In this document: positions 1 to 64,000 of the stretch, in pieces | How positions within the stretch are numbered: position 1 is the stretch's first letter | How the letters are laid out: every line of letters begins with the position of its first letter | From: Actinotalea caeni | Lineage (GTDB): Bacteria; Actinomycetota; Actinomycetes; Actinomycetales; Beutenbergiaceae | DNA length: 64,000 nt | Reading direction: 5' to 3' | Assembly: GCF_009733795.1 (NCBI RefSeq) | Contig: NZ_WNXX01000002.1 | Coordinates: 62,001 to 126,000, forward strand | Translations under genes and position numbers: made by a program | Notes under the pieces: model-generated | The model's input: the letters and a program-made list of their open reading frames with translations, nothing else | The model's database searches: none | Told to the model about the DNA's origin: nothing

Positions 1-677
1 TCGAACCGCTTGCCACCGGAGGTGTAGGGCGCGGCGACGTGGCGGACGATCGCGCGCGGCTGGAAGACGAGGCGCCCGCCCGCCTTCCCGAGTCGCAGCG
101 AGATGTCGGACTCCTCGCACAGGCAGGTGCCGGGGTAGTTGCCGCGGATGCCGCCGATCGCGTCGAGTGCGCTGCGGCGGAACGACATGTTCGCCCCGAG
201 GAGGTGGTCGACCTCGATGACGCGGCCGGGATCGGCGGCGAAGTTGCCGGTCAGGCGGCCGTCGGGCAGCAGCCGCCCGATCTCCCCGAGACCCGAGGTC
301 TCTTCCCCCTCGATACCATTGAGCGCTCGTCCGCCGACCGCCACCACCGAGGGGTCCTCGTACGGCGCCAGCAGCTGGTCGAGCCAGTCCGGGTCGACGA
401 AGGCGTCGTCGTCGATGAACGCGATGACGTCGCCGTCGGTCGCCGCGTAACCGAGCTGCCGCGACTCCGGCATCGTGCCAGGACCGAGCTCGTTGCGCAC
501 GAGCCGGACGTCGGGGAACTCCTCGGCGACAAGGGTGATCGTGCGGTCGTCGGGGGAGGCGTCGACGACGACGATCTCTCGCGGGGCCGTGGACAGCCGG
601 CCGAGGTGCTCCAGGCAGGTCCGCACGTAGTCGGGCCGGGCGTAGGTGATGATGACGACCGAGGCGGTGAGGCTCAT
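1..677 (-). CDS. Glycosyltransferase family 2, partial (C-terminus outside window)
   Basis: The reading frame is open from the ATG at 677 down to the window edge, so only the first 225 residues are visible. The N-terminus MSLTASVVIITYARPDY is the first strand of a GT-A fold. It is followed by VVDASPDD, a metal-binding FIDDDAFVDPDW motif near residue 90, and an ED-like CEESDISLRLGKAGG motif near residue 195. These are hallmarks of inverting family 2 transferases that use nucleotide-sugar donors. It is the last visible gene of the leftward run with the Wzt/Wzm exporter and starts 10 nt after the stop of the preceding transferase. The acceptor and donor sugars cannot be read from the sequence. 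Confidence 0.88.
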   Translation of the reverse strand, partial: MSLTASVVIITYARPDYVRTCLEHLGRLSTAPREIVVVDASPDDRTITLVAEEFPDVRLVRNELGPGTMPESRQLGYAATDGDVIAFIDDDAFVDPDWLDQLLAPYEDPSVVAVGGRALNGIEGEETSGLGEIGRLLPDGRLTGNFAADPGRVIEVDHLLGANMSFRRSALDAIGGIRGNYPGTCLCEESDISLRLGKAGGRLVFQPRAIVRHVAAPYTSGGKRF

Positions 678-687
678 GGGGCTCCGT

Positions 688-1512
688 TCACTCCGGCACC
701 GTGACCATCCGGTACCAGTCCCGGCGCCGCAGCGGGTTGGTGAGCACCGTGCGCCACGGATGGCGCTGTCGACGTGCCCAGCGTTGGTACACGATCGGAC
801 GAGAGTAGTCCGCGGCGTGGCCCGACCAGCCGAACTTGCGCCGGATGGTGTCGTGGTCGCGCACCCACGAGTAGTGCAGCACCGCCTCGCGCGGCCGGAC
901 GACCTCGTGCACGATCGTCTCGTGGTGGTGGGCCGGGTCGGTGTTCCACGGTCGGAGGTCGACGCGGTAGGTCGGGACATCGGTCTGCCGGGCGTGCACG
1001 AGCTGCGTGCCCGCCCTGACCGCGAGCGGGCCGGGGTAGGACGCTGCAGGCCGCCAGAACCGCGTGCTCGCCTCCAGGTATCGCCCGCCCGCGACGCGCG
1101 TGTACAACCAGCGGGAGGGGTAGGCGAGCGCCGCGGCGCCCGCCGCGTCGGCATGCCGTAGCGACTGGAAGAACCGGCCGGCGTCGAGCATCACCTCGTC
1201 GGTGTCGAGCTGCAGCACCCAGTCCGCTTCCTCGGAGGCGAGGTCGAGCGCCGTCTGGCGCTGGAACGTGTCGTTGTCCAGCGGCTCCTCGTCGAGGCGC
1301 GCGAAGTGTCCGGGTGCGTGCACGCACTTGCCGGCGGTGTCGAGGGAGTCGATGATCTCGAGGCACTCGTCGACAGGCAGCGGTGTCCCCGTCCACGAGG
1401 TCGACGTCTCGTCGTAGGACAGCACGATGCGCTCGACGTGGTCGTAGTAGGACCGCAAGCTCTGCGCGAGGAAGTTGGGGTCTGCCACCAGGACGTACGC
1501 CGTGACGCGCAT
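688..1512 (-). CDS. Glycosyltransferase family 2-like protein
   Basis: This 274-residue protein starts MRVTAYVLVADPNFLAQSL. It has a DTDE metal-binding motif (LQLDTDEVM, about residue 105) in the position of the DXD of GT-A enzymes. The N-terminal strand is less typical than in its neighbours, so it resembles the Glyco_tranf_2_4 branch acting on glycan or lipid-linked acceptors. Its ATG overlaps the stop codon of the ABC permease (ATGA at 1509-1512), so the two are translationally coupled. It probably elongates or decorates the glycan handled by that exporter. The longer frame reading back to 2283 is only an out-of-frame extension through the permease gene. Confidence 0.8.
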   Translation of the reverse strand: MRVTAYVLVADPNFLAQSLRSYYDHVERIVLSYDETSTSWTGTPLPVDECLEIIDSLDTAGKCVHAPGHFARLDEEPLDNDTFQRQTALDLASEEADWVLQLDTDEVMLDAGRFFQSLRHADAAGAAALAYPSRWLYTRVAGGRYLEASTRFWRPAASYPGPLAVRAGTQLVHARQTDVPTYRVDLRPWNTDPAHHHETIVHEVVRPREAVLHYSWVRDHDTIRRKFGWSGHAADYSRPIVYQRWARRQRHPWRTVLTNPLRRRDWYRMVTVPE

Positions 1513-2339
1513 CAGATGTAGTCCGCGAACTCGCGCTCGTTCTTCTGGAAGACGAGAGTGCCGAGGAAGAACACCAACGGGCCGGCGACCGCGATGGCGA
1601 CGAGCTGCCACACCGGCGGCATCGCGGTGCCCAGCGTCGACCAGCGGAAGGCCTCCAGGAACCAGGTGACGGGATTGATCTCGAACAGCCAGCGCAGGTT
1701 CTGCGGCACGGCTGAGAGCGCGTAGGCGAGGGGGCTCGCGTACATCAGCAGCTGCATGAACCACGGCAGTACGTAACCGACGTCGCGGTACTTGACCAGG
1801 TAGGCCGCAGCCGCCAGCCCGAACCCGACACCGAGCAGCATCGTCAGCACGATCCAGACCGGCAGGAGCAGGATCTGCCACCCGGGCGCGATGCCGAAGA
1901 TGATCATGAGGACGACCAGCAGCGAGAACCCGACGAGGAAGTCGAGCACGATGGAGGCCAGGCTCGAGATCGGCACCAGCAGCCGTGGGAAGAAGACCTT
2001 CTGCACGAGCGACTGGTTGCTCACCATCGACGACGACGACCGGCCGAGTGCGCCGTTGAACAGGTTCCACGCGAGCATGCCGGCGAGCGTGAACACGAAG
2101 GTCGGCACGCCCTCGGTCGAGAGGTCGGCGATGACGCCGAAGACGATCGTGAAGATGCCCGCGCCCGCCAGGGGCTGCAGAACCACCCAGGCGATCCCGA
2201 AGATCGTCTGCCGGTACCGGACGATGATGTCGCGCTGGGCGAGTCGGATGGCGACCTCGCGAGCGCGCCAGATCTCCCGCCACGGCGGCAGGTTGAGGCG
2301 GCCGGGCGGCGTGATGACGATGCGGTCGGGGTTGTCCAC
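1512..2339 (-). CDS. ABC-2 type polysaccharide export permease (Wzm-like)
   Basis: This 275-residue integral membrane protein has about six hydrophobic segments and belongs to the ABC-2 permease family that exports O-antigen, teichoic acid or galactan-type glycans. The N-terminal region LPPWREIWRAREVAIRLAQR followed by DIIVRYRQT is the conserved cytoplasmic interface helix of Wzm/TagG proteins. The start is GTG, one base from the stop of the upstream ATPase gene (2341), so the two form a single exporter unit. It would move a finished undecaprenyl-linked glycan across the cytoplasmic membrane. TagG, RfbD or Wzm would be equally valid names, so no symbol is assigned. Confidence 0.9.
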   Translation of the reverse strand: MDNPDRIVITPPGRLNLPPWREIWRAREVAIRLAQRDIIVRYRQTIFGIAWVVLQPLAGAGIFTIVFGVIADLSTEGVPTFVFTLAGMLAWNLFNGALGRSSSSMVSNQSLVQKVFFPRLLVPISSLASIVLDFLVGFSLLVVLMIIFGIAPGWQILLLPVWIVLTMLLGVGFGLAAAAYLVKYRDVGYVLPWFMQLLMYASPLAYALSAVPQNLRWLFEINPVTWFLEAFRWSTLGTAMPPVWQLVAIAVAGPLVFFLGTLVFQKNEREFADYI

Positions 2340-2340
2340 C

Positions 2341-3555
2341 TCAGCGCCCCTCGTAGTCGAAGTTCACGAAGACGAGACCCTTCTCGGTGCTGGAGGACTC
2401 CGAGAACTCGGGGTACGGCAGGTCGGGAAGCACCTCGAACCTCCAGGCGCCCTCCCAGGCGTCCAGCACGCCGGCCTGGCACACGTAGACGTCGACGGTG
2501 TACTGGCCGGGCTTCAGCCACAGGTCGCGGACGACGAGTCGCCCCGACTGCGGCTCGCTCGGGTCGAACCACTTGCCGACGAGCCGCGAGTCGCACTGCG
2601 CGATCACGGCGCCCTGGTCGTTGTTGATGTGCGCGGAGACGAAGTAGGTGCCGATGAGCTTCTTCGAGCGTGGCACCGTGAAGTCGATGACGATGTCGTC
2701 GCCCGACTTCACGAACTCGTCGCTCATCGACACGGACTCGAGCCTGACCTTGCCGTTGCCCGGCCGGCTCTTCGGGTCGCTCTGCGCGAGCGCGAAGCTC
2801 TCGAAGCTGTCGCGGTAGGCCTCGAGCGTGCCGTCGACGGTGCCGGAGTAGACCAGGTGGCCGCGGTCGAGCAGCATCGCCGAGGTGCACAGCGCCTGCA
2901 CGGTCTGCAGCTGGTGGCTCACGTAGAGCACCGTGCGGCCGCCGGTGGCGGCCTCGCGCATCTTGGCGATCGAGCGGCGCTGGAACTCCGCGTCGCCGAC
3001 GGCGAGCACCTCGTCGATCGCGAGGATCTCGGTGTCGAGGTGCGCGGCGACCGAGAACGCCAGCCGCACGTACATGCCGGAGGAGTAGCGCTTGACCGGG
3101 GTGGCGAGGAACTTCTCGATGCCGGAGAACTCGACGATCTCGTCGTAGCGGCGCAGGATCTCCTTGCGGGTCATCCCCAGGATCGCACCGTTGAGGAAGA
3201 TGTTCTCCTTGCCCGTGAGCTCCGGGTGGAAGCCCGTGCCGACCTCGAGCAGCGACCCGACGCGGCCGTTGAGCTCGATCCTGCCGCGCGTCGGTGCCGT
3301 CACACGGGTGAGCAGCTTCAGCAGCGTGGACTTGCCGGCCCCGTTGCGGCCGACGATGCCGACGGCCTCGCCCCGCGGGATCTCGAACGAGACGTCGTCG
3401 AGGGCGTCGAAGAGCGTGTACTTCATCTTGCCGGTCGAGCGCAGCCACTGGATGGCCGCCTGCACCGACGTCGAGGGCCGTTCCCCGAAGGCGCCGAGTC
3501 GGTACGTCTTGCCCAACCCCGAGACGACGATTGCGGGGTCCGCCGTGCTGGTCAC
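2341..3555 (-). CDS. ABC polysaccharide exporter ATPase with C-terminal glycan-binding-type domain (Wzt-like)
   Basis: The 404-residue protein has a Walker A GRNGAGKST at residues 69-77, a signature YSSGMY around 157-162 and Walker B EILAIDE at 176-182. This signature variant is typical of Wzt/TagH ATPases. After about residue 250 comes a beta-rich extension (VRLESVSMSDEF, then GDDIVIDFTV) that resembles the Wzt C-terminal domain. In characterised systems that domain recognises a modified chain end before export. The start is GTG at 3555. It sits between a GT4 gene and the permease in the same orientation. The extension suggests the exported polymer carries a terminal tag, which is inference from the Wzt family. 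Confidence 0.92.
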   Translation of the reverse strand: MTSTADPAIVVSGLGKTYRLGAFGERPSTSVQAAIQWLRSTGKMKYTLFDALDDVSFEIPRGEAVGIVGRNGAGKSTLLKLLTRVTAPTRGRIELNGRVGSLLEVGTGFHPELTGKENIFLNGAILGMTRKEILRRYDEIVEFSGIEKFLATPVKRYSSGMYVRLAFSVAAHLDTEILAIDEVLAVGDAEFQRRSIAKMREAATGGRTVLYVSHQLQTVQALCTSAMLLDRGHLVYSGTVDGTLEAYRDSFESFALAQSDPKSRPGNGKVRLESVSMSDEFVKSGDDIVIDFTVPRSKKLIGTYFVSAHINNDQGAVIAQCDSRLVGKWFDPSEPQSGRLVVRDLWLKPGQYTVDVYVCQAGVLDAWEGAWRFEVLPDLPYPEFSESSSTEKGLVFVNFDYEGR

Positions 3556-3614
3556 GGGAGAAAACTACCCGGTACTACCGGCGACGTGAGCCGCGGCTCA
3601 CGCGCGCCCGCGCG

Positions 3615-4625
3615 TCAGACCAGACCGAGCGCCGATCGCCACAGCTCCGCGTGCTGCTGCGCGCTGCGGTCCCAGGTGAACGACTGCGCCCGTGCACGCC
3701 CTCTCGCGCGCATCGTCGCGACCTCCGAGTCCTCCGACGTGGCGAAGATCAGACCCTCCGCGATCGCGGGCCCGTCGGGCTCGACCAGCAGGCCCCCGTC
3801 GCCCACCACCTCCACCAGCGAGCTGGTGCGTGCGGCGACCACCGGGACGCCAACCGCCATCCCCTCCAGGGCCGGCAGCCCGAACCCCTCGTACAGCGAG
3901 GGCACGACGACGGCAGCTGCACCGGCGAGCAGGCCGGGCACGACGTCGTCGGCCACCCGACCGAGCAGCCGCGTGCGGGGCAGCGACCCGAACAGAGCGG
4001 TGCGGCGCGGGTGGGGCGGGCCGCTGAGCGCGAGGGTGAGGTCGGGCCGGGCCCGCGCGACCAGCGGCCACGCCTCGGCGAGACCCTCGAGGTTCTTGCG
4101 TGCCGAGGCGCCTCCGGCGTGCAGCACGTAGGGCTCCTCCAGCCCGAGCCGTGCACGCGCCTCGGGGTCGAGCGGCCGCGCGTCGAAGAACCGCTCGTCG
4201 ACGCCGTTGTGGATCGCGTGCACGTTCTCGATGCCGAGGTGCTCGGCGACGTCGTCGGCGGAGAACTGGGAGGGAGCGACGACCGCGACCGCCCGCCGGA
4301 GGTCGGCGGACGCGAACGGTTCCGGCGTCGACTCGTCGGGGAAGCGCCACGCGACGGTGTCGTGGATGGTGATGATCTCCGGCACCCGGGCCGGTGGCAT
4401 CCCCAGACCCATCCGGTGCACGACGTCGGCACCCCGGTACATGGCCGCCCCGGCGACGGCGCGCACCGGCCGAGGGGCCGAGCGCAGCACCCAGGTGGGC
4501 AGCCGGGCGGTGCCGGGCAGCTCCGAGCGGACCGACCGGACGATCTCGCGCCGCACCTCGACGGCGTCGCCCAGCACACCCGGGGCGCGCCGGATGATCT
4601 CTTCCTCGTAGACCTGCTGCCCCAT
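3615..4625 (-). CDS. Glycosyltransferase family 4 (GT-B)
   Basis: The visible part is a GT-B transferase of the GT4/GT1 clan: the C-terminal donor-binding half has VVVPSLYEGFGLPALEGMA with the E-x7-E arrangement, preceded by HAGGASARKNLEGLAEAW. The first ATG in frame is at 4625, but the residues immediately upstream (RITFATIATAAP) form the missing first beta strand of the fold. There is no ATG, GTG or TTG upstream in frame. An ATT codon at 4662-4664 lies 5 nt after a GGAGG and is the probable true start, giving 349 residues. The gene heads the leftward run towards the exporter and diverges from the GT4 gene at 4739. Confidence 0.86.
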   Translation of the reverse strand: MGQQVYEEEIIRRAPGVLGDAVEVRREIVRSVRSELPGTARLPTWVLRSAPRPVRAVAGAAMYRGADVVHRMGLGMPPARVPEIITIHDTVAWRFPDESTPEPFASADLRRAVAVVAPSQFSADDVAEHLGIENVHAIHNGVDERFFDARPLDPEARARLGLEEPYVLHAGGASARKNLEGLAEAWPLVARARPDLTLALSGPPHPRRTALFGSLPRTRLLGRVADDVVPGLLAGAAAVVVPSLYEGFGLPALEGMAVGVPVVAARTSSLVEVVGDGGLLVEPDGPAIAEGLIFATSEDSEVATMRARGRARAQSFTWDRSAQQHAELWRSALGLV

Positions 4626-4738
4626 GGGCGCCGCGGTGGCTATGGTCGCGAACGTGATGCGAATGACGGCCTCCGGAGCGGGGTCGACGCCGTGCGGCGG
4701 GGCGGCTGAGGATCCGAGCGTAGCGACCCGGGCCTCGC

Positions 4739-5902
4739 GTGGCTGACGTCGCGCTCGTCGCGAGCTCGTTCGCGCCCCGGGTCGGCGGCGTCGAGGAGCA
4801 CGTGCGCAACGCCGCCGCGCGGCTGCGGGAGCAAGGCGTGGACGTGGTCGTCTGGACGGTCGACCAGGGCGATGCGGTGCCGGCGGAGGTCGACGGCGTG
4901 CCCGTCCGCGTGCTGCCCTGCCCGCTGCCGGCCCGCACGCCCAGGTCGCTGCTGTCCTTCGTGTGGCGCGGACCGTGGGCGGCGCTGCGGTGGGCGGGCG
5001 CGCTGCGGCGGGACCGTCCGCGCGTGCTCCATGTGCAGTGCTTCGGTCCGAACGGGGTGTGGGCGCTCGCGGCGAGCCTGCTGACGCGGAGGCGTCTCCT
5101 CGTCACGAGCCACGGTGAGACCTTCGGTGACGCCGACGACGCCTTCGGAGGGTCGGCGCTGCTGCGCCGGGGTCTGCGCGCGGCACTGGGCCGAGCGGCC
5201 GTCGTCACCGGCTGCGCCGCACGCGTCGTCGACGACCTCGAGCGGCGCTTCGGGTTGGCACCCGGGCGCGGCGTCGTCGTCGCCAACGGTGTCGACCTCG
5301 ACGAGCAGGCGGGTGACGTGCCTCCCGGGACCCCGGCTCGCTACGTGCTCGCGCTCGGTCGCCTCGTGGAGAACAAGGGGTTCGACCTGCTGGTGCGCGC
5401 GTTCGCCGCCGCGCGGCTGCCCGACGACGTCCACCTGGTGGTCGGCGGTGACGGCCCCGAGGACGCCCGCCTGCGGCGGCTGGCGGCCGAGCTCGGGGTC
5501 GCGGGACGGACCCACCTGCCGGGGCGGCTCGCACGTGGCCAGGTGGTGGCGCTCGCGAGCGGCGCGGAGGTGCTCGCCGTGCCGAGCCGCGCCGAGGCGT
5601 TCGGGATCGTCGTGCTCGAGGGGTGGCGCGCGGGGGTGCCGGTGGTCGCCACCACGCGCGGCGGGCCCGCGGATCTCGTGCGCGACGGCGAGGACGGCTG
5701 GCTCGCGGACCCGGAGGACACCGAGGCGTTCGCGGCGGCGCTGCGAGCCGCGGTGCTCGACCGCGACGCGGCGGCCAGGATCGGACGCGCCGGCCGTGCG
5801 CGCGTCCAGGAGTTCACGTGGGAGCGGATCGCGGGGGAGTACCTGGACCTCTACCGTTCGATCGGCGTCGCCGGCCCCCGCGTGGCGGGCTCGCGGCCGT
5901 GA
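4739..5902 (+). CDS. Glycosyltransferase family 4
   Basis: This 387-residue GT-B enzyme starts at GTG 4739 (MADVALVASSFAPRVGGVE). The GGVEEHV loop near residue 17 is the usual acceptor-side motif of GT4 enzymes. The donor-binding half contains LALGRLVENKGFDLL and the E-x7-E motif in SRAEAFGIVVLEGWRAGVP. It belongs to the group that transfers mannose, glucose or GlcNAc-type residues with retention. It diverges from the GT4 gene on the other strand, with about 75 bp for both promoters, and is followed within 25 bp by a GT2 gene in the same direction. Confidence 0.9.
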   Translation: MADVALVASSFAPRVGGVEEHVRNAAARLREQGVDVVVWTVDQGDAVPAEVDGVPVRVLPCPLPARTPRSLLSFVWRGPWAALRWAGALRRDRPRVLHVQCFGPNGVWALAASLLTRRRLLVTSHGETFGDADDAFGGSALLRRGLRAALGRAAVVTGCAARVVDDLERRFGLAPGRGVVVANGVDLDEQAGDVPPGTPARYVLALGRLVENKGFDLLVRAFAAARLPDDVHLVVGGDGPEDARLRRLAAELGVAGRTHLPGRLARGQVVALASGAEVLAVPSRAEAFGIVVLEGWRAGVPVVATTRGGPADLVRDGEDGWLADPEDTEAFAAALRAAVLDRDAAARIGRAGRARVQEFTWERIAGEYLDLYRSIGVAGPRVAGSRP

Positions 5903-5924
5903 CGGCGTCGGTAGCATGCGCGAG

Positions 5925-6851
5925 GTGACCCCTCGCCCGTCCCTGGTCAGCGTGGTCGTCGCCACGAACCGGGCCAGGCCCTTCCTCGCCGAGGCGTTGG
6001 CCTCGGTGCGGGCACAGACGTACGCCGCCGTCGAGCTCGTCGTCGTCGACGACGGCTCGCCGGAGCCCGCCGACGTCGCCGCAGCGGTGGCATCGTTCCC
6101 TGGCGCCGTGCTGGTGCGGCAGCCGCCGTCCGGTGTGGGCGTTGCCCGCAACGTCGGCGCCGCCCGTGCGACCGGCGAGCTCCTCGCCTTCCTGGACGAC
6201 GACGACCGGTGGCACCCGGAGCGCCTCGCGGCACAGGTCGCCATGCTGCAGGCGAGCGCGGACGCGGTCGCCTGCTACTGCGGCATGCGGACGATCGACA
6301 CCGACGGTGCGGTGCTGGTCGAGGCGGACCAGGTGGCGATCGCCGACCGGACGGATGTCGCCCGGCGGGTGACGGGGATCATCCTGCCCAACCTTCTCGT
6401 CCGGACGGCCGCGTTCCACGCCGTCGGCGGTTTCCACGCGGGTATCAGGCTGGCCGAGGACCTCGACCTCGTGCTGCGGCTGGCGGAGAGGGGTCGGTTC
6501 GTCTTCGAGCCGCGAGCACTCGTCGACTACCGGGCGCACGGTCAGAACACGACGGCGCGGCATCGCGAGCTGACACGCAGCATCGACCAGGTGCTTCGGC
6601 TGCACGCGTGGTCGGCGCGCGAGCGGGGCGACCACGCGCTCGAGGCGGCGCTGCGCGAGAGCCTGCGCAAGAACGACAGGTTCGCATGGTGGAGCGCCGG
6701 CCGTGCGGCCCGCGCCGCGGCACGGGAGCGCCGGCCGGCTGCCGCGCTCGGGGAGATCGGTTGGGCGCTGCGGACGGCCCCGGGCGGGCTGCTCGACGGC
6801 GTCGCGCGCCGGTTGCGGACGAGGTCCGACGAGCCAGGAGGTCGGTCATGA
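5925..6851 (+). CDS. Glycosyltransferase family 2
   Basis: This GT-A enzyme of 308 residues shows LVSVVVATNRARPF at the N-terminus, VVVDDGSPEP, the metal-binding LAFLDDDDRWHPERL motif near residue 90, and a catalytic-base region AEDLDLVLRLAERG near residue 180. GTG 5925 is chosen because a TAGCAT box at 5912-5917 lies exactly 7 nt before it, the leaderless arrangement seen repeatedly in this window. The ATG at 5916 overlaps that box and is less likely. Its stop overlaps the ATG of the next gene (ATGA at 6848-6851), so the two are translationally coupled. Donor and acceptor are unknown. Confidence 0.88.
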   Translation: MTPRPSLVSVVVATNRARPFLAEALASVRAQTYAAVELVVVDDGSPEPADVAAAVASFPGAVLVRQPPSGVGVARNVGAARATGELLAFLDDDDRWHPERLAAQVAMLQASADAVACYCGMRTIDTDGAVLVEADQVAIADRTDVARRVTGIILPNLLVRTAAFHAVGGFHAGIRLAEDLDLVLRLAERGRFVFEPRALVDYRAHGQNTTARHRELTRSIDQVLRLHAWSARERGDHALEAALRESLRKNDRFAWWSAGRAARAAARERRPAAALGEIGWALRTAPGGLLDGVARRLRTRSDEPGGRS

Positions 6852-8809
6852 GGGTGATGCGGGTCGCGCACCACGCGGTCGTCTCCGCCTGGCGCGAGCG
6901 TGAGCGGCGGCTGCGCGACCTCGGTGTCGACGTCCGGCTGCTGTCCGCCCGGCGCTGGGACGAGGGCGGCCGCCCGGTGCCCCTCGACGTCGAGGACGAC
7001 AGGTTCGTCGCCGGCGCCGCCACGCTCGGTCGCCACCCGAACGTCTTCCTCTACGACCCCCGTCCGCTGTGGCGCGCGCTCGGCCGCGCGCCCGACCTCC
7101 TCGACCTGCACGAGGAGCCGGTCGCGCTTGCGACGGCCGAGGTGCTGCTGCTGCGCCGGCTGCGAGGCGTGCGCGCACCGTACGTGCTCTACTCCGCCCA
7201 GAACATCGAGAAGCGCTACCCGGTGCCGTTCCGCTGGTTCGAGCGGTGGGCGCTGCGTGGTGCCGCGGCGGCCTACGTGTGCAACAGCGAGGCGGGCGAG
7301 ATCCTGCGCCGGAAGGGCCTGCGCGGCCCGGCCCGGCTGATCCCGCTCGGGGTCGACACGGCCACCTTCGTGCCGGCGGAGCGCAGCGGGCCGGCCGCCG
7401 AGCCGGTGATCGGCTACGTGGGCCGGCTCGAGCCCTACAAGGGTGTGGCGACGTTGCTGCAGGCACTGGTCGGTCGTCCGGCGTGGCGGCTGGAGATCAC
7501 CGGCGACGGGCCGCAGCGCGACGAGCTCGCGAGCCTCGCGCGCGAGCTGGGCGTCGCCGACCGGGTCTCGTTCCTCGGCTTCGCACAGGGCGACGACCTC
7601 GCTGCGCGGTACCGTCGCGTCGACGTCGTCGCGGTGCCGTCGATCCCGTGGCCGGGCTGGCTCGAGCAGTTCTGCCGCGTCGCCGTCGAGGCGATGGCCT
7701 CGGGCGTACCGGTGGTGGCCAGCCGGTCCGGCGCGATCCCGGACGTCGTCGGCGACTGCGGTGTGCTCGTCGAGCCACGGGACCCCGACGCGCTGCGCGC
7801 GGGTCTCGACGAGGCGCTGACGCCCGAGCGATGGCGCGAGCTCCACGAGCGCGGACCGGAACACGCGCAGCAGTTCACCTGGGAGCGCGTGGCCGAGCAG
7901 CACGAGGCCCTCTACCGCGAGGTGCTCCAGCCGCGTCCCAACGAGCGGGGCGCAGACCGGCCGCTGCCGCAGGTCGTGGCGATCGCCTACGGCGACCCGG
8001 ACCTGCTCGACGGTGCTCTGGGTGCACTCGAGGGCGAGCTCGACATCACGATCGTGGACAACTCCTCGGCGCCCGAGACGCGCGCGATGGCGCAGCGCCA
8101 CGGTGCGCACTACATCGACCCGGGGCGCAACCTCGGGTTCGGCGCCGGCGTCAACGTGGCGCTCCGCTCGCTCGCCGAGCGCGGGCTGGCCGACCGCGAC
8201 GTGCTGCTGCTCAACCCCGACGCGCGGATCTCCACCGCCGGCATCCGGACCATGCACGAGCTGCTGCGCTCTGCGGACGACATCGCGGCGGTCGGCGCCA
8301 CCCAGACGGTGCCCGACACCGGCGAGCAGGCGAGGGTCTGGTGGCCGTTCCCCTCGCCCGCCCGCGCCTGGATCGACGCGCTCGGGCTGGGCCGGTTCGA
8401 CCGCGCCCAGGGGTTCGCCATCGGGTCGGTGCTGCTGCTGCGCGCCGAGGCCGTGGCGGCGATCGGTGAGCTCGACGAACGGTTCTTCCTCTACGCCGAG
8501 GAGGTCGACTGGCAGAAGCGGGCGCGCGACGCCGGCTGGCGGATCGCGGTCGCCCCCGTCGAGGCGACGCACATCGGCGCGGGCACCACGAGCGACAGCA
8601 CGCGTCGCGAGGCGCTGTTCTTCGCGAGCAACGAGCTGTACCAGCGCAAGCACTTCGGGGCGCTGGGCTGGCAGGTGTTCCGCGCGGGGGTGGTCACCGG
8701 CGCACTGGTGCGCGAGGCGGTGGGCCGCGGTGAGCGGCGGGAGGAGGCCCGACGCCGGCGACGCATCTTCCTCGAGGGGCCGGTCGCCTACAGCAGGCGG
8801 GTCAGCTGA
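6848..8809 (+). CDS. Two-domain glycosyltransferase: GT4 fused to GT2
   Basis: One uninterrupted 653-residue frame encodes two complete transferases. Residues 1 to about 365 are a GT-B GT4 enzyme with IGYVGRLEPYKGVATLLQAL and EQFCRVAVEAMASGVPVVAS. Residues from about 370 to the end are a GT-A GT2 enzyme of the rhamnosyl/galactofuranosyl type. The second part has VAIAYGDPDLLDGAL, ITIVDNSS, RNLGFGAGVN, LLLNPDARIS and FFLYAEEVDWQKRARDAGW. No stop or internal start with a ribosome site was seen at the junction. Such a fusion would add two successive sugars. It ends 8 bp inside the convergent GT4 gene on the other strand. Confidence 0.9.
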   Translation: MRVMRVAHHAVVSAWRERERRLRDLGVDVRLLSARRWDEGGRPVPLDVEDDRFVAGAATLGRHPNVFLYDPRPLWRALGRAPDLLDLHEEPVALATAEVLLLRRLRGVRAPYVLYSAQNIEKRYPVPFRWFERWALRGAAAAYVCNSEAGEILRRKGLRGPARLIPLGVDTATFVPAERSGPAAEPVIGYVGRLEPYKGVATLLQALVGRPAWRLEITGDGPQRDELASLARELGVADRVSFLGFAQGDDLAARYRRVDVVAVPSIPWPGWLEQFCRVAVEAMASGVPVVASRSGAIPDVVGDCGVLVEPRDPDALRAGLDEALTPERWRELHERGPEHAQQFTWERVAEQHEALYREVLQPRPNERGADRPLPQVVAIAYGDPDLLDGALGALEGELDITIVDNSSAPETRAMAQRHGAHYIDPGRNLGFGAGVNVALRSLAERGLADRDVLLLNPDARISTAGIRTMHELLRSADDIAAVGATQTVPDTGEQARVWWPFPSPARAWIDALGLGRFDRAQGFAIGSVLLLRAEAVAAIGELDERFFLYAEEVDWQKRARDAGWRIAVAPVEATHIGAGTTSDSTRREALFFASNELYQRKHFGALGWQVFRAGVVTGALVREAVGRGERREEARRRRRIFLEGPVAYSRRVS

Positions 8810-9947
8810 GCACCCCCTCGCGCCGCTTCTCCTCGACGACCTCCTCGTAGACGTCGAGGGTGCGTCGCGTCACGGCGTCCCACGACGTGTAGGCGCCTGC
8901 GTCGCGCCGTGCCCGCTCACCCATCCGCCGCCGGAGGTCGCGGTCGGCCACGAGCGGTGCCAGCGCGGCGGCCACCGAGGCGCCGTCGCGCTCGATGATC
9001 GAGCCGTTGCGGCCCTCCTCGACCAGCTCCTCGGCCACCCCGAGCGCCGTCGAGAGCACCGGCATGCCCGCCGCGGCCGCCTCGAGCAGGACGAGTCCGA
9101 ACGCCTCGTACATCGTCGGGAAGACGAACACATCACCTGCTTGGAACTCCTCGTGGACGGCGGGGGAGTGGCCGGCGAACACCACCCGGTCGGCGACGCC
9201 CGCTGCCCGAGCCTGCGCCTGGAACGGGCGCGGGTCGTCACCGCCCACGACGAGCAGGCGCACGGTGCTCGGCAGGCGCGGCAGCGCGTCGACCACGGCG
9301 ACCAGCCCCTTGCGCCGGAACTCCTTGCCGACGAACAGCAGCACCACGTCGTCGTCGGTGAACCCGTGCCGCCGGCGCACTTGAGCGCGCAGCTCGGCGG
9401 CGTCCGCGGGCTGGAACCTGCTGACGTCGACCGCGTTGGGGATGACACGGACACGCTCGGGGTCGACCCCGTAGAAGCGCGTGAGCTCGCGGCCCACGCT
9501 CGGTGAGACGGCGATCGCGCGGCGGTACCGCCCGGGACGGTAGTTACGGGTCTCGACCGCCAGCACGGCGTGGTGGAAGGGGTTGGCGAGTGCGCGCACC
9601 ACCTCGCCGCTGCGCAGCTTCATGTCCCACCACGCCTTGTGGCAGCTGTGCGCGGTGATGACGTCCTGCTCGCGCAGCGCGCAGCCGCCCTGGTTGTGGA
9701 GGACGTCGAACCGCTCGTCGCGCAGGCTCCGCGTCGCGGCCGCCGAGTAGGTCACGGGAACGACGAACGACGGCGAGCTCAGCGCGTCGACGCGGTGCCA
9801 GCGCAGCGGTGGGCTCGGCTCGGGCTGCACATCGGTCGCGACGAGGGTCAGGTCGACATGCTCCGCGAGCCTGTCGGCGAGCTCGTAGGAGACGCGTTCG
9901 ATGCCGCCCTCGTGGTTGAAACGGAAGGACGACATCGCGACGCGCAC
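8802..9947 (-). CDS. Glycosyltransferase family 4
   Basis: This 381-residue GT-B enzyme begins MRVAMSSFRFNHEGGIERVSYELADRLAE, with the usual GG-E-R acceptor loop. It contains VVLLFVGKEFRRKGLVAVVDAL and the donor-binding FPTMYEAFGLVLLEAAAAGMP. The start at GTG 9947 is supported by a TACGCT box on the minus strand (9954-9959) exactly 6 nt upstream, which implies a leaderless mRNA. The domain order and N-terminus resemble PimB/PimC-like mannosyltransferases, but that is weak evidence for the sugar used. Its 3' end overlaps the end of the fusion glycosyltransferase on the other strand. Confidence 0.9.
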   Translation of the reverse strand: MRVAMSSFRFNHEGGIERVSYELADRLAEHVDLTLVATDVQPEPSPPLRWHRVDALSSPSFVVPVTYSAAATRSLRDERFDVLHNQGGCALREQDVITAHSCHKAWWDMKLRSGEVVRALANPFHHAVLAVETRNYRPGRYRRAIAVSPSVGRELTRFYGVDPERVRVIPNAVDVSRFQPADAAELRAQVRRRHGFTDDDVVLLFVGKEFRRKGLVAVVDALPRLPSTVRLLVVGGDDPRPFQAQARAAGVADRVVFAGHSPAVHEEFQAGDVFVFPTMYEAFGLVLLEAAAAGMPVLSTALGVAEELVEEGRNGSIIERDGASVAAALAPLVADRDLRRRMGERARRDAGAYTSWDAVTRRTLDVYEEVVEEKRREGVLS

Positions 9948-9988
9948 GGGCTCAGCGTAGTGACGCTGGGGCCGTGCGCGTCGCGTCC

Positions 9989-10648
9989 TCAGTCACGCGC
10001 CACCCGCCTGCGGAGGAAGATCAGCGCGGCGCCCGCCACCAGCAGAGCCGCGCCAGCGGTGACCAACCATCCGACACCTGCGCCCGTCACGGCCATGCCG
10101 ACGCCGGAGGACTCGGTCGTACCAGGCCCCGGCGGGGGCCCGAAGGTCGCCGTCCCCACGTTGGGCGGGTTGGTGAGGCAGGCCGGTGACGAGGGCGGGT
10201 AGGCGACAGTGACCGTCGCCTGCGGGTTGACCGAGATCGTCACCTGGACCTCCGGCCGGACCCAGTCCCACTCGTCGCCCTCGACCCACTCGCCGTTCTC
10301 GAGGCGCCAGCCCGGCCAGTCGCTCGGGTTCCCCTGGTCGTCGACCGCAGCGCCGGGCCACATCACGCGACCGGACAGCGGTACGCCGGCCTGCACGTGG
10401 TTCTGGCTCGGGTCGGTGGGGTGCTCCCACGTGATCGTCGCCGTCTCGCCCGAGCCGTTGATGACGTTCACGGCGTACTCCAGGTAGGGCACGTCGCCGT
10501 CGCACAGCGGCTGGAGGACGGACACCTCCAGCGTCGGCTCCTCGGGCGGCCCGTACTGCGCCGCGGCCGGAAGTGCCGGTAGGACCATCGCGCCGACCAG
10601 TGCCGCAGCCCCGACCCAGCGCGCCTGTCGTCGCGCGTTCCATTCCAT
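9989..10648 (-). CDS. Exported surface protein with signal peptide and MAVTG-type C-terminal anchor
   Basis: This 219-residue protein of unknown function has a Sec signal peptide (WVGAAALVGAMVLPALPAAAQ, cleavage near residue 31). The extracellular part has two cysteines and a Trp/Pro-rich middle region. The C-terminus reads MAVTGAGVGW, then a hydrophobic stretch, then FLRRRVARD. This motif, hydrophobic segment and basic tail resemble a sortase sorting signal of the LAXTG (class E) kind used by high-GC actinobacteria, with Met in place of Leu. It could instead be a plain C-terminal membrane anchor. No enzyme domain was recognised. It lies between a GT4 gene and the DUF1996 gene, all on the minus strand. 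Confidence 0.75.
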   Translation of the reverse strand: MEWNARRQARWVGAAALVGAMVLPALPAAAQYGPPEEPTLEVSVLQPLCDGDVPYLEYAVNVINGSGETATITWEHPTDPSQNHVQAGVPLSGRVMWPGAAVDDQGNPSDWPGWRLENGEWVEGDEWDWVRPEVQVTISVNPQATVTVAYPPSSPACLTNPPNVGTATFGPPPGPGTTESSGVGMAVTGAGVGWLVTAGAALLVAGAALIFLRRRVARD

Positions 10649-10801
10649 AGCCAGACGTCCCCTCGTTCCGGATCGGCCATCCCCCCGCAGTATGTGTGCG
10701 CGCGCGGAGGCCGGCTGGGGTGGTCCGGGTGGGATTCGGGCGGCTGGAGGGGGTCGCAGAGGGTTAGGCGGCGTGAGGACCGGACAGAGGCATCCCTGGT
10801 C

Positions 10802-12169
10802 TCACGTGCGGCGCAGCGCCCGCACTCGGCGCAGACCGGCCCAGAGCGCTCCGGAGGCGACGACCGACAGCGCGATCCACGAGTACCGCCAGGGGCCGCC
10901 CGCTCCGCGTCGCGCGTCCGTCGCGCCGACGCCGGGCGACCGGTCCGGGGCATGTGCGTGCGACGGCTCGCCGGCGGTCCCTGACCCCTCGGCGCGATCG
11001 TCCGGCCGTAGCTGGGGCGTCGGTGCGGTCGTGGCCGGCGTCGTCGTTGCCGTGCGGCTGGTTGTGGGTGCGGCGCTCGTCGGGGTCCTCGACGGCTCGG
11101 GTGCACGCGTCGCCGGCCCGCTCGTGGTCCCGCTCGCTGCAGCGGTGGCGGGGGGATGGGCATGGGAGGTCGCCGGCGAGCTCGCCGGTTCGGAGGATGG
11201 CGGAGCCGGCCGAGGTGGGTCGGCGCTCAGCTGGGCGTCGACCTGGGCCGGATCGACCGATCCGTGCGGGATGGCCGGGTAGCCGAGCGGGTTGCAGTCG
11301 ACCGCCACGTTGATGCACTGGTTGACGAGGTTCGCCGCCGCCGTCGTGTCCCACGCCACGAGGACGTCGCCGTGGAAGGTGTACGCGCTGCCGCTCGACC
11401 AGCTGAACGTCCCCGCGTCGCCGTTGACGCCGAAGTACCACGCCTCGAAGGTGATCTGCGGCAGCTTGACGGGGTGACTGCTCGGGCACGCGCCGCGCGC
11501 ACCTTGCGAGTACGCCATGTGGGACTTGTGGTCCGCCGAGTCCAGGTTCCTGCCGTCCCAGCAGTCGGGGAAGACCAGCTTGGCGATCAGCACCTCGTCG
11601 GAGGCGCAGGAGACGAACGTGTGGTCGCCGCCGTGCTGGCGACCGGTGTCCGTCTCGTGGGCGCACGCGTAGGTCACGTGGTTCTGCGGCGTCGTCGCGT
11701 GCATGTCGCCGGCGATCATCGCGAGACCCCGCGGCATCGCCTGCGCGACGGGCAACCCGTCGGGCCCGCCGGCGCGCCGGTAGTAGATCGTCAGCTGGTG
11801 CGCGCCCGAGTCGGTGTAGACCGGCACGCCGTCCTGGTGCAGCGTCGGGATCCAGTAGGCGGAGAGGTCGACCGCGTCGTAGTGGTTGCCGCACTGAGAG
11901 GTCGGCTGCGCGAGCAGCGACGCCGTCGTGGTGCGCTCGTCCACGTTCTTCGCGCCGAAGAACGTGTGCCGGTGCGACCGCCCCGCCTGCCCGGGGAACA
12001 CGATCGGGTCGTTCGGCGCCATCCCGGTCGGGTAGCACACGACCCGGAACGACGGGTGCGGCGCGGCGGTCGCGCTCTGCGGCGCGGCGAGCGCGCCCGC
12101 GAGACCGAGCAGGACGGCGACGCCGAGCAGGCACACCAGCCTGGTGAGGGTCGTGGGGGACATGGTCAC
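10802..12169 (-). CDS. Secreted DUF1996 domain protein with Pro/Thr-rich stalk and C-terminal membrane anchor
   Basis: The signal peptide (LTRLVCLLGVAVLLGLAGAL, ending near AQSATAA) is followed by a DUF1996-like domain. That domain shows RVVCYPTGMAPNDPIVFPG, SHRHTFFG, the Cys pairs expected of an exported disulfide protein, and WDGRNLDSADHKSHMAY. From about residue 310 there is a long Pro/Ser/Thr-rich stretch, then a final hydrophobic segment (WIALSVVASGALWAGL) and basic tail, so the protein is probably tethered outside the membrane. GTG 12169 has GAGG 7 nt upstream and is preferred; ATG 12163 is the alternative. DUF1996 has no established activity. Placement among glycosyltransferase genes suggests a role in the cell envelope. 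Confidence 0.85.
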   Translation of the reverse strand: MTMSPTTLTRLVCLLGVAVLLGLAGALAAPQSATAAPHPSFRVVCYPTGMAPNDPIVFPGQAGRSHRHTFFGAKNVDERTTTASLLAQPTSQCGNHYDAVDLSAYWIPTLHQDGVPVYTDSGAHQLTIYYRRAGGPDGLPVAQAMPRGLAMIAGDMHATTPQNHVTYACAHETDTGRQHGGDHTFVSCASDEVLIAKLVFPDCWDGRNLDSADHKSHMAYSQGARGACPSSHPVKLPQITFEAWYFGVNGDAGTFSWSSGSAYTFHGDVLVAWDTTAAANLVNQCINVAVDCNPLGYPAIPHGSVDPAQVDAQLSADPPRPAPPSSEPASSPATSHAHPPATAAASGTTSGPATRAPEPSRTPTSAAPTTSRTATTTPATTAPTPQLRPDDRAEGSGTAGEPSHAHAPDRSPGVGATDARRGAGGPWRYSWIALSVVASGALWAGLRRVRALRRT

Positions 12170-12299
12170 GGCGCATCCTCGGGGTCGACGGCGGCGCACG
12201 TCCCCGCATGTGCACGCACGGCTTCAGTTCGTGACGGCTGCAGACTAGCGGAGGACTCCTGCCGCGGTCGGTGAGATGGACGTCTCGCCCTGCGGGCGA

Positions 12300-14090
12300 T
12301 CAGTCGTCGGCGGAGCAGTCCGGCACGTCGTGCTGCACGAGGCCCGAGGCATGCGTGGTCGGCGTCGCCCACAGCGTCGCCGTTCCCGCGTCGGAGGGCT
12401 CTGCTGCGACCAGGTCGAACCGGATGGTCACCGACTCGCTCGGGGCGAGGTCCTGCGTGAAGACGGTGACCTCGCGGCCGTGCGCGTCGTAGCGCTGACC
12501 ACCGATGACGACGCCGTCGCGCTCGATGTCCACGACCGCGCCGCCGACGGGGCTGTGCAGGGCCACGTTGGTGCGGATCGTGCCGAGCAGGTCCTCCGGC
12601 AGGTCGACGCCGGTGACGTAGCTCGGCAGCGACGGCACGAGGTCCGCGGGCACGGTCGACGTCAGCCGCAGCTCGACGGTGTCGGCCCGGCCGGCATCGG
12701 TGCACTCCGACGCGACGATCGTCACCTCCGTGTCGAGGTAGTAGCTCATCTTGCTGCGGGTGCCGTCGTTGAGGAACACCCCGCCGGAGCCGGTGGCCGC
12801 GTCGAAGTCGCCCCCGAGGCCGTCGGCGAGCAGCTCCTGCTCGTCGGCGTGCGCGGACCACACGAGCAGCCGCCGCTCGTCGCCCGCGCGCATCATCACC
12901 TCGAGCAGGCCGGCGCCCTCGGGCGACCGCAGCACGTGGTCGACGACGGCCGAGGCGACCGCGGCGAACACGTCGTCGGCGTCGTCCGGGTCGGGGTACT
13001 CGAGGTAGATGCGGTTGAGGAGGATCTCGACGACGTTCCCCGGGTCGAGCGTCCAGCCGATCACGTCCACGGGGCCGACCGCCTCGAGGAGGTACGACAG
13101 CGTCACCGGGTCGACCGCGACGACGCCGTCGACCTCCTCGCCCTGCGACTGCCGCCACATCTCGGCGGCGACGGGGCCGGAGACCGGGAACTGCGGGATC
13201 ATCGTGACGTCCTGCACGAACCGGGCCGGGGCCTCGCCGTACATCGCGAGGTCGTCGGGCCGCAGCTCGGCGACGGGCGCCGGGAACGGCCCGACGTCGG
13301 AGCTCGACGCCGTGCGATCGAGGGCCACGGCGCCGTCGTCGGCGGTGACGAGCAGCATCGCGCCGGGGACACCACCGTTGGTGCGCAGCTCCGCGTTGCT
13401 CTGCGCGAGCACGAGGTACTGACGTGGCCCGTCGCCGCCCAGCATCGGCGGCAGCAGCACGCTCAGGTCGTGCCCGGTCGTCACGGCCGACCGTAGGTCG
13501 GCCAGCTGCTCGGTCGCGTGCCCGAGAGGCCGACGGATCTCGTCGACGAGGCCGGTCGCGTCGAACGCCTGCAACCGGTCGTCGGCATCGACGACCGTGT
13601 CGCGCGCAGTCGCGAGCGGGAGGGCGGCGGCACGGATCGGGTCGAGGTCGATGCGGCCGTCGGTCAGTCGCAGCCCGCCGTCGGCGAGGACGCCGCTCGC
13701 AGCGCCGAGGTGCGGCAGCACGTCGACGGCGACGTCGTCGACCACCTCCCCGACGAGCGTCAGTGCGGCGGCGTTCGGGCCGATCCCCGGCACCCGTGCC
13801 GCCAGCCACCAGAGCGGACCGTCGGTGCTGGCGCGTGCGGTGGCGGTCTCCGACTGCAGGTCGGTGACGAGCCGGTCGTAGGCGTCGAGGTCTCCCGCGA
13901 TCAGCGCGTCCTGCGCTGCCGGGAGGTCACGGACGACCGCGGCGAAGCTGCTGCGGGCCTCGAGCGCGTCGCGCACGAGCAGCACGGCTGCCACGACCAG
14001 GAGGACCGCGACCGTCAGCACGCTCCAGCCGACGATGCGACCGACCCTGCGGCGGCGCGGTCGCTCGCCCTTGGCCGACCCACCGCTCAT
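12300..14090 (-). CDS. DUF4012 domain-containing membrane-anchored protein
   Basis: This 596-residue protein begins with a basic cytoplasmic tail (GERPRRRRVGRI) and one transmembrane segment (WSVLTVAVLLVVAAVLLV, about 22-39). A large extracytoplasmic region follows that matches the DUF4012 pattern: PLWWLAARVPGIGPNAAALT, QYLVLAQSNAELRTNGGVPG and EEVDGVVAVDPVTLSYLLEA. DUF4012 proteins occur in actinobacterial and cyanobacterial polysaccharide loci, but their biochemical role is unknown. The ATG at 14090 is preceded by a TACCTT box (14097-14102, minus strand) at 6 nt, so the mRNA is probably leaderless. It diverges from the glycosyltransferase pair at 14232. Confidence 0.9.
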   Translation of the reverse strand: MSGGSAKGERPRRRRVGRIVGWSVLTVAVLLVVAAVLLVRDALEARSSFAAVVRDLPAAQDALIAGDLDAYDRLVTDLQSETATARASTDGPLWWLAARVPGIGPNAAALTLVGEVVDDVAVDVLPHLGAASGVLADGGLRLTDGRIDLDPIRAAALPLATARDTVVDADDRLQAFDATGLVDEIRRPLGHATEQLADLRSAVTTGHDLSVLLPPMLGGDGPRQYLVLAQSNAELRTNGGVPGAMLLVTADDGAVALDRTASSSDVGPFPAPVAELRPDDLAMYGEAPARFVQDVTMIPQFPVSGPVAAEMWRQSQGEEVDGVVAVDPVTLSYLLEAVGPVDVIGWTLDPGNVVEILLNRIYLEYPDPDDADDVFAAVASAVVDHVLRSPEGAGLLEVMMRAGDERRLLVWSAHADEQELLADGLGGDFDAATGSGGVFLNDGTRSKMSYYLDTEVTIVASECTDAGRADTVELRLTSTVPADLVPSLPSYVTGVDLPEDLLGTIRTNVALHSPVGGAVVDIERDGVVIGGQRYDAHGREVTVFTQDLAPSESVTIRFDLVAAEPSDAGTATLWATPTTHASGLVQHDVPDCSADD

Positions 14091-14096
14091 GCGGGG

Positions 14097-14154
14097 AAGG
14101 TAGCACCGCGCGCCGCGGATGGAGCGCCCGGTCCTGCGCGCGGCTGGCTAGACT
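14097..14154. promoter_or_regulatory. Divergent leaderless promoters for the DUF4012 gene and the GT4 operon
   Basis: On the minus strand TACCTT (14097-14102) lies 6 nt before the ATG of the DUF4012 gene. On the plus strand TAGACT (14149-14154) lies 7 nt before ATG 14162, the start of a short upstream ORF leading into the GT4 gene. Both fit the TANNNT -10 pattern at leaderless spacing. No clear -35 elements were seen. Confidence 0.6.
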
Positions 14155-14161
14155 GCGGCCG

Positions 14162-14230
14162 ATGAGCCGGCGGTCCGGCTGCCGCCGGGCGGGCGTCCTG
14201 CTCGCGGGCAGCGACGAGCGGGGAGCATGA
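14162..14230 (+). CDS. Putative leaderless upstream ORF (22 codons) before GT4 operon
   Basis: An ATG at 14162 sits 7 nt after a TAGACT -10 box and opens a 22-residue frame (MSRRSGCRRAGVLLAGSDER..). It stops at 14228-14230, a single base before the GTG of the glycosyltransferase gene. A GGGGAG stretch near its end can serve as the ribosome site of the downstream gene. The arrangement suggests translational coupling, or a regulatory upstream peptide, rather than a functional protein. It is short enough to arise by chance, so confidence is limited. Confidence 0.4.
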   Translation: MSRRSGCRRAGVLLAGSDERGA

Positions 14231-14231
14231 C

Positions 14232-15248
14232 GTGCACGTGGTCCAGCTCGTGTGCTCCGACGGCTTCGCCGGGGTGGAGCGGTACCTCGTCAACCTCGCC
14301 ACCGGGTTGGCGGCCCAGGGCGTCGACGTCACGGTGATCGGCGGCGCGCCGGGATCGATGAGGGAGGCGCTCGCAGGCGCGCAGGTCGCGTGGCGACCGG
14401 GCGGCAGCATGCTGCAGGCGCTGCGCGAGCTACGGTCGCTGCGCGACGTCGACCTCGTCAACTCGCACATGTCCCAGGCGGACCTCGTGACCGCGCTGGG
14501 CCGGACGGGTCGCGACTTCCGGCACGTCAGCACCCGGCACTTCGGCGCGCCGCGCGGCAGCTCCCGCCCGGCCGCGGCGGTGTTCGCAGCGGTCGCGCGG
14601 CGGGTGGACGCCCAGCTCGCGATCTCGCGCTTCGTCGCCGACAACGTCGACGGCGTGAGCGAGGTCGTGCACTCGGGCGTCGCGACCCGGCCACTCTCCG
14701 CCGACCGCGTCGACGAGGTGCTGCTGGTGCAGCGGCTCGAGCCCGAGAAGGACACCGCCACGGGTCTGCGGGCCTGGGCGGTGTCGTCCGCCCGCTCGCG
14801 GGGCTGGCGGCTGCGCGTCGTCGGTGACGGCTCGCAGCGGCGCGAGCTCGAGGAGCTGGCCGGTGCTCTCGGCGTCGCCGACTCGGTCGAGTTCCTGGGC
14901 TTCCGGACCGACGTCGACGCGCTGCTGGCTCGGGCCGGCGCTCTGCTCGCCCCGACGCCGCGCGAGGGCCTGGGCATCGCGGTGCTCGAGGCGATGGCGC
15001 ACGGGACCCCCGTCGTCGCCTCGGCGGGCGGAGGTCACCTCGAGACCGTGGGCGCCGTGGCGCCCGAGGTGCTGTTCCCGCCCGGTGATGCCGACGCGGC
15101 GGCGCGAGCGCTCGACGCCCTGGTGGCCGATCCAGCTCGCCGCGCCGCGCTCGGGGCCGCGCTCCGCGAGCGGCAGCAGGAGTCGTTCACGCTGGCGAGC
15201 CAGGTCTCCGGCACGCGCCGGCTCTACGAACGGGTGCTCGCCCGATGA
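14232..15248 (+). CDS. Glycosyltransferase family 4
   Basis: This 338-residue GT-B enzyme starts at GTG 14232 (MHVVQLVCSDGFAGVERYLVNLATGL), directly after a short upstream ORF and a GGGGAG ribosome site. The donor half carries LLVQRLEPEKDTATGLRAW and LAPTPREGLGIAVLEAMAHG with the conserved E-x7-E. It is near the short end of the GT4 range but complete. Its TGA overlaps the ATG of the next gene (ATGA at 15245-15248), so both products are probably made together. The sugar specificity is not evident. Confidence 0.88.
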   Translation: MHVVQLVCSDGFAGVERYLVNLATGLAAQGVDVTVIGGAPGSMREALAGAQVAWRPGGSMLQALRELRSLRDVDLVNSHMSQADLVTALGRTGRDFRHVSTRHFGAPRGSSRPAAAVFAAVARRVDAQLAISRFVADNVDGVSEVVHSGVATRPLSADRVDEVLLVQRLEPEKDTATGLRAWAVSSARSRGWRLRVVGDGSQRRELEELAGALGVADSVEFLGFRTDVDALLARAGALLAPTPREGLGIAVLEAMAHGTPVVASAGGGHLETVGAVAPEVLFPPGDADAAARALDALVADPARRAALGAALRERQQESFTLASQVSGTRRLYERVLAR

Positions 15249-16360
15249 GCCGCGACCTCGTGGTGCTCTCGCTCGAGCGCTGGGACGACGTGTGGCGGCG
15301 CAACCAGTACCTCGTGCACGGGCTGCTCGAGGCCGACCCGCAGCTGCGGGTGCTCTTCGTGGTGCCGAGCCACGACGTCCTCCACGCCGCGCTGCACGGC
15401 CGCGGTCTCGGGCGTGGCTCGGGGCTGCAGCAGGTGACCGGGTACCACGGCCGCCTCTGGCAGCTCGAGCCGACCAAGGTGCTGCCGCGGGCGGTGGGTG
15501 GGCTCGCCGACGCGCTGCTCGTGCGCTCGGTGCGGCGAGCGCTGCGCCGGCTGCGGATCGATGCTCCCGTGCTCTGGGTGAACGACCCTTCGTGGGCGAG
15601 CCTCGTGCGCGCCGAGCCCCACTGGCCGGCGCTCTACGACGTCACCGACGACTGGCTCGCCGCCGAGCGGCCCGAGCGCGAGCTGGAGCGGCTGCGCAGC
15701 AACGAGGCCGTGCTGCTCGAGCGCGCCCGCGCCGTCGTGGTCTGCTCCGCGGCGCTCGCGGTGTCCAAGGGTGCCGACCGTGAGGTCGTGCACGTGCCCA
15801 ACGCCGTCGACGTCGCACGTTACCGGCGGCCGCTCGCACGGCCCGACGACCTGCCGGCGGGCGGTACCGCCGTCTACGTCGGGACGCTCCACCAGGACCG
15901 GCTCGACGTCGAGGTGACCGGTCGCACCGCCGAGCGGCTGCGAGCCGACGGTGCCACGCTCGTGCTGGTCGGACCGAACCTGCTGGCCGGCGAGCACACC
16001 TCCGCCCTGGAACGGCGCGGCGCCGTGATCCTCGGGGGGCGGTCGTTCGACCGTGTCCCCGCCTACCTGCAGCACGCGACCGCGCTCGTGGTGCCACACC
16101 TGGTCACACCGTTCACCGACAGCCTCGACCCGATCAAGCTGTACGAGTACCTGGCGGTCGGCCGGCCGGTGGTCAGCACACCGGTCGCGGGGTTCCGAGA
16201 GCTGAGCATCCCTGGCGTCCACGTCGTGCCGCCCACGGACTTCGCCGAGGCGGTGGCACACGCCGTCTCCGAGGACCCGGCCACCGTCGAGCACAGCGGA
16301 GTTCCGGACTGGTCCGCGCGCGTCGAGCAGATGGCGTCCGTGCTGGCGCGTCTGCGCTGA
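15245..16360 (+). CDS. Glycosyltransferase, GT4/GT-B type (TuaH-like)
   Basis: This 371-residue protein begins MSRDLVVLSLERWDDVWRRN, a start typical of TuaH-like transferases in teichuronic or exopolysaccharide clusters, and also has ALYDVTDDWLA. The donor half shows AVYVGTLHQDRLDVEV and a divergent LYEYLAVGRPVVSTPV motif in place of the classical E-x7-E. It is translationally coupled to the preceding GT4 gene. It is the last gene of the glycan locus before the LuxR-type regulators, from which about 165 bp separates it. Confidence 0.82.
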   Translation: MSRDLVVLSLERWDDVWRRNQYLVHGLLEADPQLRVLFVVPSHDVLHAALHGRGLGRGSGLQQVTGYHGRLWQLEPTKVLPRAVGGLADALLVRSVRRALRRLRIDAPVLWVNDPSWASLVRAEPHWPALYDVTDDWLAAERPERELERLRSNEAVLLERARAVVVCSAALAVSKGADREVVHVPNAVDVARYRRPLARPDDLPAGGTAVYVGTLHQDRLDVEVTGRTAERLRADGATLVLVGPNLLAGEHTSALERRGAVILGGRSFDRVPAYLQHATALVVPHLVTPFTDSLDPIKLYEYLAVGRPVVSTPVAGFRELSIPGVHVVPPTDFAEAVAHAVSEDPATVEHSGVPDWSARVEQMASVLARLR

Positions 16361-16525
16361 TCAGCGGCTCGTCCGTGCCCGCTCGGGCCCAGCAGTCTCC
16401 GTGCCCGTCGCTGCGCCGACACCCGGCGGATCCGATGGTGCGCGGACGGTTGTCCCTACCACTATGATGCGGAGGTTAACGTCGGGCCGTCAGGTGCCGG
16501 CGGGACAGGACCCGGGGGTGGGGAT
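16361..16525 (+). promoter_or_regulatory. Promoter region of the giant LuxR pair
   Basis: A consensus TATGAT -10 hexamer lies at 16463-16468, with no good -35 at normal spacing, so transcription may need an activator. The predicted start is about 50 nt upstream of GTG 16526, whose ribosome site is the G-rich stretch just before it. No terminator hairpin was seen after the preceding glycosyltransferase. Confidence 0.5.
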
Positions 16526-18982
16526 GTGACGATCAGCCCCGTCGCAGACACGGGCGCCGCATCTCACGAGCGGGCGCAGCGCAGCCGCACGCCCGTGGTC
16601 GTCCCCGAGCGGGTGCTGGACGCGCTGCGCGCGCGCCGCCCGTTGACCGTCCTGCGTGGCCCGCGAGGGTACGGCAAGACCTCCGCGATACGGCAGTGGC
16701 TCAGCGAGGAGCAGGTGCAGCCGCCGCCGATCTACCTCTCCCTCACCGAGACCAGCAACGAGCTGCCCGGGTTCTGGCAGGAGCTGCGCGAGGGCCTCGA
16801 GCAGCACGGCGTCGAGGTCGGCGACCGCGGCGACGACCGGTGGTCGGTCGTCAGCACCCTGGTCGAGCACCAGCGTCGGCTGCTCATCATCCTCGACGAC
16901 TTCCACGAGGCCGGCCTGGGCGACGGCGCCGCGAGCATCGACGACGACCTCGTCGACATCGTGCGCCAGAACGACCTCATCGACCTCGTCATCGGCACCC
17001 GGACCTACCGCACCCTGGAGACCACCGGGATGCTCTCGGTCGACGGCGTGGTGCTCGGCCCCGACGACCTGCGCCTCACCGGTCGCCTCGTGCACCGTCT
17101 CGCGACGACCCTCGGCGTCGAGATGACCCTCGACCAGGCCGAGGAGATCGCGGTCGACACCGGCGGCTGGCCGTCGGCGATCCGCGCCGGCCTCGTGCGC
17201 ACCGCCTCGGGCCAGGGCGTGTTCGACGCCTCGCTCGTGGACGACTACATGGTCAACCTGGTCTCCGACCTGCGGTTCCCCTCGGTGCGCGCGTTCGTGC
17301 TGCGCACCGCGATCCCCGAGCGCTTCACGCCGGACATGGCTCGCCTGATCGCGCCCTCGCAGGTCGACCCGCTGCGCATCCTCCGCAACCTGCGCTTCTC
17401 GGGCCTGCTCTCCGAGCACAACACGGTCGAGGGCAAGATGTACTCGTACGCGCCCACGATGCGCGCCGCGCTGCTGCGGCTGGGTGCGTCGATGGAGCCC
17501 GAGATGGTGCGCGAGGTCCACCGCACCCTCATGGAGCTCGCGGCCGCCGCACGCGACCCCGCCCGGGTGCTCATCCACGCCGTCGAGGCGCAGGAGTACG
17601 ACACCGCGCTGCAGGTCATCGAGCGCGAGTGGGCCACGCTGCTCGCCTCCTCGCCGCTCGTGCTGCTGCAGGTCGCGCGGCGGTTCCCGCCCGAGATCGT
17701 CGCCAAGGAGCCGCGCCTGCGGATCGCGCTGCACGACCTGGAGTCCGCGCCGACCGCCACCTCCTCGCCGTTCACGATCGACCCGGGCAGCTTCGCCGCC
17801 GAGCTCTCCGAGCACCTGAGCACCCCGGTGGGCGCCAACGCCGAGGAGTCGCTCGCGCTGCTGCACTGGGGCATCACCTGCCTGCTCGTCGGCAACCTCG
17901 ACGCCGCCAGCTACGCGTTCAACCGCGCCCGCACGCTGGGTCTCGTCGGCGGCGGCCCGGAGGAGACGGTCGAGCTCGCCGCGGTCGGGCTGGCGGTCAG
18001 CCACGCCTTGGAGGGCGAGCCCGACCTCACGATGCGCTGGCTGGAGGACCCGAGCGTGCGCAACCGGCTCACCGAGCTGCACGAGGTCGACGGTCGCGAC
18101 ATCGTCGTCGTCGGGGCACAGCTCGCACGAGCGATCGCGCTCACCGACGCCTGCGACCCGGCGGCGACCGACGCCGTGGACGCGATGGGGGAGCCCGGCC
18201 ACCGCGACGACCTGTGGGCCGCCACGGTGTTCGCCCGCGCGCACCACGCCGTCATCAGCGGCGACGCCGACCGCGTCACGCGCCTCTCGAACGAGGTGCG
18301 TGCCGCGATGCGGCACGTCGCGCGCGGCTCGCTCATCGAGGTGGTGCTCGGCAGCACGCTGGTCGAGCTGCTGATCGCCGACGACGCCGTCGACGTCGCG
18401 ACCCAGGTCGCCAACCGGTTCGCCGACTCCGCGATCTCCTGGGCCGCCGAGGCCAAGTGCGCGCTCGCGTCGCGCCGTTACGACGACGCGCTCGTCCTGG
18501 CGAACAAGGCGATCGGCGTCGCGCAGCGCTCGTGGCGCACCACGATCGAGTGCCAGGTGGTGCTCGCGAGCGCCTACCACGCGCTCGGTGACGACGCCGC
18601 CGCTCACGAGGCGTTCCGGCACGCGGCCCGGATGGCGCAGGGCACGGGCCAGCGCCGCCCGTTCATGCTCATGCCGCGGTTCCTCTTCGACAGCCTCGCC
18701 GCCGACGACCCGAAGGTGCAGGCGCTGTGGCCGCGCCCGGTCGCGGTCGCCCAGCCCGGCCGCTCGGTCGTCGGCGAGGAGGAGCTGCCCACGCTCACCG
18801 CGCGCGAGATCCAGATCCTGCGCGCGCTCGAGGTGCACCCCGGCCCGGTCGGCATCGGCAAGGCGCTCGGGCTCTCCGCCAACACCGTCAAGACACACCT
18901 GCGAGCGATCTACCGCAAGCTGGGCGTCAGCAACCGCGCCGACGCCCTCGCGGCGATGGGTGGCCTGCGGAGGGGTACGTGA
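16526..18982 (+). CDS. Large ATP-binding LuxR-family regulator (MalT/STAND-like), copy 1
   Basis: The 818-residue protein has a P-loop GPRGYGKT at residues 45-52 and Walker B RLLIILDDF at about 118-126. A long helical middle region follows, rich in Ala/Leu repeats of TPR character. The C-terminal LuxR/GerE helix-turn-helix spans about 755-815 (LTAREIQILRALE, then GLSANTVKTHLRAIYRKLGV). This is the layout of MalT-type signal-transduction ATPases, which bind a ligand, oligomerise with ATP and activate promoters. The ligand is unknown. It overlaps the next gene by GTGA at 18979-18982. Being next to the glycan locus, it may control it, but that is only proximity. Confidence 0.88.
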   Translation: MTISPVADTGAASHERAQRSRTPVVVPERVLDALRARRPLTVLRGPRGYGKTSAIRQWLSEEQVQPPPIYLSLTETSNELPGFWQELREGLEQHGVEVGDRGDDRWSVVSTLVEHQRRLLIILDDFHEAGLGDGAASIDDDLVDIVRQNDLIDLVIGTRTYRTLETTGMLSVDGVVLGPDDLRLTGRLVHRLATTLGVEMTLDQAEEIAVDTGGWPSAIRAGLVRTASGQGVFDASLVDDYMVNLVSDLRFPSVRAFVLRTAIPERFTPDMARLIAPSQVDPLRILRNLRFSGLLSEHNTVEGKMYSYAPTMRAALLRLGASMEPEMVREVHRTLMELAAAARDPARVLIHAVEAQEYDTALQVIEREWATLLASSPLVLLQVARRFPPEIVAKEPRLRIALHDLESAPTATSSPFTIDPGSFAAELSEHLSTPVGANAEESLALLHWGITCLLVGNLDAASYAFNRARTLGLVGGGPEETVELAAVGLAVSHALEGEPDLTMRWLEDPSVRNRLTELHEVDGRDIVVVGAQLARAIALTDACDPAATDAVDAMGEPGHRDDLWAATVFARAHHAVISGDADRVTRLSNEVRAAMRHVARGSLIEVVLGSTLVELLIADDAVDVATQVANRFADSAISWAAEAKCALASRRYDDALVLANKAIGVAQRSWRTTIECQVVLASAYHALGDDAAAHEAFRHAARMAQGTGQRRPFMLMPRFLFDSLAADDPKVQALWPRPVAVAQPGRSVVGEEELPTLTAREIQILRALEVHPGPVGIGKALGLSANTVKTHLRAIYRKLGVSNRADALAAMGGLRRGT

Positions 18983-21543
18983 GCCAGCCGCTGACCAGCA
19001 GCCGGCAGCCCGGCCGCGTCGTCCCCGTGACGGCCGACATGCGCCCCCGCCGCGGTCTCCCGCGACTGCCCGTCGGGTACGTGCCGCCGCGCGCCGTCGA
19101 GCGGCTGATCCGCGGCCCGCTCCCGGCGGTCGTCACGCTGCAGGCACCGCGTGCGTTCGGCAAGACGGCCGCGGTGTCGTGGCTGCTGCGCAACGACGAG
19201 GACCAGCGGCACGACCACGTCTGGGTGAGCGTCCCGCAGCGGGGTGTCGACGCCGAGGGGATGTGGGACACCCTCCAGCGGCGGCTGCGCGACATCGGGC
19301 TCGACGACCTCGACTGGCCCGCGCTCAACCGCTCCCTCGCGCGGCGGCGCCGCCGGCTCGTGCTCGTGGTCGACAACCTCGACCGCGCCGACATCGGCGT
19401 CGACGAGGACCTCGCGACCCTCGCGGGCGAGCACGAGCAGGTCGACGTCGTCGCCATGATGCGCCAGCCGCGGCCGATCCAGCTCTACGCGACGCAGCTC
19501 GATGGGGTGAACCTGCACTCGGACGACCTGCGGATCGGCCCGCTCGACACCCAGCGGATGGCGCGCCAGGTCGGGCAGCCGCTCGACGAGGCCGACGCCG
19601 CCGAGCTCAACCGGCAGCTGCGGGGCTGGCCGGCGCTCATGCGGATCGTGCTCGGTGAGCGGATCCTGCACGTCAACGGCGAGCTCGTCGTCGACCAGGG
19701 CCTCGTCGACCGATTCGTGCGGCTGATGATCAACGAGATCCCGCACCCCGGCACCCGCCGTGCGGTGCAGGTCCTCGCGGTCCCGGAGATCCTCCCGCAC
19801 GAGCTCGTCCTCGCGCTCGTGGGGCAGGAGAGCTGGGACCGCATGTCGGCGTTCCTCGCCGACCTCGGGCTCTCCCCCCACGAGGTGAGCGGGCGCTCGC
19901 CGGGCCCCGACCCGATCCGCGCCGCGGCCGCACGGATGCTGGCCGACGACGACATCGAGGCCTACCGGGACGTGAGCGGGCGCTCGGCGCGCTGGTTCCG
20001 CGCCCGCGGCGCGGTCGCGCCCGCGCTCCGGCACGCGCTCGCGGCCGCCGACTGGGAGCTGGTCGCGGCGATCCTGCGCGAGGAGTGGTCGATGCTGCTC
20101 GCCGACCACCCCGCGCTGGTGCGGCAGGCGGTCGACAACCTGCCGAAGGAGCTGGCCGACGCCGACGCCCGCCTGGTCGTCGCACGCGACTACATCCTCA
20201 ACATCGCCACCGACGACCGCGCACGCGAGGCGTTCGTGGCGCAGCTGCTGCTGCCCGACGCCTCCGCACGCTCCCGCAGCCGCCGCCGGCTGTCGTTGCG
20301 CCAGGTGCTGCGACTGAGCTCGACCGGTCTGTACGACGTCGCGCAGAACCTCGTCGAGAACCGCGACCTCTCCGCCGCGATCGCGGAGAGCGGCTGGAGC
20401 GACGAGGTCGTGCGCACGGTGCCGCGGCTGCTGCAGGAGTGGGCCGTCGCGAGCCTCGTCGACACCCCGGGTCTCACCTCGGTCTACGCCTTCTGCGAGG
20501 CCGCCGAGTGGGCCGAGCACCTCGGCGACCAGGCGGTGCTGCTGGACGCCGCGGCCGGGGCCGCGCTCGCGCACGTCGCGATCGGCAACCCGCGCGGGGG
20601 CCAGGCGTGGCTGGACAAGCTCGCGTCGCTGCCGGACCCGGAGCCGGGCACGTTCGCCGCGGTGACGGCGGGGCTGACCCGCGGGGTGATGGCGCGCCAG
20701 GTCAGCGCCGACGTCGTCGGTCTCGACGAGGACTACGACATCCCGGAGGAGCTCGGCGACCTCCAGGTGCTGCCGGTCGTGCTGCGCGCGGACCGGCTGC
20801 TGAAGGAGGACCGCGCGCGGGAGGGCATCCGGCTGCTGGAGACCTACCGCGTGCGACCGCTCGACACCACGGTGCCCAGCCTTGCCGAGCAGTTCCTCAT
20901 CAGCACCCTCACCGAGGCCTACCTGGCCACCAACCAGGTGGAGCGCGCCCGCAAGATGCTGCTCGAGGTCGACGCCAACGGCGTGCACCACCGCGCCTCG
21001 TGGGCGATGGTGTCGTTCCAGTCCGGCGAGTACGAGCAGGTGCTGGCCTCGGAGGTGAGCGACGACCTGGTGCCGCGGCAGACGCTCAAGATCGCGCTGC
21101 TGCGCGCGTGCGCGGCGCTGCGGCTGCAGCAGCGTGCCGCAGCCCTCGACGCGTTCCAGACCGCGGTCACGACGGCGGCGCAGACCGGCATGCTGCGCCC
21201 CTTCCTGCTGATCCCGCAGGCCGACCTGCGCGAGCTCGCGGGCGACGACGGCGAGGTCGCGGAGATGCTCGCGGGCTTCGACAACCACGGCGGGCTGCTG
21301 CCCGAGCCCCAGGACGGCAGCCGGCTCTCGCCGCGCGAGCTGCAGGTGCTCGACGTCGTCTCGACCGGTGCCTCGTTCGCCGCGGTCGCCAGCCGGCTCT
21401 ACGTCTCGCCCAACACCGTCAAGTCCCAGATGCGCGACATCTACCGCAAGCTCGGGGTGCGCGGCCGGGAGGCCGCCGTCGAGCGTGCCCGCGAGCTCGG
21501 CGTGCTGCGTCGTGTGCCGGACCTCAACGGCCCCGGGCGCTGA
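18979..21543 (+). CDS. Large ATP-binding LuxR-family regulator (MalT/STAND-like), copy 2
   Basis: The 854-residue paralogue starts at GTG 18979, overlapping the stop of copy 1. Its P-loop APRAFGKT (about residues 56-63) has Ala where copy 1 has the first Gly. Walker B is RLVLVVDNLD. The C-terminal LuxR domain (LSPRELQVLDVVSTG, then VSPNTVKSQMRDIYRKLGV) is intact. The helical middle region shares layout with copy 1 but little exact sequence, so the duplication is old. The overlap means both are made from one mRNA and might work as a heteromer. A weakened nucleotide site in this copy is possible. Confidence 0.88.
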   Translation: MSQPLTSSRQPGRVVPVTADMRPRRGLPRLPVGYVPPRAVERLIRGPLPAVVTLQAPRAFGKTAAVSWLLRNDEDQRHDHVWVSVPQRGVDAEGMWDTLQRRLRDIGLDDLDWPALNRSLARRRRRLVLVVDNLDRADIGVDEDLATLAGEHEQVDVVAMMRQPRPIQLYATQLDGVNLHSDDLRIGPLDTQRMARQVGQPLDEADAAELNRQLRGWPALMRIVLGERILHVNGELVVDQGLVDRFVRLMINEIPHPGTRRAVQVLAVPEILPHELVLALVGQESWDRMSAFLADLGLSPHEVSGRSPGPDPIRAAAARMLADDDIEAYRDVSGRSARWFRARGAVAPALRHALAAADWELVAAILREEWSMLLADHPALVRQAVDNLPKELADADARLVVARDYILNIATDDRAREAFVAQLLLPDASARSRSRRRLSLRQVLRLSSTGLYDVAQNLVENRDLSAAIAESGWSDEVVRTVPRLLQEWAVASLVDTPGLTSVYAFCEAAEWAEHLGDQAVLLDAAAGAALAHVAIGNPRGGQAWLDKLASLPDPEPGTFAAVTAGLTRGVMARQVSADVVGLDEDYDIPEELGDLQVLPVVLRADRLLKEDRAREGIRLLETYRVRPLDTTVPSLAEQFLISTLTEAYLATNQVERARKMLLEVDANGVHHRASWAMVSFQSGEYEQVLASEVSDDLVPRQTLKIALLRACAALRLQQRAAALDAFQTAVTTAAQTGMLRPFLLIPQADLRELAGDDGEVAEMLAGFDNHGGLLPEPQDGSRLSPRELQVLDVVSTGASFAAVASRLYVSPNTVKSQMRDIYRKLGVRGREAAVERARELGVLRRVPDLNGPGR

Positions 21544-21852
21544 CGGGAGGCACGCGGCGCCGACCTCCCACGGGTGCGCGGGCGAGCAGCGGGAGTAGCC
21601 TGGGTCACCGCGGCTGGAAGCAGCCCTGGTGATGCCGTATGATTGCCCGTTGGGTGTGGGCCGGTCTGCACACGCAGACGTCTCGCGTTGCTCGCCCTGC
21701 AGATCCTGGCACGTCCACGACGGGCCCGGGAAGCAGGTGGCGGCGCGAGCCCGTCCGGATCGTCGAGGTGGCGACCGCTCGTCATGAGCGGGCTGAGGCA
21801 CGTCGTCGGCCGGGTGGTCCGCCGCCGCAATCTACTCAGGACAAGCGAGGAC
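21544..21852 (+). promoter_or_regulatory. infA promoter and long leader
   Basis: This 309-bp stretch has no convincing gene. A consensus TATGAT -10 is at 21638-21643, with a poor -35 (CTGGAA) 18 nt upstream. It would give a leader of about 200 nt before infA. The leader could hold autoregulatory structure, but no known ribosomal-leader motif was recognised. A frame opening at 21643 runs in phase into infA, but its first 70 residues look random, so it is not counted as coding. Confidence 0.55.
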
Positions 21853-22074
21853 ATGGCCAAGAAGGACGGCGTCATCGAGATCGAGGGCAGCGTTGTCGAA
21901 GCGCTGCCCAACGCGATGTTCCGAGTGGAGCTGAGCAACGGGCACAAGGTGCTGGCGCACATCTCCGGAAAGATGCGCCAGAACTACATCCGGATCCTCC
22001 CCGAGGACCGGGTCGTGGTGGAGCTGAGCCCGTACGACCTCACGCGCGGCCGCATCGTCTACCGCTACAAGTAG
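21853..22074 (+). CDS. infA: Translation initiation factor IF-1
   Basis: The 73-residue protein [20 protein letters not shown] is full length and matches the S1-like OB fold of IF-1, ending [10 protein letters not shown]-1 binds the A site of the 30S subunit and helps IF-2 and IF-3 choose the initiator tRNA. It opens the infA-rpmJ-rpsM-rpsK-rpoA-rplQ run and has its own promoter upstream. The in-frame region before this ATG does not resemble IF-1. Confidence 0.98.
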
Positions 22075-22158
22075 CACCCCGGGGCCACGGCCCCGGACCC
22101 GAACCAGCACATGTAGGCCCCTAGCCGGGGCTCGCCCCCGGACAACGAGGACAGCGTC

Positions 22159-22272
22159 ATGAAGGTCAAGCCCAGCGTCAAGAAGATCTGCGACAAGTGC
22201 AAGGTGATCCGTCGCAACGGCAGCGTCCGTGTGATCTGCGACAACCCGCGCCACAAGCAGCGTCAGGGCTGA
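22159..22272 (+). CDS. rpmJ: 50S ribosomal protein L36
   Basis: This 37-residue protein ([20 protein letters not shown]..) is a complete bL36 of the zinc-binding form. C11, C14, C27 and H32 make the zinc ribbon. It is short and frequently missed. It lies 84 bp after infA and before rpsM, its usual place. Zinc-responsive actinobacteria often keep a second, cysteine-free L36 elsewhere, which this window cannot show. Confidence 0.97.
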
Positions 22273-22477
22273 GCGAGCTCACCCCCGACGGGTCGGCACC
22301 GCCGCGGCGCGCGGCACCGACCGGCAGCACCCCCAGCGCCGTGCAGCACCACAACATCGTTCCGTCAGCGTCACCCGCACCCCGTGCGCGGAGGCGCCAC
22401 CCCCGGTCGGAGGCCGGGGCCCGGTCAACGGACCGGGGCGGCGGAGCGGAGGACCTCCGAACTCACCAGGAGTGAAG
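22273..22477 (+). other. rpmJ-rpsM intergenic leader with two GC-rich hairpins
   Basis: The 205-bp spacer carries two adjacent inverted repeats: CCCCGG (22401-22406) with CCGGGG (22414-22419), and CCCGGT (22420-22425) with ACCGGG (22432-22437). They precede the AGGAG ribosome site of rpsM and could form alternative stems. This may be an attenuation or autoregulation element, or simple GC-rich structure. No terminator T-run is present. Confidence 0.4.
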
Positions 22478-22852
22478 TTGGCACGACTCGTCGGCGTCGA
22501 CCTCCCCCGCGAGAAGCGGCTCGAGGTTGCGCTCACCTACATCTACGGCGTCGGGCGCACACGCGCCAAGGAGACGCTCGCCGCGACCGGCATCTCCGGG
22601 GACGTCCGCGTGAAGGACCTCGGTGACAACGAGGTCGTCGCGCTCCGTGACTACCTCGAGGCGAACTACAAGCTCGAGGGCGACCTGCGGCGCGAGGTCG
22701 CCGCGGACATCCGTCGCAAGGTCGAGATCGGCTGCTACCAGGGCCTGCGCCACCGTCGTGGCCTCCCGGTCCGCGGTCAGCGCACCAAGACGAACGCGCG
22801 TACGCGCAAGGGCCCGAAGCGCACCGTGGCCGGCAAGAAGAAGGCCCGCTGA
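22478..22852 (+). CDS. rpsM: 30S ribosomal protein S13 (TTG start)
   Basis: This 124-residue uS13 has the helix-two-turn-helix core ([19 protein letters not shown]) and the basic C-terminal tail [17 protein letters not shown] that contacts the P-site tRNA and S19. The start is TTG at 22478, because AGGAG at 22468-22472 lies 5 nt before it and family members begin M-A-R-L. An upstream in-frame GTG at 22472 overlaps the ribosome site and would add two residues not seen in the family. It is followed 35 bp later by rpsK. Confidence 0.96.
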
Positions 22853-22887
22853 GCGGCGCCCCCGACGGAGAAAGACAGAGCTGACAC

Positions 22888-23295
22888 ATGCCTCCCAAGA
22901 CTCGCCAGGCCGCGGGCGCTCGCAAGCCCCGCCGCAAGGAGAAGAAGAACGTCGTCCAGGGCAACGCCTACATCAAGTCGACGTTCAACAACACCATCGT
23001 CTCGATCACGGACCCGTCCGGCGCCGTCATCTCGTGGGCGTCCTCGGGCCAGGTCGGCTTCAAGGGCTCGCGCAAGTCGACGCCGTTCGCCGCCCAGCTC
23101 GCCGCCGAGGCTGCTGCCCGCAAGGCGCAGGAGCACGGCATGAAGAAGGTCGACGTGTTCGTCAAGGGCCCGGGCTCGGGCCGCGAGACCGCGATCCGCT
23201 CGCTCACGGCCGCCGGCCTCGAGGTCGGCTCGATCTCCGACGTGACGCCGCAGGCGCACAACGGGTGCCGGCCGCCGAAGCGTCGCCGCGTCTGA
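22888..23295 (+). CDS. rpsK: 30S ribosomal protein S11
   Basis: This 135-residue uS11 includes [20 protein letters not shown] and the conserved C-terminus [20 protein letters not shown]11 forms the platform of the 30S subunit next to the anticodon arm of the E/P-site tRNA. The N-terminal basic segment ([11 protein letters not shown]) is normal for actinobacteria. Unlike in many bacteria, rpsD does not follow: rpoA begins 104 bp downstream. Confidence 0.98.
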
Positions 23296-23301
23296 TCGTC
23301 C

Positions 23302-23315
23302 GGGTCCACGGACCC
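23302..23315 (+). other. Small hairpin in the rpsK-rpoA spacer
   Basis: GGGTCC and GGACCC flank two bases to form a short perfect stem in the spacer where rpsD is found in other bacteria. It may mark RNA processing or partial termination between rpsK and rpoA. There is no T-run. The rpoA ribosome site AAAGGA is further on, at 23387-23392. Confidence 0.35.
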
Positions 23316-23399
23316 ATCCCTGAGGTACCCCTCGTCCGGACCGATGGGCGAGGGCGTGCAGGCGTCATATAGCGGATGCCCTGCTGAAAGGAAATCACC

Positions 23400-24404
23400 G
23401 TGCTCATCGCACAGCGCCCCACTCTGACCGAGGAGTCGGTCGACGAGTTCCGTTCCCGTTTCGTCATCGAGCCGCTCGAGCCGGGCTTCGGCTACACGCT
23501 CGGCAACTCGCTGCGCCGGACCCTGCTGTCCTCGATCCCGGGTGCCGCCGTCACCTCGATCCGGATCGACGGCGTCCTGCACGAGTTCTCGACGATCGCC
23601 GGTGTGAAGGAAGACGTCACCGAGATCATCCTCAACATCAAGAACATCGTCGTCTCCTCGGAGAACGACGAGCCGGTCGTGATGTACCTGCGCAAGGCCG
23701 GCCCCGGCACCGTGACCGCGGGTGACATCACCCCGCCGGCCGGCGTCGAGATCCACAACCCGGACCTGCACATCGCCACGATCAACGCCAAGGGCAAGCT
23801 CGAGATCGAGCTGACCGTCGAGCGTGGCCGCGGCTATGTCTCCGCGACGCAGAACAAGAGCTCGGACGCCGAGATCGGGCGCATCCCGGTCGACTCGATC
23901 TACTCGCCGGTGCTCAAGGTCACCTACAAGGTCGAGGCCACCCGTGTCGAGCAGCGCACCGACTTCGACAAGCTGATCGTCGACGTCGAGACCAAGCGCT
24001 CGATGACCCCGCGCGACGCGCTCGCCTCCGCGGGCAAGACGCTGGTGGAGCTGTTCGGTCTCGCGCGCGAGCTGAACACCGAGGCCGAGGGCATCGAGAT
24101 CGGCCCGTCGCCGACCGACGCCGCGCTGGCCGAGGACCTGGCGATGCCGATCGAGCAGCTCGACCTCACGATCCGCTCCTACAACTGCCTCAAGCGCGAG
24201 GGCATCCACACCGTGGGCGAGCTCGTCGCACGCAGCGAGGCCGACCTCCTCGACATCCGCAACTTCGGTGCGAAGTCGATCACCGAGGTCAAGGAGAAGC
24301 TGGTCGGCCTCGGCCTGTCGCTCAAGGACAGCCCGGCTGACTTCGACCCCGCGCTGGTCGTCGGTGCCTACGACGACGGCGACGACTACGACGACTACAA
24401 CTGA
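23400..24404 (+). CDS. rpoA: DNA-directed RNA polymerase alpha subunit
   Basis: This 334-residue alpha subunit starts at GTG 23400 with AAAGGA 7 nt upstream. The N-terminal dimerisation domain has [20 protein letters not shown], and the C-terminal domain (about 245-310) has [24 protein letters not shown], which binds UP elements and activators. The protein ends in an acidic Asp/Tyr-rich tail. rplQ follows 30 bp later in the same transcript. Confidence 0.98.
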
Positions 24405-24434
24405 GCTCAGCCGAGCTGACGAACTGGAGCAAGC

Positions 24435-25166
24435 ATGCCTACCCCCACCAAGGGTCCCCGTCTCGGCGGTGGCCCGGCTCACGAGCGGCTGATCCTCGGG
24501 AACCTCGCGCAGTCGCTGTTCGAGCACGGCAGCATCCGCACCACGGAGGCCAAGGCCAAGCGCCTGCGCCCCCTCGCGGAGCGCCTGATCACCAAGGCCA
24601 AGCGCGGTGACCTGTCGGCCCGCCGGCAGGTGCTCTCGGTGATCTCGCGCAAGGACGTCGTCCACACGCTGTTCGCCGAGATCGCCCCCGCGATGGCCGA
24701 GCGCCCGGGTGGCTACACCCGCATCACCAAGGTCGGTCCCCGCAAGGGCGACAACGCCCCCATGGCCGTCATCGAGCTGGTGCTGGAGAGCTACAGCCCG
24801 AAGCAGGCCACGGTGAAGGAGGCGGAGGCCGCCACCAAGCGGGCCGCCAAGGACGACGCCGCGAAGGACGAGGCCGTCGCCGAGGAGTCGACCACCGAGG
24901 AGGCCACCGCGGCCGACGACGCCACCGAGGAGGCCCCGGCCTCCTACGAGGGCGCGGTGCGCACCGACGAGGCGTCGACCGACGCCCCGGACGACGAGCA
25001 CCAGATCAAGGGCAACGAGGACTCGATGAAGTACCACGTGCCCGGCTCGCAGTGGTACGACGCGACGCAGGCCGAGGTCTGGTTCGCGACCGCCGAGGAC
25101 GCCGAGGCGGCGGGCTTCGAGCCCGCCGGCGGCGCCGACGCGCAGCAGGTCTCCGAGGAGGACTAG
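24435..25166 (+). CDS. rplQ: 50S ribosomal protein L17 with C-terminal sunset-type extension
   Basis: Residues 1 to about 120 are a normal bL17 ([20 protein letters not shown], then GRKD-type core and [10 protein letters not shown]). The protein is 243 residues, roughly twice the usual length. After an acidic Ala/Glu linker (about 120-190) comes a small module: [19 protein letters not shown], then [15 protein letters not shown]. As I recall it, this module is attached to several actinobacterial proteins and called the sunset domain; its function is unknown. It ends the rpoA transcript and is followed by a strong hairpin. Confidence 0.96.
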
Positions 25167-25211
25167 TCCTCCCCGGTACGAGGCGCTGACTCACCGACGT
25201 CACGACCTCAG

Positions 25212-25255
25212 CGACGGGCCCGCCCCGGGACGACCTCCCGGTGGCGGGCCCGTCG
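25212..25255 (+). terminator. Terminator-like hairpin after rplQ
   Basis: A perfect 13-bp stem (CGACGGGCCCGCC at 25212-25224 with its complement at 25243-25255) and 18-nt loop lies 45 bp after rplQ. It has no T-run, as is usual for GC-rich actinobacteria. It probably ends the ribosomal-protein transcript. Confidence 0.7.
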
Positions 25256-25276
25256 GCGTCCCGGCCCAGGTTCTCC

Positions 25277-25288
25277 TAGAGTGCCGAC
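25277..25288 (+). promoter_or_regulatory. Leaderless promoter of the alpha/beta hydrolase gene
   Basis: TAGAGT at 25277-25282 is followed by 6 nt and then GTG 25289. No ribosome site is present, which fits a leaderless mRNA and fixes the start codon. Confidence 0.6.
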
Positions 25289-26029
25289 GTGGCCTCGGTG
25301 GTGCTCGTGCACGGCATCCGCACGTCCGCCTCGATGTGGCGGACGCACGAGCGCCTGCTGGCCGAGGCGGGCGTGCCGCACCTCGCGGTGGACCTTCCCG
25401 GGCACGGCGCCCGGCGCGAGGAGACGTTCACGCTCGAGCGGTGCCGCGCGGTGCTGGACGAGGCGGTGGCGTCGGTGCCGCCGCCGCACGTCGTCGCCGG
25501 ACTCTCGCTGGGCTCCTATGTCGCCGCCGACTGGGCCGCGACCACGACGGGCCCGGAGGCGCTGCTGCTCGCCTCGTGCGGGACGCGGCCGCGCGGCGTC
25601 GGCCTGACGGGCTACCTGGCGCTCGCCTCGCTCATCGGTCGGCTGCCCGACCGCGGGCTCGGGCTGCACACCTGGTCGGCCCGCCGCGTGCTGGGCCCCG
25701 AGGTCGCCGCCGACCTGCTCGAGGGCGGTGTCGCGCTCGACGCGATGGTCCCCACGCTGCGGGCGCTGTCCGGGTTCGACCTGCTCGGTGCCCTCGCGCG
25801 CGTCGACGCCCCGGTGTGGTTCGTCAACGGGGCGTGGGACCACTTCCGGGTCGAGGAGCGCCGCGTCGTCGAGGCCGCGCGGGCCGCGACCCTCGTCGTC
25901 GTGCCGGGCGCGGGGCACCTGGTCGCCCTCGACCGGCCGGAGGCGTTCGTGCGGGTGCTGGTCGACGTCGCCCGTCAGGCCGACGTCACGTGGCGGGCGC
26001 GGAGCAGGGCGCGCAGCGGACGCCGATGA
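25289..26029 (+). CDS. Alpha/beta fold hydrolase
   Basis: This 246-residue hydrolase has an oxyanion-hole motif LVHGIRTSASMW near residues 6-17, the nucleophile elbow GLSLGS (Ser73), an acid candidate in NGAWDHF, and the catalytic His in PGAGHLVALDRPEAF. The family cleaves esters, lactones or similar bonds, and the substrate cannot be predicted. It lies between rplQ and truA, which are adjacent in many bacteria, and converges with the ROK-type kinase gene, whose stop is 4 bp away. Confidence 0.88.
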   Translation: MASVVLVHGIRTSASMWRTHERLLAEAGVPHLAVDLPGHGARREETFTLERCRAVLDEAVASVPPPHVVAGLSLGSYVAADWAATTTGPEALLLASCGTRPRGVGLTGYLALASLIGRLPDRGLGLHTWSARRVLGPEVAADLLEGGVALDAMVPTLRALSGFDLLGALARVDAPVWFVNGAWDHFRVEERRVVEAARAATLVVVPGAGHLVALDRPEAFVRVLVDVARQADVTWRARSRARSGRR

Positions 26030-26033
26030 CCCG

Positions 26034-26807
26034 TCAGCCGGGCGAGCGCGGCAGCGACCACACCCGCACGCCGCCGACGATCCCGGCGGAGTTCGGCACG
26101 ACGACGACGTCGTCGCCCAGCTTGCTCAGCACCTGCGGCACGATCCGGCGGGAGTTGCCGCCACCGAGGTAGAGGCGGTCCCAGACGTACATCGGGCGCA
26201 GCGCGTCGACGACCCGTCGGACGCGTCGCGACCACATCGCGTCGCCGAGGCGCAGCCGCTCGTGCTCCCCGATGTACTCGTCGTAGGTGAGGCCCCAGCG
26301 CACCGGCGCCTGGCTGAGCTCGAGGTGCGGGGCCAGCACGCCGCCGTCGAAGAGGGCGTTGCCCAGCCCGGTGCCGAACGTGAGCATCAGCTCGGTCCCG
26401 GTGCCCGCGATCGCGCCGGCGCCGTGCACCTGGGCGTCGTTGAGCACGCGGGCCGGCAGCCGTAGCCGCTCCTCGACCGCGCGGCGCATGTCGAAGCCCG
26501 ACCAGGCCCGCACCAGCTCGGGCAGCACGCGCGTGCGCGGCCCGGACCGCGTCACGTAGTGCGGGGTCACGACGACGACGCCGTGGCGGATCATCCCGGG
26601 CATCCCGACGGTCACCCGACCCGCGCGCGGCAGCTGCTCGGCCAGCTCGGCGATCACCTCGACGAGCTTCTCGGGCGGCAGCGGGTAGGTCGTCGCGGTC
26701 CGCACCGGGTGCGCGAGCATCGTCCCGGCGGCGTCGAGCACCGAGGCCTTGATGCCGCCGCCGCCGCAGTCGACGGCGAGCGTCGGCGGTGCCGTCTGCT
26801 CGTCCAC
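26034..26807 (-). CDS. ROK-family sugar kinase-like protein (polyphosphate glucokinase-related)
   Basis: This 257-residue protein shows the phosphate-1 motif of the ROK/PPGK fold (VDCGGGGIKASVLD), the catalytic region VLNDAQVHGAGAIAG, the phosphate-2 motif LTFGTGLGNALFDGG and a closing LYLGGGNSRRI. The ELGH (ExGH) zinc/sugar motif of ROK glucokinases reads ELSQ here, so the substrate may not be glucose. The start is GTG 26807, because TACGCT (26814-26819, minus strand) is 6 nt upstream. It diverges from truA. A polyphosphate- or ATP-dependent kinase role is inferred only from the fold. Confidence 0.8.
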   Translation of the reverse strand: MDEQTAPPTLAVDCGGGGIKASVLDAAGTMLAHPVRTATTYPLPPEKLVEVIAELAEQLPRAGRVTVGMPGMIRHGVVVVTPHYVTRSGPRTRVLPELVRAWSGFDMRRAVEERLRLPARVLNDAQVHGAGAIAGTGTELMLTFGTGLGNALFDGGVLAPHLELSQAPVRWGLTYDEYIGEHERLRLGDAMWSRRVRRVVDALRPMYVWDRLYLGGGNSRRIVPQVLSKLGDDVVVVPNSAGIVGGVRVWSLPRSPG

Positions 26808-26813
26808 GCCGCC

Positions 26814-26880
26814 AGCGTAGGCGCCGCCCCGGCGCGGTGACGCCCGCAGCGCCGGGCGCGCCGCGCCTAGGCTGGATCCC
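26814..26880. promoter_or_regulatory. Divergent leaderless promoters, ROK gene and truA
   Basis: TACGCT on the minus strand (26814-26819) is 6 nt from the ROK start. TAGGCT on the plus strand (26868-26873) is 7 nt from the truA GTG. Neither gene has a ribosome binding site, so both are probably leaderless. Confidence 0.6.
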
Positions 26881-27774
26881 GTGCCCGAGCCCACGTCAGG
26901 TCCGCCCGCCGCGAGCGCACCGGCGGGCGAGGCCGCCGCGACCGTGCGGCTGCGCCTCGACCTCGGCTACGACGGCAGCGGCTTCGTCGGCTGGGCGGCC
27001 CAGCCCGGGCTGCGGAGCGTGCAGGGCGAGCTCGAACGGGCGCTGGCCACCGTGCTGCGGCTCCCGGCGGTGTCGGTGACGGTGGCGGGGCGCACCGACA
27101 GCGGCGTGCACGCGCGCGGCCAGGTCGCGCACGTCGACGTGCCGCGCGCGGCGTACGAGGCGACCCCTGGCCGCAGCGACTGGCCGCCCGCCGAGGCGCT
27201 GCGGCGCCGTCTCGACGGGGTGCTGCCCGACGACGTCGCGATCCACGAGGTCCGGGAGGCCCTCGAGGGCTTCGACGCGCGCTTCTCGGCGGTCTGGCGC
27301 CGCTACCGCTACACGGTCGTCGACGCCGCGGGTCGCCGCGACCCGCTGCTGCGCGGGTGGCAGCTGTGGCACCCGCGGCCGCTCGACGTCGAGGCGATGG
27401 ACGCCGCGGCACGCGGTCTGCTCGGCGAGCACGACTTCCTCGCCTACTGCAAGCCGCGCGAGGGTGCGACGACGATCCGGACGCTGCTCGACTTCGGCTG
27501 GCGCCGCGTCGACGGCGCACTGGTCGCCGAGGTCCGCGCCGACGCGTTCTGCCACTCGATGGTGCGCTCGCTCGTCGGGGCCTCGCTCGCGGTCGGGGAG
27601 GGGCGCTGGGAGGTCACTCGGCCACGCGAGCTGCTCGACGCCGTCCGGCGCGACAGCAGCGTCACCGTCGCCCCGCCGCACGGGCTCGTGCTCGAGGAGG
27701 TCGGCTACCCGCCCGACGGCGAGCTGGCCGCGCGCGCGGCCGTGGCCCGGTCGATGCGCCGGCCGGTCAGGTGA
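26881..27774 (+). CDS. truA: tRNA pseudouridine(38-40) synthase
   Basis: TruA isomerises uridines 38-40 in the anticodon arm of tRNAs. The 297-residue protein has the catalytic [16 protein letters not shown] motif with Asp73, [14 protein letters not shown] near the N-terminus, [15 protein letters not shown] and [12 protein letters not shown] disordered Ala/Pro-rich start precedes the fold. GTG 26881 is placed by a TAGGCT box 7 nt upstream. In many actinobacteria truA directly follows rplQ; here two genes intervene. It converges with the DUF5709 gene. Confidence 0.97.
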
Positions 27775-27819
27775 GCGCGCGGACCGGCGGCGGCAGAGGC
27801 AGCGCTGCGGCTGGGCCGC

Positions 27820-28251
27820 TCAGACGTCCTCGACGTCGGGCTCGGTGAACACGTCGACCGCGTCGCCGTCGGGCTGCAGGTGCACCGCGGCCTCCTCGGC
27901 GCTGGCCGCGCCGCCGGCCACGCCCGCGTCGGTCGCGAACCGGTCGGTGTCGCGACCGGCGTCGTGGACCTCCTCGAGCCGGCCGGCACGGTCGGGCTGA
28001 CGCTCGCCGGAGGCCTGCTGCTCCTGCTCCCAGACCTCGGGCTCCTCGGCCTCGAGCTGCTGCGCCGTCGGGTCGTCGGGCTCGATGCCGCCCATCTGGC
28101 GGATCGGGTCGCGCTCGGGCGGGGAGTAGCCCTCGTCGAGCAGGTCGTCGACACCCCGCTCGACGAGCGTGTCCTCGCGGGGGAGCTGGTCGCTGTCGCC
28201 CTCGGAGCCGAGGGCGTTGTCGGTGGAGGTCGCCGGGGTGTTCTCGCTCAT
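27820..28251 (-). CDS. DUF5709 domain-containing protein
   Basis: This 143-residue, highly acidic, hydrophilic protein starts at ATG 28251. The pattern [15 protein letters not shown], followed by [12 protein letters not shown] and ending [10 protein letters not shown], matches the DUF5709 family of actinobacteria, which has no known role. There is no signal peptide or membrane segment. A longer frame begins at 28311, but its extra residues are basic and random-looking. The gene diverges from the rplM promoter. Confidence 0.82.
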
Positions 28252-28595
28252 GCCCCCAGTGTGGGCACCCCGGGCGCACCGTGTCCAAGCAACGCCGACC
28301 CTCCGGCGCAACCCGTGGGCCGGGTGCGCCCGTGGGTGCGCGGGATCGCGCCGTCGGGGTAGTCGGCGTCACTTTGACCCGCTGCCAGGCGGCAGGTACT
28401 CTTGGACGTCGTTGTGCGTGCTCACGCGTGCAGGCGCCTCCCACTCGCCCGCCACGCGCGTTCATCGCCCGCGAAGACCACAGCACCTGCTCGTCGGTCC
28501 GCGCGCGCCGCAGCTCCGATCTACTCGCCGCAGATCGTGAGAGAGGCGCGAGCGTGCTGAGGAGGAGGACCACACGAGAACGAAGGTTCACACCC
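28252..28595 (+). other. Leader and promoter region of rplM-rpsI
   Basis: This 344-bp region holds no convincing gene. It contains the promoter at 28374-28402 and then a leader of nearly 190 nt. Within the leader, CGATCT (28517-28522) pairs with AGATCG (28532-28537) across a 9-nt loop. A purine-rich GAGGAGGA stretch lies 30 nt before the rplM GTG. The leader may be the site where L13 or S9 controls its own synthesis, as happens in other bacteria, but no known leader fold was matched. Confidence 0.5.
28374..28402 (+). promoter_or_regulatory. rplM-rpsI promoter (sigma-70 type)
   Basis: TTGACC (28374-28379) and TACTCT (28397-28402) are separated by exactly 17 nt. This is the best vegetative promoter visible near the ribosomal genes and reads towards rplM. 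Confidence 0.75.
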
Positions 28596-29039
28596 GTGCG
28601 TACGTACACCCCCAAGGCCGGTGAGGCCGAGCGCAACTGGTACGTCATCGACGCTACCGACGTCGTCCTCGGTCGTCTTGCGAGCCAGGCCGCCACGCTG
28701 CTGCGGGGCAAGCACAAGCCCACCTTCGCGCCCCACGTCGACGGCGGCGACTTCGTCATCGTCATCAACGCCGAGAAGGTCGCCCTGACCGGCAGCAAGC
28801 GCGAGGACAAGATCGCCTACACCCACTCGGGCTACCCGGGTGGGCTCAAGGCCAAGAGCTACGCCGAGCTGCTCGCGACCCGCCCCGAGCGCGTCGTCGA
28901 GAAGGCCGTGCGCGGCATGCTGCCCAAGACCTCGCTCGGTCGGGCCCAGCTCCGCAAGCTCAAGGTCTACACCGGCCCGGAGCACCCGCACGGCGCCCAG
29001 AAGCCCGAGACGTTCGAGATCACCCAGGTCGCGCAGTAA
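28596..29039 (+). CDS. rplM: 50S ribosomal protein L13
   Basis: This 147-residue uL13 starts at GTG 28596 ([20 protein letters not shown]). It includes [20 protein letters not shown], the signature HSGYPGGLK and the C-terminal [14 protein letters not shown]. This is the standard family length, so the much longer frame opening at 28281 is only leader sequence read through. L13 is an early 23S rRNA-binding assembly protein. It is paired with rpsI, 28 bp downstream, as in most bacteria. Confidence 0.98.
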
Positions 29040-29067
29040 GCGCCCCTGACACCAAGGAGTCAAAGCA

Positions 29068-29550
29068 GTGGCGCAGACCACCATCGACGTGACCGAGGAC
29101 GAGACCCCGTCCTCGTACACCAGCGAGAGCGCGGCCCCCGAGGGCCGCGGCCAGTCGCTCACCGCCCCCGGTGCGGCCCTCGGCCGCCGCAAGGAGGCCG
29201 TGGCGCGAGTCCGGCTCGTCCCGGGCACCGGCGAGTGGAAGATCAACGGGCGCACGCTCGAGGACTACTTCCCGAACAAGCTGCACCAGCAGCTGGTGAG
29301 CGCGCCGTTCACCGTGCTGGAGCTCCAGGGCCGTTTCGACGTCATCGCCCGCATCAACGGCGGCGGCGTGTCCGGCCAGGCCGGCGCGCTGCGCCTCGCG
29401 ATCGCGCGGGCGCTCAACGCCATCGACACCGAGTCGAACCGCGCGACCCTCAAGAAGGCCGGCTTCCTCACGCGTGACGCCCGCGTCATCGAGCGGAAGA
29501 AGGCGGGTCTCAAGAAGGCCCGCAAGGCCCCGCAGTACTCCAAGCGCTGA
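29068..29550 (+). CDS. rpsI: 30S ribosomal protein S9
   Basis: This 160-residue uS9 starts at GTG 29068. An acidic N-terminal extension of about 40 residues, common in actinobacteria, precedes the core ([17 protein letters not shown], then [18 protein letters not shown]). The C-terminus [12 protein letters not shown] is the conserved tail that reaches the P-site tRNA. It shares the rplM promoter and is followed by a strong hairpin. Confidence 0.98.
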
Positions 29551-29603
29551 TCCTCAGCGCGACCAGCACGTCGCAGCTCGCCGCTCCGGTCGCGATCTGC
29601 CGC

Positions 29604-29635
29604 CAGGCCCCGGCGCTACCATGCGCCGGGGCCTG
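29604..29635 (+). terminator. Terminator-like hairpin between rpsI and glmM
   Basis: CAGGCCCCGGCGC (29604-29616) and its exact complement (29623-29635) form a 13-bp stem with a 6-nt loop 54 bp after rpsI. It has no T-run. The loop TACCAT also resembles a -10 box for glmM, so the site may act both ways. Confidence 0.65.
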
Positions 29636-29679
29636 CGTGCGTCTGGGCACGGCTGGGCTCCCGCACACGAAAGGCGACC

Positions 29680-31032
29680 ATGTCTCGACTCTTCGGTACC
29701 GACGGCGTCCGAGGTCTCGCGAACCGCGAGGTCACCGCTGAGCTCGCGCTCTCGCTCGGGGCAGCCGCGGCCCGGGTGCTCGTCCAGCGCGGCGAGTTCG
29801 CCGGCCGCCGGCCGCGCGCGATCGTCGGGCGCGACCCCCGCGTGTCGGGGCAGTTCCTCTCGGCCGCGATCATCGCAGGGCTGGCCTCGGCCGGCGTCGA
29901 CACCGAGGACCTCGGCGTGCTCCCCACGCCGGCGGTCGCGTACCTGACCAACGCCGAGAACGCCGACGTCGCCGTCATGATCTCCGCGTCGCACAACCCG
30001 ATGCAGGACAACGGCATCAAGTTCTTTGCGCGCGGCGGCGTCAAGCTCGACGACGCCGTCGAGGACGCGATCGAGGCCGCGCTCGGCGAGCAGTGGGAGC
30101 GCCCCACCCACGGTGACGTCGGCGCGATCACCCTCAGCCGCGGCGAGGCGGGCGACGCCTACGTGCAGCACCTGCTCGGCACGATCGGGCACGACCTCAG
30201 CGGGCTGCGGATCGCGGTCGACTGCGCCAACGGTGCCGCCAGCGAGGTCGGCCCCGCGGCGCTGCGCGCGGCCGGCGCCGACGTCGTCGTCATCAACGCC
30301 TCGCCCGACGGCCGCAACATCAACGAGAAGTGCGGGTCCACGCACCCCGAGCAGCTGCAGGCGGTCACCGTCGCCTCCGAGGCGCACATGGGCGTGGCGT
30401 TCGACGGCGACGCCGACCGGTGCCTCGCGGTCGACCACACCGGCGCCCTCGTCGATGGCGACCAGATCATGGGCGTGCTCGCGAGCGCGCTCAAGGAGCG
30501 GGGTGCGCTCGCGCACGACACGCTCGTGGTGACCGTGATGAGCAACCTCGGGCTGCTGCTCGCGATGCGTGCCGCCGGCATCGAGACCGTGCAGACCGGC
30601 GTCGGCGACCGTTACGTCCTCGAGGCGATGCGCGAGGGCGGCTTCAACCTCGGCGGCGAGCAGTCCGGCCACCTCATCCTGTCCGACCACGCCACGACCG
30701 GGGACGGCGTGCTCACCGCGCTGCACCTCGCGTCGCGGGTCGCCGCGACCGGGCGCACCCTCGCCGACCTGGCCGCGATCGTCGAGCGTCTGCCGCAGGT
30801 GCTGGTCAACGTCCCCGGCGTCGACAAGAGCCGCGCCGGCACCGACGAGCCGCTCGCCGCGGCGATCGCCGCCGCCGAGGCGCGGCTGGGCGAGACCGGG
30901 CGGGTGCTGCTGCGTCCCTCGGGCACCGAGCCGCTGGTGCGCGTCATGGTCGAGGCCCAGACCTCCGAGCAGGCCGAGCGGGAGGCGCACGGCCTCGCCG
31001 CTGTCGTCGCCGAGCGGCTCGCGCTGTCCTGA
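29680..31032 (+). CDS. glmM: Phosphoglucosamine mutase
   Basis: GlmM converts glucosamine-6-phosphate to glucosamine-1-phosphate for UDP-GlcNAc and thus for peptidoglycan and surface glycans. The 450-residue enzyme has [10 protein letters not shown] at the start, the phosphoserine loop ISASHNP (active Ser104), the metal loop AFDGDADR near residue 245, the sugar loop GGEQSGHL and the phosphate-binding [12 protein letters not shown] near the C-terminus. AAAGG lies 7-8 nt upstream of the ATG. Together with glmS at 34707 it supplies amino sugar to the envelope genes in this window. Confidence 0.97.
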
Positions 31033-31330
31033 GCCAGGCTCGCCCGCCGGGTGCGCCTGCCCTCTCGTCGGCGGGCGACGGTCCGACTCCTACCAGGGGA
31101 TGACGCCCGCGCTCCGACGACGGGACCTCCGGGGGAGGCGTACGGGGGACAACCCCCGCGAGGATGGGGACGACATCCCGCTGGCGGCTGCGGCTCCGAC
31201 GCACCTACCGTGGGATGCGTACCGACCGGACACACCGACCGACCCGACGACATGAACCCCATGGGCGTGCGGGTCGGGACGAGGGACCGGACGGCGCGCA
31301 CGGACAGAGCGGATCGTCGGAAGGCAGCAC
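31033..31330 (+). other. glmM-DedA intergenic region
   Basis: This 298-bp stretch shows no credible gene. The only clear structure is a small hairpin, CGGGGG (31143-31148) and CCCCCG (31153-31158) around an ACAA loop, which may help end the glmM transcript. Short frames opening here run in the wrong phase through the next gene. GGAAGG at 31319-31324 is the ribosome site of the DedA gene. Confidence 0.45.
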
Positions 31331-32086
31331 ATGCTCGAGACCCTGGGCCAGGCGGCGGACGCCGTCGCGAGCTGGCTCGCGGGCCTGAGCGACGTCGTGG
31401 TGGCGATCGCCGGCACGCCGTGGAGCCTGCTGCTCATGGCGGTCTTCACCGCGATCGACGGGTTCTTCCCGCCGATCCCCAGCGAGAGCATCGTGATCGC
31501 GCTCGCCAGCCTGTCGATGTCCGGCGAGGGGCCGCCGCTGTGGGCGATCCTGCCGGTGGCGGCCGTCGGCGCCTTCGTGGGCGACGTCATCGCCTACACG
31601 ATCGGCACCCGGGTGCCGCTGCGCAGCTTCCGCTGGTTCCGCACCGAGCGAGGCGCGCGCACCCTGGCGTGGGCCGAGCGCACGCTGCACCAGCGCGGCG
31701 GCGCGTTCATCCTCGCAGCGCGCTACATCCCGATCGGGCGCGTCGCGGTCAACATGAGCGCCGGCGCCCTCGGCTTCGGCCGCAAGCGGTTCATGGGCTT
31801 CGCGGCCATCGCGGCGGTGTCGTGGGCGGTCTACTCCACGCTCCTGGGCATCGGCGCGGGCGCGGTCATCAAGGACCAGCCGATGCTCGCGGTCGTGGTG
31901 GGCGTGGTGCTCGGCATCGTGCTCGGCACGGTCATCGACGCGGTCATGCGCAAGGTGCTGGGCACGCCGTCCGCGCTCCCCGCACCTGACGACGGCGAGC
32001 GGCTGGAGCCCCGAGGCGACGCCGTCGACCCTGAGCGGCCGGCCGGGGACGAAGAGGAGTGCGCTCCGGTCGGCGACCGAGCCTGA
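31331..32086 (+). CDS. DedA family membrane protein
   Basis: This 251-residue membrane protein has the DedA/SNARE-associated pattern: FTAIDGFFPPIPSESIVIAL near residues 36-55, VGAFVGDVIAYTIG, and RYIPIGRVAVNMSAG with the conserved Arg. Four to five hydrophobic segments are visible. DedA proteins affect membrane lipid composition, and several have been linked to recycling of the lipid carrier undecaprenyl phosphate, which would fit the glycan genes here. The C-terminal 40 residues are hydrophilic and acidic. It stands alone on the plus strand and converges with a carboxylesterase gene. Confidence 0.9.
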   Translation: MLETLGQAADAVASWLAGLSDVVVAIAGTPWSLLLMAVFTAIDGFFPPIPSESIVIALASLSMSGEGPPLWAILPVAAVGAFVGDVIAYTIGTRVPLRSFRWFRTERGARTLAWAERTLHQRGGAFILAARYIPIGRVAVNMSAGALGFGRKRFMGFAAIAAVSWAVYSTLLGIGAGAVIKDQPMLAVVVGVVLGIVLGTVIDAVMRKVLGTPSALPAPDDGERLEPRGDAVDPERPAGDEEECAPVGDRA

Positions 32087-32111
32087 GCCTCCCGGCCACC
32101 GCACGACCGTC

Positions 32112-33581
32112 TCAGACGGGCTCGACGACCTGCAGCGCGAGCCGCTCGAACCGGTAGGGGTCGCGACCGACCCAGCTCGGCACGTCGTAGACCTTCGCGA
32201 CCGGCGCCTCCGGCGCGTAGGTGGGCCAGCCCGCCTCGCCGGTGCGGACGAACCGGGCGACGTCGCCGGACATCTCGCGCGCGAGCGCCGCGGGCGGGTC
32301 CTCGCCCGCGATCCGCTCGACCCGCTCGGCGCCCAGCACGTCCCACGCGAACGGCAGGTCGATGCAGTGCCGCGCGATGCCGTCCTGGGGGTGCCAGCGG
32401 AAGTCCCAGAGGGCGGCCGGGGTGCCGGACTGCGCGCGGGCCTCCGCGACCAGCAGCGCCGGCATCCTGAACGCGCGGTCGGTGAGGGCCTGGCCGAGCA
32501 GCCAGGCCGCCGACCGGTCGGGGTGCGCGCGGGGGTAGGCGCGCGCCAGCGCGGCGGGCAGCCCGACGGCGCCGAGCACCGGGCGCGGCGTGGCGCGGCC
32601 GAGGGGCCGCTCGAGCTCCGCCGTCGCGAGGTTGAACTCCGACGCGGTGGTGCCGAGCAGCACGGGCCGGTCGTCCGGCCGGGCGAGCGCGTCGAGGACG
32701 TCGGGGACGACGTCGGTGCCGACGACCGGGCCGAACCTGGTGAGCGGACCGGACCACGTGAGGGCGCGGCGCAGCTCCGAGAGGTTCGACCACAGGCTGC
32801 CGGCCTCGAGACGTCGCTCGGCGGCCACCACCTCCTCGCGGGTCAGCGAGCGCCAGCCGTCGAGGTCGTGCGCGACGCCCAGCTGCGACGCCAGCCGGGC
32901 GGTCACCCGCTCGGCGTCCGCGGGCGTGATGTCGGGCAGCGGCGCCGAGTGGACGACCGCCGACCGGAACAGCCCACGCGCCGCCGGTGCGGCGAGCAGC
33001 GCCAGCACCAGCCCGCCGCCGGCGCTCTGCCCGCCGATCGTGACCCGCGCCGGGTCGCCGCCGACGGCGCCGATCGTCTCGCGCACCCACCGCAGCGCGG
33101 CGACGCAGTCGAGCACGGCCCGGTTGTCGGGGGCGCCGGGGATGTGCCCGAAGCCGTCGACGCCGAGCCGGTAGGAGATCGTGACGACCACGACGCCCGA
33201 GCGCGCGAGGGTCGCGCCGTCGAACCACGGGCTGTTGGGTGAGCCGCTGACGTAGCCGCCGCCGTGGACCCACACGTACACCGGCAGCGGCTCCGCCGGC
33301 GCGGCGGGTGCGGTGATGCTGACGTTGAGGATCTCGTCCCCGGGCGTGGGCGGCTCCGGGATCGAGGAGGTCTCCGACATCGGCGGCAGCAGCGGGGTGG
33401 GGCCGGGCTCGACGGCGTCCCGCACACCGGACCAGCCCGGGTGCGGCGCGGGCGCGGCGAACCGCAGGTCACCGGTCGGGGCGGCCGCGTAGGGGACGCC
33501 GCGGAAGCGCACCAGGCCGTCGACGACCGTGCCGCGCGCACGACCGGCCGGTGTCACCAGCTCCACGTCGCCGCGCGGCAC
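32112..33581 (-). CDS. Type-B carboxylesterase/lipase family protein
   Basis: This 489-residue esterase has RFRGVPYAAAPTGDLRFAAP at the N-terminus, an oxyanion region VYVWVHGGGYVSGSP, and the nucleophile elbow GGQSAGG. A candidate acid lies in GTTASEFNLAT, and a His lies in RHCIDLPFAWDV in the usual C-terminal position. These proteins hydrolyse carboxylic esters. There is no signal peptide, so it is probably cytoplasmic. It starts within 2 bp of the coaA stop on the same strand, so the two are likely cotranscribed. Confidence 0.9.
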   Translation of the reverse strand: MPRGDVELVTPAGRARGTVVDGLVRFRGVPYAAAPTGDLRFAAPAPHPGWSGVRDAVEPGPTPLLPPMSETSSIPEPPTPGDEILNVSITAPAAPAEPLPVYVWVHGGGYVSGSPNSPWFDGATLARSGVVVVTISYRLGVDGFGHIPGAPDNRAVLDCVAALRWVRETIGAVGGDPARVTIGGQSAGGGLVLALLAAPAARGLFRSAVVHSAPLPDITPADAERVTARLASQLGVAHDLDGWRSLTREEVVAAERRLEAGSLWSNLSELRRALTWSGPLTRFGPVVGTDVVPDVLDALARPDDRPVLLGTTASEFNLATAELERPLGRATPRPVLGAVGLPAALARAYPRAHPDRSAAWLLGQALTDRAFRMPALLVAEARAQSGTPAALWDFRWHPQDGIARHCIDLPFAWDVLGAERVERIAGEDPPAALAREMSGDVARFVRTGEAGWPTYAPEAPVAKVYDVPSWVGRDPYRFERLALQVVEPV

Positions 33582-33582
33582 G

Positions 33583-34557
33583 TCAGATCCTGCGGAGCCG
33601 GACGCGGCTGAGGCGGTGCTCGGCGTCCTTGGTCAGCACGAGCGTCGCGCGGCCGCGGGTGGGCGCGACGTTCTCGACGAGGTTCGGCTCGTTGATCGAG
33701 GACCAGATCTCCAGCGCGCGGGTCCTGGCCTCGTCGTCGGTGAGGCTCGCGTACCGGTGGAAGTAGGAGCGCGGGTCGGCGAAGGCCGTGCTGCGCAGGT
33801 CGAGGAAGCGCTCGACGTACCAGCGCCGGATGTCGGCGACCTCGGCGTCGATGTAGATCGAGAAGTCGAAGAAGTCGCTGACCGCGAGCGACGCCTCACC
33901 GGCGGCGGTGATCCGTGCGGGCGCCAGCACGTTGAGGCCCTCGACGATCAGCACGTCGGGGTTGCGGACCGTGATCCGCCGGTCGGGGACGATGTCGTAG
34001 GTGAGGTGGCTGTAGACCGGGGCGCTGACCTCGGGCGCTCCTGCCTTGACGTGCTCGAGGAAGCGCAGCAGCGCACGCCGGTCGTAGGACTCCGGGAAGC
34101 CCTTGCGCTCCATGAGGCCGCGACGCTCGAGCTCGGCGTTGGGGTAGAGGAAGCCGTCGGTGGTCACGAGCTCCACGCGGGGCGTCTGCGGCCAGCGGCG
34201 CAGCATCTCGCGCAGCAGCCGGGACGCCGTCGACTTGCCGACCGCGACCGAGCCCGCGACACCGATGACGAACGGGGTCGCGTGCGTCCACTCGCCCAGG
34301 AAGGTCGAGGTGGCGGTGCGCAGCTGCTGCGACGCCTCGACGTAGAGCGTCAGCAGCCGCGACAGCGGCCGGTAGGAGGTGTCGACCTCGTGCAGGTCGA
34401 TCGGGTCGCCGAGCCCGCGGAGGTTGTCGATGTCGGCCTCGGTGAGCGGCAGCGGCGTCGACGCCGCCAGTCGGCTCCACTCCTCGCGGTCGAACTCCAC
34501 GAACGGTGCGTCCTCGCCCGCGTCGGGCAGGTGCGCCACCCCGGTCGCCTCGGTCAC
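33583..34557 (-). CDS. coaA: Type I pantothenate kinase
   Basis: CoaA phosphorylates pantothenate in the first step of coenzyme A synthesis. The 324-residue enzyme has the P-loop [17 protein letters not shown], the substrate loop [18 protein letters not shown], and [14 protein letters not shown] 34557 ([12 protein letters not shown]..) is chosen because the family begins about 30 residues before the FDREEWSRL segment. The longer frame to 34653 adds a random basic stretch. It diverges from glmS with about 150 bp between. Confidence 0.97.
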
Positions 34558-34693
34558 GGGACCACACTCTTCCACTGCTGGCGCCCGCCGTGCACATCGA
34601 CGGCGTGTGGCGGCTCCGGCCGCACGCCGCCGAGCGGGCGTGACACCGGACACCCGCGGGTCCCGTCGGCCCGGCTGCGCGTGCTCGCGCCGT

Positions 34694-34706
34694 TACCCTG
34701 AGGCCC
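34694..34706 (+). promoter_or_regulatory. Leaderless promoter of glmS
   Basis: TACCCT at 34694-34699 lies 7 nt before ATG 34707 with no ribosome site between. This implies a leaderless glmS mRNA. No glmS ribozyme-like sequence was seen in the divergent spacer. Confidence 0.55.
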
Positions 34707-36566
34707 ATGTGCGGAATCGTCGGATACGTCGGCCCGGGCGCGCCCAGCGACCGCCCCCTGGAGGTCGTCCTGGAAGGGCTGCGCCGGCTGGAGTACCGCG
34801 GCTACGACTCGGCGGGCGTCGCCGTCGTGACGCCGGAGGGGCTGGTCAGCGCGAAGAAGGCGGGCAAGCTGACCAACCTGGTCTCCGAGCTCGACGCCCG
34901 GCGGATCCCGCCGGGCACGTCCGCGATCGGGCACACCCGGTGGGCGACGCACGGCGGTCCGACCGACGCCAACGCGCACCCGCACCTGTCGGGCGGCGGC
35001 AAGATCGCGCTCATCCACAACGGGATCATCGAGAACTTCCACGCGCTCAAGCGCGAGCTCACCGAGGCGGGCGTGACGTTCCTGTCCGAGACCGACACCG
35101 AGGTGGTCGCGCACCTGCTGGCCGGCGCCTACGACGAGCACGGCGACCTCACCGCCGCGATGCGGGCCACCGTGGCGCGCCTCGAGGGCGCGTTCACGCT
35201 GCTGGCGGTGCACGCCGACCAGCCCGGCACGGTCGTGGGCGCGCGGCGCAACTCCCCGCTGGTCATCGGGCTCGGCGACGGCGAGAACTTCCTCGGCTCC
35301 GACGTCTCGGCGTTCATCGCCTCCACGCGCGAGGCGATGGAGATGGGCCAGGACCAGGTCGTGACCATCACCGCCGACGAGATCGTGGTCACCGACGTCG
35401 ACGGCAACCCGGTCGAGCCGAAGCGGTTCACGGTCGACTGGGACGCCAACGCCGCCGTCAAGGGCGGCTTCAGCTCCTTCATGGAGAAGGAGATCCACGA
35501 CCAGCCGCAGGCCGTCGCCGACACGCTGCTCGGGCGCGCCGCCGAGGACGGCAAGCTCGCGCTCGACGAGATGCGTATCCCGGAGTCGGTGCTGCGCAGC
35601 GTCGACAAGATCGTCGTCATCGCGTGCGGGACCGCGGCCTACGCCGGTCACGTCGCCAAGTACGCGATCGAGCACTGGTGCCGCATCCCGACCGAGGTCG
35701 AGCTCGCGCACGAGTTCCGGTACCGGGACCCGGTGGTCGACGAGCGCACCCTCGTCGTCGCGATCAGCCAGTCCGGCGAGACGATGGACACGATCATGGC
35801 GGTGCGGCACGCCCGCGAGCAGGGCGCGAAGGTGCTCGCGATCGTCAACACGCACGGCTCGACGATCCCGCGCGAGTCCGACGCGGTGCTCTACACCCAC
35901 GCGGGCCCGGAGGTCGCCGTCGCCTCGACCAAGGCGTTCCTCGCGCAGATCACCGCCTGCTACCTGCTCGGCCTCTACCTCGCGCAGCTGCGCGGCAACA
36001 AGTTCCCCGACGAGATCCGCGAGGACCTCGCCCAGCTGCGCGCGATGCCCGAGAAGGTGCAGCGCATGGTCGACGCGGGCGAGCAGGTCCGCGAGGTCGC
36101 GCGCTCGATGAAGGACGTGCCGACCGTGCTGTTCCTGGGCCGGCACGTCGGCTACCCGGTGGCGATGGAGGGCGCGCTCAAGCTCAAGGAGCTCGCCTAC
36201 ATCCACGCCGAGGGCTTCGCGGCCGGCGAGCTCAAGCACGGCCCGATCGCGCTGGTCGAGGAGGGGCAGCCGGTCTTCGTCATCGTGCCGTCGCCGCGCG
36301 GCCGCGACGTGCTGCACGGCAAGGTGATCTCCAACATCCAGGAGATCCGCGCCCGCGGCGCGCGCACCCTGGTGATCGCCGAGGACGGAGACGACGGCGT
36401 CGAGCCGTTCGCCGATGTCGTGTTCCGGGTGCCGCAGACCCCGACGCTGCTGGCGCCGCTGGTCACCGTGGTGCCGCTGCAGATCTTCGCCGCCGAGCTC
36501 GCCCGCGCGAAGGGGCTCGACGTCGACCAGCCGCGCAACCTCGCGAAGTCCGTCACCGTCGAGTGA
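34707..36566 (+). CDS. glmS: Glutamine--fructose-6-phosphate aminotransferase (isomerizing)
   Basis: GlmS makes glucosamine-6-phosphate from fructose-6-phosphate and glutamine, the entry to amino-sugar synthesis. The 619-residue enzyme starts MCGIVGYVG, with the nucleophilic Cys exposed after Met removal. The glutaminase half continues with RRLEYRGYDSAG and GHTRWATHG. Two SIS domains follow (IACGTAAYAGH, then QSGETMDTI, then KELAYIHAEGFAAGELKHG), ending PRNLAKSVTVE. Length and order are typical. It leads the glmS-acpS-nnr operon, with 8 bp to acpS. Confidence 0.98.
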   Translation: MCGIVGYVGPGAPSDRPLEVVLEGLRRLEYRGYDSAGVAVVTPEGLVSAKKAGKLTNLVSELDARRIPPGTSAIGHTRWATHGGPTDANAHPHLSGGGKIALIHNGIIENFHALKRELTEAGVTFLSETDTEVVAHLLAGAYDEHGDLTAAMRATVARLEGAFTLLAVHADQPGTVVGARRNSPLVIGLGDGENFLGSDVSAFIASTREAMEMGQDQVVTITADEIVVTDVDGNPVEPKRFTVDWDANAAVKGGFSSFMEKEIHDQPQAVADTLLGRAAEDGKLALDEMRIPESVLRSVDKIVVIACGTAAYAGHVAKYAIEHWCRIPTEVELAHEFRYRDPVVDERTLVVAISQSGETMDTIMAVRHAREQGAKVLAIVNTHGSTIPRESDAVLYTHAGPEVAVASTKAFLAQITACYLLGLYLAQLRGNKFPDEIREDLAQLRAMPEKVQRMVDAGEQVREVARSMKDVPTVLFLGRHVGYPVAMEGALKLKELAYIHAEGFAAGELKHGPIALVEEGQPVFVIVPSPRGRDVLHGKVISNIQEIRARGARTLVIAEDGDDGVEPFADVVFRVPQTPTLLAPLVTVVPLQIFAAELARAKGLDVDQPRNLAKSVTVE

Positions 36567-36574
36567 GGTAGGGC

Positions 36575-36976
36575 ATGGCTGACGACGGCGAGCGCCTCGC
36601 CCCCCGCGGGCTGTCCTCGGCCGTGGTCGGGGTGGGGATCGACGTCGTCGACATCACCCGGTTCATGCTCACGCTCGACCGGGCGCCGCGGCTGCGGGAG
36701 CGGCTCTTCACGGCGGCCGAGCGCGACCTGCCGCCGAGCTCGCTCGCGGCGCGCTTCGCCGCGAAGGAGGCGATCGCGAAGGCGCTCGGGTCGCCCGGCG
36801 GGATGCGCTGGCACGACTGCACGGTGCACCGCGTCGTCGGTGGCGCGCCGCGCGTGGAGATCGTCGGCACGGTCGCCGAGGTGGCCGAGCGGCTGGGCGT
36901 GACCCACTGGCACCTGTCGCTGTCGCACGACGCGGGCATCGCCTCGGCGATCGCCATCGCGAGCCGGGAGGCGTGA
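36575..36976 (+). CDS. acpS: Holo-[acyl-carrier-protein] synthase
   Basis: AcpS transfers the phosphopantetheine arm of CoA to acyl carrier protein. The 133-residue protein has GVGIDVVDITRF with the magnesium-binding Asp, and AARFAAKEAIAKALG. The C-terminus has LSLSHDAGIASAIAIA. A 17-residue extension precedes the usual N-terminus. GAGG lies 7-10 nt upstream of the ATG. It overlaps nnr by 4 bp (ATGA at 36973-36976). Confidence 0.96.
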   Translation: MADDGERLAPRGLSSAVVGVGIDVVDITRFMLTLDRAPRLRERLFTAAERDLPPSSLAARFAAKEAIAKALGSPGGMRWHDCTVHRVVGGAPRVEIVGTVAEVAERLGVTHWHLSLSHDAGIASAIAIASREA

Positions 36977-38469
36977 TGATCCGAGGCTGGTCGGCCGAGT
37001 CGATCCGGGCCGCGGAGGCACCGGCGCTCGCAGCGGGGGAGCCGCTGATGCTGCGCGCGGCGGCGGCGGTCGCGGACGCGGTCCGGGAGCGGCTCGTGGG
37101 ACTGGACGACCCCGCGGTGCTCGTGCTGGTCGGCGGCGGCAACAACGGCGGGGACGGGCTGCACGCTGCCGCGGCGCTCGCCGACGACGCCGACGTCACG
37201 GTCGTGCTGACCCGGCCCGACGTCCACGCCGAGGGTCTGGAGGCCGCGCGCGCGGCGGCGGTCGACGTCGTCGAGCTCGCGACCCCGGACGAGGACGGCT
37301 GGCGGGTGCTCGCCGAAGTCGCCGACCGGGCGGACGTGTGGGTGGACGCGCTCGCGGGCATCGGCGTGCGGGGTGCGCTGCGCGGGGTCGCCGGCGAGGC
37401 GGCCGAGCGGCTGACGGCGCTCGCCGAGCAGGCGCCGCTGCGGCCGGTGGTCGTCGCGGTCGACCTGCCCAGCGGCGTCGACGCCGACACCGGTGCGGTG
37501 GCCGGCCCGGTGCTGCCCGCCGACCTGACGGTGACCTTCGGCGGCGCGAAGGCCGGTCTGCTGCTGCCTCCGGGCGACCGGCTCGCGGGCGAGCTGCGGG
37601 TGGTGCCGCTCGGGCTGGAGGAGGCGCTCGCGGTGCAGCCGCCGCTGGTGTCCCGGCTGGTCGACGCCGACGTCGCGGACCTGTGGCCGGTGCCCGAGGC
37701 GGACGCGCACAAGTACACGCGGGGCGTCGTCGGGGTCGTCGCCGGCTCGGACCGGTACCCGGGAGCCGCGGTGCTCACGACCGGAGCGGCGATCCGCACG
37801 GGCTGCGGCATGGTCCGCTACCTCGGCCCCGAGCGCGCCGAGCAGCTGGTGCTGGCCCGCTGGCCGGAGGCGGTTCCCGGACCGGGTCGGGTGCAGTCCT
37901 GGGTGGTCGGGCCGGGCGTCGCGAACGACGACGACGCCCGGCGCGGCGAGCTGCGCGAGGCGATCGAGCGGGCGGTGCGCGACGGCGTCGGGCTCGTGGT
38001 CGACGCCGGTGCGCTCGACCTGCTGCCGCCGCGCGAGGAGCTGGCCGGTGCGCGCGTGGTGCTGACGCCGCACGCGGGGGAGCTGGCGACCCTGCTGAGC
38101 GGTCGCGGCGAGGACGTGGACCGCGCCGCCGTCGAGCACGAGACGCACCGGTGGGCCGCCCGTGCGGCGGAGCTGACCGGCGCTACCGTGCTCGCGAAGG
38201 GCCCGACGACCGTCGTCGTCGCGCCCGACGGCGAGACCTTCGCCCAGGCCGACGGCACCGGCTGGCTCGCCACCGCCGGCGCGGGCGACGTGCTCGCGGG
38301 CGTGCTCGGCGCCCTGCTCGCCGCGCTGGCCGAGGTGCCGGTCGCGCGCGTGGCCGCCCTCGCGGCCCTCGTCCACGGCCGTGCCGGCCGCCGCGCCGCC
38401 GACGGCGCCCCGATCGCCGCCTCCGACGTCGTCGACGCCCTCCCCGCCACCCTCCGCCCCCTCCTCTAG
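36973..38469 (+). CDS. nnr: Bifunctional NAD(P)H-hydrate epimerase/dehydratase
   Basis: This enzyme repairs hydrated NADH and NADPH. Residues 1 to about 215 form the epimerase (NnrE/YjeF-N) with GGGNNGGDGLHAA and VDLPSGVDADTG. Residues from about 225 on form the ADP/ATP-dependent dehydratase (NnrD/carbohydrate-kinase-like) with VDAGALDLL, LTPHAGELATLL and TAGAGDVLAGVLGALLA. At 498 residues it is a full two-domain protein, coupled to acpS. Its stop is followed within 6 bp by the first copy of the repeat array that separates it from alr. Confidence 0.96.
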   Translation: MMIRGWSAESIRAAEAPALAAGEPLMLRAAAAVADAVRERLVGLDDPAVLVLVGGGNNGGDGLHAAAALADDADVTVVLTRPDVHAEGLEAARAAAVDVVELATPDEDGWRVLAEVADRADVWVDALAGIGVRGALRGVAGEAAERLTALAEQAPLRPVVVAVDLPSGVDADTGAVAGPVLPADLTVTFGGAKAGLLLPPGDRLAGELRVVPLGLEEALAVQPPLVSRLVDADVADLWPVPEADAHKYTRGVVGVVAGSDRYPGAAVLTTGAAIRTGCGMVRYLGPERAEQLVLARWPEAVPGPGRVQSWVVGPGVANDDDARRGELREAIERAVRDGVGLVVDAGALDLLPPREELAGARVVLTPHAGELATLLSGRGEDVDRAAVEHETHRWAARAAELTGATVLAKGPTTVVVAPDGETFAQADGTGWLATAGAGDVLAGVLGALLAALAEVPVARVAALAALVHGRAGRRAADGAPIAASDVVDALPATLRPLL

Positions 38470-38474
38470 CTAGC

Positions 38475-38616
38475 TTTCAACCCACTTCTGCCCCCGGGCG
38501 TGGTTTCAACCCACTTCTGCCCCCGGGCGTGGTTTCAACCCACTTCTGCCCCCGGGCGTGGTTTCAACCCACTTCTGCCCCCGCGTGGTTCCAACCCACT
38601 TCTGCCCCCGGCCGGG
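38475..38616 (+). repeat. Tandem repeat array, left flank of the nuclease unit
   Basis: Five head-to-tail copies of a 29-bp unit with core CAACCCACTTCTGCCCCC begin 6 bp after the nnr stop. Units 1-3 (38475-38503, 38504-38532, 38533-38561) are identical. Unit 4 (38562-38588) lacks two bases. Unit 5 (from 38589) has one substitution and a diverged end. A sixth, decayed copy may follow near 38619. There are no unique spacers, so this is not a CRISPR. The same core occurs in reverse complement on the far side of the nuclease gene. Confidence 0.95.
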
Positions 38617-38718
38617 TTATCAACCCAGCCCTGTCCACAACCGCGCTGTTGCGTCCCTGTCCACAGCACCCTGGCACACCGTCGGCGGCGAGTCGACGGC
38701 TCGTGGCGTAGTGCGGCG

Positions 38719-39702
38719 ATGCACACCTCCGAGCTCGCCAGGATCTTCGCCTCGACCGACGGGGTCTTCACACCCGCCATGGCCGCTCAGCTCGGTTACT
38801 CGGCGCGCACGGTCCGGCGTTGGGTCGAGCGCGGAGTCGCGGTGAGGCTCGCAGGCCGTGCCCTGGTGCCGGCGGGCACGACAGTGACCGTGCGGCACCG
38901 CGTGCTGGCCGCGCACCTGACATGGCCGGACGCGATCGTCTGCTACGTCACGGCAGCGGTGCTCCACGGTCTTCCGATCGACGACGACGGCGAGACGCAC
39001 GTTCTCGTGCCTGACACGCGCCACGCGCTGCGCGGCTTCACGGTCCACCGGTGGTCGGTGAGGCCGACGGCCGTCGTGCGGATCGGTGGTGTGCCGGTCA
39101 CCGACTGGCACACCACGCTCGCCGACAGCCTCGGGCGGCTGCCCGGTGACGACGCGTGGGGACTGCTGGCGTGGATGTGGACGCACGACCAGGTCAGCGA
39201 GCGCGACCTCGCGCTCCAGATCGACGACCGCTACCACCTGTACGGGATCGTGCGGCTGCGGCTCATGCTGAAGGCGGTACGTCAACGCGCACTGAGCGTC
39301 GGCGAGATGCGGCTGCACGACTTCCTGAACGAGCACGGCTTTGTCGGGTGGAGCGCTGACTTCCGGATCGTCGACCAGGGCCGAGTGATCGCGCGAGCCG
39401 ACGTGGCGTTCCCGGGGCAGAGGCTCGTGATCGAGTTCGACGGCGCCGTGGCGCACAACAACCGTACCCGGGCGCGCGACAGAGCCCGTGACGACCGGAT
39501 CGAGGCCTGTGGGTACGACGTCGTCCACGTCACCTGGGCGACGCTCCACGAGCGGCGTCACCTGCTGGCTCGTGCACTCAGGGCGATGCTCGTGCTCCCG
39601 CCGAAGTCGCTCGGTCGGGCCGCACTGGCCGACGCAGTCGCCCGCGGCGGCGACATCCGCCGTCTGCTCGGCGAGCTCGGCATGGCGCGTCCCGCAGCGT
39701 GA
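38719..39702 (+). CDS. AbiEi-type HTH / DUF559 (PD-(D/E)XK, Vsr-like) nuclease domain protein
   Basis: This 327-residue protein starts at ATG 38719. Residues 1-50 form a winged-helix-like segment (SELARIFASTDGVFTPAMAA, then YSARTVRRWVERGVAVRLAG) resembling the AbiEi antitoxin N-domain. The C-terminal third has ARADVAFPGQRLVIEFDG followed by a spaced RARDRARDDRIEACGYDVVHVTW. This fits the D-x(n)-E-x-D active site and Gly-Tyr-x-Val strand of DUF559/Vsr-type endonucleases. No toxin partner gene is adjacent. The gene sits alone inside inverted repeat arrays and splits the nnr-alr operon. Its third-position GC is slightly lower than that of its neighbours, by eye. Confidence 0.82.
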   Translation: MHTSELARIFASTDGVFTPAMAAQLGYSARTVRRWVERGVAVRLAGRALVPAGTTVTVRHRVLAAHLTWPDAIVCYVTAAVLHGLPIDDDGETHVLVPDTRHALRGFTVHRWSVRPTAVVRIGGVPVTDWHTTLADSLGRLPGDDAWGLLAWMWTHDQVSERDLALQIDDRYHLYGIVRLRLMLKAVRQRALSVGEMRLHDFLNEHGFVGWSADFRIVDQGRVIARADVAFPGQRLVIEFDGAVAHNNRTRARDRARDDRIEACGYDVVHVTWATLHERRHLLARALRAMLVLPPKSLGRAALADAVARGGDIRRLLGELGMARPAA

Positions 39703-39726
39703 ATCGCGCAACCACGACCTCGAGCT

Positions 39727-39831
39727 AGCAGTGGGTTGAGACCCTCGTCCGGGGGGCAGGAGTGGGTTGAAACTTGTTCTGGGGGCAGAAGTGGGTTGAA
39801 ACCTGGTCCGGGGGCAGGAGTGGGTTGAGAG
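39727..39831 (-). repeat. Repeat array, right flank of the nuclease unit (inverted)
   Basis: Three clear copies of the core GGGGGCAGAAGTGGGTTG (39751-39773, 39781-39802, 39810-39831; two read GGAGT for GAAGT) and one truncated copy at 39729-39742 lie after the nuclease gene. They are the reverse complement of the left array and are spaced about 29-30 bp apart. The last ends 33 bp before the alr start codon. Confidence 0.93.
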
Positions 39832-39863
39832 CGGATGGGGGAGGGCGCTGGCAGGATGGCGAC

Positions 39864-40988
39864 GTGAGCTACTACCCGGCGCGCGCGGTCGTCGACCTCG
39901 CGGCGATCCGCGCGAACGTCGCGCGGCTGCGGGAGTACGCGGCGACCGCGCAGGTGATGGCGGTCGTCAAGGCCGACGCCTACGGGCACGGGCTCGTGCC
40001 GGTCGCGCGGGCCGCGCGGGAGGCGGGTGCGGCGTGGCTCGGCGTCGCGCAGCTGTCGGAGGCGCTGGCGCTGCGCGCGGCCGGTGACACCGGGCGCGTG
40101 CTCGCCTGGCTCTACGGCCCCGGTGCCCCGCTCGCCGAGTGCGTCGCGGCCGAGATCGACCTGTCGGTGCCGGCGCCGTGGGCGCTCGCCGAGGTGCGGG
40201 AGGCGGCAGCGGCCGTGGGGCGGCCGGCGCGGGTCCACCTCAAGATCGACACCGGGATGGGGCGCAGCGGCCAGCTGCTGCCGGCGTGGACCGACATGCT
40301 CCACGAGGCGGTCGAGGCGCAGCGCGACGGGCTCGTGCGGGTCGTCGGGGTGTTCTCGCACCTCGCGCGCGCCGACGAGGTCGACCACCCCAGCGTGCGC
40401 ACCCAGTTCGACGTCTTCGCCGAGGCCGTGCGACGCGCGGAGGAGGCGGGCGCCGACCTCGAGGTGCGGCACCTCGCCAACTCGGCCGCGACGCTCACCG
40501 AGCCCGCGGTCCACTACGACCTCGTCCGGCCCGGCCTCGCGACCTACGGGCTGTCGCCGCTGCCGGGGCGCGAGCCCGCCCAGCTCGGGCTGCGGCCGGC
40601 GATGCGCGTGGAGTCCCAGCTGGTGGTCGTCAAGGACGTGCCCGCCGGCCAGGGCGTCTCCTACGGCCACACGTACACGACCCGGTCGGACACCCGGCTC
40701 GCGGTCGTGCCGCTGGGCTACGGCGACGGTGTGCCCCGCCACGCGAGCAACGCCGCGGAGGTGCAGGTGGGCGGGCACCGGTTCCGCATCGCGGGCCGGG
40801 TCTGCATGGACCAGCTGGTGCTCGACGTCGGCGGCACGAGCGCCGCCGAGGGCGACCGGGTGGTGCTGTTCGGTCCCGGCGACGACGGCGAGCCGACCGC
40901 GCAGGACTGGGCCGACGCCGTCGGGACCATCAACTACGAGATCGTCACCCGGCTCGGTGCCCGGGTGCCGCGGGAGTACGTCGGATGA
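39864..40988 (+). CDS. alr: Alanine racemase
   Basis: Alr makes D-alanine for peptidoglycan using pyridoxal phosphate. The 374-residue enzyme has the PLP lysine in VMAVVKADAYGHG (Lys36), the barrel segment HLKIDTGMGRSGQL, and the C-domain catalytic Tyr in GVSYGHTYTT. RVCMDQLVLDVG also matches the family. GTG 39864 is preferred. A CAGGAT box lies 6 nt upstream, a weak -10, which might give alr its own leaderless start now that repeats cut it from nnr. It overlaps tsaE by ATGA. Confidence 0.97.
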   Translation: MSYYPARAVVDLAAIRANVARLREYAATAQVMAVVKADAYGHGLVPVARAAREAGAAWLGVAQLSEALALRAAGDTGRVLAWLYGPGAPLAECVAAEIDLSVPAPWALAEVREAAAAVGRPARVHLKIDTGMGRSGQLLPAWTDMLHEAVEAQRDGLVRVVGVFSHLARADEVDHPSVRTQFDVFAEAVRRAEEAGADLEVRHLANSAATLTEPAVHYDLVRPGLATYGLSPLPGREPAQLGLRPAMRVESQLVVVKDVPAGQGVSYGHTYTTRSDTRLAVVPLGYGDGVPRHASNAAEVQVGGHRFRIAGRVCMDQLVLDVGGTSAAEGDRVVLFGPGDDGEPTAQDWADAVGTINYEIVTRLGARVPREYVG

Positions 40989-41446
40989 GGATCGAGCTGC
41001 CGGACGCCGACGCGACCCGAGCGCTGGGGGAGCGGCTCGCTGCGAGCCTGCGCGCCGGCGACCTCGTCGTCCTCGTCGGCGACCTCGGCGCCGGCAAGAC
41101 CACCCTCACGCAGGGCATCGGTGCCGGTCTCGGCGTCCGCGGCCAGATCGCCTCGCCGACGTTCATCATCGCGCGCGCCCACCCCTCGCTCGGCGACGGG
41201 CCCGACCTCGTGCACGTCGACGCCTACCGGATCGGCTCCCTCGTCGAGGTCGACGCGCTCGACCTCGACGCCAGCCTCGAGGACTCCGTGACCGTGGTCG
41301 AGTGGGGCGAGGGGCTCGTCGAGCAGCTGAGCGAGAGCTGGCTGGAGGTGCGGCTGGAGCGGCCGCGCGGCAGCGAGGGCGGCGACGACAGCCGCGTCGC
41401 GCACGTGATCGGACACGGACCGCGCTGGGAGGGCGTCCAGCCGTGA
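40985..41446 (+). CDS. tsaE: tRNA t6A synthesis ATPase TsaE
   Basis: TsaE is the ATPase that supports the TsaB-TsaD complex in making threonylcarbamoyladenosine at tRNA position 37. The 153-residue protein has the Walker A GDLGAGKTTLTQGIG near residues 32-46, ASPTFIIARAH, VHVDAYRIG and VEWGEGL. It is coupled to alr by the ATGA overlap. tsaB follows after 48 bp. Confidence 0.96.
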   Translation: MRIELPDADATRALGERLAASLRAGDLVVLVGDLGAGKTTLTQGIGAGLGVRGQIASPTFIIARAHPSLGDGPDLVHVDAYRIGSLVEVDALDLDASLEDSVTVVEWGEGLVEQLSESWLEVRLERPRGSEGGDDSRVAHVIGHGPRWEGVQP

Positions 41447-41481
41447 GGTCCGGCCGGCGCGGGGGTGCCCGCGCGGGCTCC

Positions 41482-41494
41482 TAGAGTGGTCCCC
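41482..41494 (+). promoter_or_regulatory. Leaderless promoter of tsaB
   Basis: TAGAGT at 41482-41487 lies 7 nt before ATG 41495 with no ribosome site, so tsaB can be transcribed apart from alr-tsaE. Confidence 0.6.
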
Positions 41495-42181
41495 ATGCGC
41501 TGGCTGGCGATCGACACCTCGGGCGGTTCCACCGTGGGCGTCGTCGAGGTGCCCGACGGCGCGGCGGCCGTCGAGCTGTCGCGCGCGGTCAGCCCCGACC
41601 CCCGCGGGCACGTCGAGGCGCTGGCCCCGATGATCAAGGCGTGCCTGGAGGAGGCGGGGATCGAGGCGCGCCACCTGGAGGGGATCGTCGTCGGCACCGG
41701 GCCGGCGCCGTTCACCGGACTGCGGGTGGGGATCTCGACCGCGGCCGCGCTCGGCCGCGCGGTCGGGTGCGAGGTGCGCGGCGTGAGCTCGCTCGACGCG
41801 ATCGCCTGGCACAGCTCCGCGCAGGTGGTCGTCACGACCGACGCCCGCCGCCGCGAGGTCTACTGGGCCGCCTACGCCGAGGGCCTCGGGCCCGCCGACC
41901 CGGGGTGGCGGCTGCACGGGCCCGAGGTCGGACCGCCGTCCGGCGTGCTGGAGTGGGTCGCGGCGCACCGCGGCGACGTCATCGGGCCGGCGCTGGCGGT
42001 CCACCCCGAGCTGGCGGAGGCCGAGGTCGCCGACCCCGAGGCGGAGTCGGCCGTGACGCCGGTCGCGCTCGTCGAGGTCGCCGAGGCCTTCCTGCGCGTC
42101 GGCGCGCCCACGCCGCTGACGCCGCTGTACCTGCGCCGTCCCGACGTCCACGTCGCGGGCGCCCGCAAGCGCGCGACGTGA
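41495..42181 (+). CDS. tsaB: tRNA t6A synthesis protein TsaB
   Basis: TsaB is the inactive TsaD-like partner that organises the t6A complex. The 228-residue protein shows MRWLAIDTSGGSTVGVVE, GIVVGTGPAPFTGLRVGIST and TTDARRREVYWAAY, typical of the family. ATG 41495 is fixed by the TAGAGT box 7 nt upstream. The longer frame from 41465 would start inside that promoter. Its TGA overlaps the GTG of rimI. Confidence 0.95.
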   Translation: MRWLAIDTSGGSTVGVVEVPDGAAAVELSRAVSPDPRGHVEALAPMIKACLEEAGIEARHLEGIVVGTGPAPFTGLRVGISTAAALGRAVGCEVRGVSSLDAIAWHSSAQVVVTTDARRREVYWAAYAEGLGPADPGWRLHGPEVGPPSGVLEWVAAHRGDVIGPALAVHPELAEAEVADPEAESAVTPVALVEVAEAFLRVGAPTPLTPLYLRRPDVHVAGARKRAT

Positions 42182-42654
42182 CCGAGCAGGCGACCGCGGC
42201 GGGCGAGCCGCTGCTGCGGCCGCTGCGGCAGGACGACCTCGACCGGGTGCTGCAGCTGGAGCTGGAGCTGTTCGGGTCCGGGGCGTGGACCCACGGCATG
42301 TTCGTCGAGGAGCTGCGGGCGCCGCACCGGTGCTACCTGGCGGTCGAGGTCGACGGCGAGCTGGTGGGCTACGCGGGCGCCAACCTCGGCGAGGAGAGCC
42401 ACGTCATGACGATCGGGGTGGCGCCGCACGCACGGCGGCGCGGGTACGCGAGCCGGCTGCTCAGCGCGCTCATGACGGAGGCCCGCCGCCACGGCGCGAC
42501 CTCGATGGTGCTCGAGGTGCGCGCCGACGACGACGGGCCTCAGCAGCTGTACCGGAGGTTCGGCTTCGAGCCGATCGGGATCCGGCGCAACTACTACCAG
42601 CTGGAGGGCGTGGACGCCCTGGTGATGCGTGCGGAGCTGGCGCCGCTCGGGTGA
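42178..42654 (+). CDS. rimI: [Ribosomal protein S18]-alanine N-acetyltransferase
   Basis: This 158-residue GNAT-family acetyltransferase begins at GTG 42178, overlapping tsaB. It has the acetyl-CoA motif IGVAPHARRRGYASRLLSAL and LEVRADDDGPQQLYRRFGFEPIG. Position in the tsaE-tsaB-rimI-tsaD neighbourhood is the usual reason to call it RimI, which acetylates the N-terminus of S18. The catalytic Tyr region RRNYYQLEGVDALVM agrees. tsaD, normally next, is 7.9 kb away. Confidence 0.93.
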   Translation: MTEQATAAGEPLLRPLRQDDLDRVLQLELELFGSGAWTHGMFVEELRAPHRCYLAVEVDGELVGYAGANLGEESHVMTIGVAPHARRRGYASRLLSALMTEARRHGATSMVLEVRADDDGPQQLYRRFGFEPIGIRRNYYQLEGVDALVMRAELAPLG

Positions 42655-42658
42655 GCCG

Positions 42659-43606
42659 TCAGGCGCGGCCGGCGTTCTCGCCGCGCAGCGTGCGGACCAC
42701 GCCTGCGATCGATTCCCAGACCGTCACGATGACGACGCCGGCCGCGACGATCATCGTCCCGGTGCCGGTCCAGTCCTCCCAGCCCTGCATCTGGACGAAG
42801 GCGGGGTTGAGGAGCCGGTCCTGCAGCAGCACCGGGAGCACGACGACCGCGAACGCGACCGAGAGGGCGACGTTGGTCAGCGCGGTGGGCCACGTCCAGC
42901 CGGCGCGGTAGACCCAGAACGCGTGCACGGCCTCCAGCACCAGCAGGCCCACGACCAGCCACAGCTCCGGCACCCACAGGGCGGGGTCGAGGATCGGGAC
43001 CCGGGCGCCGTCGACCAGGAACGGCGAGCCGAGGTGCTGCCAGGCGAGCAGCGCGCCGAAGATCACCAGGCAGACGATCGAGGCGATCAGGTCGGCACGG
43101 CCGCGACCGCCGCCGCTCGGCAGCTGCGGCAGCAGGTCCGGCGTCCACGCGTCGGCGGAGTCGGGGGCGACACGCTCGACGACCGCGAACACGAGCGTCA
43201 CCCAGAACGCCACGTGGATGGCGACGGCGATCGCGTTGCCGAACCCGCCGACGATCACCTGGCCGACCGTCTCACCGGCGGAGACCGCCACGAGGACGTT
43301 GATGGCGAGGACGATCGGGGCGGTCACGCTGACCGCGATGACGAGGATCCGCAGCCACATGTAGAAGAACCGCGGACCGATGAGGTGCAGCGGGCGCTGC
43401 CGGTACTCGGCGGTGACGCGGAGCGGGTCGCCGAGGTCGGTGAGGGCCTGCCGCTCGGCGCTCTCGCGGTCGAGCCCACCGGCCTCCAGCGCGGAGATCG
43501 TGTCCTCGATGCGCTCGCGCAGCTCGAGCTGCAGCTCCTTGCGCTCGTCCTCGGACTGGACGAGCCGGGTGGCGGCGTAGACGTAGCGGTCGGTGAGCGT
43601 GCTCAT
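42659..43606 (-). CDS. PadR-associated membrane protein (HAAS/permease-prefix domain)
   Basis: The N-terminal 65 residues (MSTLTDRYVYAATRLVQSED, then ELRERIEDTISALEAGG and LTDLGDPLRVTAEYR) are the helical cytoplasmic domain found after PadR genes. About seven hydrophobic segments follow. Such proteins are thought to sense or signal at the membrane together with PadR. ATG 43606 is chosen for its AAGGA ribosome site 8 nt upstream. An alternative ATG at 43660 overlaps the padR stop and would add an 18-residue Pro/Ser-rich leader. Exact function is unknown. It converges with rimI, 4 bp away. Confidence 0.85.
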   Translation of the reverse strand: MSTLTDRYVYAATRLVQSEDERKELQLELRERIEDTISALEAGGLDRESAERQALTDLGDPLRVTAEYRQRPLHLIGPRFFYMWLRILVIAVSVTAPIVLAINVLVAVSAGETVGQVIVGGFGNAIAVAIHVAFWVTLVFAVVERVAPDSADAWTPDLLPQLPSGGGRGRADLIASIVCLVIFGALLAWQHLGSPFLVDGARVPILDPALWVPELWLVVGLLVLEAVHAFWVYRAGWTWPTALTNVALSVAFAVVVLPVLLQDRLLNPAFVQMQGWEDWTGTGTMIVAAGVVIVTVWESIAGVVRTLRGENAGRA

Positions 43607-43656
43607 GCGGGTGTCCTTGCGGTCGGTCGGACGGGACGGCGAGGGGGCGGGGGAGG

Positions 43657-44010
43657 TCATGGCATCTCCGCGGTCAGGTGGCGCAGGCTGGCGTCCAGCC
43701 GCCGCCAGTCGGTCATGAGGGCCTCGGCGAGCTCGGCGCCGGCCGGGCTGGTTCGGTAGAACTTCCGCGGCCGGGCCTCGTCGGTGTTCCACTCGCTGAC
43801 GAGCAGGCCCTGCTTCTCGAGGCGCCGCAGCAGCGGGTAGAGGGTGTTCGCGTCGACGGCGATGCCGTGCCCGGTCAGCTGCTCGAGCAGCGCGTAGCCG
43901 TAGCCGGGCTCGCGCAGCACCGCCAGCGCCGCCAGCACGACGGTGCCCCGGCGCAGCTCCTGGAGGTGCGCGGCGAGGAGGCCGTCGTCGGGGGTGGGTT
44001 CGGTGGTCAT
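43657..44010 (-). CDS. PadR family transcriptional regulator
   Basis: This 117-residue winged-helix protein has the PadR core: TVVLAALAVLREPGYGYALL, DANTLYPLLRRLEKQGLLVSEW and RKFYRTSPAGAELAEAL. PadR proteins usually repress their own operon and a transporter or membrane gene beside it until a ligand binds. A promoter with a dyad operator lies just upstream, and the start ATG 44010 follows its -10 by 7 nt. The downstream membrane-protein gene can be coupled through an ATGA at 43657-43660. Confidence 0.93.
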   Translation of the reverse strand: MTTEPTPDDGLLAAHLQELRRGTVVLAALAVLREPGYGYALLEQLTGHGIAVDANTLYPLLRRLEKQGLLVSEWNTDEARPRKFYRTSPAGAELAEALMTDWRRLDASLRHLTAEMP

Positions 44011-44017
44011 GGCGGAC

Positions 44018-44062
44018 ACGATAGTGTGCGTCACACAGTAATGCAAGAGACACATCGATGTG
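44018..44062 (-). promoter_or_regulatory. padR promoter with dyad operator in the spacer (leaderless)
   Basis: On the minus strand TTGCAT (44041-44046) and TATCGT (44018-44023) are 17 nt apart, and the ATG follows 7 nt later. Between the boxes GTGTG (44024-44028) and CACAC (44032-44036) form a dyad around three bases. Further upstream is the perfect palindrome CACATCGATGTG (44051-44062). Both are good candidates for PadR binding and autorepression. Confidence 0.7.
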
Positions 44063-44077
44063 ACCCGGCAGCGCCCA

Positions 44078-44145
44078 CGAGATCGAGGTTCTGCGTCGAG
44101 ATCGAGGCGATGAATCCTCGATCTCGACGCAGAACCTCGATCTCG
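44078..44145. repeat. Perfect long palindrome with 30-bp arms
   Basis: Arms 44078-44107 and 44116-44145 are exact reverse complements, separated by 8 bp. Each arm holds the 11-mer CGAGATCGAGG twice, at its two ends, so the element has both inverted and direct symmetry. It lies between two divergent genes, so it is not an ordinary terminator. It looks like a REP or miniature transposable element and has no other copy that I noticed in this window. Confidence 0.95.
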
Positions 44146-44256
44146 CGGGGGGTGGGGTGCCGCTGGGTGCCCCTGGGTGCCGGCGGCCGCCGGCCGGGTG
44201 GGCGCGGGCCGCGAGGTCTGCAAGCATGGGACCCGACCCCGAGCACTGGAGCCCGA

Positions 44257-47200
44257 ATGCACCGTCATGAGCCGATCGACGTCGAGCGTGTGCGCCGCCA
44301 CCTGGCGGAGCGCATCGCGCCCGCGGCGACCACCGTCGTGCTGCCGCTGGAGGTGGAGGTCTGGGAACCCGTCGCGGCGTCCGGCGTCGTCGGGCAGGCC
44401 GAGCCGGTCCCGGTGGCGGAGGCGCTCGCGGCGACGTACCAGCCGTTCGATCTCGGCGCCTCGTGGGGCCCGCCGTGGGGCACGACCTGGTTCCACCTGA
44501 CCGGCACGGTGCCCGAGGCGGAGCGCACCGGTGACCTCGAGGCCGTCGTCGAGCTGGGCTGGTCCGACGGCTGGCCGGGCTTCCAGTGCGAGGGCACCGT
44601 GTACCGGCGCGACGGCTCGATCGTCAAGGGGATCCACCCGCGCAACACCTGGATCCCGGTCGAGCTGGACGGCGACGGCCGCTTCGAGGTCTACCTCGAG
44701 GCCGCCTCCAACCCGGTCCTCAACAGCTTCTCCGCGACCGAGCGCGGCGACGTCCTCACCAGCGACGCCGAGCGGCAGTACAAGCTCTGGCGGGCCGACG
44801 TCGTGCGCGTCCACCACGAGGTGCGCGAGCTCGTCGCCGACGTCACGGCGCTCGAGGGTCTCGCGGAGGTGCTGCCCGCGGACTCGCACCGGCGCGCGGA
44901 GCTGCGCGTCGCGCTCGACCGCGCCATGGACGCCCTCGACCTGCAGGACGTGCCGGGCACCGCCGTCGCGGCCCGCGAGCGGCTCCGCGAGGTGCTCGCC
45001 CGGCCCGCCGAGGGCAGCGCGCACCGCGCCGTCGCGACCGGCCACGCCCACATCGACTCCGCCTGGCTGTGGCCGGTCCGCGAGACCCGCCGCAAGGTCG
45101 CGCGGACGATCGCGAACGTGCTGCGCCTCGTCGACGACGGCGAGCCGGTCGTGTTCGCGTTCCCGGCCGCGCAGCACTCGGCCTGGCTCGAGGAGGACCA
45201 CCCGGACCTGTTCGCGCGGCTGCAGGCCGCCGTCGCCTCCGGGCACGTGGTGCCGGTCGGCGGCATGTGGGTGGAGTCCGACGCCAACCTGCCCGGCGGC
45301 GAGGCGATGGTGCGCCAGCTCGTCGAGGGCGCGGCATACTTCGAGCGCGCCTACGGGCACCGGTGCGAGGAGGTCTGGCTGCCGGACTCCTTCGGCTACT
45401 CCGCCGGGCTGCCGCAGCTCGCGAGGCTGGCGGGCGCGCGCTGGTTCCTCACCCAGAAGATCTCGTGGAACCAGGTCGACGACTTCCCGCACCACAGCTT
45501 CCACTGGGAGGGCATCGACGGCACCCGGATCTTCACGCACTTCCCGCCGGTCGACACCTACAACTCCGACCTCTCGGCGCGCGAGCTCCACCACGCCGCG
45601 ACCAACTTCCGCGACAAGGGCGTGGCCGGCACCTCGCTCGTGCCCTTCGGGTACGGCGACGGCGGCGGCGGCCCCACGCGCGAGATGCTCGCGCAGGCGC
45701 GCCGCACCGCCGACCTCGAGGGCTCGCCGCGCGTGACGGTCGCGCCCCCGCGCGACTACTTCGAGGCCGCCGAGGCCGAGTACGCGGAGCCGCCGGTCTG
45801 GGTGGGCGAGCTGTACCTGGAGATGCACCGGGCGACCTACACGACGCAGGCGCGCATCAAGCGGGCCAACCGCGAGAGCGAGCACCTGCTGCGGGAGGCC
45901 GAGCTGTGGGCCGCCACCGCCGCGGTCCGCGCCGGGCACCCGTACCCCGCCGAGGAGCTGCAGCAGCTGTGGCGCACCGTGCTGCTCGGGCAGTTCCACG
46001 ACATCCTGCCGGGCAGCTCGATCTCGTGGGTGTACCGCGACATGCTCGCCGAGCACGCCCGCGTGCAGGAGCGGCTGCGCGCGATCGTCGCCGAGAGCCA
46101 GCAGCTGCTGGCGGGCGACGGCGACCAGCCGATCACCTTCAACGCGGGACCGCTCGCGCGGCGCGGCGTGCCGGCGCTGGGCGGTGCGGTCGCCGAGCAG
46201 GCGGGCGCCGCCGTCCAGGTCGCCGAGACGGGCGACGGCGTCGTGCTCGAGCACGACGCGCTGCGGGTCGTCGTCGACCGCGACGGCCTGGTGACGAGCA
46301 TCTGGGACAAGGAGGCCGGGCGCGAGGTCGTGCCGCCGGGGCAGCGCGGCAACCTGCTGCAGCTGCACCAGGACTTCCCGAACCAGTACGACGCCTGGGA
46401 CGTCGACCCCTTCTACCGCAACAGCGTCGTCGACATCACGGCGGCGGACCGGGTCGAGACGTCGTCGGACGCTACGTCGGCGACCGTCGCGGTGCACCGC
46501 ACCCTCGAGGGCAAGCCGGTCGTGCAGACGCTCACGCTGCGCGCCGACGCGCCCGGTCTGCACGTCGGGGTCGAGGTCGAGTGGGCCGCGCGCGACCGGT
46601 TCCTCAAGCTCGCGTTCCCGGTCGACGTGCACACCGACCACGCCCGCTTCGAGGTGCAGATGGGGCACCTCACCCGGCCGACGCACACCAACACGAGCTG
46701 GGACTTCTACCGCTTCGAGGTGTGGGCGCACCGCTGGTTGCACGTCGCCGAGCCGGGGTACGGCGTCGCGCTCGCGAACGAGGCGACCTACGGCTACGAC
46801 CTCACCCGGCACCCGCGCGAGGGCGGCGGCACGTTCCACCTCGTGCGCGCCTCGCTGCTGCGCGGCCCCGGCTACCCCGACCCGCGCACCGACCACGGCA
46901 GCCACCGCTTCGGGTTCGTGCTGCTGCCCGGCGCCGGCGTCGAGGACGCCGTCGCGGCCGGGTACGCGACCAACCTGCCGCTGCGGCAGGTCACGGGTGC
47001 CCCGGTCGACCCGCTGGTCACGCTCGACGGCGGCGCGCTCGTCGAGGCCGTCAAGCTCGCGCACGACGGCAGCGGCGACGTCGTCGTCCGGCTCTACGAG
47101 CCGTACGGGCGGCGCTCGACGGCGCAGCTCACCGCCTCCTTCGACCTCGCCGGTGCGGTCGAGACCGACCTGCACGAGCGGCCGTTGGGCGAGGACACGG

Positions 47201-47295
47201 TCGTGGCGCCGTCGGCGGTCACCGGCGTCGAGGGCAGCACGGTCGGGCTGCGGCTGCGGCCGTTCCAGGTCGTGACGCTGCGGCTGACCCGCTGA
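44257..47295 (+). CDS. Alpha-mannosidase, glycoside hydrolase family 38
   Basis: This 1012-residue enzyme has the GH38 zinc site in ATGHAHIDSAWLWP (His263, Asp267), the catalytic nucleophile in LPDSFGYSAGLPQL (Asp377), and WFLTQKISWNQVDDFPHHSF. Further on are GQFHDILPGSSI and VYRDM. An N-terminal beta domain and a C-terminal mannosidase domain complete the standard layout. No signal peptide is present, so it probably trims mannose from oligosaccharides inside the cell. ATG 44257 is used; the larger open frame reaching back to 43678 is antisense to padR. A 16-bp hairpin follows the stop. Confidence 0.95.
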   Translation: MHRHEPIDVERVRRHLAERIAPAATTVVLPLEVEVWEPVAASGVVGQAEPVPVAEALAATYQPFDLGASWGPPWGTTWFHLTGTVPEAERTGDLEAVVELGWSDGWPGFQCEGTVYRRDGSIVKGIHPRNTWIPVELDGDGRFEVYLEAASNPVLNSFSATERGDVLTSDAERQYKLWRADVVRVHHEVRELVADVTALEGLAEVLPADSHRRAELRVALDRAMDALDLQDVPGTAVAARERLREVLARPAEGSAHRAVATGHAHIDSAWLWPVRETRRKVARTIANVLRLVDDGEPVVFAFPAAQHSAWLEEDHPDLFARLQAAVASGHVVPVGGMWVESDANLPGGEAMVRQLVEGAAYFERAYGHRCEEVWLPDSFGYSAGLPQLARLAGARWFLTQKISWNQVDDFPHHSFHWEGIDGTRIFTHFPPVDTYNSDLSARELHHAATNFRDKGVAGTSLVPFGYGDGGGGPTREMLAQARRTADLEGSPRVTVAPPRDYFEAAEAEYAEPPVWVGELYLEMHRATYTTQARIKRANRESEHLLREAELWAATAAVRAGHPYPAEELQQLWRTVLLGQFHDILPGSSISWVYRDMLAEHARVQERLRAIVAESQQLLAGDGDQPITFNAGPLARRGVPALGGAVAEQAGAAVQVAETGDGVVLEHDALRVVVDRDGLVTSIWDKEAGREVVPPGQRGNLLQLHQDFPNQYDAWDVDPFYRNSVVDITAADRVETSSDATSATVAVHRTLEGKPVVQTLTLRADAPGLHVGVEVEWAARDRFLKLAFPVDVHTDHARFEVQMGHLTRPTHTNTSWDFYRFEVWAHRWLHVAEPGYGVALANEATYGYDLTRHPREGGGTFHLVRASLLRGPGYPDPRTDHGSHRFGFVLLPGAGVEDAVAAGYATNLPLRQVTGAPVDPLVTLDGGALVEAVKLAHDGSGDVVVRLYEPYGRRSTAQLTASFDLAGAVETDLHERPLGEDTVVAPSAVTGVEGSTVGLRLRPFQVVTLRLTR

Positions 47296-47301
47296 GGTCG
47301 C

Positions 47302-47340
47302 GCGCCCGCCGGGACCGCACCTGTCGGTCCCGGCGGGCGC
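47302..47340 (+). terminator. Terminator-like hairpin after the alpha-mannosidase gene
   Basis: A perfect 16-bp stem (47302-47317 with 47325-47340) and 7-nt loop begins 7 bp after the stop codon. It has no T-run. Its right arm overlaps the putative -35 of the next transcription unit. Confidence 0.75.
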
Positions 47341-47350
47341 TCGCTACCCT
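47322..47350 (+). promoter_or_regulatory. Promoter for the PheS-like ligase unit
   Basis: TGTCGG (47322-47327) and TACCCT (47345-47350) are 17 nt apart. The -10 box is 6 nt before GTG 47357, which fits a leaderless start. The -35 is weak and lies inside the terminator stem. Confidence 0.5.
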
Positions 47351-47356
47351 GGTGGC

Positions 47357-47422
47357 GTGCAGGGTCGACGTTTTGCGTGCCCCCGGCCGAGAGGCCGCGG
47401 GGCTCTCGTCGTGCGTCCGTGA
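47357..47422 (+). CDS. Putative leaderless upstream ORF (21 codons) before the PheS-like gene
   Basis: GTG 47357 follows a TACCCT box by 6 nt and opens a frame of 21 residues (MQGRRFACPRPRGRGALVVR..), stopping at 47420-47422. It lies 67 bp before the ATG of the PheS-like ligase. It contains a single Phe codon, so it is not a classical phenylalanine attenuator peptide. It could be a regulatory upstream ORF or chance. Confidence 0.35.
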   Translation: MQGRRFACPRPRGRGALVVRP

Positions 47423-47489
47423 CGCCCGGGCTCCGCAGGCGCGGCCGGGGGAGGTGCTCCTTCCGTCCCGCCCACCTGGAGACCCACGC

Positions 47490-48653
47490 ATGCCGCTCAC
47501 CGACCGCTCGACCCGCTCGACCCATCCCGTCCCGGCCCACACCTCCGACCACCTGACGCCGGAGCAGCTCGCCCGCGCGCTCGCGGTGCGCGACCTCACC
47601 GATCCCGCGCAGGGCCCGCACGCGCTGCAGATGCTCCTCGACGCCGTCGTCGCCGCCCTGCGACGGCGGTGGGGCTGCACCGTCCGCGTGCTGCGCCGGC
47701 CACCGCTGGTGGCGGTGCGCGAGAACTACGACCGCCTCGGCTACGACCCGAGCGACGTCACGCGCGCCCGCCGTTACACCCGCTACGTCAGCCCCACGGT
47801 CATGCTCCGCAGCCACACCAGCGCCGAGCTGCCGACCGCGCTGGAGGAGTACGCGGGCCGCGACGACGTCGACGAGCTGCTCGTCGTCCCCGGCCTCGTC
47901 TACCGGCGCGACGTCGTCGACCGCACGCACGTGGGCGAGCCGCACCAGGTGGACCTGTGGCGCGTGCGCACCGGCGCGGCCACCACCGACGCCGACCTGC
48001 GCGAGATGGTCGGCGTGCTCGTCGATGCCGTGCTGCCCGGCGCCCGCTGGACCGTGACCGAGGTCGAGCACCCGTACACGGTCGGCGGGCTGCAGGTCGA
48101 CGTGCTCCACGACGGCCGGTGGCTCGAGCTCGCCGAGTGCGGCCGCACCCACCCCGACGTGCTGCGGGGCTCGGGCCTGGACCCGCAGCGCTGGTCCGGC
48201 CTCGCGCTCGGCATGGGCCTGGAACGGGCGCTGATGCTGCGCAAGGGCATCCCCGACATCCGGTACCTGCGGGCACGGGACCCGCGGGTGGCGGCCCAGA
48301 TGCTCACGCTCGAGCCGTGGCGGCACGTGTCCCCGCTGCCCGCGACCCGGCGCGACCTGTCGGTCGTCGTCGCCGCCGAGGAGGACGCCGAGACGCTGGG
48401 CGACCGGGTGCGCTCGGCGCTCGCCGACGACGCGGACACCGTCGAGTCCGTCGAGGTGCTGGCCCGTACCCCGCACGAGGAGCTGCCGGAGCGCGTGCGG
48501 CAGCGGCTCGGCACCGCGCCCGGCCAGGCGAACGTGCTGCTGCGGGTGGTGCTGCGACCGGTCGACCGCACGCTCACCTCGGAGCAGGCCAACGCGATCC
48601 GCAACGCGATCTACCGCGCGGTGCACGAGGGGCCGGTCATGGAGCTCGTCTGA
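47490..48653 (+). CDS. srmL: PheS-like class II synthetase-core ligase with C-terminal FDX-ACB domain (SrmL-like)
   Basis: This 387-residue protein has the PheS catalytic core in one chain. Motif-1-side VMLRSHTSAELPTAL is at 104-118. Motif 2 is LVVPGLVYRRDVVDRTHVGE with PHQVDLW at 131-157. WLELAECGRTHPDVLRGSGLD leads into motif 3 LALGMGLERALMLRKGIPDIR at about 238-258. Residues from about 282 form an FDX-ACB domain (ATRRDLSVVVAAEE.., ending TSEQANAIRNAIYRAVHEG), normally part of PheT or of mitochondrial PheRS. The PheS coiled coil is absent. It resembles what I recall as the PheS-related ligase SrmL. The true substrate is unknown; tRNA charging is not assured. Confidence 0.82.
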   Translation: MPLTDRSTRSTHPVPAHTSDHLTPEQLARALAVRDLTDPAQGPHALQMLLDAVVAALRRRWGCTVRVLRRPPLVAVRENYDRLGYDPSDVTRARRYTRYVSPTVMLRSHTSAELPTALEEYAGRDDVDELLVVPGLVYRRDVVDRTHVGEPHQVDLWRVRTGAATTDADLREMVGVLVDAVLPGARWTVTEVEHPYTVGGLQVDVLHDGRWLELAECGRTHPDVLRGSGLDPQRWSGLALGMGLERALMLRKGIPDIRYLRARDPRVAAQMLTLEPWRHVSPLPATRRDLSVVVAAEEDAETLGDRVRSALADDADTVESVEVLARTPHEELPERVRQRLGTAPGQANVLLRVVLRPVDRTLTSEQANAIRNAIYRAVHEGPVMELV

Positions 48654-48672
48654 GCCCGCCCGGCGCCGGCGG

Positions 48673-49485
48673 CTACACGCAGTCGCCGGTGCCGGAGACC
48701 CCGCGCGCGCACAGCTGTGTGGCGGTGACGCGGGTGACCGTGAAGCCGTCGTCGTCCCGCGCGGCGACGACGAACAGCCGCGCGCCGACGACCGAGTCGT
48801 CGGTCGCCGGCACGTCGACGCGCACCTGCAGGTCGTCGTCGATCACGACCGGGCCGAACACGACGACCTCGTCGTCGCCGCTGCCCGGCTGCCACCGCTC
48901 GACGACGAGGTCGACGAGGTCGCCCGGCCGGTCCGCCGACGGCGGCGGGTCGAAGTGGTCGGTGACGTCGCGGCTCGCGCCCGGCTCGGCGACGTAGCGG
49001 GCGAACACCCACCCGACGTCCTCGCCCGCGCGCACCTGGTACCAGAGCCCGGCGCCGCCGGTGTCCCGGTTGCGGCCTGTCGCCACGAGACGGGTGTCCG
49101 GCGTGAGGCGGGCGACGGAGGCGAACTCGATGCCGGGGCCGATGCGCAGGTTGAGGACCTCCTGCGCGGGCACCCCGGTGATGACGAGGCTCGTCCCGAC
49201 CTCCGGGAAGCCCTCGACCGGCTCGCCGGGCATCTCGGCCTCCGACGGCGGCGTCGGCGACGCGGGCTCCTCGGGCTCGGTCTCGGTCTCGGCCGGCTCG
49301 GGCTCGCTCGACCCGCTCGGCCCGTCGAGCCCGGTCGGCCCGGTCGGCTCGGTCGGGCTCGGGGTGGTGGACGCCGTCGTCGTCGGCTCGGGGCTCGGGT
49401 CGGTGACGTAGTCGCACGCCGTCAGGGCCGTCAGGGCCGCCGCGGCCAGCAGCGCCACCGCCACGGGCCACCGGCTGCGCTGCAT
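48673..49485 (-). CDS. Lipoprotein with SH3-like domain
   Basis: This 270-residue protein has a signal peptide ending in the lipobox LTAC (Cys24). A Thr/Pro/Glu-rich linker runs to about residue 90. A bacterial SH3-like fold follows (VLNLRIGPGIEFASVARLTPDTRLVATG, then WYQVRAGEDVGWVFARYV). SH3b domains usually bind cell-wall peptides or proteins. The C-terminal 80 residues are unassigned. ATG 49485 is 6 nt after a TAGGTT box on the minus strand (49492-49497), so it is probably leaderless. It converges with the PheS-like gene. Confidence 0.88.
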   Translation of the reverse strand: MQRSRWPVAVALLAAAALTALTACDYVTDPSPEPTTTASTTPSPTEPTGPTGLDGPSGSSEPEPAETETEPEEPASPTPPSEAEMPGEPVEGFPEVGTSLVITGVPAQEVLNLRIGPGIEFASVARLTPDTRLVATGRNRDTGGAGLWYQVRAGEDVGWVFARYVAEPGASRDVTDHFDPPPSADRPGDLVDLVVERWQPGSGDDEVVVFGPVVIDDDLQVRVDVPATDDSVVGARLFVVAARDDDGFTVTRVTATQLCARGVSGTGDCV

Positions 49486-49621
49486 GGCGTCAACCTACGG
49501 CGCCACCCGGCCTTGCGAGGCGACCGCCGGCGGCGAGCCGCTCGCGGGCGAGACGGCCCGCGGCGCCGCGACCCCTCGGCCTACCATGGGCGGTCGGAGA
49601 TCGCCTGTCGGGAGGGATCGC

Positions 49622-50488
49622 ATGACGGAGGAGAGCCTGCGGCGCGCCGTGCTCGTGGAGGCCGAGGAGCTGCGGACGCTGCTCGCCACCGACACGCGTC
49701 TGGTGCTGCTCGACGTGCGGTGGTCGCTGGCCGACCCCGACGGCCACCGCGCCTACAGCCTCGGCCACCTGCCCGGTGCGCTGTTCGTCGACCTCGAGCG
49801 CGACCTGTCGGCGTCCCCCAGCCCCGAGGCCGGGCGGCACCCGCTGCCCGACATCGAGCAGCTGCAGGCCGCGGCACGCCGCTGGGGCATCGACGACGGC
49901 GACCCGGTGGTCGTCTACGACGACTCGGGCGGCACCTCGGCGGCGCGTGCCTGGTGGTTGCTGCGCTGGGGCGGTGTCGCCGACGTGCGGATCCTCGACG
50001 GCGGTCTGCAGGCGTGGCTGGCCGCGGGCGGCATCCTCGAGGACGGCGACGTCCAGGTCGCGCCGGGCGACGTCGTGCTGAGCCCGGGGCACATGCCGGT
50101 GACCGACGCCGACGGCGTCGCGGACCTCCCCGGTCACGGCGTGCTCCTCGACGCGCGCGCCGAGGAGCGCTACCGCGGCGACGAGGAGCCGATCGACCGC
50201 CGAGCGGGCCACGTGCCGGGCGCCGTCAACGTCCCGACCGTGCGCAACCTGCGCGAGGACAGCAGGTTCAAGTCCGAGACCGAGCTCGCGCAGCAGTACG
50301 CCGACGCAGGCGTCGACGCGCGCACCGACGTCGCGGTCTACTGCGGCTCGGGCGTGACCGCGGCGCACGAGATCGCCGCGCTGGAGACGATCGGCGTGCA
50401 CGCCGCGCTCTACCCGGGCTCCTGGTCGCAGTGGTCCGCCGACGACGACCGCCCGGTCGCGACCGGCATCGAGCGCCCGACCTCCTGA
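49622..50488 (+). CDS. Sulfurtransferase (tandem rhodanese domains)
   Basis: This 288-residue protein carries two rhodanese repeats, the second with the active-site loop YCGSGVTAAHE (Cys near residue 240). This is the loop form of thiosulfate or 3-mercaptopyruvate sulfurtransferases. The first repeat has LVLLDVRWSLADPDG and lacks a catalytic Cys, as usual. GGAGGG precedes ATG 49622 at normal spacing, so the longer frame from 49484 is not used. It moves sulfane sulfur to cyanide or thiols. tsaD begins 47 bp later but has its own promoter. Confidence 0.93.
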   Translation: MTEESLRRAVLVEAEELRTLLATDTRLVLLDVRWSLADPDGHRAYSLGHLPGALFVDLERDLSASPSPEAGRHPLPDIEQLQAAARRWGIDDGDPVVVYDDSGGTSAARAWWLLRWGGVADVRILDGGLQAWLAAGGILEDGDVQVAPGDVVLSPGHMPVTDADGVADLPGHGVLLDARAEERYRGDEEPIDRRAGHVPGAVNVPTVRNLREDSRFKSETELAQQYADAGVDARTDVAVYCGSGVTAAHEIAALETIGVHAALYPGSWSQWSADDDRPVATGIERPTS

Positions 50489-50523
50489 CCGTCGCCGCGC
50501 GGCCGACCCGCCACCGGGCGGCG

Positions 50524-50535
50524 TAGGGTGCTGGG
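50524..50535 (+). promoter_or_regulatory. Leaderless promoter of tsaD
   Basis: TAGGGT at 50524-50529 lies 6 nt before GTG 50536 with no ribosome site, giving tsaD an independent start. Confidence 0.6.
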
Positions 50536-51621
50536 GTGTCCTCCTCGGAGTCCAGCGCCCCCCTCGTCCTGGGGATCGAGAGCACCTGCGACGAGACCGG
50601 TGTCGCCCTGGTCCGCGGGCTCGACCTGCTCGCCGACGTCACCGCGTCCTCGATGGACGACCACGCCCGCTTCGGCGGCATCGTCCCCGAGGTCGCCTCG
50701 CGCGCGCACCTGGAGGCGTTCGGGCCCACGCTCGACGCCGCGCTCGCGCAGGCCGAGGTCGAGCTGTCCGACGTCGACGCGGTCGCCGTCGCCGCCGGTC
50801 CCGGCCTGAGCGGCTCGCTGGCGGTCGGCGTCGCCGCCGCGAAGGCGCTCGCGCTCGGTCTCGACGTCCCGTTCTACGGCGTCAACCACGTCATCGGCCA
50901 CGTCGCCGTCGACTCGCTGGTGCACGGGCCGTTCCCCGAGTCCTTCCTCGGGCTGGTCGTCTCCGGCGGGCACTCGTCGCTGCTGCACGTGCGCGACATC
51001 GCCACCGACGTCACCGAGCTCGGTCAGACCTTCGACGACGCCGCCGGTGAGGCGTTCGACAAGGTCGGCCGGCTGCTCGGGCTGCCGTACCCGGGCGGCC
51101 CGCACGTCGACCGCGCGGCGACCGGCGGCGACCCGGCGGCGTTCGCGTTCCCGCGTGGGCTCTCCCGCGCCAAGGACCTGCAGCGACACCCCTACGACTT
51201 CTCGTTCTCCGGGCTCAAGACGGCCGTCGCACGCGTCGTCGAGGGCTTCGAGGACCGCGGCGAGGAGGTCCCGGTGGCCGACGTCGCCGCCTCGTTCTCC
51301 GAGGCGGTGGCCGACGTGCTGGTCACCAAGACCCTGCGCGCGTGCGAGATCCACGGCGTCGGCACCGTGGTCGTCGGTGGCGGGTTCTCCGCGAACTCGC
51401 GGCTGCGGTCGCTCGCCGCGGAGCGGTTCGAGGCGGCAGGCGTCGAGCTGCGGATCCCGCCGATCCGCTACTGCACCGACAACGGGGCGATGATCGCGGC
51501 GCTCGGCTCGGCCGTCGTGGCCGCCGGGGCGACGCCGTCGCCCTACGACATCACGATCGACTCCCAGATGCCGCTCACCCAGGTCGTCATGGGCGAGGTG
51601 ACGGTGGCGGAGGTCGCGTGA
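50536..51621 (+). CDS. tsaD: tRNA N6-adenosine threonylcarbamoyltransferase
   Basis: TsaD transfers the threonylcarbamoyl group to A37 of ANN-decoding tRNAs with TsaB and TsaE. The 361-residue enzyme has [15 protein letters not shown] at the N-terminus, the iron-binding VNHVIGH (His118, His122), [22 protein letters not shown] and [16 protein letters not shown] 50536 is supported by a TAGGGT box 6 nt upstream. It is separated by an inserted block from tsaE-tsaB-rimI and overlaps the GH3 gene by GTGA at 51618-51621. Confidence 0.97.
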
Positions 51622-53282
51622 GGCGGCGCACCGGCCTCGCCGCGCTCGGGGTGGCGGCCGTGCTCGCCCTGGTCGGGTGCACGGCGCCCGACGGCGGGGG
51701 CGACCCGACCTCCGCACCCGAGCCGACGACGCCGGAGCCCACCTCGGCGAGCCCGTCGCCCACCGAGGAGCCGCGGCTGGCCTGGGGGCCGACCGAGGCC
51801 GATCTCGAGGCGGCGATCGCCGACGCCGCCGCGCTGAGCGACGCCGAGGCCGCCGGGCAGGTGCTGATCGCGCGCTACGGCGGCACCGACCCCGCCGCCG
51901 CGGGCGAGCTGGTGGAGTCCCTCGGGCTCGCCGGCGTGATCCTGTTCGCGGAGAACGTCGGCTCGCTCGAGCAGGTCCAGGCCACCGGGGCAGCGGTCCA
52001 GGAGGCGGTGGCGGTCAGCCGTGACTGGCCCGGCATCGTCTCGGTGGACAACGAGGGCGGGCTCGTGCAGCGGCTCTCCGGCGCCTCGGGCCCCTGGACC
52101 ACGTTCCCGCCGTTCCAGGCCGCGGGCGCGGCCTCCGACGACCCCCAGGCGGTCTCCGGTGCGTACGAGGCGATGGGGCGCGAGCTGCTCGGCAGCGGCG
52201 TGACGATGACCTTCGCGCCCGTCGCCGACGTCACGGTCGGCCCCGCGGACGTGACGATCGGCGACCGGTCGGCCGGCTCCGACCCCGACCGTGTGGCGGG
52301 CACGGTCGTCGCCGCGCTCGAGGGGTTCGCCGCGGGCGGCGTGCTCACGAGCCTCAAGCACTTCCCGGGCCACGGCAGCCTCGCCGTCGACTCCCACGAG
52401 GGGTTGCCGGTGCTCGACCGCCCGACGGCGGACCTCGAGGAGACCGACCTCGTGCCGTTCGCGGCCGGCGTCGAGGCGGGTGCGCCGACCGTCATGGTCG
52501 GCCACATCGCGGTGACCGACTGGGACCCGGGCGTGCCGGCGTCGTTGTCGCCCGCGGCCTACGACTACCTGCGCTCGGAGCTGGGTTTCACGGGCGTGGC
52601 GGTGACCGACGGGCTCGACATGGGCGCCCTGACGGCGACGCGCGGGCCCGGCGAGATCGCCGCCGAGGCGATCGCGGCCGGGGCGGACCTGCTGCTGAGC
52701 CCCACCGACGTGACCGCGGCGCGCGACGGGATCCTCGACGCGCTCGAGGACGGCTCGCTCGACCGGGACCGGCTCACCGAGGCCGCCGGGCGGGTGATCG
52801 CGCTCGCGCGCTGGCAGGCCGAGCTCGCCGAACGGGCGGGCGGCGCCTCGACCGCGGACGTCGGGGCGGCCGGGCCCGCGCTGGAGGCGCTCGCCGCGGC
52901 CGCGGTCACGGTCGTGGCGGGGGAGTGCGACGGCGCGCTGGCCGGGCCGCGCATCCACGTGCGCGGCGGCACCGAGGAGACCTGGGACGCGTTCGTCGCC
53001 GCCGCCGAGGAGGCAGGCCTCGACGTCGTGCCGCTCGAGCAGCCGGCGGACACCGAGGTCCGGCTGCTGGTGCAGGGGTCCGAGGCGTCCGCGCCCGCGG
53101 ACGTCGCGATCGCGCTCGACGCGCCCACCCTGCTCGCCGGCTCCCCGGCGCCGGCGCTGCTCGCCGGCTACGGCCGCACGCCGGAGATCATGACCGCGCT
53201 CGCCCGGGTGCTCGCGGGCGAGGCGAGCGCGCCGGGTCGGCTCCCGGTCGCCGTCGGCGACCTGCCCGACTCCGCCTGCTGA
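51618..53282 (+). CDS. Lipoprotein glycoside hydrolase family 3 (NagZ-like)
   Basis: This 554-residue protein starts at GTG 51618, overlapping tsaD, with a short signal peptide and lipobox LVGC (Cys22). The GH3 barrel shows [22 protein letters not shown], the KHFPGHG motif with a downstream SHEGLP (the Asp-His general acid/base pair of NagZ) and the nucleophile loop [11 protein letters not shown]. NagZ-type enzymes release N-acetylglucosamine from cell-wall fragments. Being membrane-anchored outside, it probably acts in wall turnover. It ends against a 24-bp palindrome and a convergent gene. Confidence 0.92.
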
Positions 53283-53300
53283 CGGCGCTCACGGGCGGCC

Positions 53301-53324
53301 GGCGGGTGACGGCCGTCACCCGCC
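53301..53324. terminator. Bidirectional terminator-like perfect palindrome
   Basis: GGCGGGTGACGG (53301-53312) and its complement (53313-53324) form a 24-bp perfect palindrome between the convergent GH3 and membrane-protein genes. The stop codon of the latter lies within it. Confidence 0.65.
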
Positions 53325-53825
53325 GCTGCGGCCGCCGGTGACGAGCCGCCAGGAGGCGGAGGCGAGCAGGAAGCCGAGCACGGTTGCGATCGAGAGGGCC
53401 CACGACCAGCCCGAGACCTCCCACCCGAGGCCGTTCTCCGAGGCCTCGGTGACCACGCGCAGCCCGAGGAAGCCGCCGGTCGCGGTGCCGCCGCCGGTGG
53501 CGAGCAGCGTGTCGGCCATGCCGGCCGCGTAGGCCATCAGCGCGAGCAGCGCGACGGCCAGCACCGCGCCGGCGCCGAGCACCCCGAGCGACCACGACGG
53601 GCGGCGCCGCGGCTCGGTGTCCAGGTAGGACCGGGCGAGGGCGCGCGGCTTGCCCAGGTCCTCGATCGCCCGCGCCATGCCGACGTCCTGCGCGGCGTCG
53701 GCGAGGTTGGTGCGCAGCTCGCGCAGCACCTCGCGCCGCCGCCGCCCGGGCATCGGGTCGAGCCAGAGCTCGACGTCCTGGAGGTAGCGCCAGCGGCGGA
53801 TCCGGTCTGCGAGCGGGAGCGTCAT
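53316..53825 (-). CDS. PadR-associated small membrane protein (HAAS/permease-prefix type)
   Basis: This 169-residue protein has a cytoplasmic helical N-domain (ELWLDPMPGRRRREVLRELR, then DLGKPRALARSYL) and about three hydrophobic segments. The architecture parallels the protein at 42659, also beside a padR gene. ATG 53825 overlaps the padR stop (ATGA), so the pair is coupled. It probably reports or responds at the membrane under PadR control; the ligand and partner are unknown. Confidence 0.82.
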   Translation of the reverse strand: MTLPLADRIRRWRYLQDVELWLDPMPGRRRREVLRELRTNLADAAQDVGMARAIEDLGKPRALARSYLDTEPRRRPSWSLGVLGAGAVLAVALLALMAYAAGMADTLLATGGGTATGGFLGLRVVTEASENGLGWEVSGWSWALSIATVLGFLLASASWRLVTGGRSGG

Positions 53826-54163
53826 CGGTCGTCCTCTCGTCGGGTGGCGACCGCGCCCACGACGGCGCCGAGCTCGTCCCACGCGGCCAGCGCGCTCGCG
53901 TAGTAGGCCTCGCCCGCGGGCGTCGGTCGGTAGTACTTGCGTGCAGGCCCCGACGGCGACGGCACGAGCCGCGAGGTCAGGCGCCCCTCGCGCTCGAGCC
54001 GTGTGAGCGTGGGGTAGACGGTGCCGGGCGCGATGCCGTCCAGGCCCGCGGTCCGCAACCGGGTCACCAGCTCGTAGCCGTAGGACTCGGCCGCCCCCAG
54101 CAGGCCGATGACGAGCATCGGCAGCACGCCCTTGAGCAGCTGGGGGTCTCTGGCGTCGGACAC
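53822..54163 (-). CDS. PadR family transcriptional regulator
   Basis: This 113-residue winged-helix regulator has LLGAAESYGYELVTRLRTAG, GTVYPTLTRLEREGRLTS and RKYYRPTPAGEAYY, the PadR pattern. The GTG start at 54163 follows a near-consensus promoter by 6 nt, so the mRNA is leaderless. It is the second PadR/membrane-protein pair in the window, and its protein is clearly different in sequence from the one at 43657. Confidence 0.93.
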   Translation of the reverse strand: MSDARDPQLLKGVLPMLVIGLLGAAESYGYELVTRLRTAGLDGIAPGTVYPTLTRLEREGRLTSRLVPSPSGPARKYYRPTPAGEAYYASALAAWDELGAVVGAVATRREDDR

Positions 54164-54169
54164 ACGGGC

Positions 54170-54198
54170 ACGTTATGCCGAGTAGTAGGCGATGTCAA
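54170..54198 (-). promoter_or_regulatory. Near-consensus leaderless promoter of the second padR gene
   Basis: On the minus strand TTGACA (54193-54198) and TAACGT (54170-54175) are 17 nt apart, and GTG 54163 follows after 6 nt. CTACTA is repeated on either side of the -35 and may be the operator. It is the strongest promoter seen in the window. Confidence 0.8.
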
Positions 54199-54248
54199 CT
54201 AGTAGATGACGCCAAGGACAGCGTGAACGACCCCGGCCGCGCACCCGG

Positions 54249-54773
54249 TCACCGGATCTCCAGCACCGCGGCGTCCACCCGCGGCGGCGGTCGGAACGCG
54301 GACCGCGGCACCCGCATCCCCAGCGCGACCCGCCGCCCCCGACGGCGCCGGCCCGGCCGCTCCACCCAGCCGCGCGCGGCGCCGCGCTGCAGCAGCAGGT
54401 CGGCGCTCAGCAGGTGGTCGCTGGTCAGCACGGCGCGCACGAGGCCCGACGTCATGGCGAAGGGCGGGTTCGCGACGACGCGGAACGGTCGCGACGGCAG
54501 CCGCAGGTCCGTGAGGTCGATCTCGAGCACGCGCACGTCGGCCTCGGCGAAGCGCTCCCGCAGCCGCGCCGCGCGCCCGCGGTGCAGCTCGACCGCGAGC
54601 ACGCGCGCGCCGCGCTCGACGAGCGGAGCGGTCAGCGCGCCGTCACCGGCACCCAGGTCGAGCACGAGGTCGCCGGGGCGGACGGGCGTGGCGTCCACGA
54701 CCCGTCGGGCCCAGTCAGGCCGGAGCGGGTGCCAGCCCCAGCCGCGTCGCGACCCGGACCGCTGCCCGGACAC
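54249..54773 (-). CDS. Short Erm-like rRNA adenine N6-methyltransferase
   Basis: This 174-residue protein begins with GTG 54773; an in-frame stop at 54783 limits the start. It has the Erm/KsgA N-terminus RRGWGWHPL, the AdoMet motif VLDLGAGDGALT and the catalytic VVANPPF. Erm enzymes methylate A2058 of 23S rRNA and give macrolide-lincosamide-streptogramin resistance. Most are about 250 residues or more with a C-terminal helical domain, absent here. As recalled, mycobacterial Erm(37) is similarly short. No leader peptide for induction was seen. Resistance is inferred, not shown. Confidence 0.8.
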   Translation of the reverse strand: MSGQRSGSRRGWGWHPLRPDWARRVVDATPVRPGDLVLDLGAGDGALTAPLVERGARVLAVELHRGRAARLRERFAEADVRVLEIDLTDLRLPSRPFRVVANPPFAMTSGLVRAVLTSDHLLSADLLLQRGAARGWVERPGRRRRGRRVALGMRVPRSAFRPPPRVDAAVLEIR

Positions 54774-54977
54774 GACGCACCATCACGGTGAGGATCGCCA
54801 TGCGTGCGACGGTAGGCGGGCACCCCGCGCGGACGCACCCGAATATCGACGGCATCCGCGTGCCGCCGGTGCCGGGAGGGCGCGAGGTGCCGACCACCGG
54901 CCGCGGCCCCGTAGGCTTGCGGGGCCGAGCGGGCGAGGAGAACGCGCCCGTGGGTGGATCGTGCTCGAAGGAGACCA

Positions 54978-55832
54978 GTGAACGCCTCGGAACGTCGCGC
55001 CGGCTATATCGACGACCTCGGACGGCTGCTGCAGGAGATGACGCCCGTCGAGCGGATCGGCGTGGTCGATCGCGTGCGCGAGCGCATCGACAAGGCCGTC
55101 GCCCGGCTGGGCCACGACCCCAGCGACGCCGAGATGGCGGGCATCCTCGCCGGCATCGGCGACGTCGAGGACGTCGCGGCCGAGGCACTCGCCGCGCGCA
55201 CCGACGCTGGCGCGGTGAGCGCACCCGCCCCCGCGAGCACGTCCGCCCCGGCGAGCACGCCGACCTCGCACGACAGCGCGCCCGCCGCGTCGGCCACCTC
55301 CGCGGCGTCCTCGACGTCGCCCTCGCCGTCCTCGCCGTCCTCGACCTCCTCGACGTCCTCGACGCCGGCGACCTCGACCGCCGCGCCCGCCGGCGGCCCG
55401 CGCTACGACCTGTCCTCGATCCCGGCGATGGAGTGGCCGGAGGACGCAGCGCCGCGGCCCGGCCTGACCAAGCGCTGGGTGATGGTGGTCGTGCTGCCGC
55501 TCATCGGCCTCGGCGCGTTCTTCGCGCTGTTCCTGCTCCCGGTGCTGGCGCTCATCGTGGGCGTCGCGGTGCTGTGGATGTCGCCGCTGTGGACCCGGCA
55601 GGAGCGCGTGGTCGGCACCGTCGTGCCCGCGGTCGGTCTCGGCGCGTTCCTGCCGCTGCTGGCCATCGGTTCGGGCGCGGAAGGCTCGCCGATGATGCTG
55701 CTGCTCGCGCTCGTGCTGGCGGTGGCCGGCGTGGGCGCGCTGGTGTGGCTCGCGATCCGCGGCTCGCGCGCCGCGCGTCGCGTCGACGAGGAGATGGCCG
55801 CGGCCGCCGCGCAGACCGCCTCCCGCCGCTGA
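54978..55832 (+). CDS. Membrane protein with N-terminal HAAS-like domain and Ser/Thr/Pro linker
   Basis: This 284-residue protein starts at GTG 54978, with AAGGAG at 54968-54973. Residues 1-75 form a helical domain (YIDDLGRLLQEMTPVERIGV, then LGHDPSDAEMAGILAGIGD) like those of the PadR-associated proteins. A low-complexity Ala/Ser/Thr/Pro linker follows (about 80-155), then three or four hydrophobic segments. No catalytic motif is visible. It precedes the ABC exporter and two-component genes and may be a membrane partner or sensor in that group. Confidence 0.78.
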   Translation: MNASERRAGYIDDLGRLLQEMTPVERIGVVDRVRERIDKAVARLGHDPSDAEMAGILAGIGDVEDVAAEALAARTDAGAVSAPAPASTSAPASTPTSHDSAPAASATSAASSTSPSPSSPSSTSSTSSTPATSTAAPAGGPRYDLSSIPAMEWPEDAAPRPGLTKRWVMVVVLPLIGLGAFFALFLLPVLALIVGVAVLWMSPLWTRQERVVGTVVPAVGLGAFLPLLAIGSGAEGSPMMLLLALVLAVAGVGALVWLAIRGSRAARRVDEEMAAAAAQTASRR

Positions 55833-55909
55833 CGTATCCACCGATCGGTTGATGCCGCGGCCGCCGGCCGCGCGATGTGCCGACGGCGCGGGCTGCCGAT
55901 GCTGGAGGC

Positions 55910-56842
55910 ATGACAGACGCCCCCAGCGCGCCCGCCGTCCTCGTCGAGGGCCTGCGCAAGACCTACGGCGCCACCGTGGCGGTCGACGACGTCAGCCTCG
56001 CCGTCGAGCACGGCGAGGTGCTCGGGATCCTCGGCCCCAACGGCGCAGGCAAGACCACGACCGTCGAGTCGATCGCCGGTCTGCGCACCGGCGACGCCGG
56101 TCGCATCCGGGTGCACGGGCTCGACCCCTGGACGCAGCGCGACGCCCTCGTGCGCGTGCTCGGCGTGCAGCTGCAGTCGAGCGCGCTGCAGCCGAAGATC
56201 ACCGTCCGCGAGGCGCTCGAGCTGTGGACCGCCTTCTACGACGACCCGGTGCCCTGGGGCGACCTCACCGACGCCCTCGGGCTCACCGAGCACCTCGACA
56301 GGCGCTTCCTCGACCTCAGCGGCGGGCAGCAGCAGCGGCTCTCCATCGCGCTCGCGCTCGTCGGCAGGCCCCGCGTCGCGATCCTCGACGAGCTCAGCAC
56401 CGGCCTCGACCCGCGCGCCCGCCGCGACGTGTGGCGACTCGTGCGCGACCTCCGCGACCGCGGCGTCACCGTGCTCCTCGTGACGCACTCGATGGAGGAG
56501 GCCCAGGAGCTCTGCGACCGCATCGCGATCATCGACGCCGGGCGCGTGCGCGCCCTCGGCACCCCGGACGAGCTCGTGCGGACCAGCACGGCCGCGACGA
56601 TCGTCTCGTTCGAGGTGCCGGGGCGCGCCGACCTCGACGTGCTCCGCGGGCTCGACGGCGTCACGACCGTCCGTGTCGACGACCGCCGCGTCGTCGTCGA
56701 GGGCGCCGAGGACGTCGTGCTGGCCGTGCTGGCCGCGCTCGACGCCCAGCGGGTCGTCCCGCAGCGCCTGCGCGTCGCGGCCGGGTCCCTGGACACCGCC
56801 TACCTCGACCTCACCACGACCCTCACGGAGGAGACGGCATGA
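55910..56842 (+). CDS. ABC exporter ATP-binding protein (DrrA/CcmA type)
   Basis: This 310-residue ATPase has Walker A LGPNGAGKTTTVE near residue 45, signature LSGGQQQRLSIALAL, Walker B RVAILDELSTGLDP and the H-loop LLVTHSMEE. The C-terminal extension of about 80 residues is usual in DrrA-like drug exporters. ATG 55910 is used, although GGAGG is only one base away. GTG 55877 would add 11 residues. It overlaps the permease gene by 4 bp. Confidence 0.92.
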   Translation: MTDAPSAPAVLVEGLRKTYGATVAVDDVSLAVEHGEVLGILGPNGAGKTTTVESIAGLRTGDAGRIRVHGLDPWTQRDALVRVLGVQLQSSALQPKITVREALELWTAFYDDPVPWGDLTDALGLTEHLDRRFLDLSGGQQQRLSIALALVGRPRVAILDELSTGLDPRARRDVWRLVRDLRDRGVTVLLVTHSMEEAQELCDRIAIIDAGRVRALGTPDELVRTSTAATIVSFEVPGRADLDVLRGLDGVTTVRVDDRRVVVEGAEDVVLAVLAALDAQRVVPQRLRVAAGSLDTAYLDLTTTLTEETA

Positions 56843-57594
56843 GCACCCTCGTCAGCCCTGGCACCGTCGCGGTGCTCCGCACCGAGGCCCGCCTGTTCGG
56901 CCGTGAGGTCGGGTCGCTGTTCTGGATCGTCGCGTTCCCGGTGGTGCTGCTGTGCGTCATGGGGTTCATCCCCGGCTACCGCGAGCCCGACCCCGAGCTC
57001 GGCGGTCTGCGGGTGGTCGACCTCTATGTGCCGGTCACGGTGCTGCTCTCGATGATCATGGCGGCGATCCTGGCGATGCCGCCCGTGGTGTTCGCCTACC
57101 GCGAGGCAGGCGTGCTGCGGCGGCTGCGGACGACGCCCGTGCGGCCGCTCACGCTGCTCGCCGCGCAGGTGGGGCTGCACGGCGCCGCGGTCGCTGCCTC
57201 GACCGTGCTGCTCCTGCTGGTCGGCAGCCTGGCCTTCGGCACCCCGGTGCCGGCGTCGCCCGGGTGGTACCTGCTGGCCTACGTGCTGGCCCTGGTCGTC
57301 TCGTTCGGGCTCGGCGCGATCGTCACCGCGATCGCACCCAACGCCCGGATCGGCATGGCGGTGGGCATGGTGCTGTTCTTCCCCTCGATGTTCACCGCCG
57401 GGGTGTGGTTCCCCGTCCAGGCGATGGGCGGGCTGCTGCAGCGGGTTGTCGAGCTCACCCCGCTCGGCGCGGCGTCGCAGGCGTTGCACCAGGCGATGGC
57501 GGGCCAGGCGCCGGACCTGCAGCACCTCGGCGTGATGGCGCTGTGGACGGTCGTCTGCTTCGGCATCGCCTCCCGCACCTTCCGGTGGGAGTGA
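56839..57594 (+). CDS. ABC-2 type exporter permease
   Basis: This 251-residue membrane protein has six predicted segments and the ABC-2 core (MAAILAMPPVVFAYREAGVL, RRLRTTPVRPLTLLAAQ, FFPSMFTAGVWFPVQAMGG). It partners the preceding ATPase, with an ATG inside its last codons. This type moves lipids, antibiotics or other hydrophobic compounds out of the cell. It is followed by a sensor kinase and response regulator, a common arrangement for stress- or antibiotic-induced exporters. Confidence 0.92.
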   Translation: MSTLVSPGTVAVLRTEARLFGREVGSLFWIVAFPVVLLCVMGFIPGYREPDPELGGLRVVDLYVPVTVLLSMIMAAILAMPPVVFAYREAGVLRRLRTTPVRPLTLLAAQVGLHGAAVAASTVLLLLVGSLAFGTPVPASPGWYLLAYVLALVVSFGLGAIVTAIAPNARIGMAVGMVLFFPSMFTAGVWFPVQAMGGLLQRVVELTPLGAASQALHQAMAGQAPDLQHLGVMALWTVVCFGIASRTFRWE

Positions 57595-57616
57595 GAGCCT
57601 GGAAGGCTACGGACCC

Positions 57617-58867
57617 GTGGACCTGACGTCGCGTACCGAGCAGTGGGAGAGGTGGCTGACCTACGTCCCCTTCGCCGCGCTCGCCGTCGCGACCGTGATC
57701 GCGCTCGTCAGCGGGCCGGCGACCGGTGCGACGAGCCCGCCGTCACGGCTCGCCGCCCAGCTCGCGCTGGTGGCCGCGTCGGCCGGCTGGCTGTGGTGGT
57801 GCTCGCTCCGCCAGCCCGAGCGCCGTGACGACGTCCGGTGGCTGCGGCTGGCCTACGTGGTGCGGACCGCGCTGGCGCTGGCGCTGACGCTGCTGAACCC
57901 GCTGTTCTGCATCTACGCCTGGGTCGGCTACAACGACGCCCACGAGACGTTCCGTCGCACGGGGCGGTGGGTCGCGATCGGCGTGACCGCGCTCATCATG
58001 GCGATCGGCCAGAGCGGGGGCCTGCCGCTGGAGTGGTCGGGGTGGACCGTGCTCTTCGGTGCGCTGTTCGTCGTCAACCTCGGGCTTGGTGGTGTCTTCA
58101 GCCACTACGGCCACTCGATCTGGGAGTCGAACCAGCAGCGCGCGGCGGTCATCGCCGAGCTCGAGGAGGTCAACGCCGACCTCGAGCGCACGATGGCGGA
58201 GAACGCGCGGCTGCACTCGACCGTCGTCGCGCAGGCCCGCGAGGCGGGCGTCCAGCAGGAGCGGCAGCGGCTCGCGCAGGAGATCCACGACACGATCGCG
58301 CAGTCGCTCGCGGGGGTGCTCGCCCAGCTGCAGGCCGCCGACGGCGAGCGGGACCTCGAGGCGGTACGACGCCGGGTCGCGCGTGCGTCGTCGCTCGCCC
58401 GCGAGGCGCTGGGGGAGGCGCGGCGCTCGGTCATGGACCTCGCGCCCGAGCCCCTGAGCGTCGGCACCCTGGCCGACGCCGTGACCGACCTCGTGCGGTC
58501 GTGGGGGCAGGAGCGCGGCGTGCGTGCGGACGTGGTGGTCGCGGGCGAGCCGCGGCCGCTGCACCGCGAGGTCGAGGCCACCGTGCTGCGGATCGCCCAG
58601 GAGGCGCTGGCGAACGTCGCCAAGCACGCCGGGGCCACCCGGGTCGGGGTCACGCTGACCTACGACGACGACGAGGTCGTGCTCGACGTCCGCGACGACG
58701 GCCGCGGCTTCGACGACGCGGCGCCGCGGCCCGCCACCTCGTTCGGGCTGCGCGGGATGCGTCAGCGGGCCGACCGGCTGGCGGGCGAGCTGGCGATCGA
58801 GACCGAGCCCGGCGGCGGCACGGCCGTGTCGGTGCGGCTCCCGGCGCTGGAGAGGACCGCCGCGTGA
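57617..58867 (+). CDS. Two-component sensor histidine kinase (NarL/LiaS type)
   Basis: This 416-residue kinase has about five membrane segments in the first 160 residues and then a coiled coil (about 175-215). The dimerisation/phosphoacceptor motif ERQRLAQEIHDTIAQSLAG places the phosphorylated His at 224. The ATPase domain has ANVAKHAGATRVGVTL (N box) and VRDDGRGFDDAA, with GLRGMRQRADRLAG. There is no large extracytoplasmic loop, so it probably senses within the membrane. Its stop overlaps the GTG of the response regulator. Confidence 0.93.
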   Translation: MDLTSRTEQWERWLTYVPFAALAVATVIALVSGPATGATSPPSRLAAQLALVAASAGWLWWCSLRQPERRDDVRWLRLAYVVRTALALALTLLNPLFCIYAWVGYNDAHETFRRTGRWVAIGVTALIMAIGQSGGLPLEWSGWTVLFGALFVVNLGLGGVFSHYGHSIWESNQQRAAVIAELEEVNADLERTMAENARLHSTVVAQAREAGVQQERQRLAQEIHDTIAQSLAGVLAQLQAADGERDLEAVRRRVARASSLAREALGEARRSVMDLAPEPLSVGTLADAVTDLVRSWGQERGVRADVVVAGEPRPLHREVEATVLRIAQEALANVAKHAGATRVGVTLTYDDDEVVLDVRDDGRGFDDAAPRPATSFGLRGMRQRADRLAGELAIETEPGGGTAVSVRLPALERTAA

Positions 58868-59487
58868 TCCGGATCGTCGTCGTCGACGACCACCCCGTCG
58901 TGCGCGACGGCGTCGCCGCCACGCTCGCCGCCGCGGACGACCTCGAGGTGGTCGGGCAGGCCGCCAGCGGGCCCGAGGCGGTCGCCCTGGTCGAGCGGCG
59001 GCGTCCCGACGTCGTCGTCATGGACCTGCGGATGCCGGGCGGCGACGGCGTCGAGGCGGTGCGCGAGCTGCAGCGACGCGGCGCGACCACCCGGGTGCTG
59101 GTGCTCACGACCTACGACACCGACTCCGACACGGTCGCCGCGATCGAGGCCGGCGCGACGGGCTACCTGCTCAAGGACGCACCCGCCGCGACGCTCGTGG
59201 CGGCGGTCCGCTCGACGGCGGCGGGCGAGGCCGTGCTGTCGCCCGCCGTGGCGACCCGGCTCGCCTCGCACGTGCGCAGCCCGGCCACCAGTACCGCGCT
59301 CACCGCGCGCGAGCGCGAGGTGCTGGCGCTCGTCGCGCAGGGCACGCCCAACCGGGCGATCGCGCGCGAGCTGTTCGTCAGCGAGGCGACCGTCAAGACG
59401 CACCTCGTGCACATCTACGCCAAGCTCGGCGTCGCCGACCGGGCCGCGGCGGTCGCGACCGCCTACCGGCAGGGGATCCTCGACTGA
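58864..59487 (+). CDS. LuxR/NarL-family response regulator
   Basis: This 207-residue regulator has a receiver domain with acidic pocket VVVDDHP and phosphoacceptor Asp54 (VVMDLRMPGGDG). A C-terminal LuxR helix-turn-helix follows (LTAREREVLALVAQG, then VSEATVKTHLVHIYAKLGV). GTG 58864 overlaps the kinase stop. It would act on the kinase's signal and probably controls the exporter operon it belongs to. Confidence 0.95.
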   Translation: MIRIVVVDDHPVVRDGVAATLAAADDLEVVGQAASGPEAVALVERRRPDVVVMDLRMPGGDGVEAVRELQRRGATTRVLVLTTYDTDSDTVAAIEAGATGYLLKDAPAATLVAAVRSTAAGEAVLSPAVATRLASHVRSPATSTALTAREREVLALVAQGTPNRAIARELFVSEATVKTHLVHIYAKLGVADRAAAVATAYRQGILD

Positions 59488-59497
59488 CGCCGGGACG

Positions 59498-60646
59498 TCA
59501 GGCCGGCGGCAGCGGCCGCCCGGCCCGGAGCTCGGCGACCAGGTGCGCGACCACGTGGTCGAGCCCGCACTCGTGGAGCGCGGCGACCGCGCGCTGGCGC
59601 TGGTAGGAGGCGCCGGTCGCGGCGACCTCGAGCACGCTCTCGAGCTCGCTCGCGCAGCCGAGGTCGGCAGCGACCGGTCGGAGCTGCTCGACCAGGCGTG
59701 CCAGGGAGTCGGTGACGAGCTCCTCGTGGCCGTCCTCGTCGAGGATGACGATCGCGTCCATGCCGTAGCGCGCCGCGCGCCACTTGTTCTCCGCGAGGAA
59801 CCACGGCGGGATCGCGGGCAGCCGCTCACCGGCGTCGAGGCGCCGCGAGAACCACTCGACCAGGCACTGCGCGAGCGCGGCCAGCGCTGCGAGCTCGGTG
59901 CGGTTCGTGACGCCGTCGAAGACACGCAGCTCGATCGTGCCGAACGTGGGGGAGGGCCGGATGTCCCACCGGATCTCGTCGAACGCGTCGATGACCCCCG
60001 TGCGCAGCATGTCGTCGACGTAGCGCTCCAGCCGCGGCCAGTCGGTGATCTCGGTGTAGGGCAGCCCGGCGGTGGGCAGCTGCTGGAACAGCAGGGCGCG
60101 GTTGGACGCGTAGGAGGTGTCGCGCCCGGCCCAGTAGGGCGAGGAGCACGACAGCGCGAGCAGGTGCGGGTAGAACGTCAGCAGCGCACCCAGGATCGGC
60201 AGCACCTTGTCGCGGTCCTCGACACCGACGTGCACGTGCACGCCGTAGATGAGCATCTGCCGACCCCACCACTGGGTGCGGTCGATCAGCGTCGCGTACC
60301 GGGCCTTGTTCGTGACCTTCTGGTTCGACCAGTGCCCGAACGGGTGGGTGCCGGCGCACATCAGCTCCACCCGCAGCGGGTCGGTGACCTCGCGCACGAG
60401 CGCGACGCTGCGGTCGAGGTCGGCCATCGCCTCCGGCACCGTGCGGCACACGCCGGTGACGAGCTCGACGGTGTTGAGCAGCAGCTCCTGGCGGATCGTG
60501 GGGTGCTGCGAGCCGTCGGCGGGGGCGACCGCGTCGAGCACGGTCTGCGCCACCTGCCGCAGGTCCCCGGTGTCGGTGTCGACGAGCGCGAGCTCCCACT
60601 CCACGCCGAGGGTCGAGCGCTCCGAGCGCGCGAAGTCGAGGGTCAC
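59498..60646 (-). CDS. Carboxylate-amine ligase (YbdK/GCS2 family)
   Basis: This 382-residue ATP-grasp-like ligase of the glutamate-cysteine ligase 2 family has RSERSTLGVEWELALVDTD, LNTVELVTGVC, CAGTHPFGHW and YGVHVHVGVEDRD. Family members join glutamate or another carboxylate to an amine. YbdK has weak glutamate-cysteine ligase activity, while actinobacterial mycothiol synthesis does not need it. It starts at GTG 60646, 10 bp after the PNPOx-like gene. It converges with the response regulator. Confidence 0.92.
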   Translation of the reverse strand: MTLDFARSERSTLGVEWELALVDTDTGDLRQVAQTVLDAVAPADGSQHPTIRQELLLNTVELVTGVCRTVPEAMADLDRSVALVREVTDPLRVELMCAGTHPFGHWSNQKVTNKARYATLIDRTQWWGRQMLIYGVHVHVGVEDRDKVLPILGALLTFYPHLLALSCSSPYWAGRDTSYASNRALLFQQLPTAGLPYTEITDWPRLERYVDDMLRTGVIDAFDEIRWDIRPSPTFGTIELRVFDGVTNRTELAALAALAQCLVEWFSRRLDAGERLPAIPPWFLAENKWRAARYGMDAIVILDEDGHEELVTDSLARLVEQLRPVAADLGCASELESVLEVAATGASYQRQRAVAALHECGLDHVVAHLVAELRAGRPLPPA

Positions 60647-60656
60647 GGGGACATCC

Positions 60657-61247
60657 TCACGCGCGCGGCGCCGCTGCGTCCCCGCCTTGCGTGGTCTCTC
60701 GCTCCTCGAACGCCGGCAGGCCGTCGATGCTCACGGCGTTCCTCTCCGCGCGGTAGGCGCGCACGCCGTCGGGCCCGCGCCGCTCCATCGTCGGGATCAG
60801 CATGTCGCGCTCGCGCGGCTCGTCCATCAGCGGCAGGCCGTAGCCGCAGGAGTCGGAGACCCGCTCGACGTCGACGACGACGACCGCGCGCGCCGCGATG
60901 GTCTCGGGAAAGGGCGGCCGCCAGGTCGCGAACTCGTGGTCGTCCACGCCGACGACGCGACCGCGTCCGTGCAGCCTGCGGATCTTCGGCTGGCGGGAGA
61001 ACGAGCAGAACATCACCGTGATCCGCCCGTTCTCCCGCAGATGGGCGATCGTCTCCGCGCCGCTCGCGGTGATGTCCAGGTAGGCCACCGTGCGCTCGTC
61101 GACGACCGCGAACGTGCCCCCGATGCCCTTGGGGGAGACGTTGACGTGCCCGTCGGGGCTCAGCGGCGCGGTCGCCACGAAGAACACAGGCATCGCCTCG
61201 ATGAACGCCCGCAGCCGGGGTGTGATCGCGTCGTAGAGCTGCCCCAT
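60657..61247 (-). CDS. Pyridoxamine 5'-phosphate oxidase family (flavin-binding split barrel) protein
   Basis: This 196-residue protein has a PNPOx-like split barrel: FIEAMPVFFVATAPLSPDGH, VNVSPKG, AYLDITASGAETIAHL and ITVMFCSFSRQPKIRRLHG. The HVNVSPKG loop marks the branch binding FMN or F420, common in actinobacteria. The substrate is unknown. The C-terminal third (RAYRAERNAVSIDGLPAFE) occurs in many homologues. It is the middle gene of a three-gene leftward group. Confidence 0.9.
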   Translation of the reverse strand: MGQLYDAITPRLRAFIEAMPVFFVATAPLSPDGHVNVSPKGIGGTFAVVDERTVAYLDITASGAETIAHLRENGRITVMFCSFSRQPKIRRLHGRGRVVGVDDHEFATWRPPFPETIAARAVVVVDVERVSDSCGYGLPLMDEPRERDMLIPTMERRGPDGVRAYRAERNAVSIDGLPAFEERETTQGGDAAAPRA

Positions 61248-61274
61248 CGCCCCAGCCTGGGACGCCCGGGCGGT

Positions 61275-62468
61275 TCAGCCCGCGAGGGGCTCCACGACGA
61301 GGACGCTCTGCTTGCCCGCGAGCCGGGTCAGCACGATCGTCGCCTCGGCCGAGCCCTTGAGGTGCAGCTGCTGGCGCAGCTGGTCCGGGACGACGGCGGT
61401 GCCGCGCTTCTTGATCGTGAGCCGCCCGACGTCGCGCGTGCGCAGGTAGGCGCGCAGGCGCTTGAGCCCGAAGTCGAAGGAGTCGAGCACCCGGTAGCCG
61501 GTGGCGAAGGGGGTGCTGCGCTCCGCCGTCGTGGTCACGTACGCGATCGACGGGTCGACGAGCGTGCCGTCGAGCTCCTCGGCGACGCGGGCGACCAGCC
61601 CGGCGCGGATCACCGCGCCGTCCGGCTCGTACAGGTAGCCCTTGAGCGGCCCGCTCGGGGCTCGCGCGGCGGCGGCGTCGGCGTCGCCGGCGACGCTCAG
61701 CACGTCGGCGCGGTCGCCGCGCATCACCAGCGCGCTGCGCCCGGAGCCCTCGGGTGCGAGCGGACCGAACCACAGACCGGCCTCCACGACCGCGCCGTCG
61801 ACGCTGACCCACTGCGCGTGGGTCTCGCTCGGCAGCGCCCGGTACGGGATGCCGGGGCCGACCTTGAGCCCGAGCGCGGGGACGGTCTCGCGCAGCGCGA
61901 GCAGCGTGTCGAGGTCGGGGGAGTAGGCCCGCGGGTCGAACACCCGGGTGCCCGCCCGGGTGCGGCGCGCGGGGTCGGCGAAGACGGCGTCGACGCCCTC
62001 GGCGACCAGGTCCACCTCGAGCGCGTCGCCGTGCCGGACGGTGGCGTCGAAGGCGCGCAGGTTCACCGCCGCGACCGCCGCGGTCACCTCGTCCTTCTCG
62101 ACGCCGAGCACGCGCAGCCCGAGCCCGGCCATCGCCATCGCGTCGCTGCCGATGCCGCAGCCGAGGTCGGCGACGAGCCGTGCGCCGGCGGAGGCGTAGC
62201 GCTGCGCGTGCCGCGCCGCGACCGGCAGCCGCGTCGCCTGCTCCAGCCCCTCGGGGGTGAACAGCATCTCGTCGGCGAACGCCCCGAACTTGGCGCGCGC
62301 GCGGGTGCGCAAGCGGCTCTGCGTCATCACCGCGGCCACGAGGTCGGGGTCGACGCCGCGCTCGCGCAGCCCGGTCGCGAGCTGCAGCGAGGCGTCCTCG
62401 TCGTAGGGCGGCATCCGCGACAGCAGGGTCCAGCCCTCGGGGGTCAGCAGCCGCTCGACGGCGCTCAT
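61275..62468 (-). CDS. Class I SAM-dependent methyltransferase with THUMP-like domain
   Basis: This 397-residue protein has a helical N-region (SRLRTRARAKFGAFADEMLF). The AdoMet-binding motif is LVADLGCGIGSDAMAMAGLG, followed by VEKDEVTAAVAAVN and VFADPARR. The C-terminal 75 residues (RLTIKKRGTAVVPDQLRQQL..) match a THUMP-like domain. Proteins of this form are widespread in actinobacteria and thought to act on RNA, but the target is unknown. ATG 62468 is used; GTG 62474 is possible. It diverges from the transporter genes. Confidence 0.88.
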   Translation of the reverse strand: MSAVERLLTPEGWTLLSRMPPYDEDASLQLATGLRERGVDPDLVAAVMTQSRLRTRARAKFGAFADEMLFTPEGLEQATRLPVAARHAQRYASAGARLVADLGCGIGSDAMAMAGLGLRVLGVEKDEVTAAVAAVNLRAFDATVRHGDALEVDLVAEGVDAVFADPARRTRAGTRVFDPRAYSPDLDTLLALRETVPALGLKVGPGIPYRALPSETHAQWVSVDGAVVEAGLWFGPLAPEGSGRSALVMRGDRADVLSVAGDADAAAARAPSGPLKGYLYEPDGAVIRAGLVARVAEELDGTLVDPSIAYVTTTAERSTPFATGYRVLDSFDFGLKRLRAYLRTRDVGRLTIKKRGTAVVPDQLRQQLHLKGSAEATIVLTRLAGKQSVLVVEPLAG

Positions 62469-62537
62469 GTCCACGGACGTCGATCCTGCCAGGCCGCGTG
62501 CCCGGTGACGTCCAGCGCCGGCCGGCGCAGGGCATGC

Positions 62538-62553
62538 GTTACGAGTGGGTAAC
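62538..62553 (+). promoter_or_regulatory. GlnR-like box upstream of the substrate-binding protein gene
   Basis: GTTAC (62538-62542), six bases, and GTAAC (62549-62553) form a dyad resembling the GTNAC-N6-GNAAC half-sites of the actinobacterial nitrogen regulator GlnR. It lies about 110 bp before the ATG and about 40 bp before a TAGGTT -10-like box (62592-62597) without a -35, as expected for an activated promoter. Confidence 0.5.
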
Positions 62554-62660
62554 ACTGCTGCGGGCCGGCCTCGCGGCGACAGGCTGGGTGTTAGGTTTCG
62601 GGCCACACCAAACCGCTCGGGAGCCTCGGGTCCCGACTCACCTCCCGTGGAGGACAACGA

Positions 62661-63821
62661 ATGTCTCGATCCACCACCCTCTGGCGCACCGCGGCTCTGC
62701 TCGCGGCGTCGGGGATCGCACTCGCGGCCTGCGGCACCACCGGCGGCGGCGACGACCCCACCGGCAACGGTGACGGCGGGGGCGGCAACGACGCCGGCGG
62801 CGACTGCTCGGCGGTCTTCGCCTACGTCGGTCCCCTCACGGGCCCGGCCGCGAACCTCGGCATCAACATCGTCAACGGCTCCACCCTCGCGCTCGAGCAG
62901 TTCCTCGAGGCGAACCCCGACTGCGAGGTGACCCTGGAGCGGTTCGACACCCAGGGCGACCCGGCGCAGGCCACCTCGCTGGTGGGCGAGATCGTGGGCA
63001 ACGACGACATCATCGGCGTCGTCGGCCCGACGTTCTCCGGCGAGACCGCGGCCACCGGCGAGGTGTTCGCGCAGGCCGGCCTGGTGACCGTGTCGCCGTC
63101 GGCGACCAACCCGGCGCTGACCACCAACGGCTGGGACACCTTCCACCGCATCATCGGCAACGACGACACCCAGGCGCCCGCGGTGGCGACCTACCTGGAG
63201 AACATCGGCGCCGAGGGCGTGTTCGTCATCGACGACGCGTCCGAGTACGGCGCGGGCCTGGGCGGCGGCGTCGTCGACGCGCTCGGCGACCTCGTCGTCG
63301 GCACCGAGACCATCCAGGTCGGCGACACCGACTTCGGCCCGGCCGTGACCGCCGTCAACGCCTCCGGTGCGGACGCCGTCTACTTCGCGGGCTACTACGC
63401 CGAGGCGGGCGCCCTGGTCAGCCAGCTCCGCTCGGGCGGCTACGACGGTCTGTTCATGTCGGGCGACGGCGCGCTGGACCCCGGCTTCGTCGAGGCCGCG
63501 GGCGCGGCCGCCGACGGCGCCGTGCTCACCTGCCCGTGCGCACCGGCGGACGAGGAGTTCACCGCCGCGTACCAGGAGTCGGCCGGCCAGGAGCCCGGCA
63601 CGTACTCCACGGAGGGCTTCGACGCGCTGAACATCCTCCTGCAGGGTCTGCTCGAGGGGAACACCGACCGGGCCTCGATGCTGGAGTGGGTGAACGGCTA
63701 CGACGCCGAGGGCATCACCAAGCACATCAAGTTCGACGAGTCCGGCGAGGTCGCCGAGGTCGTCGTGTACGCCTACCCGGTCGCGGACGGCGCGATCCAG
63801 CTCGGGGAGCCGATCGAGTAA
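62661..63821 (+). CDS. Branched-chain amino acid-type ABC transporter substrate-binding lipoprotein
   Basis: This 386-residue protein has a lipoprotein signal peptide (LAAC, Cys24) and a Gly/Asp/Asn-rich linker. A two-lobe type I periplasmic-binding fold follows (VFAYVGPLTGPAANLGINIV, GVVGPTFSGETAATGEVFAQ, FHRIIGNDDTQAPAVATYL, VYFAGYYAEAGALVSQLRSG, YSTEGFDALNILLQGLLEG). It matches LivJ/LivK proteins. Ligands of the family also include urea, amides and other compounds, and a GlnR-like box upstream makes a nitrogen-related solute plausible. GGAGG precedes the ATG. The permease gene follows. Confidence 0.93.
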   Translation: MSRSTTLWRTAALLAASGIALAACGTTGGGDDPTGNGDGGGGNDAGGDCSAVFAYVGPLTGPAANLGINIVNGSTLALEQFLEANPDCEVTLERFDTQGDPAQATSLVGEIVGNDDIIGVVGPTFSGETAATGEVFAQAGLVTVSPSATNPALTTNGWDTFHRIIGNDDTQAPAVATYLENIGAEGVFVIDDASEYGAGLGGGVVDALGDLVVGTETIQVGDTDFGPAVTAVNASGADAVYFAGYYAEAGALVSQLRSGGYDGLFMSGDGALDPGFVEAAGAAADGAVLTCPCAPADEEFTAAYQESAGQEPGTYSTEGFDALNILLQGLLEGNTDRASMLEWVNGYDAEGITKHIKFDESGEVAEVVVYAYPVADGAIQLGEPIE

Positions 63822-63827
63822 GGCACC

Positions 63828-63858
63828 ACGCGGGGCCGGGCCCAGCCCGGCCCCGCGT
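63828..63858 (+). terminator. Hairpin between substrate-binding protein and permease genes
   Basis: A perfect 14-bp stem (63828-63841 with 63845-63858) closes on a 3-nt loop 7 bp after the stop codon. It probably ends or slows part of the transcription, so that the binding protein is made in excess over the permease. Confidence 0.7.
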
Positions 63859-63930
63859 CGTGTCCCCGTCAGTCGGTCGGAGGACGGCGTGGTCCTCCGG
63901 TCGCCCCCTCACGTCTGAGGAGCTCCGCCG

Positions 63931-64000
63931 GTGGCATTCCAGTACGTCCTCGACCAGTTCGTGAGCCTCTTCGTCGGAGGCCTCGTGTTCGGCTCCGTCT
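63931..64000 (+). CDS. Branched-chain amino acid-type ABC permease (LivH-like), partial
   Basis: Only the first 23 codons are present (MAFQYVLDQFVSLFVGGLVF..), cut by the window edge. The hydrophobic N-terminus and position right after the binding-protein gene fit LivH. GTG 63931 has GAGGAG upstream at somewhat long spacing. Confidence 0.7.
   Translation, partial: MAFQYVLDQFVSLFVGGLVFGSV

Follow-up and report, generated by a model that had tools for sequence, protein, structure and literature searches.

What does a solitary gene for a predicted nuclease do between two arrays of a short repeat that face each other in inverted orientation, at a place in the chromosome where the genes otherwise overlap? 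The gene lies in a 64-kb stretch of actinobacterial DNA, hereafter the window, by which we mean the whole stretch that was analysed. The features of the locus are given below in window coordinates.

38475..38609, plus strand: left array, five units of repeat A (29 nt; core CAACCCACTTCTGCCCCC), with the nnr stop codon 5 nt away
about 38618..38639, plus strand: sixth unit of the left array, degenerate (78% over a 51-nt frame, family D1)
38634..38666, plus strand: two TCCACA boxes, at 38634 and 38660, an upstream feature of most homologues examined
38719..39702, plus strand: gene for a 327-aa AbiEi-Vsr-like fusion protein (P0001), from Pfam, alignment and a structure model
38719..39282, plus strand: AbiEi-like half, residues 1-188, by structural match to 6y8q (Z 11.2) and Rv2827c (1zel, Z 7.9)
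39295..39609, plus strand: Vsr-like nuclease half, residues 193-297, by invariant residues and match to 3r3p (Z 11.0), 1cw0 (Z 10.9) and 3hrl (E 2.9e-8)
39730..39739, minus strand: repeat-unit fragment on the inner side of the right array
39744..39830, minus strand: right array, three inverted repeat A units, with the alr start 33 nt beyond

The initial annotation had described five direct repeat copies to the left of the gene, and three copies with a fragment of their exact reverse complement to the right. All five left copies carry CAACCCACTTCTGCCCCC without a mismatch (38478, 38507, 38536, 38565 and 38592), at spacings of 29, 29, 29 and 27 nt. The three inverted copies and the fragment on the right were also recovered, but only the copy at 39781 is an exact reverse complement, those at 39752 and 39810 each differing by one base. 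TRF gave a period of 29 on both sides of the nuclease gene, and CAACCCACTTCTGCCCCC matched eight times in the window at up to three mismatches, compared with a mean of 0.06 in dinucleotide shuffles; the description of a 29-bp repeat arranged in inverted arrays around the gene was thus correct. Pfam identified the neighbours as NAD(P)H-hydrate epimerase/dehydratase (nnr) and alanine racemase (alr), and the overlaps of acpS with nnr and of alr with tsaE place the unit within a run of overlapping genes, as had been stated. Nor is there an adjacent partner gene: the AbiEii (DUF1814) toxin gene is absent beside the nuclease gene, and Pfam revealed neither a toxin nor a methylase among the neighbours examined. 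No RNA families or tRNAs were found at the locus, and no target-site duplication was seen there by eye.

Pfam assigned AbiEi_4 (E 1.1e-7) and DUF559 (E 8.2e-5) to the window protein, both over the curated cut-off, and MTES_1575 under it. Among 12 aligned family members, DUF559 was matched at E 0.01 in all 12, MTES_1575 in 11 and AbiEi_4 in three. The D..E-x-D nuclease motif noticed earlier corresponds to D228...E239-x-D241, and these residues, together with E196, H246 and D254, are invariant in all 12 members. The protein was modelled with AlphaFold2 (8 sequences; mean pLDDT 88.3, pTM 0.77). In the model, residues 1-188 matched the S. agalactiae AbiEi antitoxin 6y8q (Z 11.2, 179 residues, rmsd 6.2) and Rv2827c (1zel; Z 7.9, 184 residues, rmsd 4.1), and residues 193-297 matched the I-Bth0305I homing endonuclease domain 3r3p (Z 11.0, 95 residues, rmsd 2.7) and Vsr 1cw0 (Z 10.9, 110 residues, rmsd 2.2). 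With Foldseek the AbiEi match reached significance (E 4e-5), the nuclease matches being weak (3r3p E 0.006, 1cw0 E 0.016); a sequence profile matched 3hrl, an endonuclease-like protein, at E 2.9e-8 and 3r3p at E 0.02. Neither an HUH/Y1 tyrosine transposase nor any other transposase family was found in the protein by Pfam, and the NCBIfam signal was limited to a sub-threshold IS630 match in the HTH (E 0.015). As modelled, the window protein is an AbiEi-type, putatively DNA-binding half fused to a Vsr-like nuclease half.

Repeat A is not confined to the nuclease locus. The 4.0-Mb genome of the window (G000) contains 137 copies at up to three mismatches (67 and 70 on the two strands), compared with three for a reversed control pattern. 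At up to two mismatches it contains 115, and six of 58 relatives show one to three stray matches each; repeat A is virtually absent from these relatives. Beyond the nuclease site we mapped 33 clusters (up to four mismatches, after three single four-mismatch matches within genes had been dropped), comprising 21 plus-then-minus arrays, two in the reverse order and ten on a single strand. None of the 33 holds a nuclease gene, and the nuclease relatives in G000 are all located outside them. The repeat thus does occur without nuclease genes, which the initial annotation, taken literally, would count against its reading, and the locus is not a self-contained unit; as REP/RAYT genomes also show repeat clusters without an enzyme gene, the pairing of nuclease and repeat is not refuted by this. 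Two G000 clusters have in common a palindromic repeat of ~70 bp of the GTACGAGCT type (L060, about 3078-3147; L124, about 3283-3352), possibly a third dispersed family of this genome.

Relatives of the nuclease often lie within repeats of their own. A G000 paralogue at 47% identity (G000:C45) is located between inverted 28-nt units with the core TTTCACCGCACTTTG (repeat B). The two closest homologues, both from Pseudactinotalea suaedae (G002, one of two congeners of the window genome), are located between TTTCAACGCACTTTC-like and TTTCAACACGATTCC-like inverted units (families C and D). All four pairings in this closest group therefore agree, with A in A and B in B in G000, and C in C and D in D in G002. 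The pattern TTTCAMCRCRMTTYS, which covers the cores of B, C and D, occurs 96 times in G000, 164 times in G002 and 18 times in G001, and the control 0 times. G001 has no homologue closer than about 30%, so its 18 copies could be relics or could speak against a strict dependence. Further afield, a homologue in Ruania (G016) and one in its congener G019 are flanked by a different repeat, which is present there in 12 and 13 copies and in six other congeners in 0-5. No matching flank repeats were seen at the distant paralogues of G000 and G002 (L070, L108, L109 and L110); L070 (G000:C22:273719), the third and distant DUF559 paralogue of G000, does carry a TCCACAG box. Distant B or C arrays at L120, L121 and L122 enclose ordinary genes (a LacI-type regulator, a sugar kinase and others, by ORF reading), so that two arrays can enclose another gene.

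To see how far this association extends, we turned to the Micrococcales, where 251 of 396 genomes encode at least one family member (E 1e-20 or better). We analysed 78 non-duplicate loci (90 minus 12 duplicates) chosen by homology only, as best matches and a spread of weaker ones; they are part of the listed matches, and in a few cases congeners contribute one and the same locus. The two 350-nt flanks of the gene carried matching repeats in inverted orientation at 32 of these loci and in either orientation at 41 (window locus included), compared with 0 of 122 other genes from these loci (Fisher 3e-21). Relaxing the threshold gave inverted counts of 36 versus 1 (score 16) and 39 versus 2 (score 14). 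A stricter control, made up of solitary genes separated from either neighbour by a predicted 80 nt or more and drawn from the same loci and from 100-kb samples, gave 0 of 92. When left and right flanks were taken from different loci, 23 of 6006 such mismatched pairs reached the threshold, related loci accounting for many. A direct-orientation match was also present at 30 of the 78 loci; because many flanking units are themselves palindromic, the term inverted is not strict for the family. The initial annotation had tied the pairing to flanking repeats in relatives, and here the result was mixed, since matching flank repeats are lacking at 37 loci, among them L143 and L144 (about 40% identity).

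Upstream of the gene, within 350 nt, a TCCACAG box (either strand) was found at 57 of the 78 family loci, compared with 2 of 122 and 2 of 92 control genes. The shorter TCCACA was present at 63 loci, and doubled boxes were most often 27-29 nt apart (19 pairs). These boxes, which resemble the DnaA box, are a better marker of the nuclease family than the repeats on its flanks; expression may be linked to DnaA through them, or they may serve as the protein's own operator.

Several of the flanking repeats are dispersed in the genome that carries them. GTGATCATGCAA is present in 330 copies in G123, 345 in G024 and 286 in G084, and in none of eight other genomes, which include two congeners of G123. 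G123 and G024, each with GTGATCATGCAA beside a homologue, belong to different families, and the G084 homologue lies between one plus and one minus copy. TGTGGCATGTTTT is present in 19 copies in G106 and in none of nine others, one of them a congener. Low-copy repeats were found in G054 (seven), G005 (four) and G018 (three), and in none of 11 others. Dispersal in 100-kb samples of eight genomes was uneven (best 14-mer at up to one mismatch; copies in the genome's own 100 kb/in the other 700 kb): it was clear in G106 only (5/0), marginal in G137 (3/1) and, in G171 (3/3), no better than in the other samples, the remaining genomes giving 2/1 (G049), 1/0 (G218), 1/0 (G303), 1/4 (G063) and 0/0 (G077). 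Together, homologues lying within their own, differing repeats, several of which are dispersed in the same genome, lend good support to the REP/RAYT-like logic that had been proposed for the locus.

We then compared nuclease and repeat similarity among the 35 loci with inverted repeats of score at least 17. With nuclease similarity of at least 250 bits, 5 of 6 pairs had a repeat in common, compared with 1 of 28 at 150-250 bits and 0 of 561 below. Over all 595 pairs no correlation was observed (Spearman 0.013), sharing being confined to close pairs. As some close pairs are orthologous loci, sharing speaks more for nuclease and repeat having diverged as a pair than for repeated independent origin. 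The informative case is the cross-family pair L210-L218, whose nucleases are 52% identical and have GTGATCATGCAA in common. A search of 72,556 plasmid records yielded one weak family match (30.7%, E 9e-6), and a search of 50,697 phage records yielded none.

We next considered the insertion site. Both nnr and alr were found in 14 of 16 relatives, where the gap between them measures 14 to 343 bp (the longest value involving an incomplete nnr match; 76 bp in G001) and is too short for the nuclease gene. By the spacing comparison that had been suggested, the gene lies between nnr and alr in none of these 14 relatives, and is thus not an ancestral gene present there in all relatives. In P. suaedae the same site (L287) is occupied by a two-armed C array, placed directly after the nnr stop codon and without a nuclease. 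The comparison with homing-type elements, also made in the initial annotation, gains from this gene-free array in a sister species and from the nuclease fold shared with I-Bth0305I and Vsr; recognition of the target is putative. Among 13 P. suaedae array loci in the matches listed, L282 and L274 match G000 repeat sites on both sides and L277 on one side, in a comparison that covered part of the G000 B sites; L287 and L121, which had been chosen for other reasons, match G000 repeat sites as well. The repeat family differs each time, indicating that sites have been reused or arrays replaced in place. Between the congeneric genomes G123 and G084 the nuclease segment, of about 1.09 kb, is inverted, whereas the DNA beyond it is collinear on both sides, and the break points lie at the repeats (L210 2891-3984; L286 2979-4071). 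Recombination has therefore used the repeats, for which homologous recombination alone could suffice.

How may these observations be explained? That the nuclease gene is associated with its repeats we regard as practically certain. The nuclease probably recognises its repeat, and it is plausible that the repeats are dispersed by this nuclease. On balance, we favour the interpretation that this is an enzyme-repeat system, in which a solitary AbiEi-Vsr-like fusion nuclease is coupled to a family of short intergenic repeats of its own. AbiEi antitoxins have been described to bind inverted repeats in promoters and to autoregulate (PMC7319586, available part), and the AbiEi half of the fusion would likewise bind the repeat. 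The nuclease half may, less certainly, nick or cut at or beside the repeat or its single-stranded hairpin; TnpA-REP is described as processing cognate single-stranded REPs (PMC8266576, available part). Repair would then copy repeat DNA into permissive gaps, often right after stop codons, and the units would subsequently multiply via local tandem duplication. The nuclease gene would sit inside its own target, like homing genes, and the repeats would be dispersed in trans, as proposed for RAYT enzymes and REPs. We are evenly divided on the broader proposal that these are selfish prokaryotic repeats mobilised by a dedicated AbiEi-Vsr-like endonuclease instead of an HUH enzyme, in several Micrococcales families, each nuclease lineage co-diverging with its own repeat and each gene lying within its own target.

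The strongest rival to an enzyme-repeat system is a domesticated binding factor, whose repeats would be operators or 3'-end elements (serving autoregulation, genome maintenance or transcript ends) and would have spread by slippage or general recombination and not by the nuclease. The autoregulatory DNA binding described for AbiEi proteins (PMC7319586, available part) fits this view, and so does the position of the arrays. The 55 A arrays divide into 34 that face a stop codon, with 25 starting within 7 nt of it, and 21 that face a start codon, none at less than 24 nt; among 43 B arrays 33 face a stop codon, just nine within 7 nt. Two converging A clusters folded into long hairpins (RNA energies, serving as a guide only). 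Moreover, in their variable part, repeat A units are 0.70 alike within one arm compared with 0.34 between clusters, which implies that arrays grow by local duplication. Gene conversion between arms was considered as well and rejected for A, where opposite arms are 0.27 alike and different clusters 0.34 (a value as high as that observed arose in 498 of 500 permutations); the same comparison for B clusters gave 0.65 for opposite arms and 0.60 for different clusters (6 of 500 permutations). An operator role leaves unexplained the 19-345 dispersed copies, the matching flanks on both sides and the invariant nuclease residues, and we consider the domesticated factor unlikely, if worth keeping in mind.

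A conventional transposon with MITEs appears less likely still. The flanks would then be terminal inverted repeats, the protein a cut-and-paste transposase and the other clusters internally deleted copies. Repeat pairs of fixed spacing do resemble miniature elements: in G106 six TGTGGCATGTTTT pairs are 52 nt apart, two of them flanking the nuclease, and in G084 and G123 GTGATCATGCAA pairs are often 69 nt apart. However, in the closest group (G000 and G002) the nuclease gene is present as a single copy per repeat family, the arms of families A-D are variable-length tandem arrays and not fixed ends, and residues 193-297 of the model best match Vsr-type nucleases. Candidate nuclease relics in the middles of A and B clusters were also rejected: the matches to nuclease loci are at most 60 nt long, with a best E of 5.7e-5, and several fall in arrays. 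Such short and weak stretches do not represent deleted gene copies.

More doubtful again is the view that the nuclease gene is a passenger in permissive intergenic DNA, where the arrays would act as ordinary 3'-end elements, either terminators or stabilisers of mRNA. With genes predicted from codon usage, 132 of the 133 repeat A copies examined for position (out of 137) and all 134 repeat B copies examined are intergenic, the arrays facing a stop codon are in the majority (34/55 for A, 33/43 for B), and several intergenic sites carry different repeat families in G000 and G002, all of which would suit such elements. A passenger, however, would not meet its own distinct repeat in each lineage, as observed at 41 of 78 family loci versus 0 of 122 and 0 of 92 control genes and in the four matching pairings from two genomes. 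Very improbable, finally, is the solitary defence nuclease that the initial annotation had offered as its alternative and for which we found no support, with arrays marking self DNA and unmarked DNA being attacked: AbiEi-like PADLOC profiles match the protein and the nuclease fold is of restriction or repair type, but the PADLOC matches are confined to the AbiEi-like half, no toxin or methylase is present among the neighbours examined, and with about 34 clusters in 4 Mb the greater part of the chromosome would carry no mark.

Many bacterial genomes carry dispersed short repeats without a known mover. If the proposed enzyme-repeat system is real, a second, unrelated enzyme class would be tied to such repeats, and REP-like populations would have arisen more than once. 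Part of the DUF559/AbiEi-like genes would acquire a function, and cognate enzyme-repeat pairs would become available for swap tests. The arrays placed right after stop codons also raise a question on transcript 3' ends.

Among known systems, REP/RAYT (REPtrons, REPINs, TIRtrons) resemble the present one in layout: there too an enzyme gene is flanked by copies of a short intergenic repeat, often a palindrome, which is also scattered through the genome concerned; enzymes and repeats change from one lineage to the next, and copy numbers vary. Some RAYT genes, too, have flanking repeats that do not form a repeated family (PMC8266576 and PMC3733652, available parts). The enzyme differs, being an AbiEi-Vsr-like fusion of predicted activity and not an HUH tyrosine transposase, and so does the arrangement of families A-D as tandem 28-29-nt units in two converging arms, commonly with an upstream TCCACAG box among the homologues. 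The system thus appears to work like a REPtron but, as the HUH transposase is absent, is not one. With the AbiEi antitoxins of AbiE type IV toxin-antitoxin systems it shares the fold of residues 1-188 (6y8q, Rv2827c), and known members bind inverted repeats (PMC7319586, available part); it differs in having no adjoining DUF1814 toxin gene, a fused nuclease half and dispersed repeats. The missing toxin gene places it outside the AbiE systems. I-Bth0305I, a homing endonuclease of the EDxHD class, and Vsr share with it the fold of residues 193-297, and as in homing the gene lies between the arms of its presumed target, with a gene-free array at the sister-species site. In contrast to I-Bth0305I homing, there is no intron or intein, there are about 34 repeat sites per genome, and an AbiEi-like half replaces the usual DNA-binding part; membership among homing elements is putative.

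Caulobacter VsrA is likewise a DUF559 nuclease related to Vsr, but its proposed role is in mismatch repair, together with a methylase, and repeats are not mentioned in the available part of that report (PMC12907096). MTES_1575-type Vsr REase domains have been described in a HEPN fusion, where the available part of the source mentions no dispersed repeats (PMC3710099). In the literature searched, which comprised few subscription papers and no bioRxiv, no description was found of an AbiEi-Vsr-like/DUF559 nuclease with repeats, nor of RAYT together with Vsr; neither RAYT nor a nuclease occurs in the available part of PMC12306157. Since the locus lacks a defining feature of both REP/RAYT and AbiE, and membership of other named families is putative, we call it new as an enzyme-repeat system, one whose underlying logic is already known.
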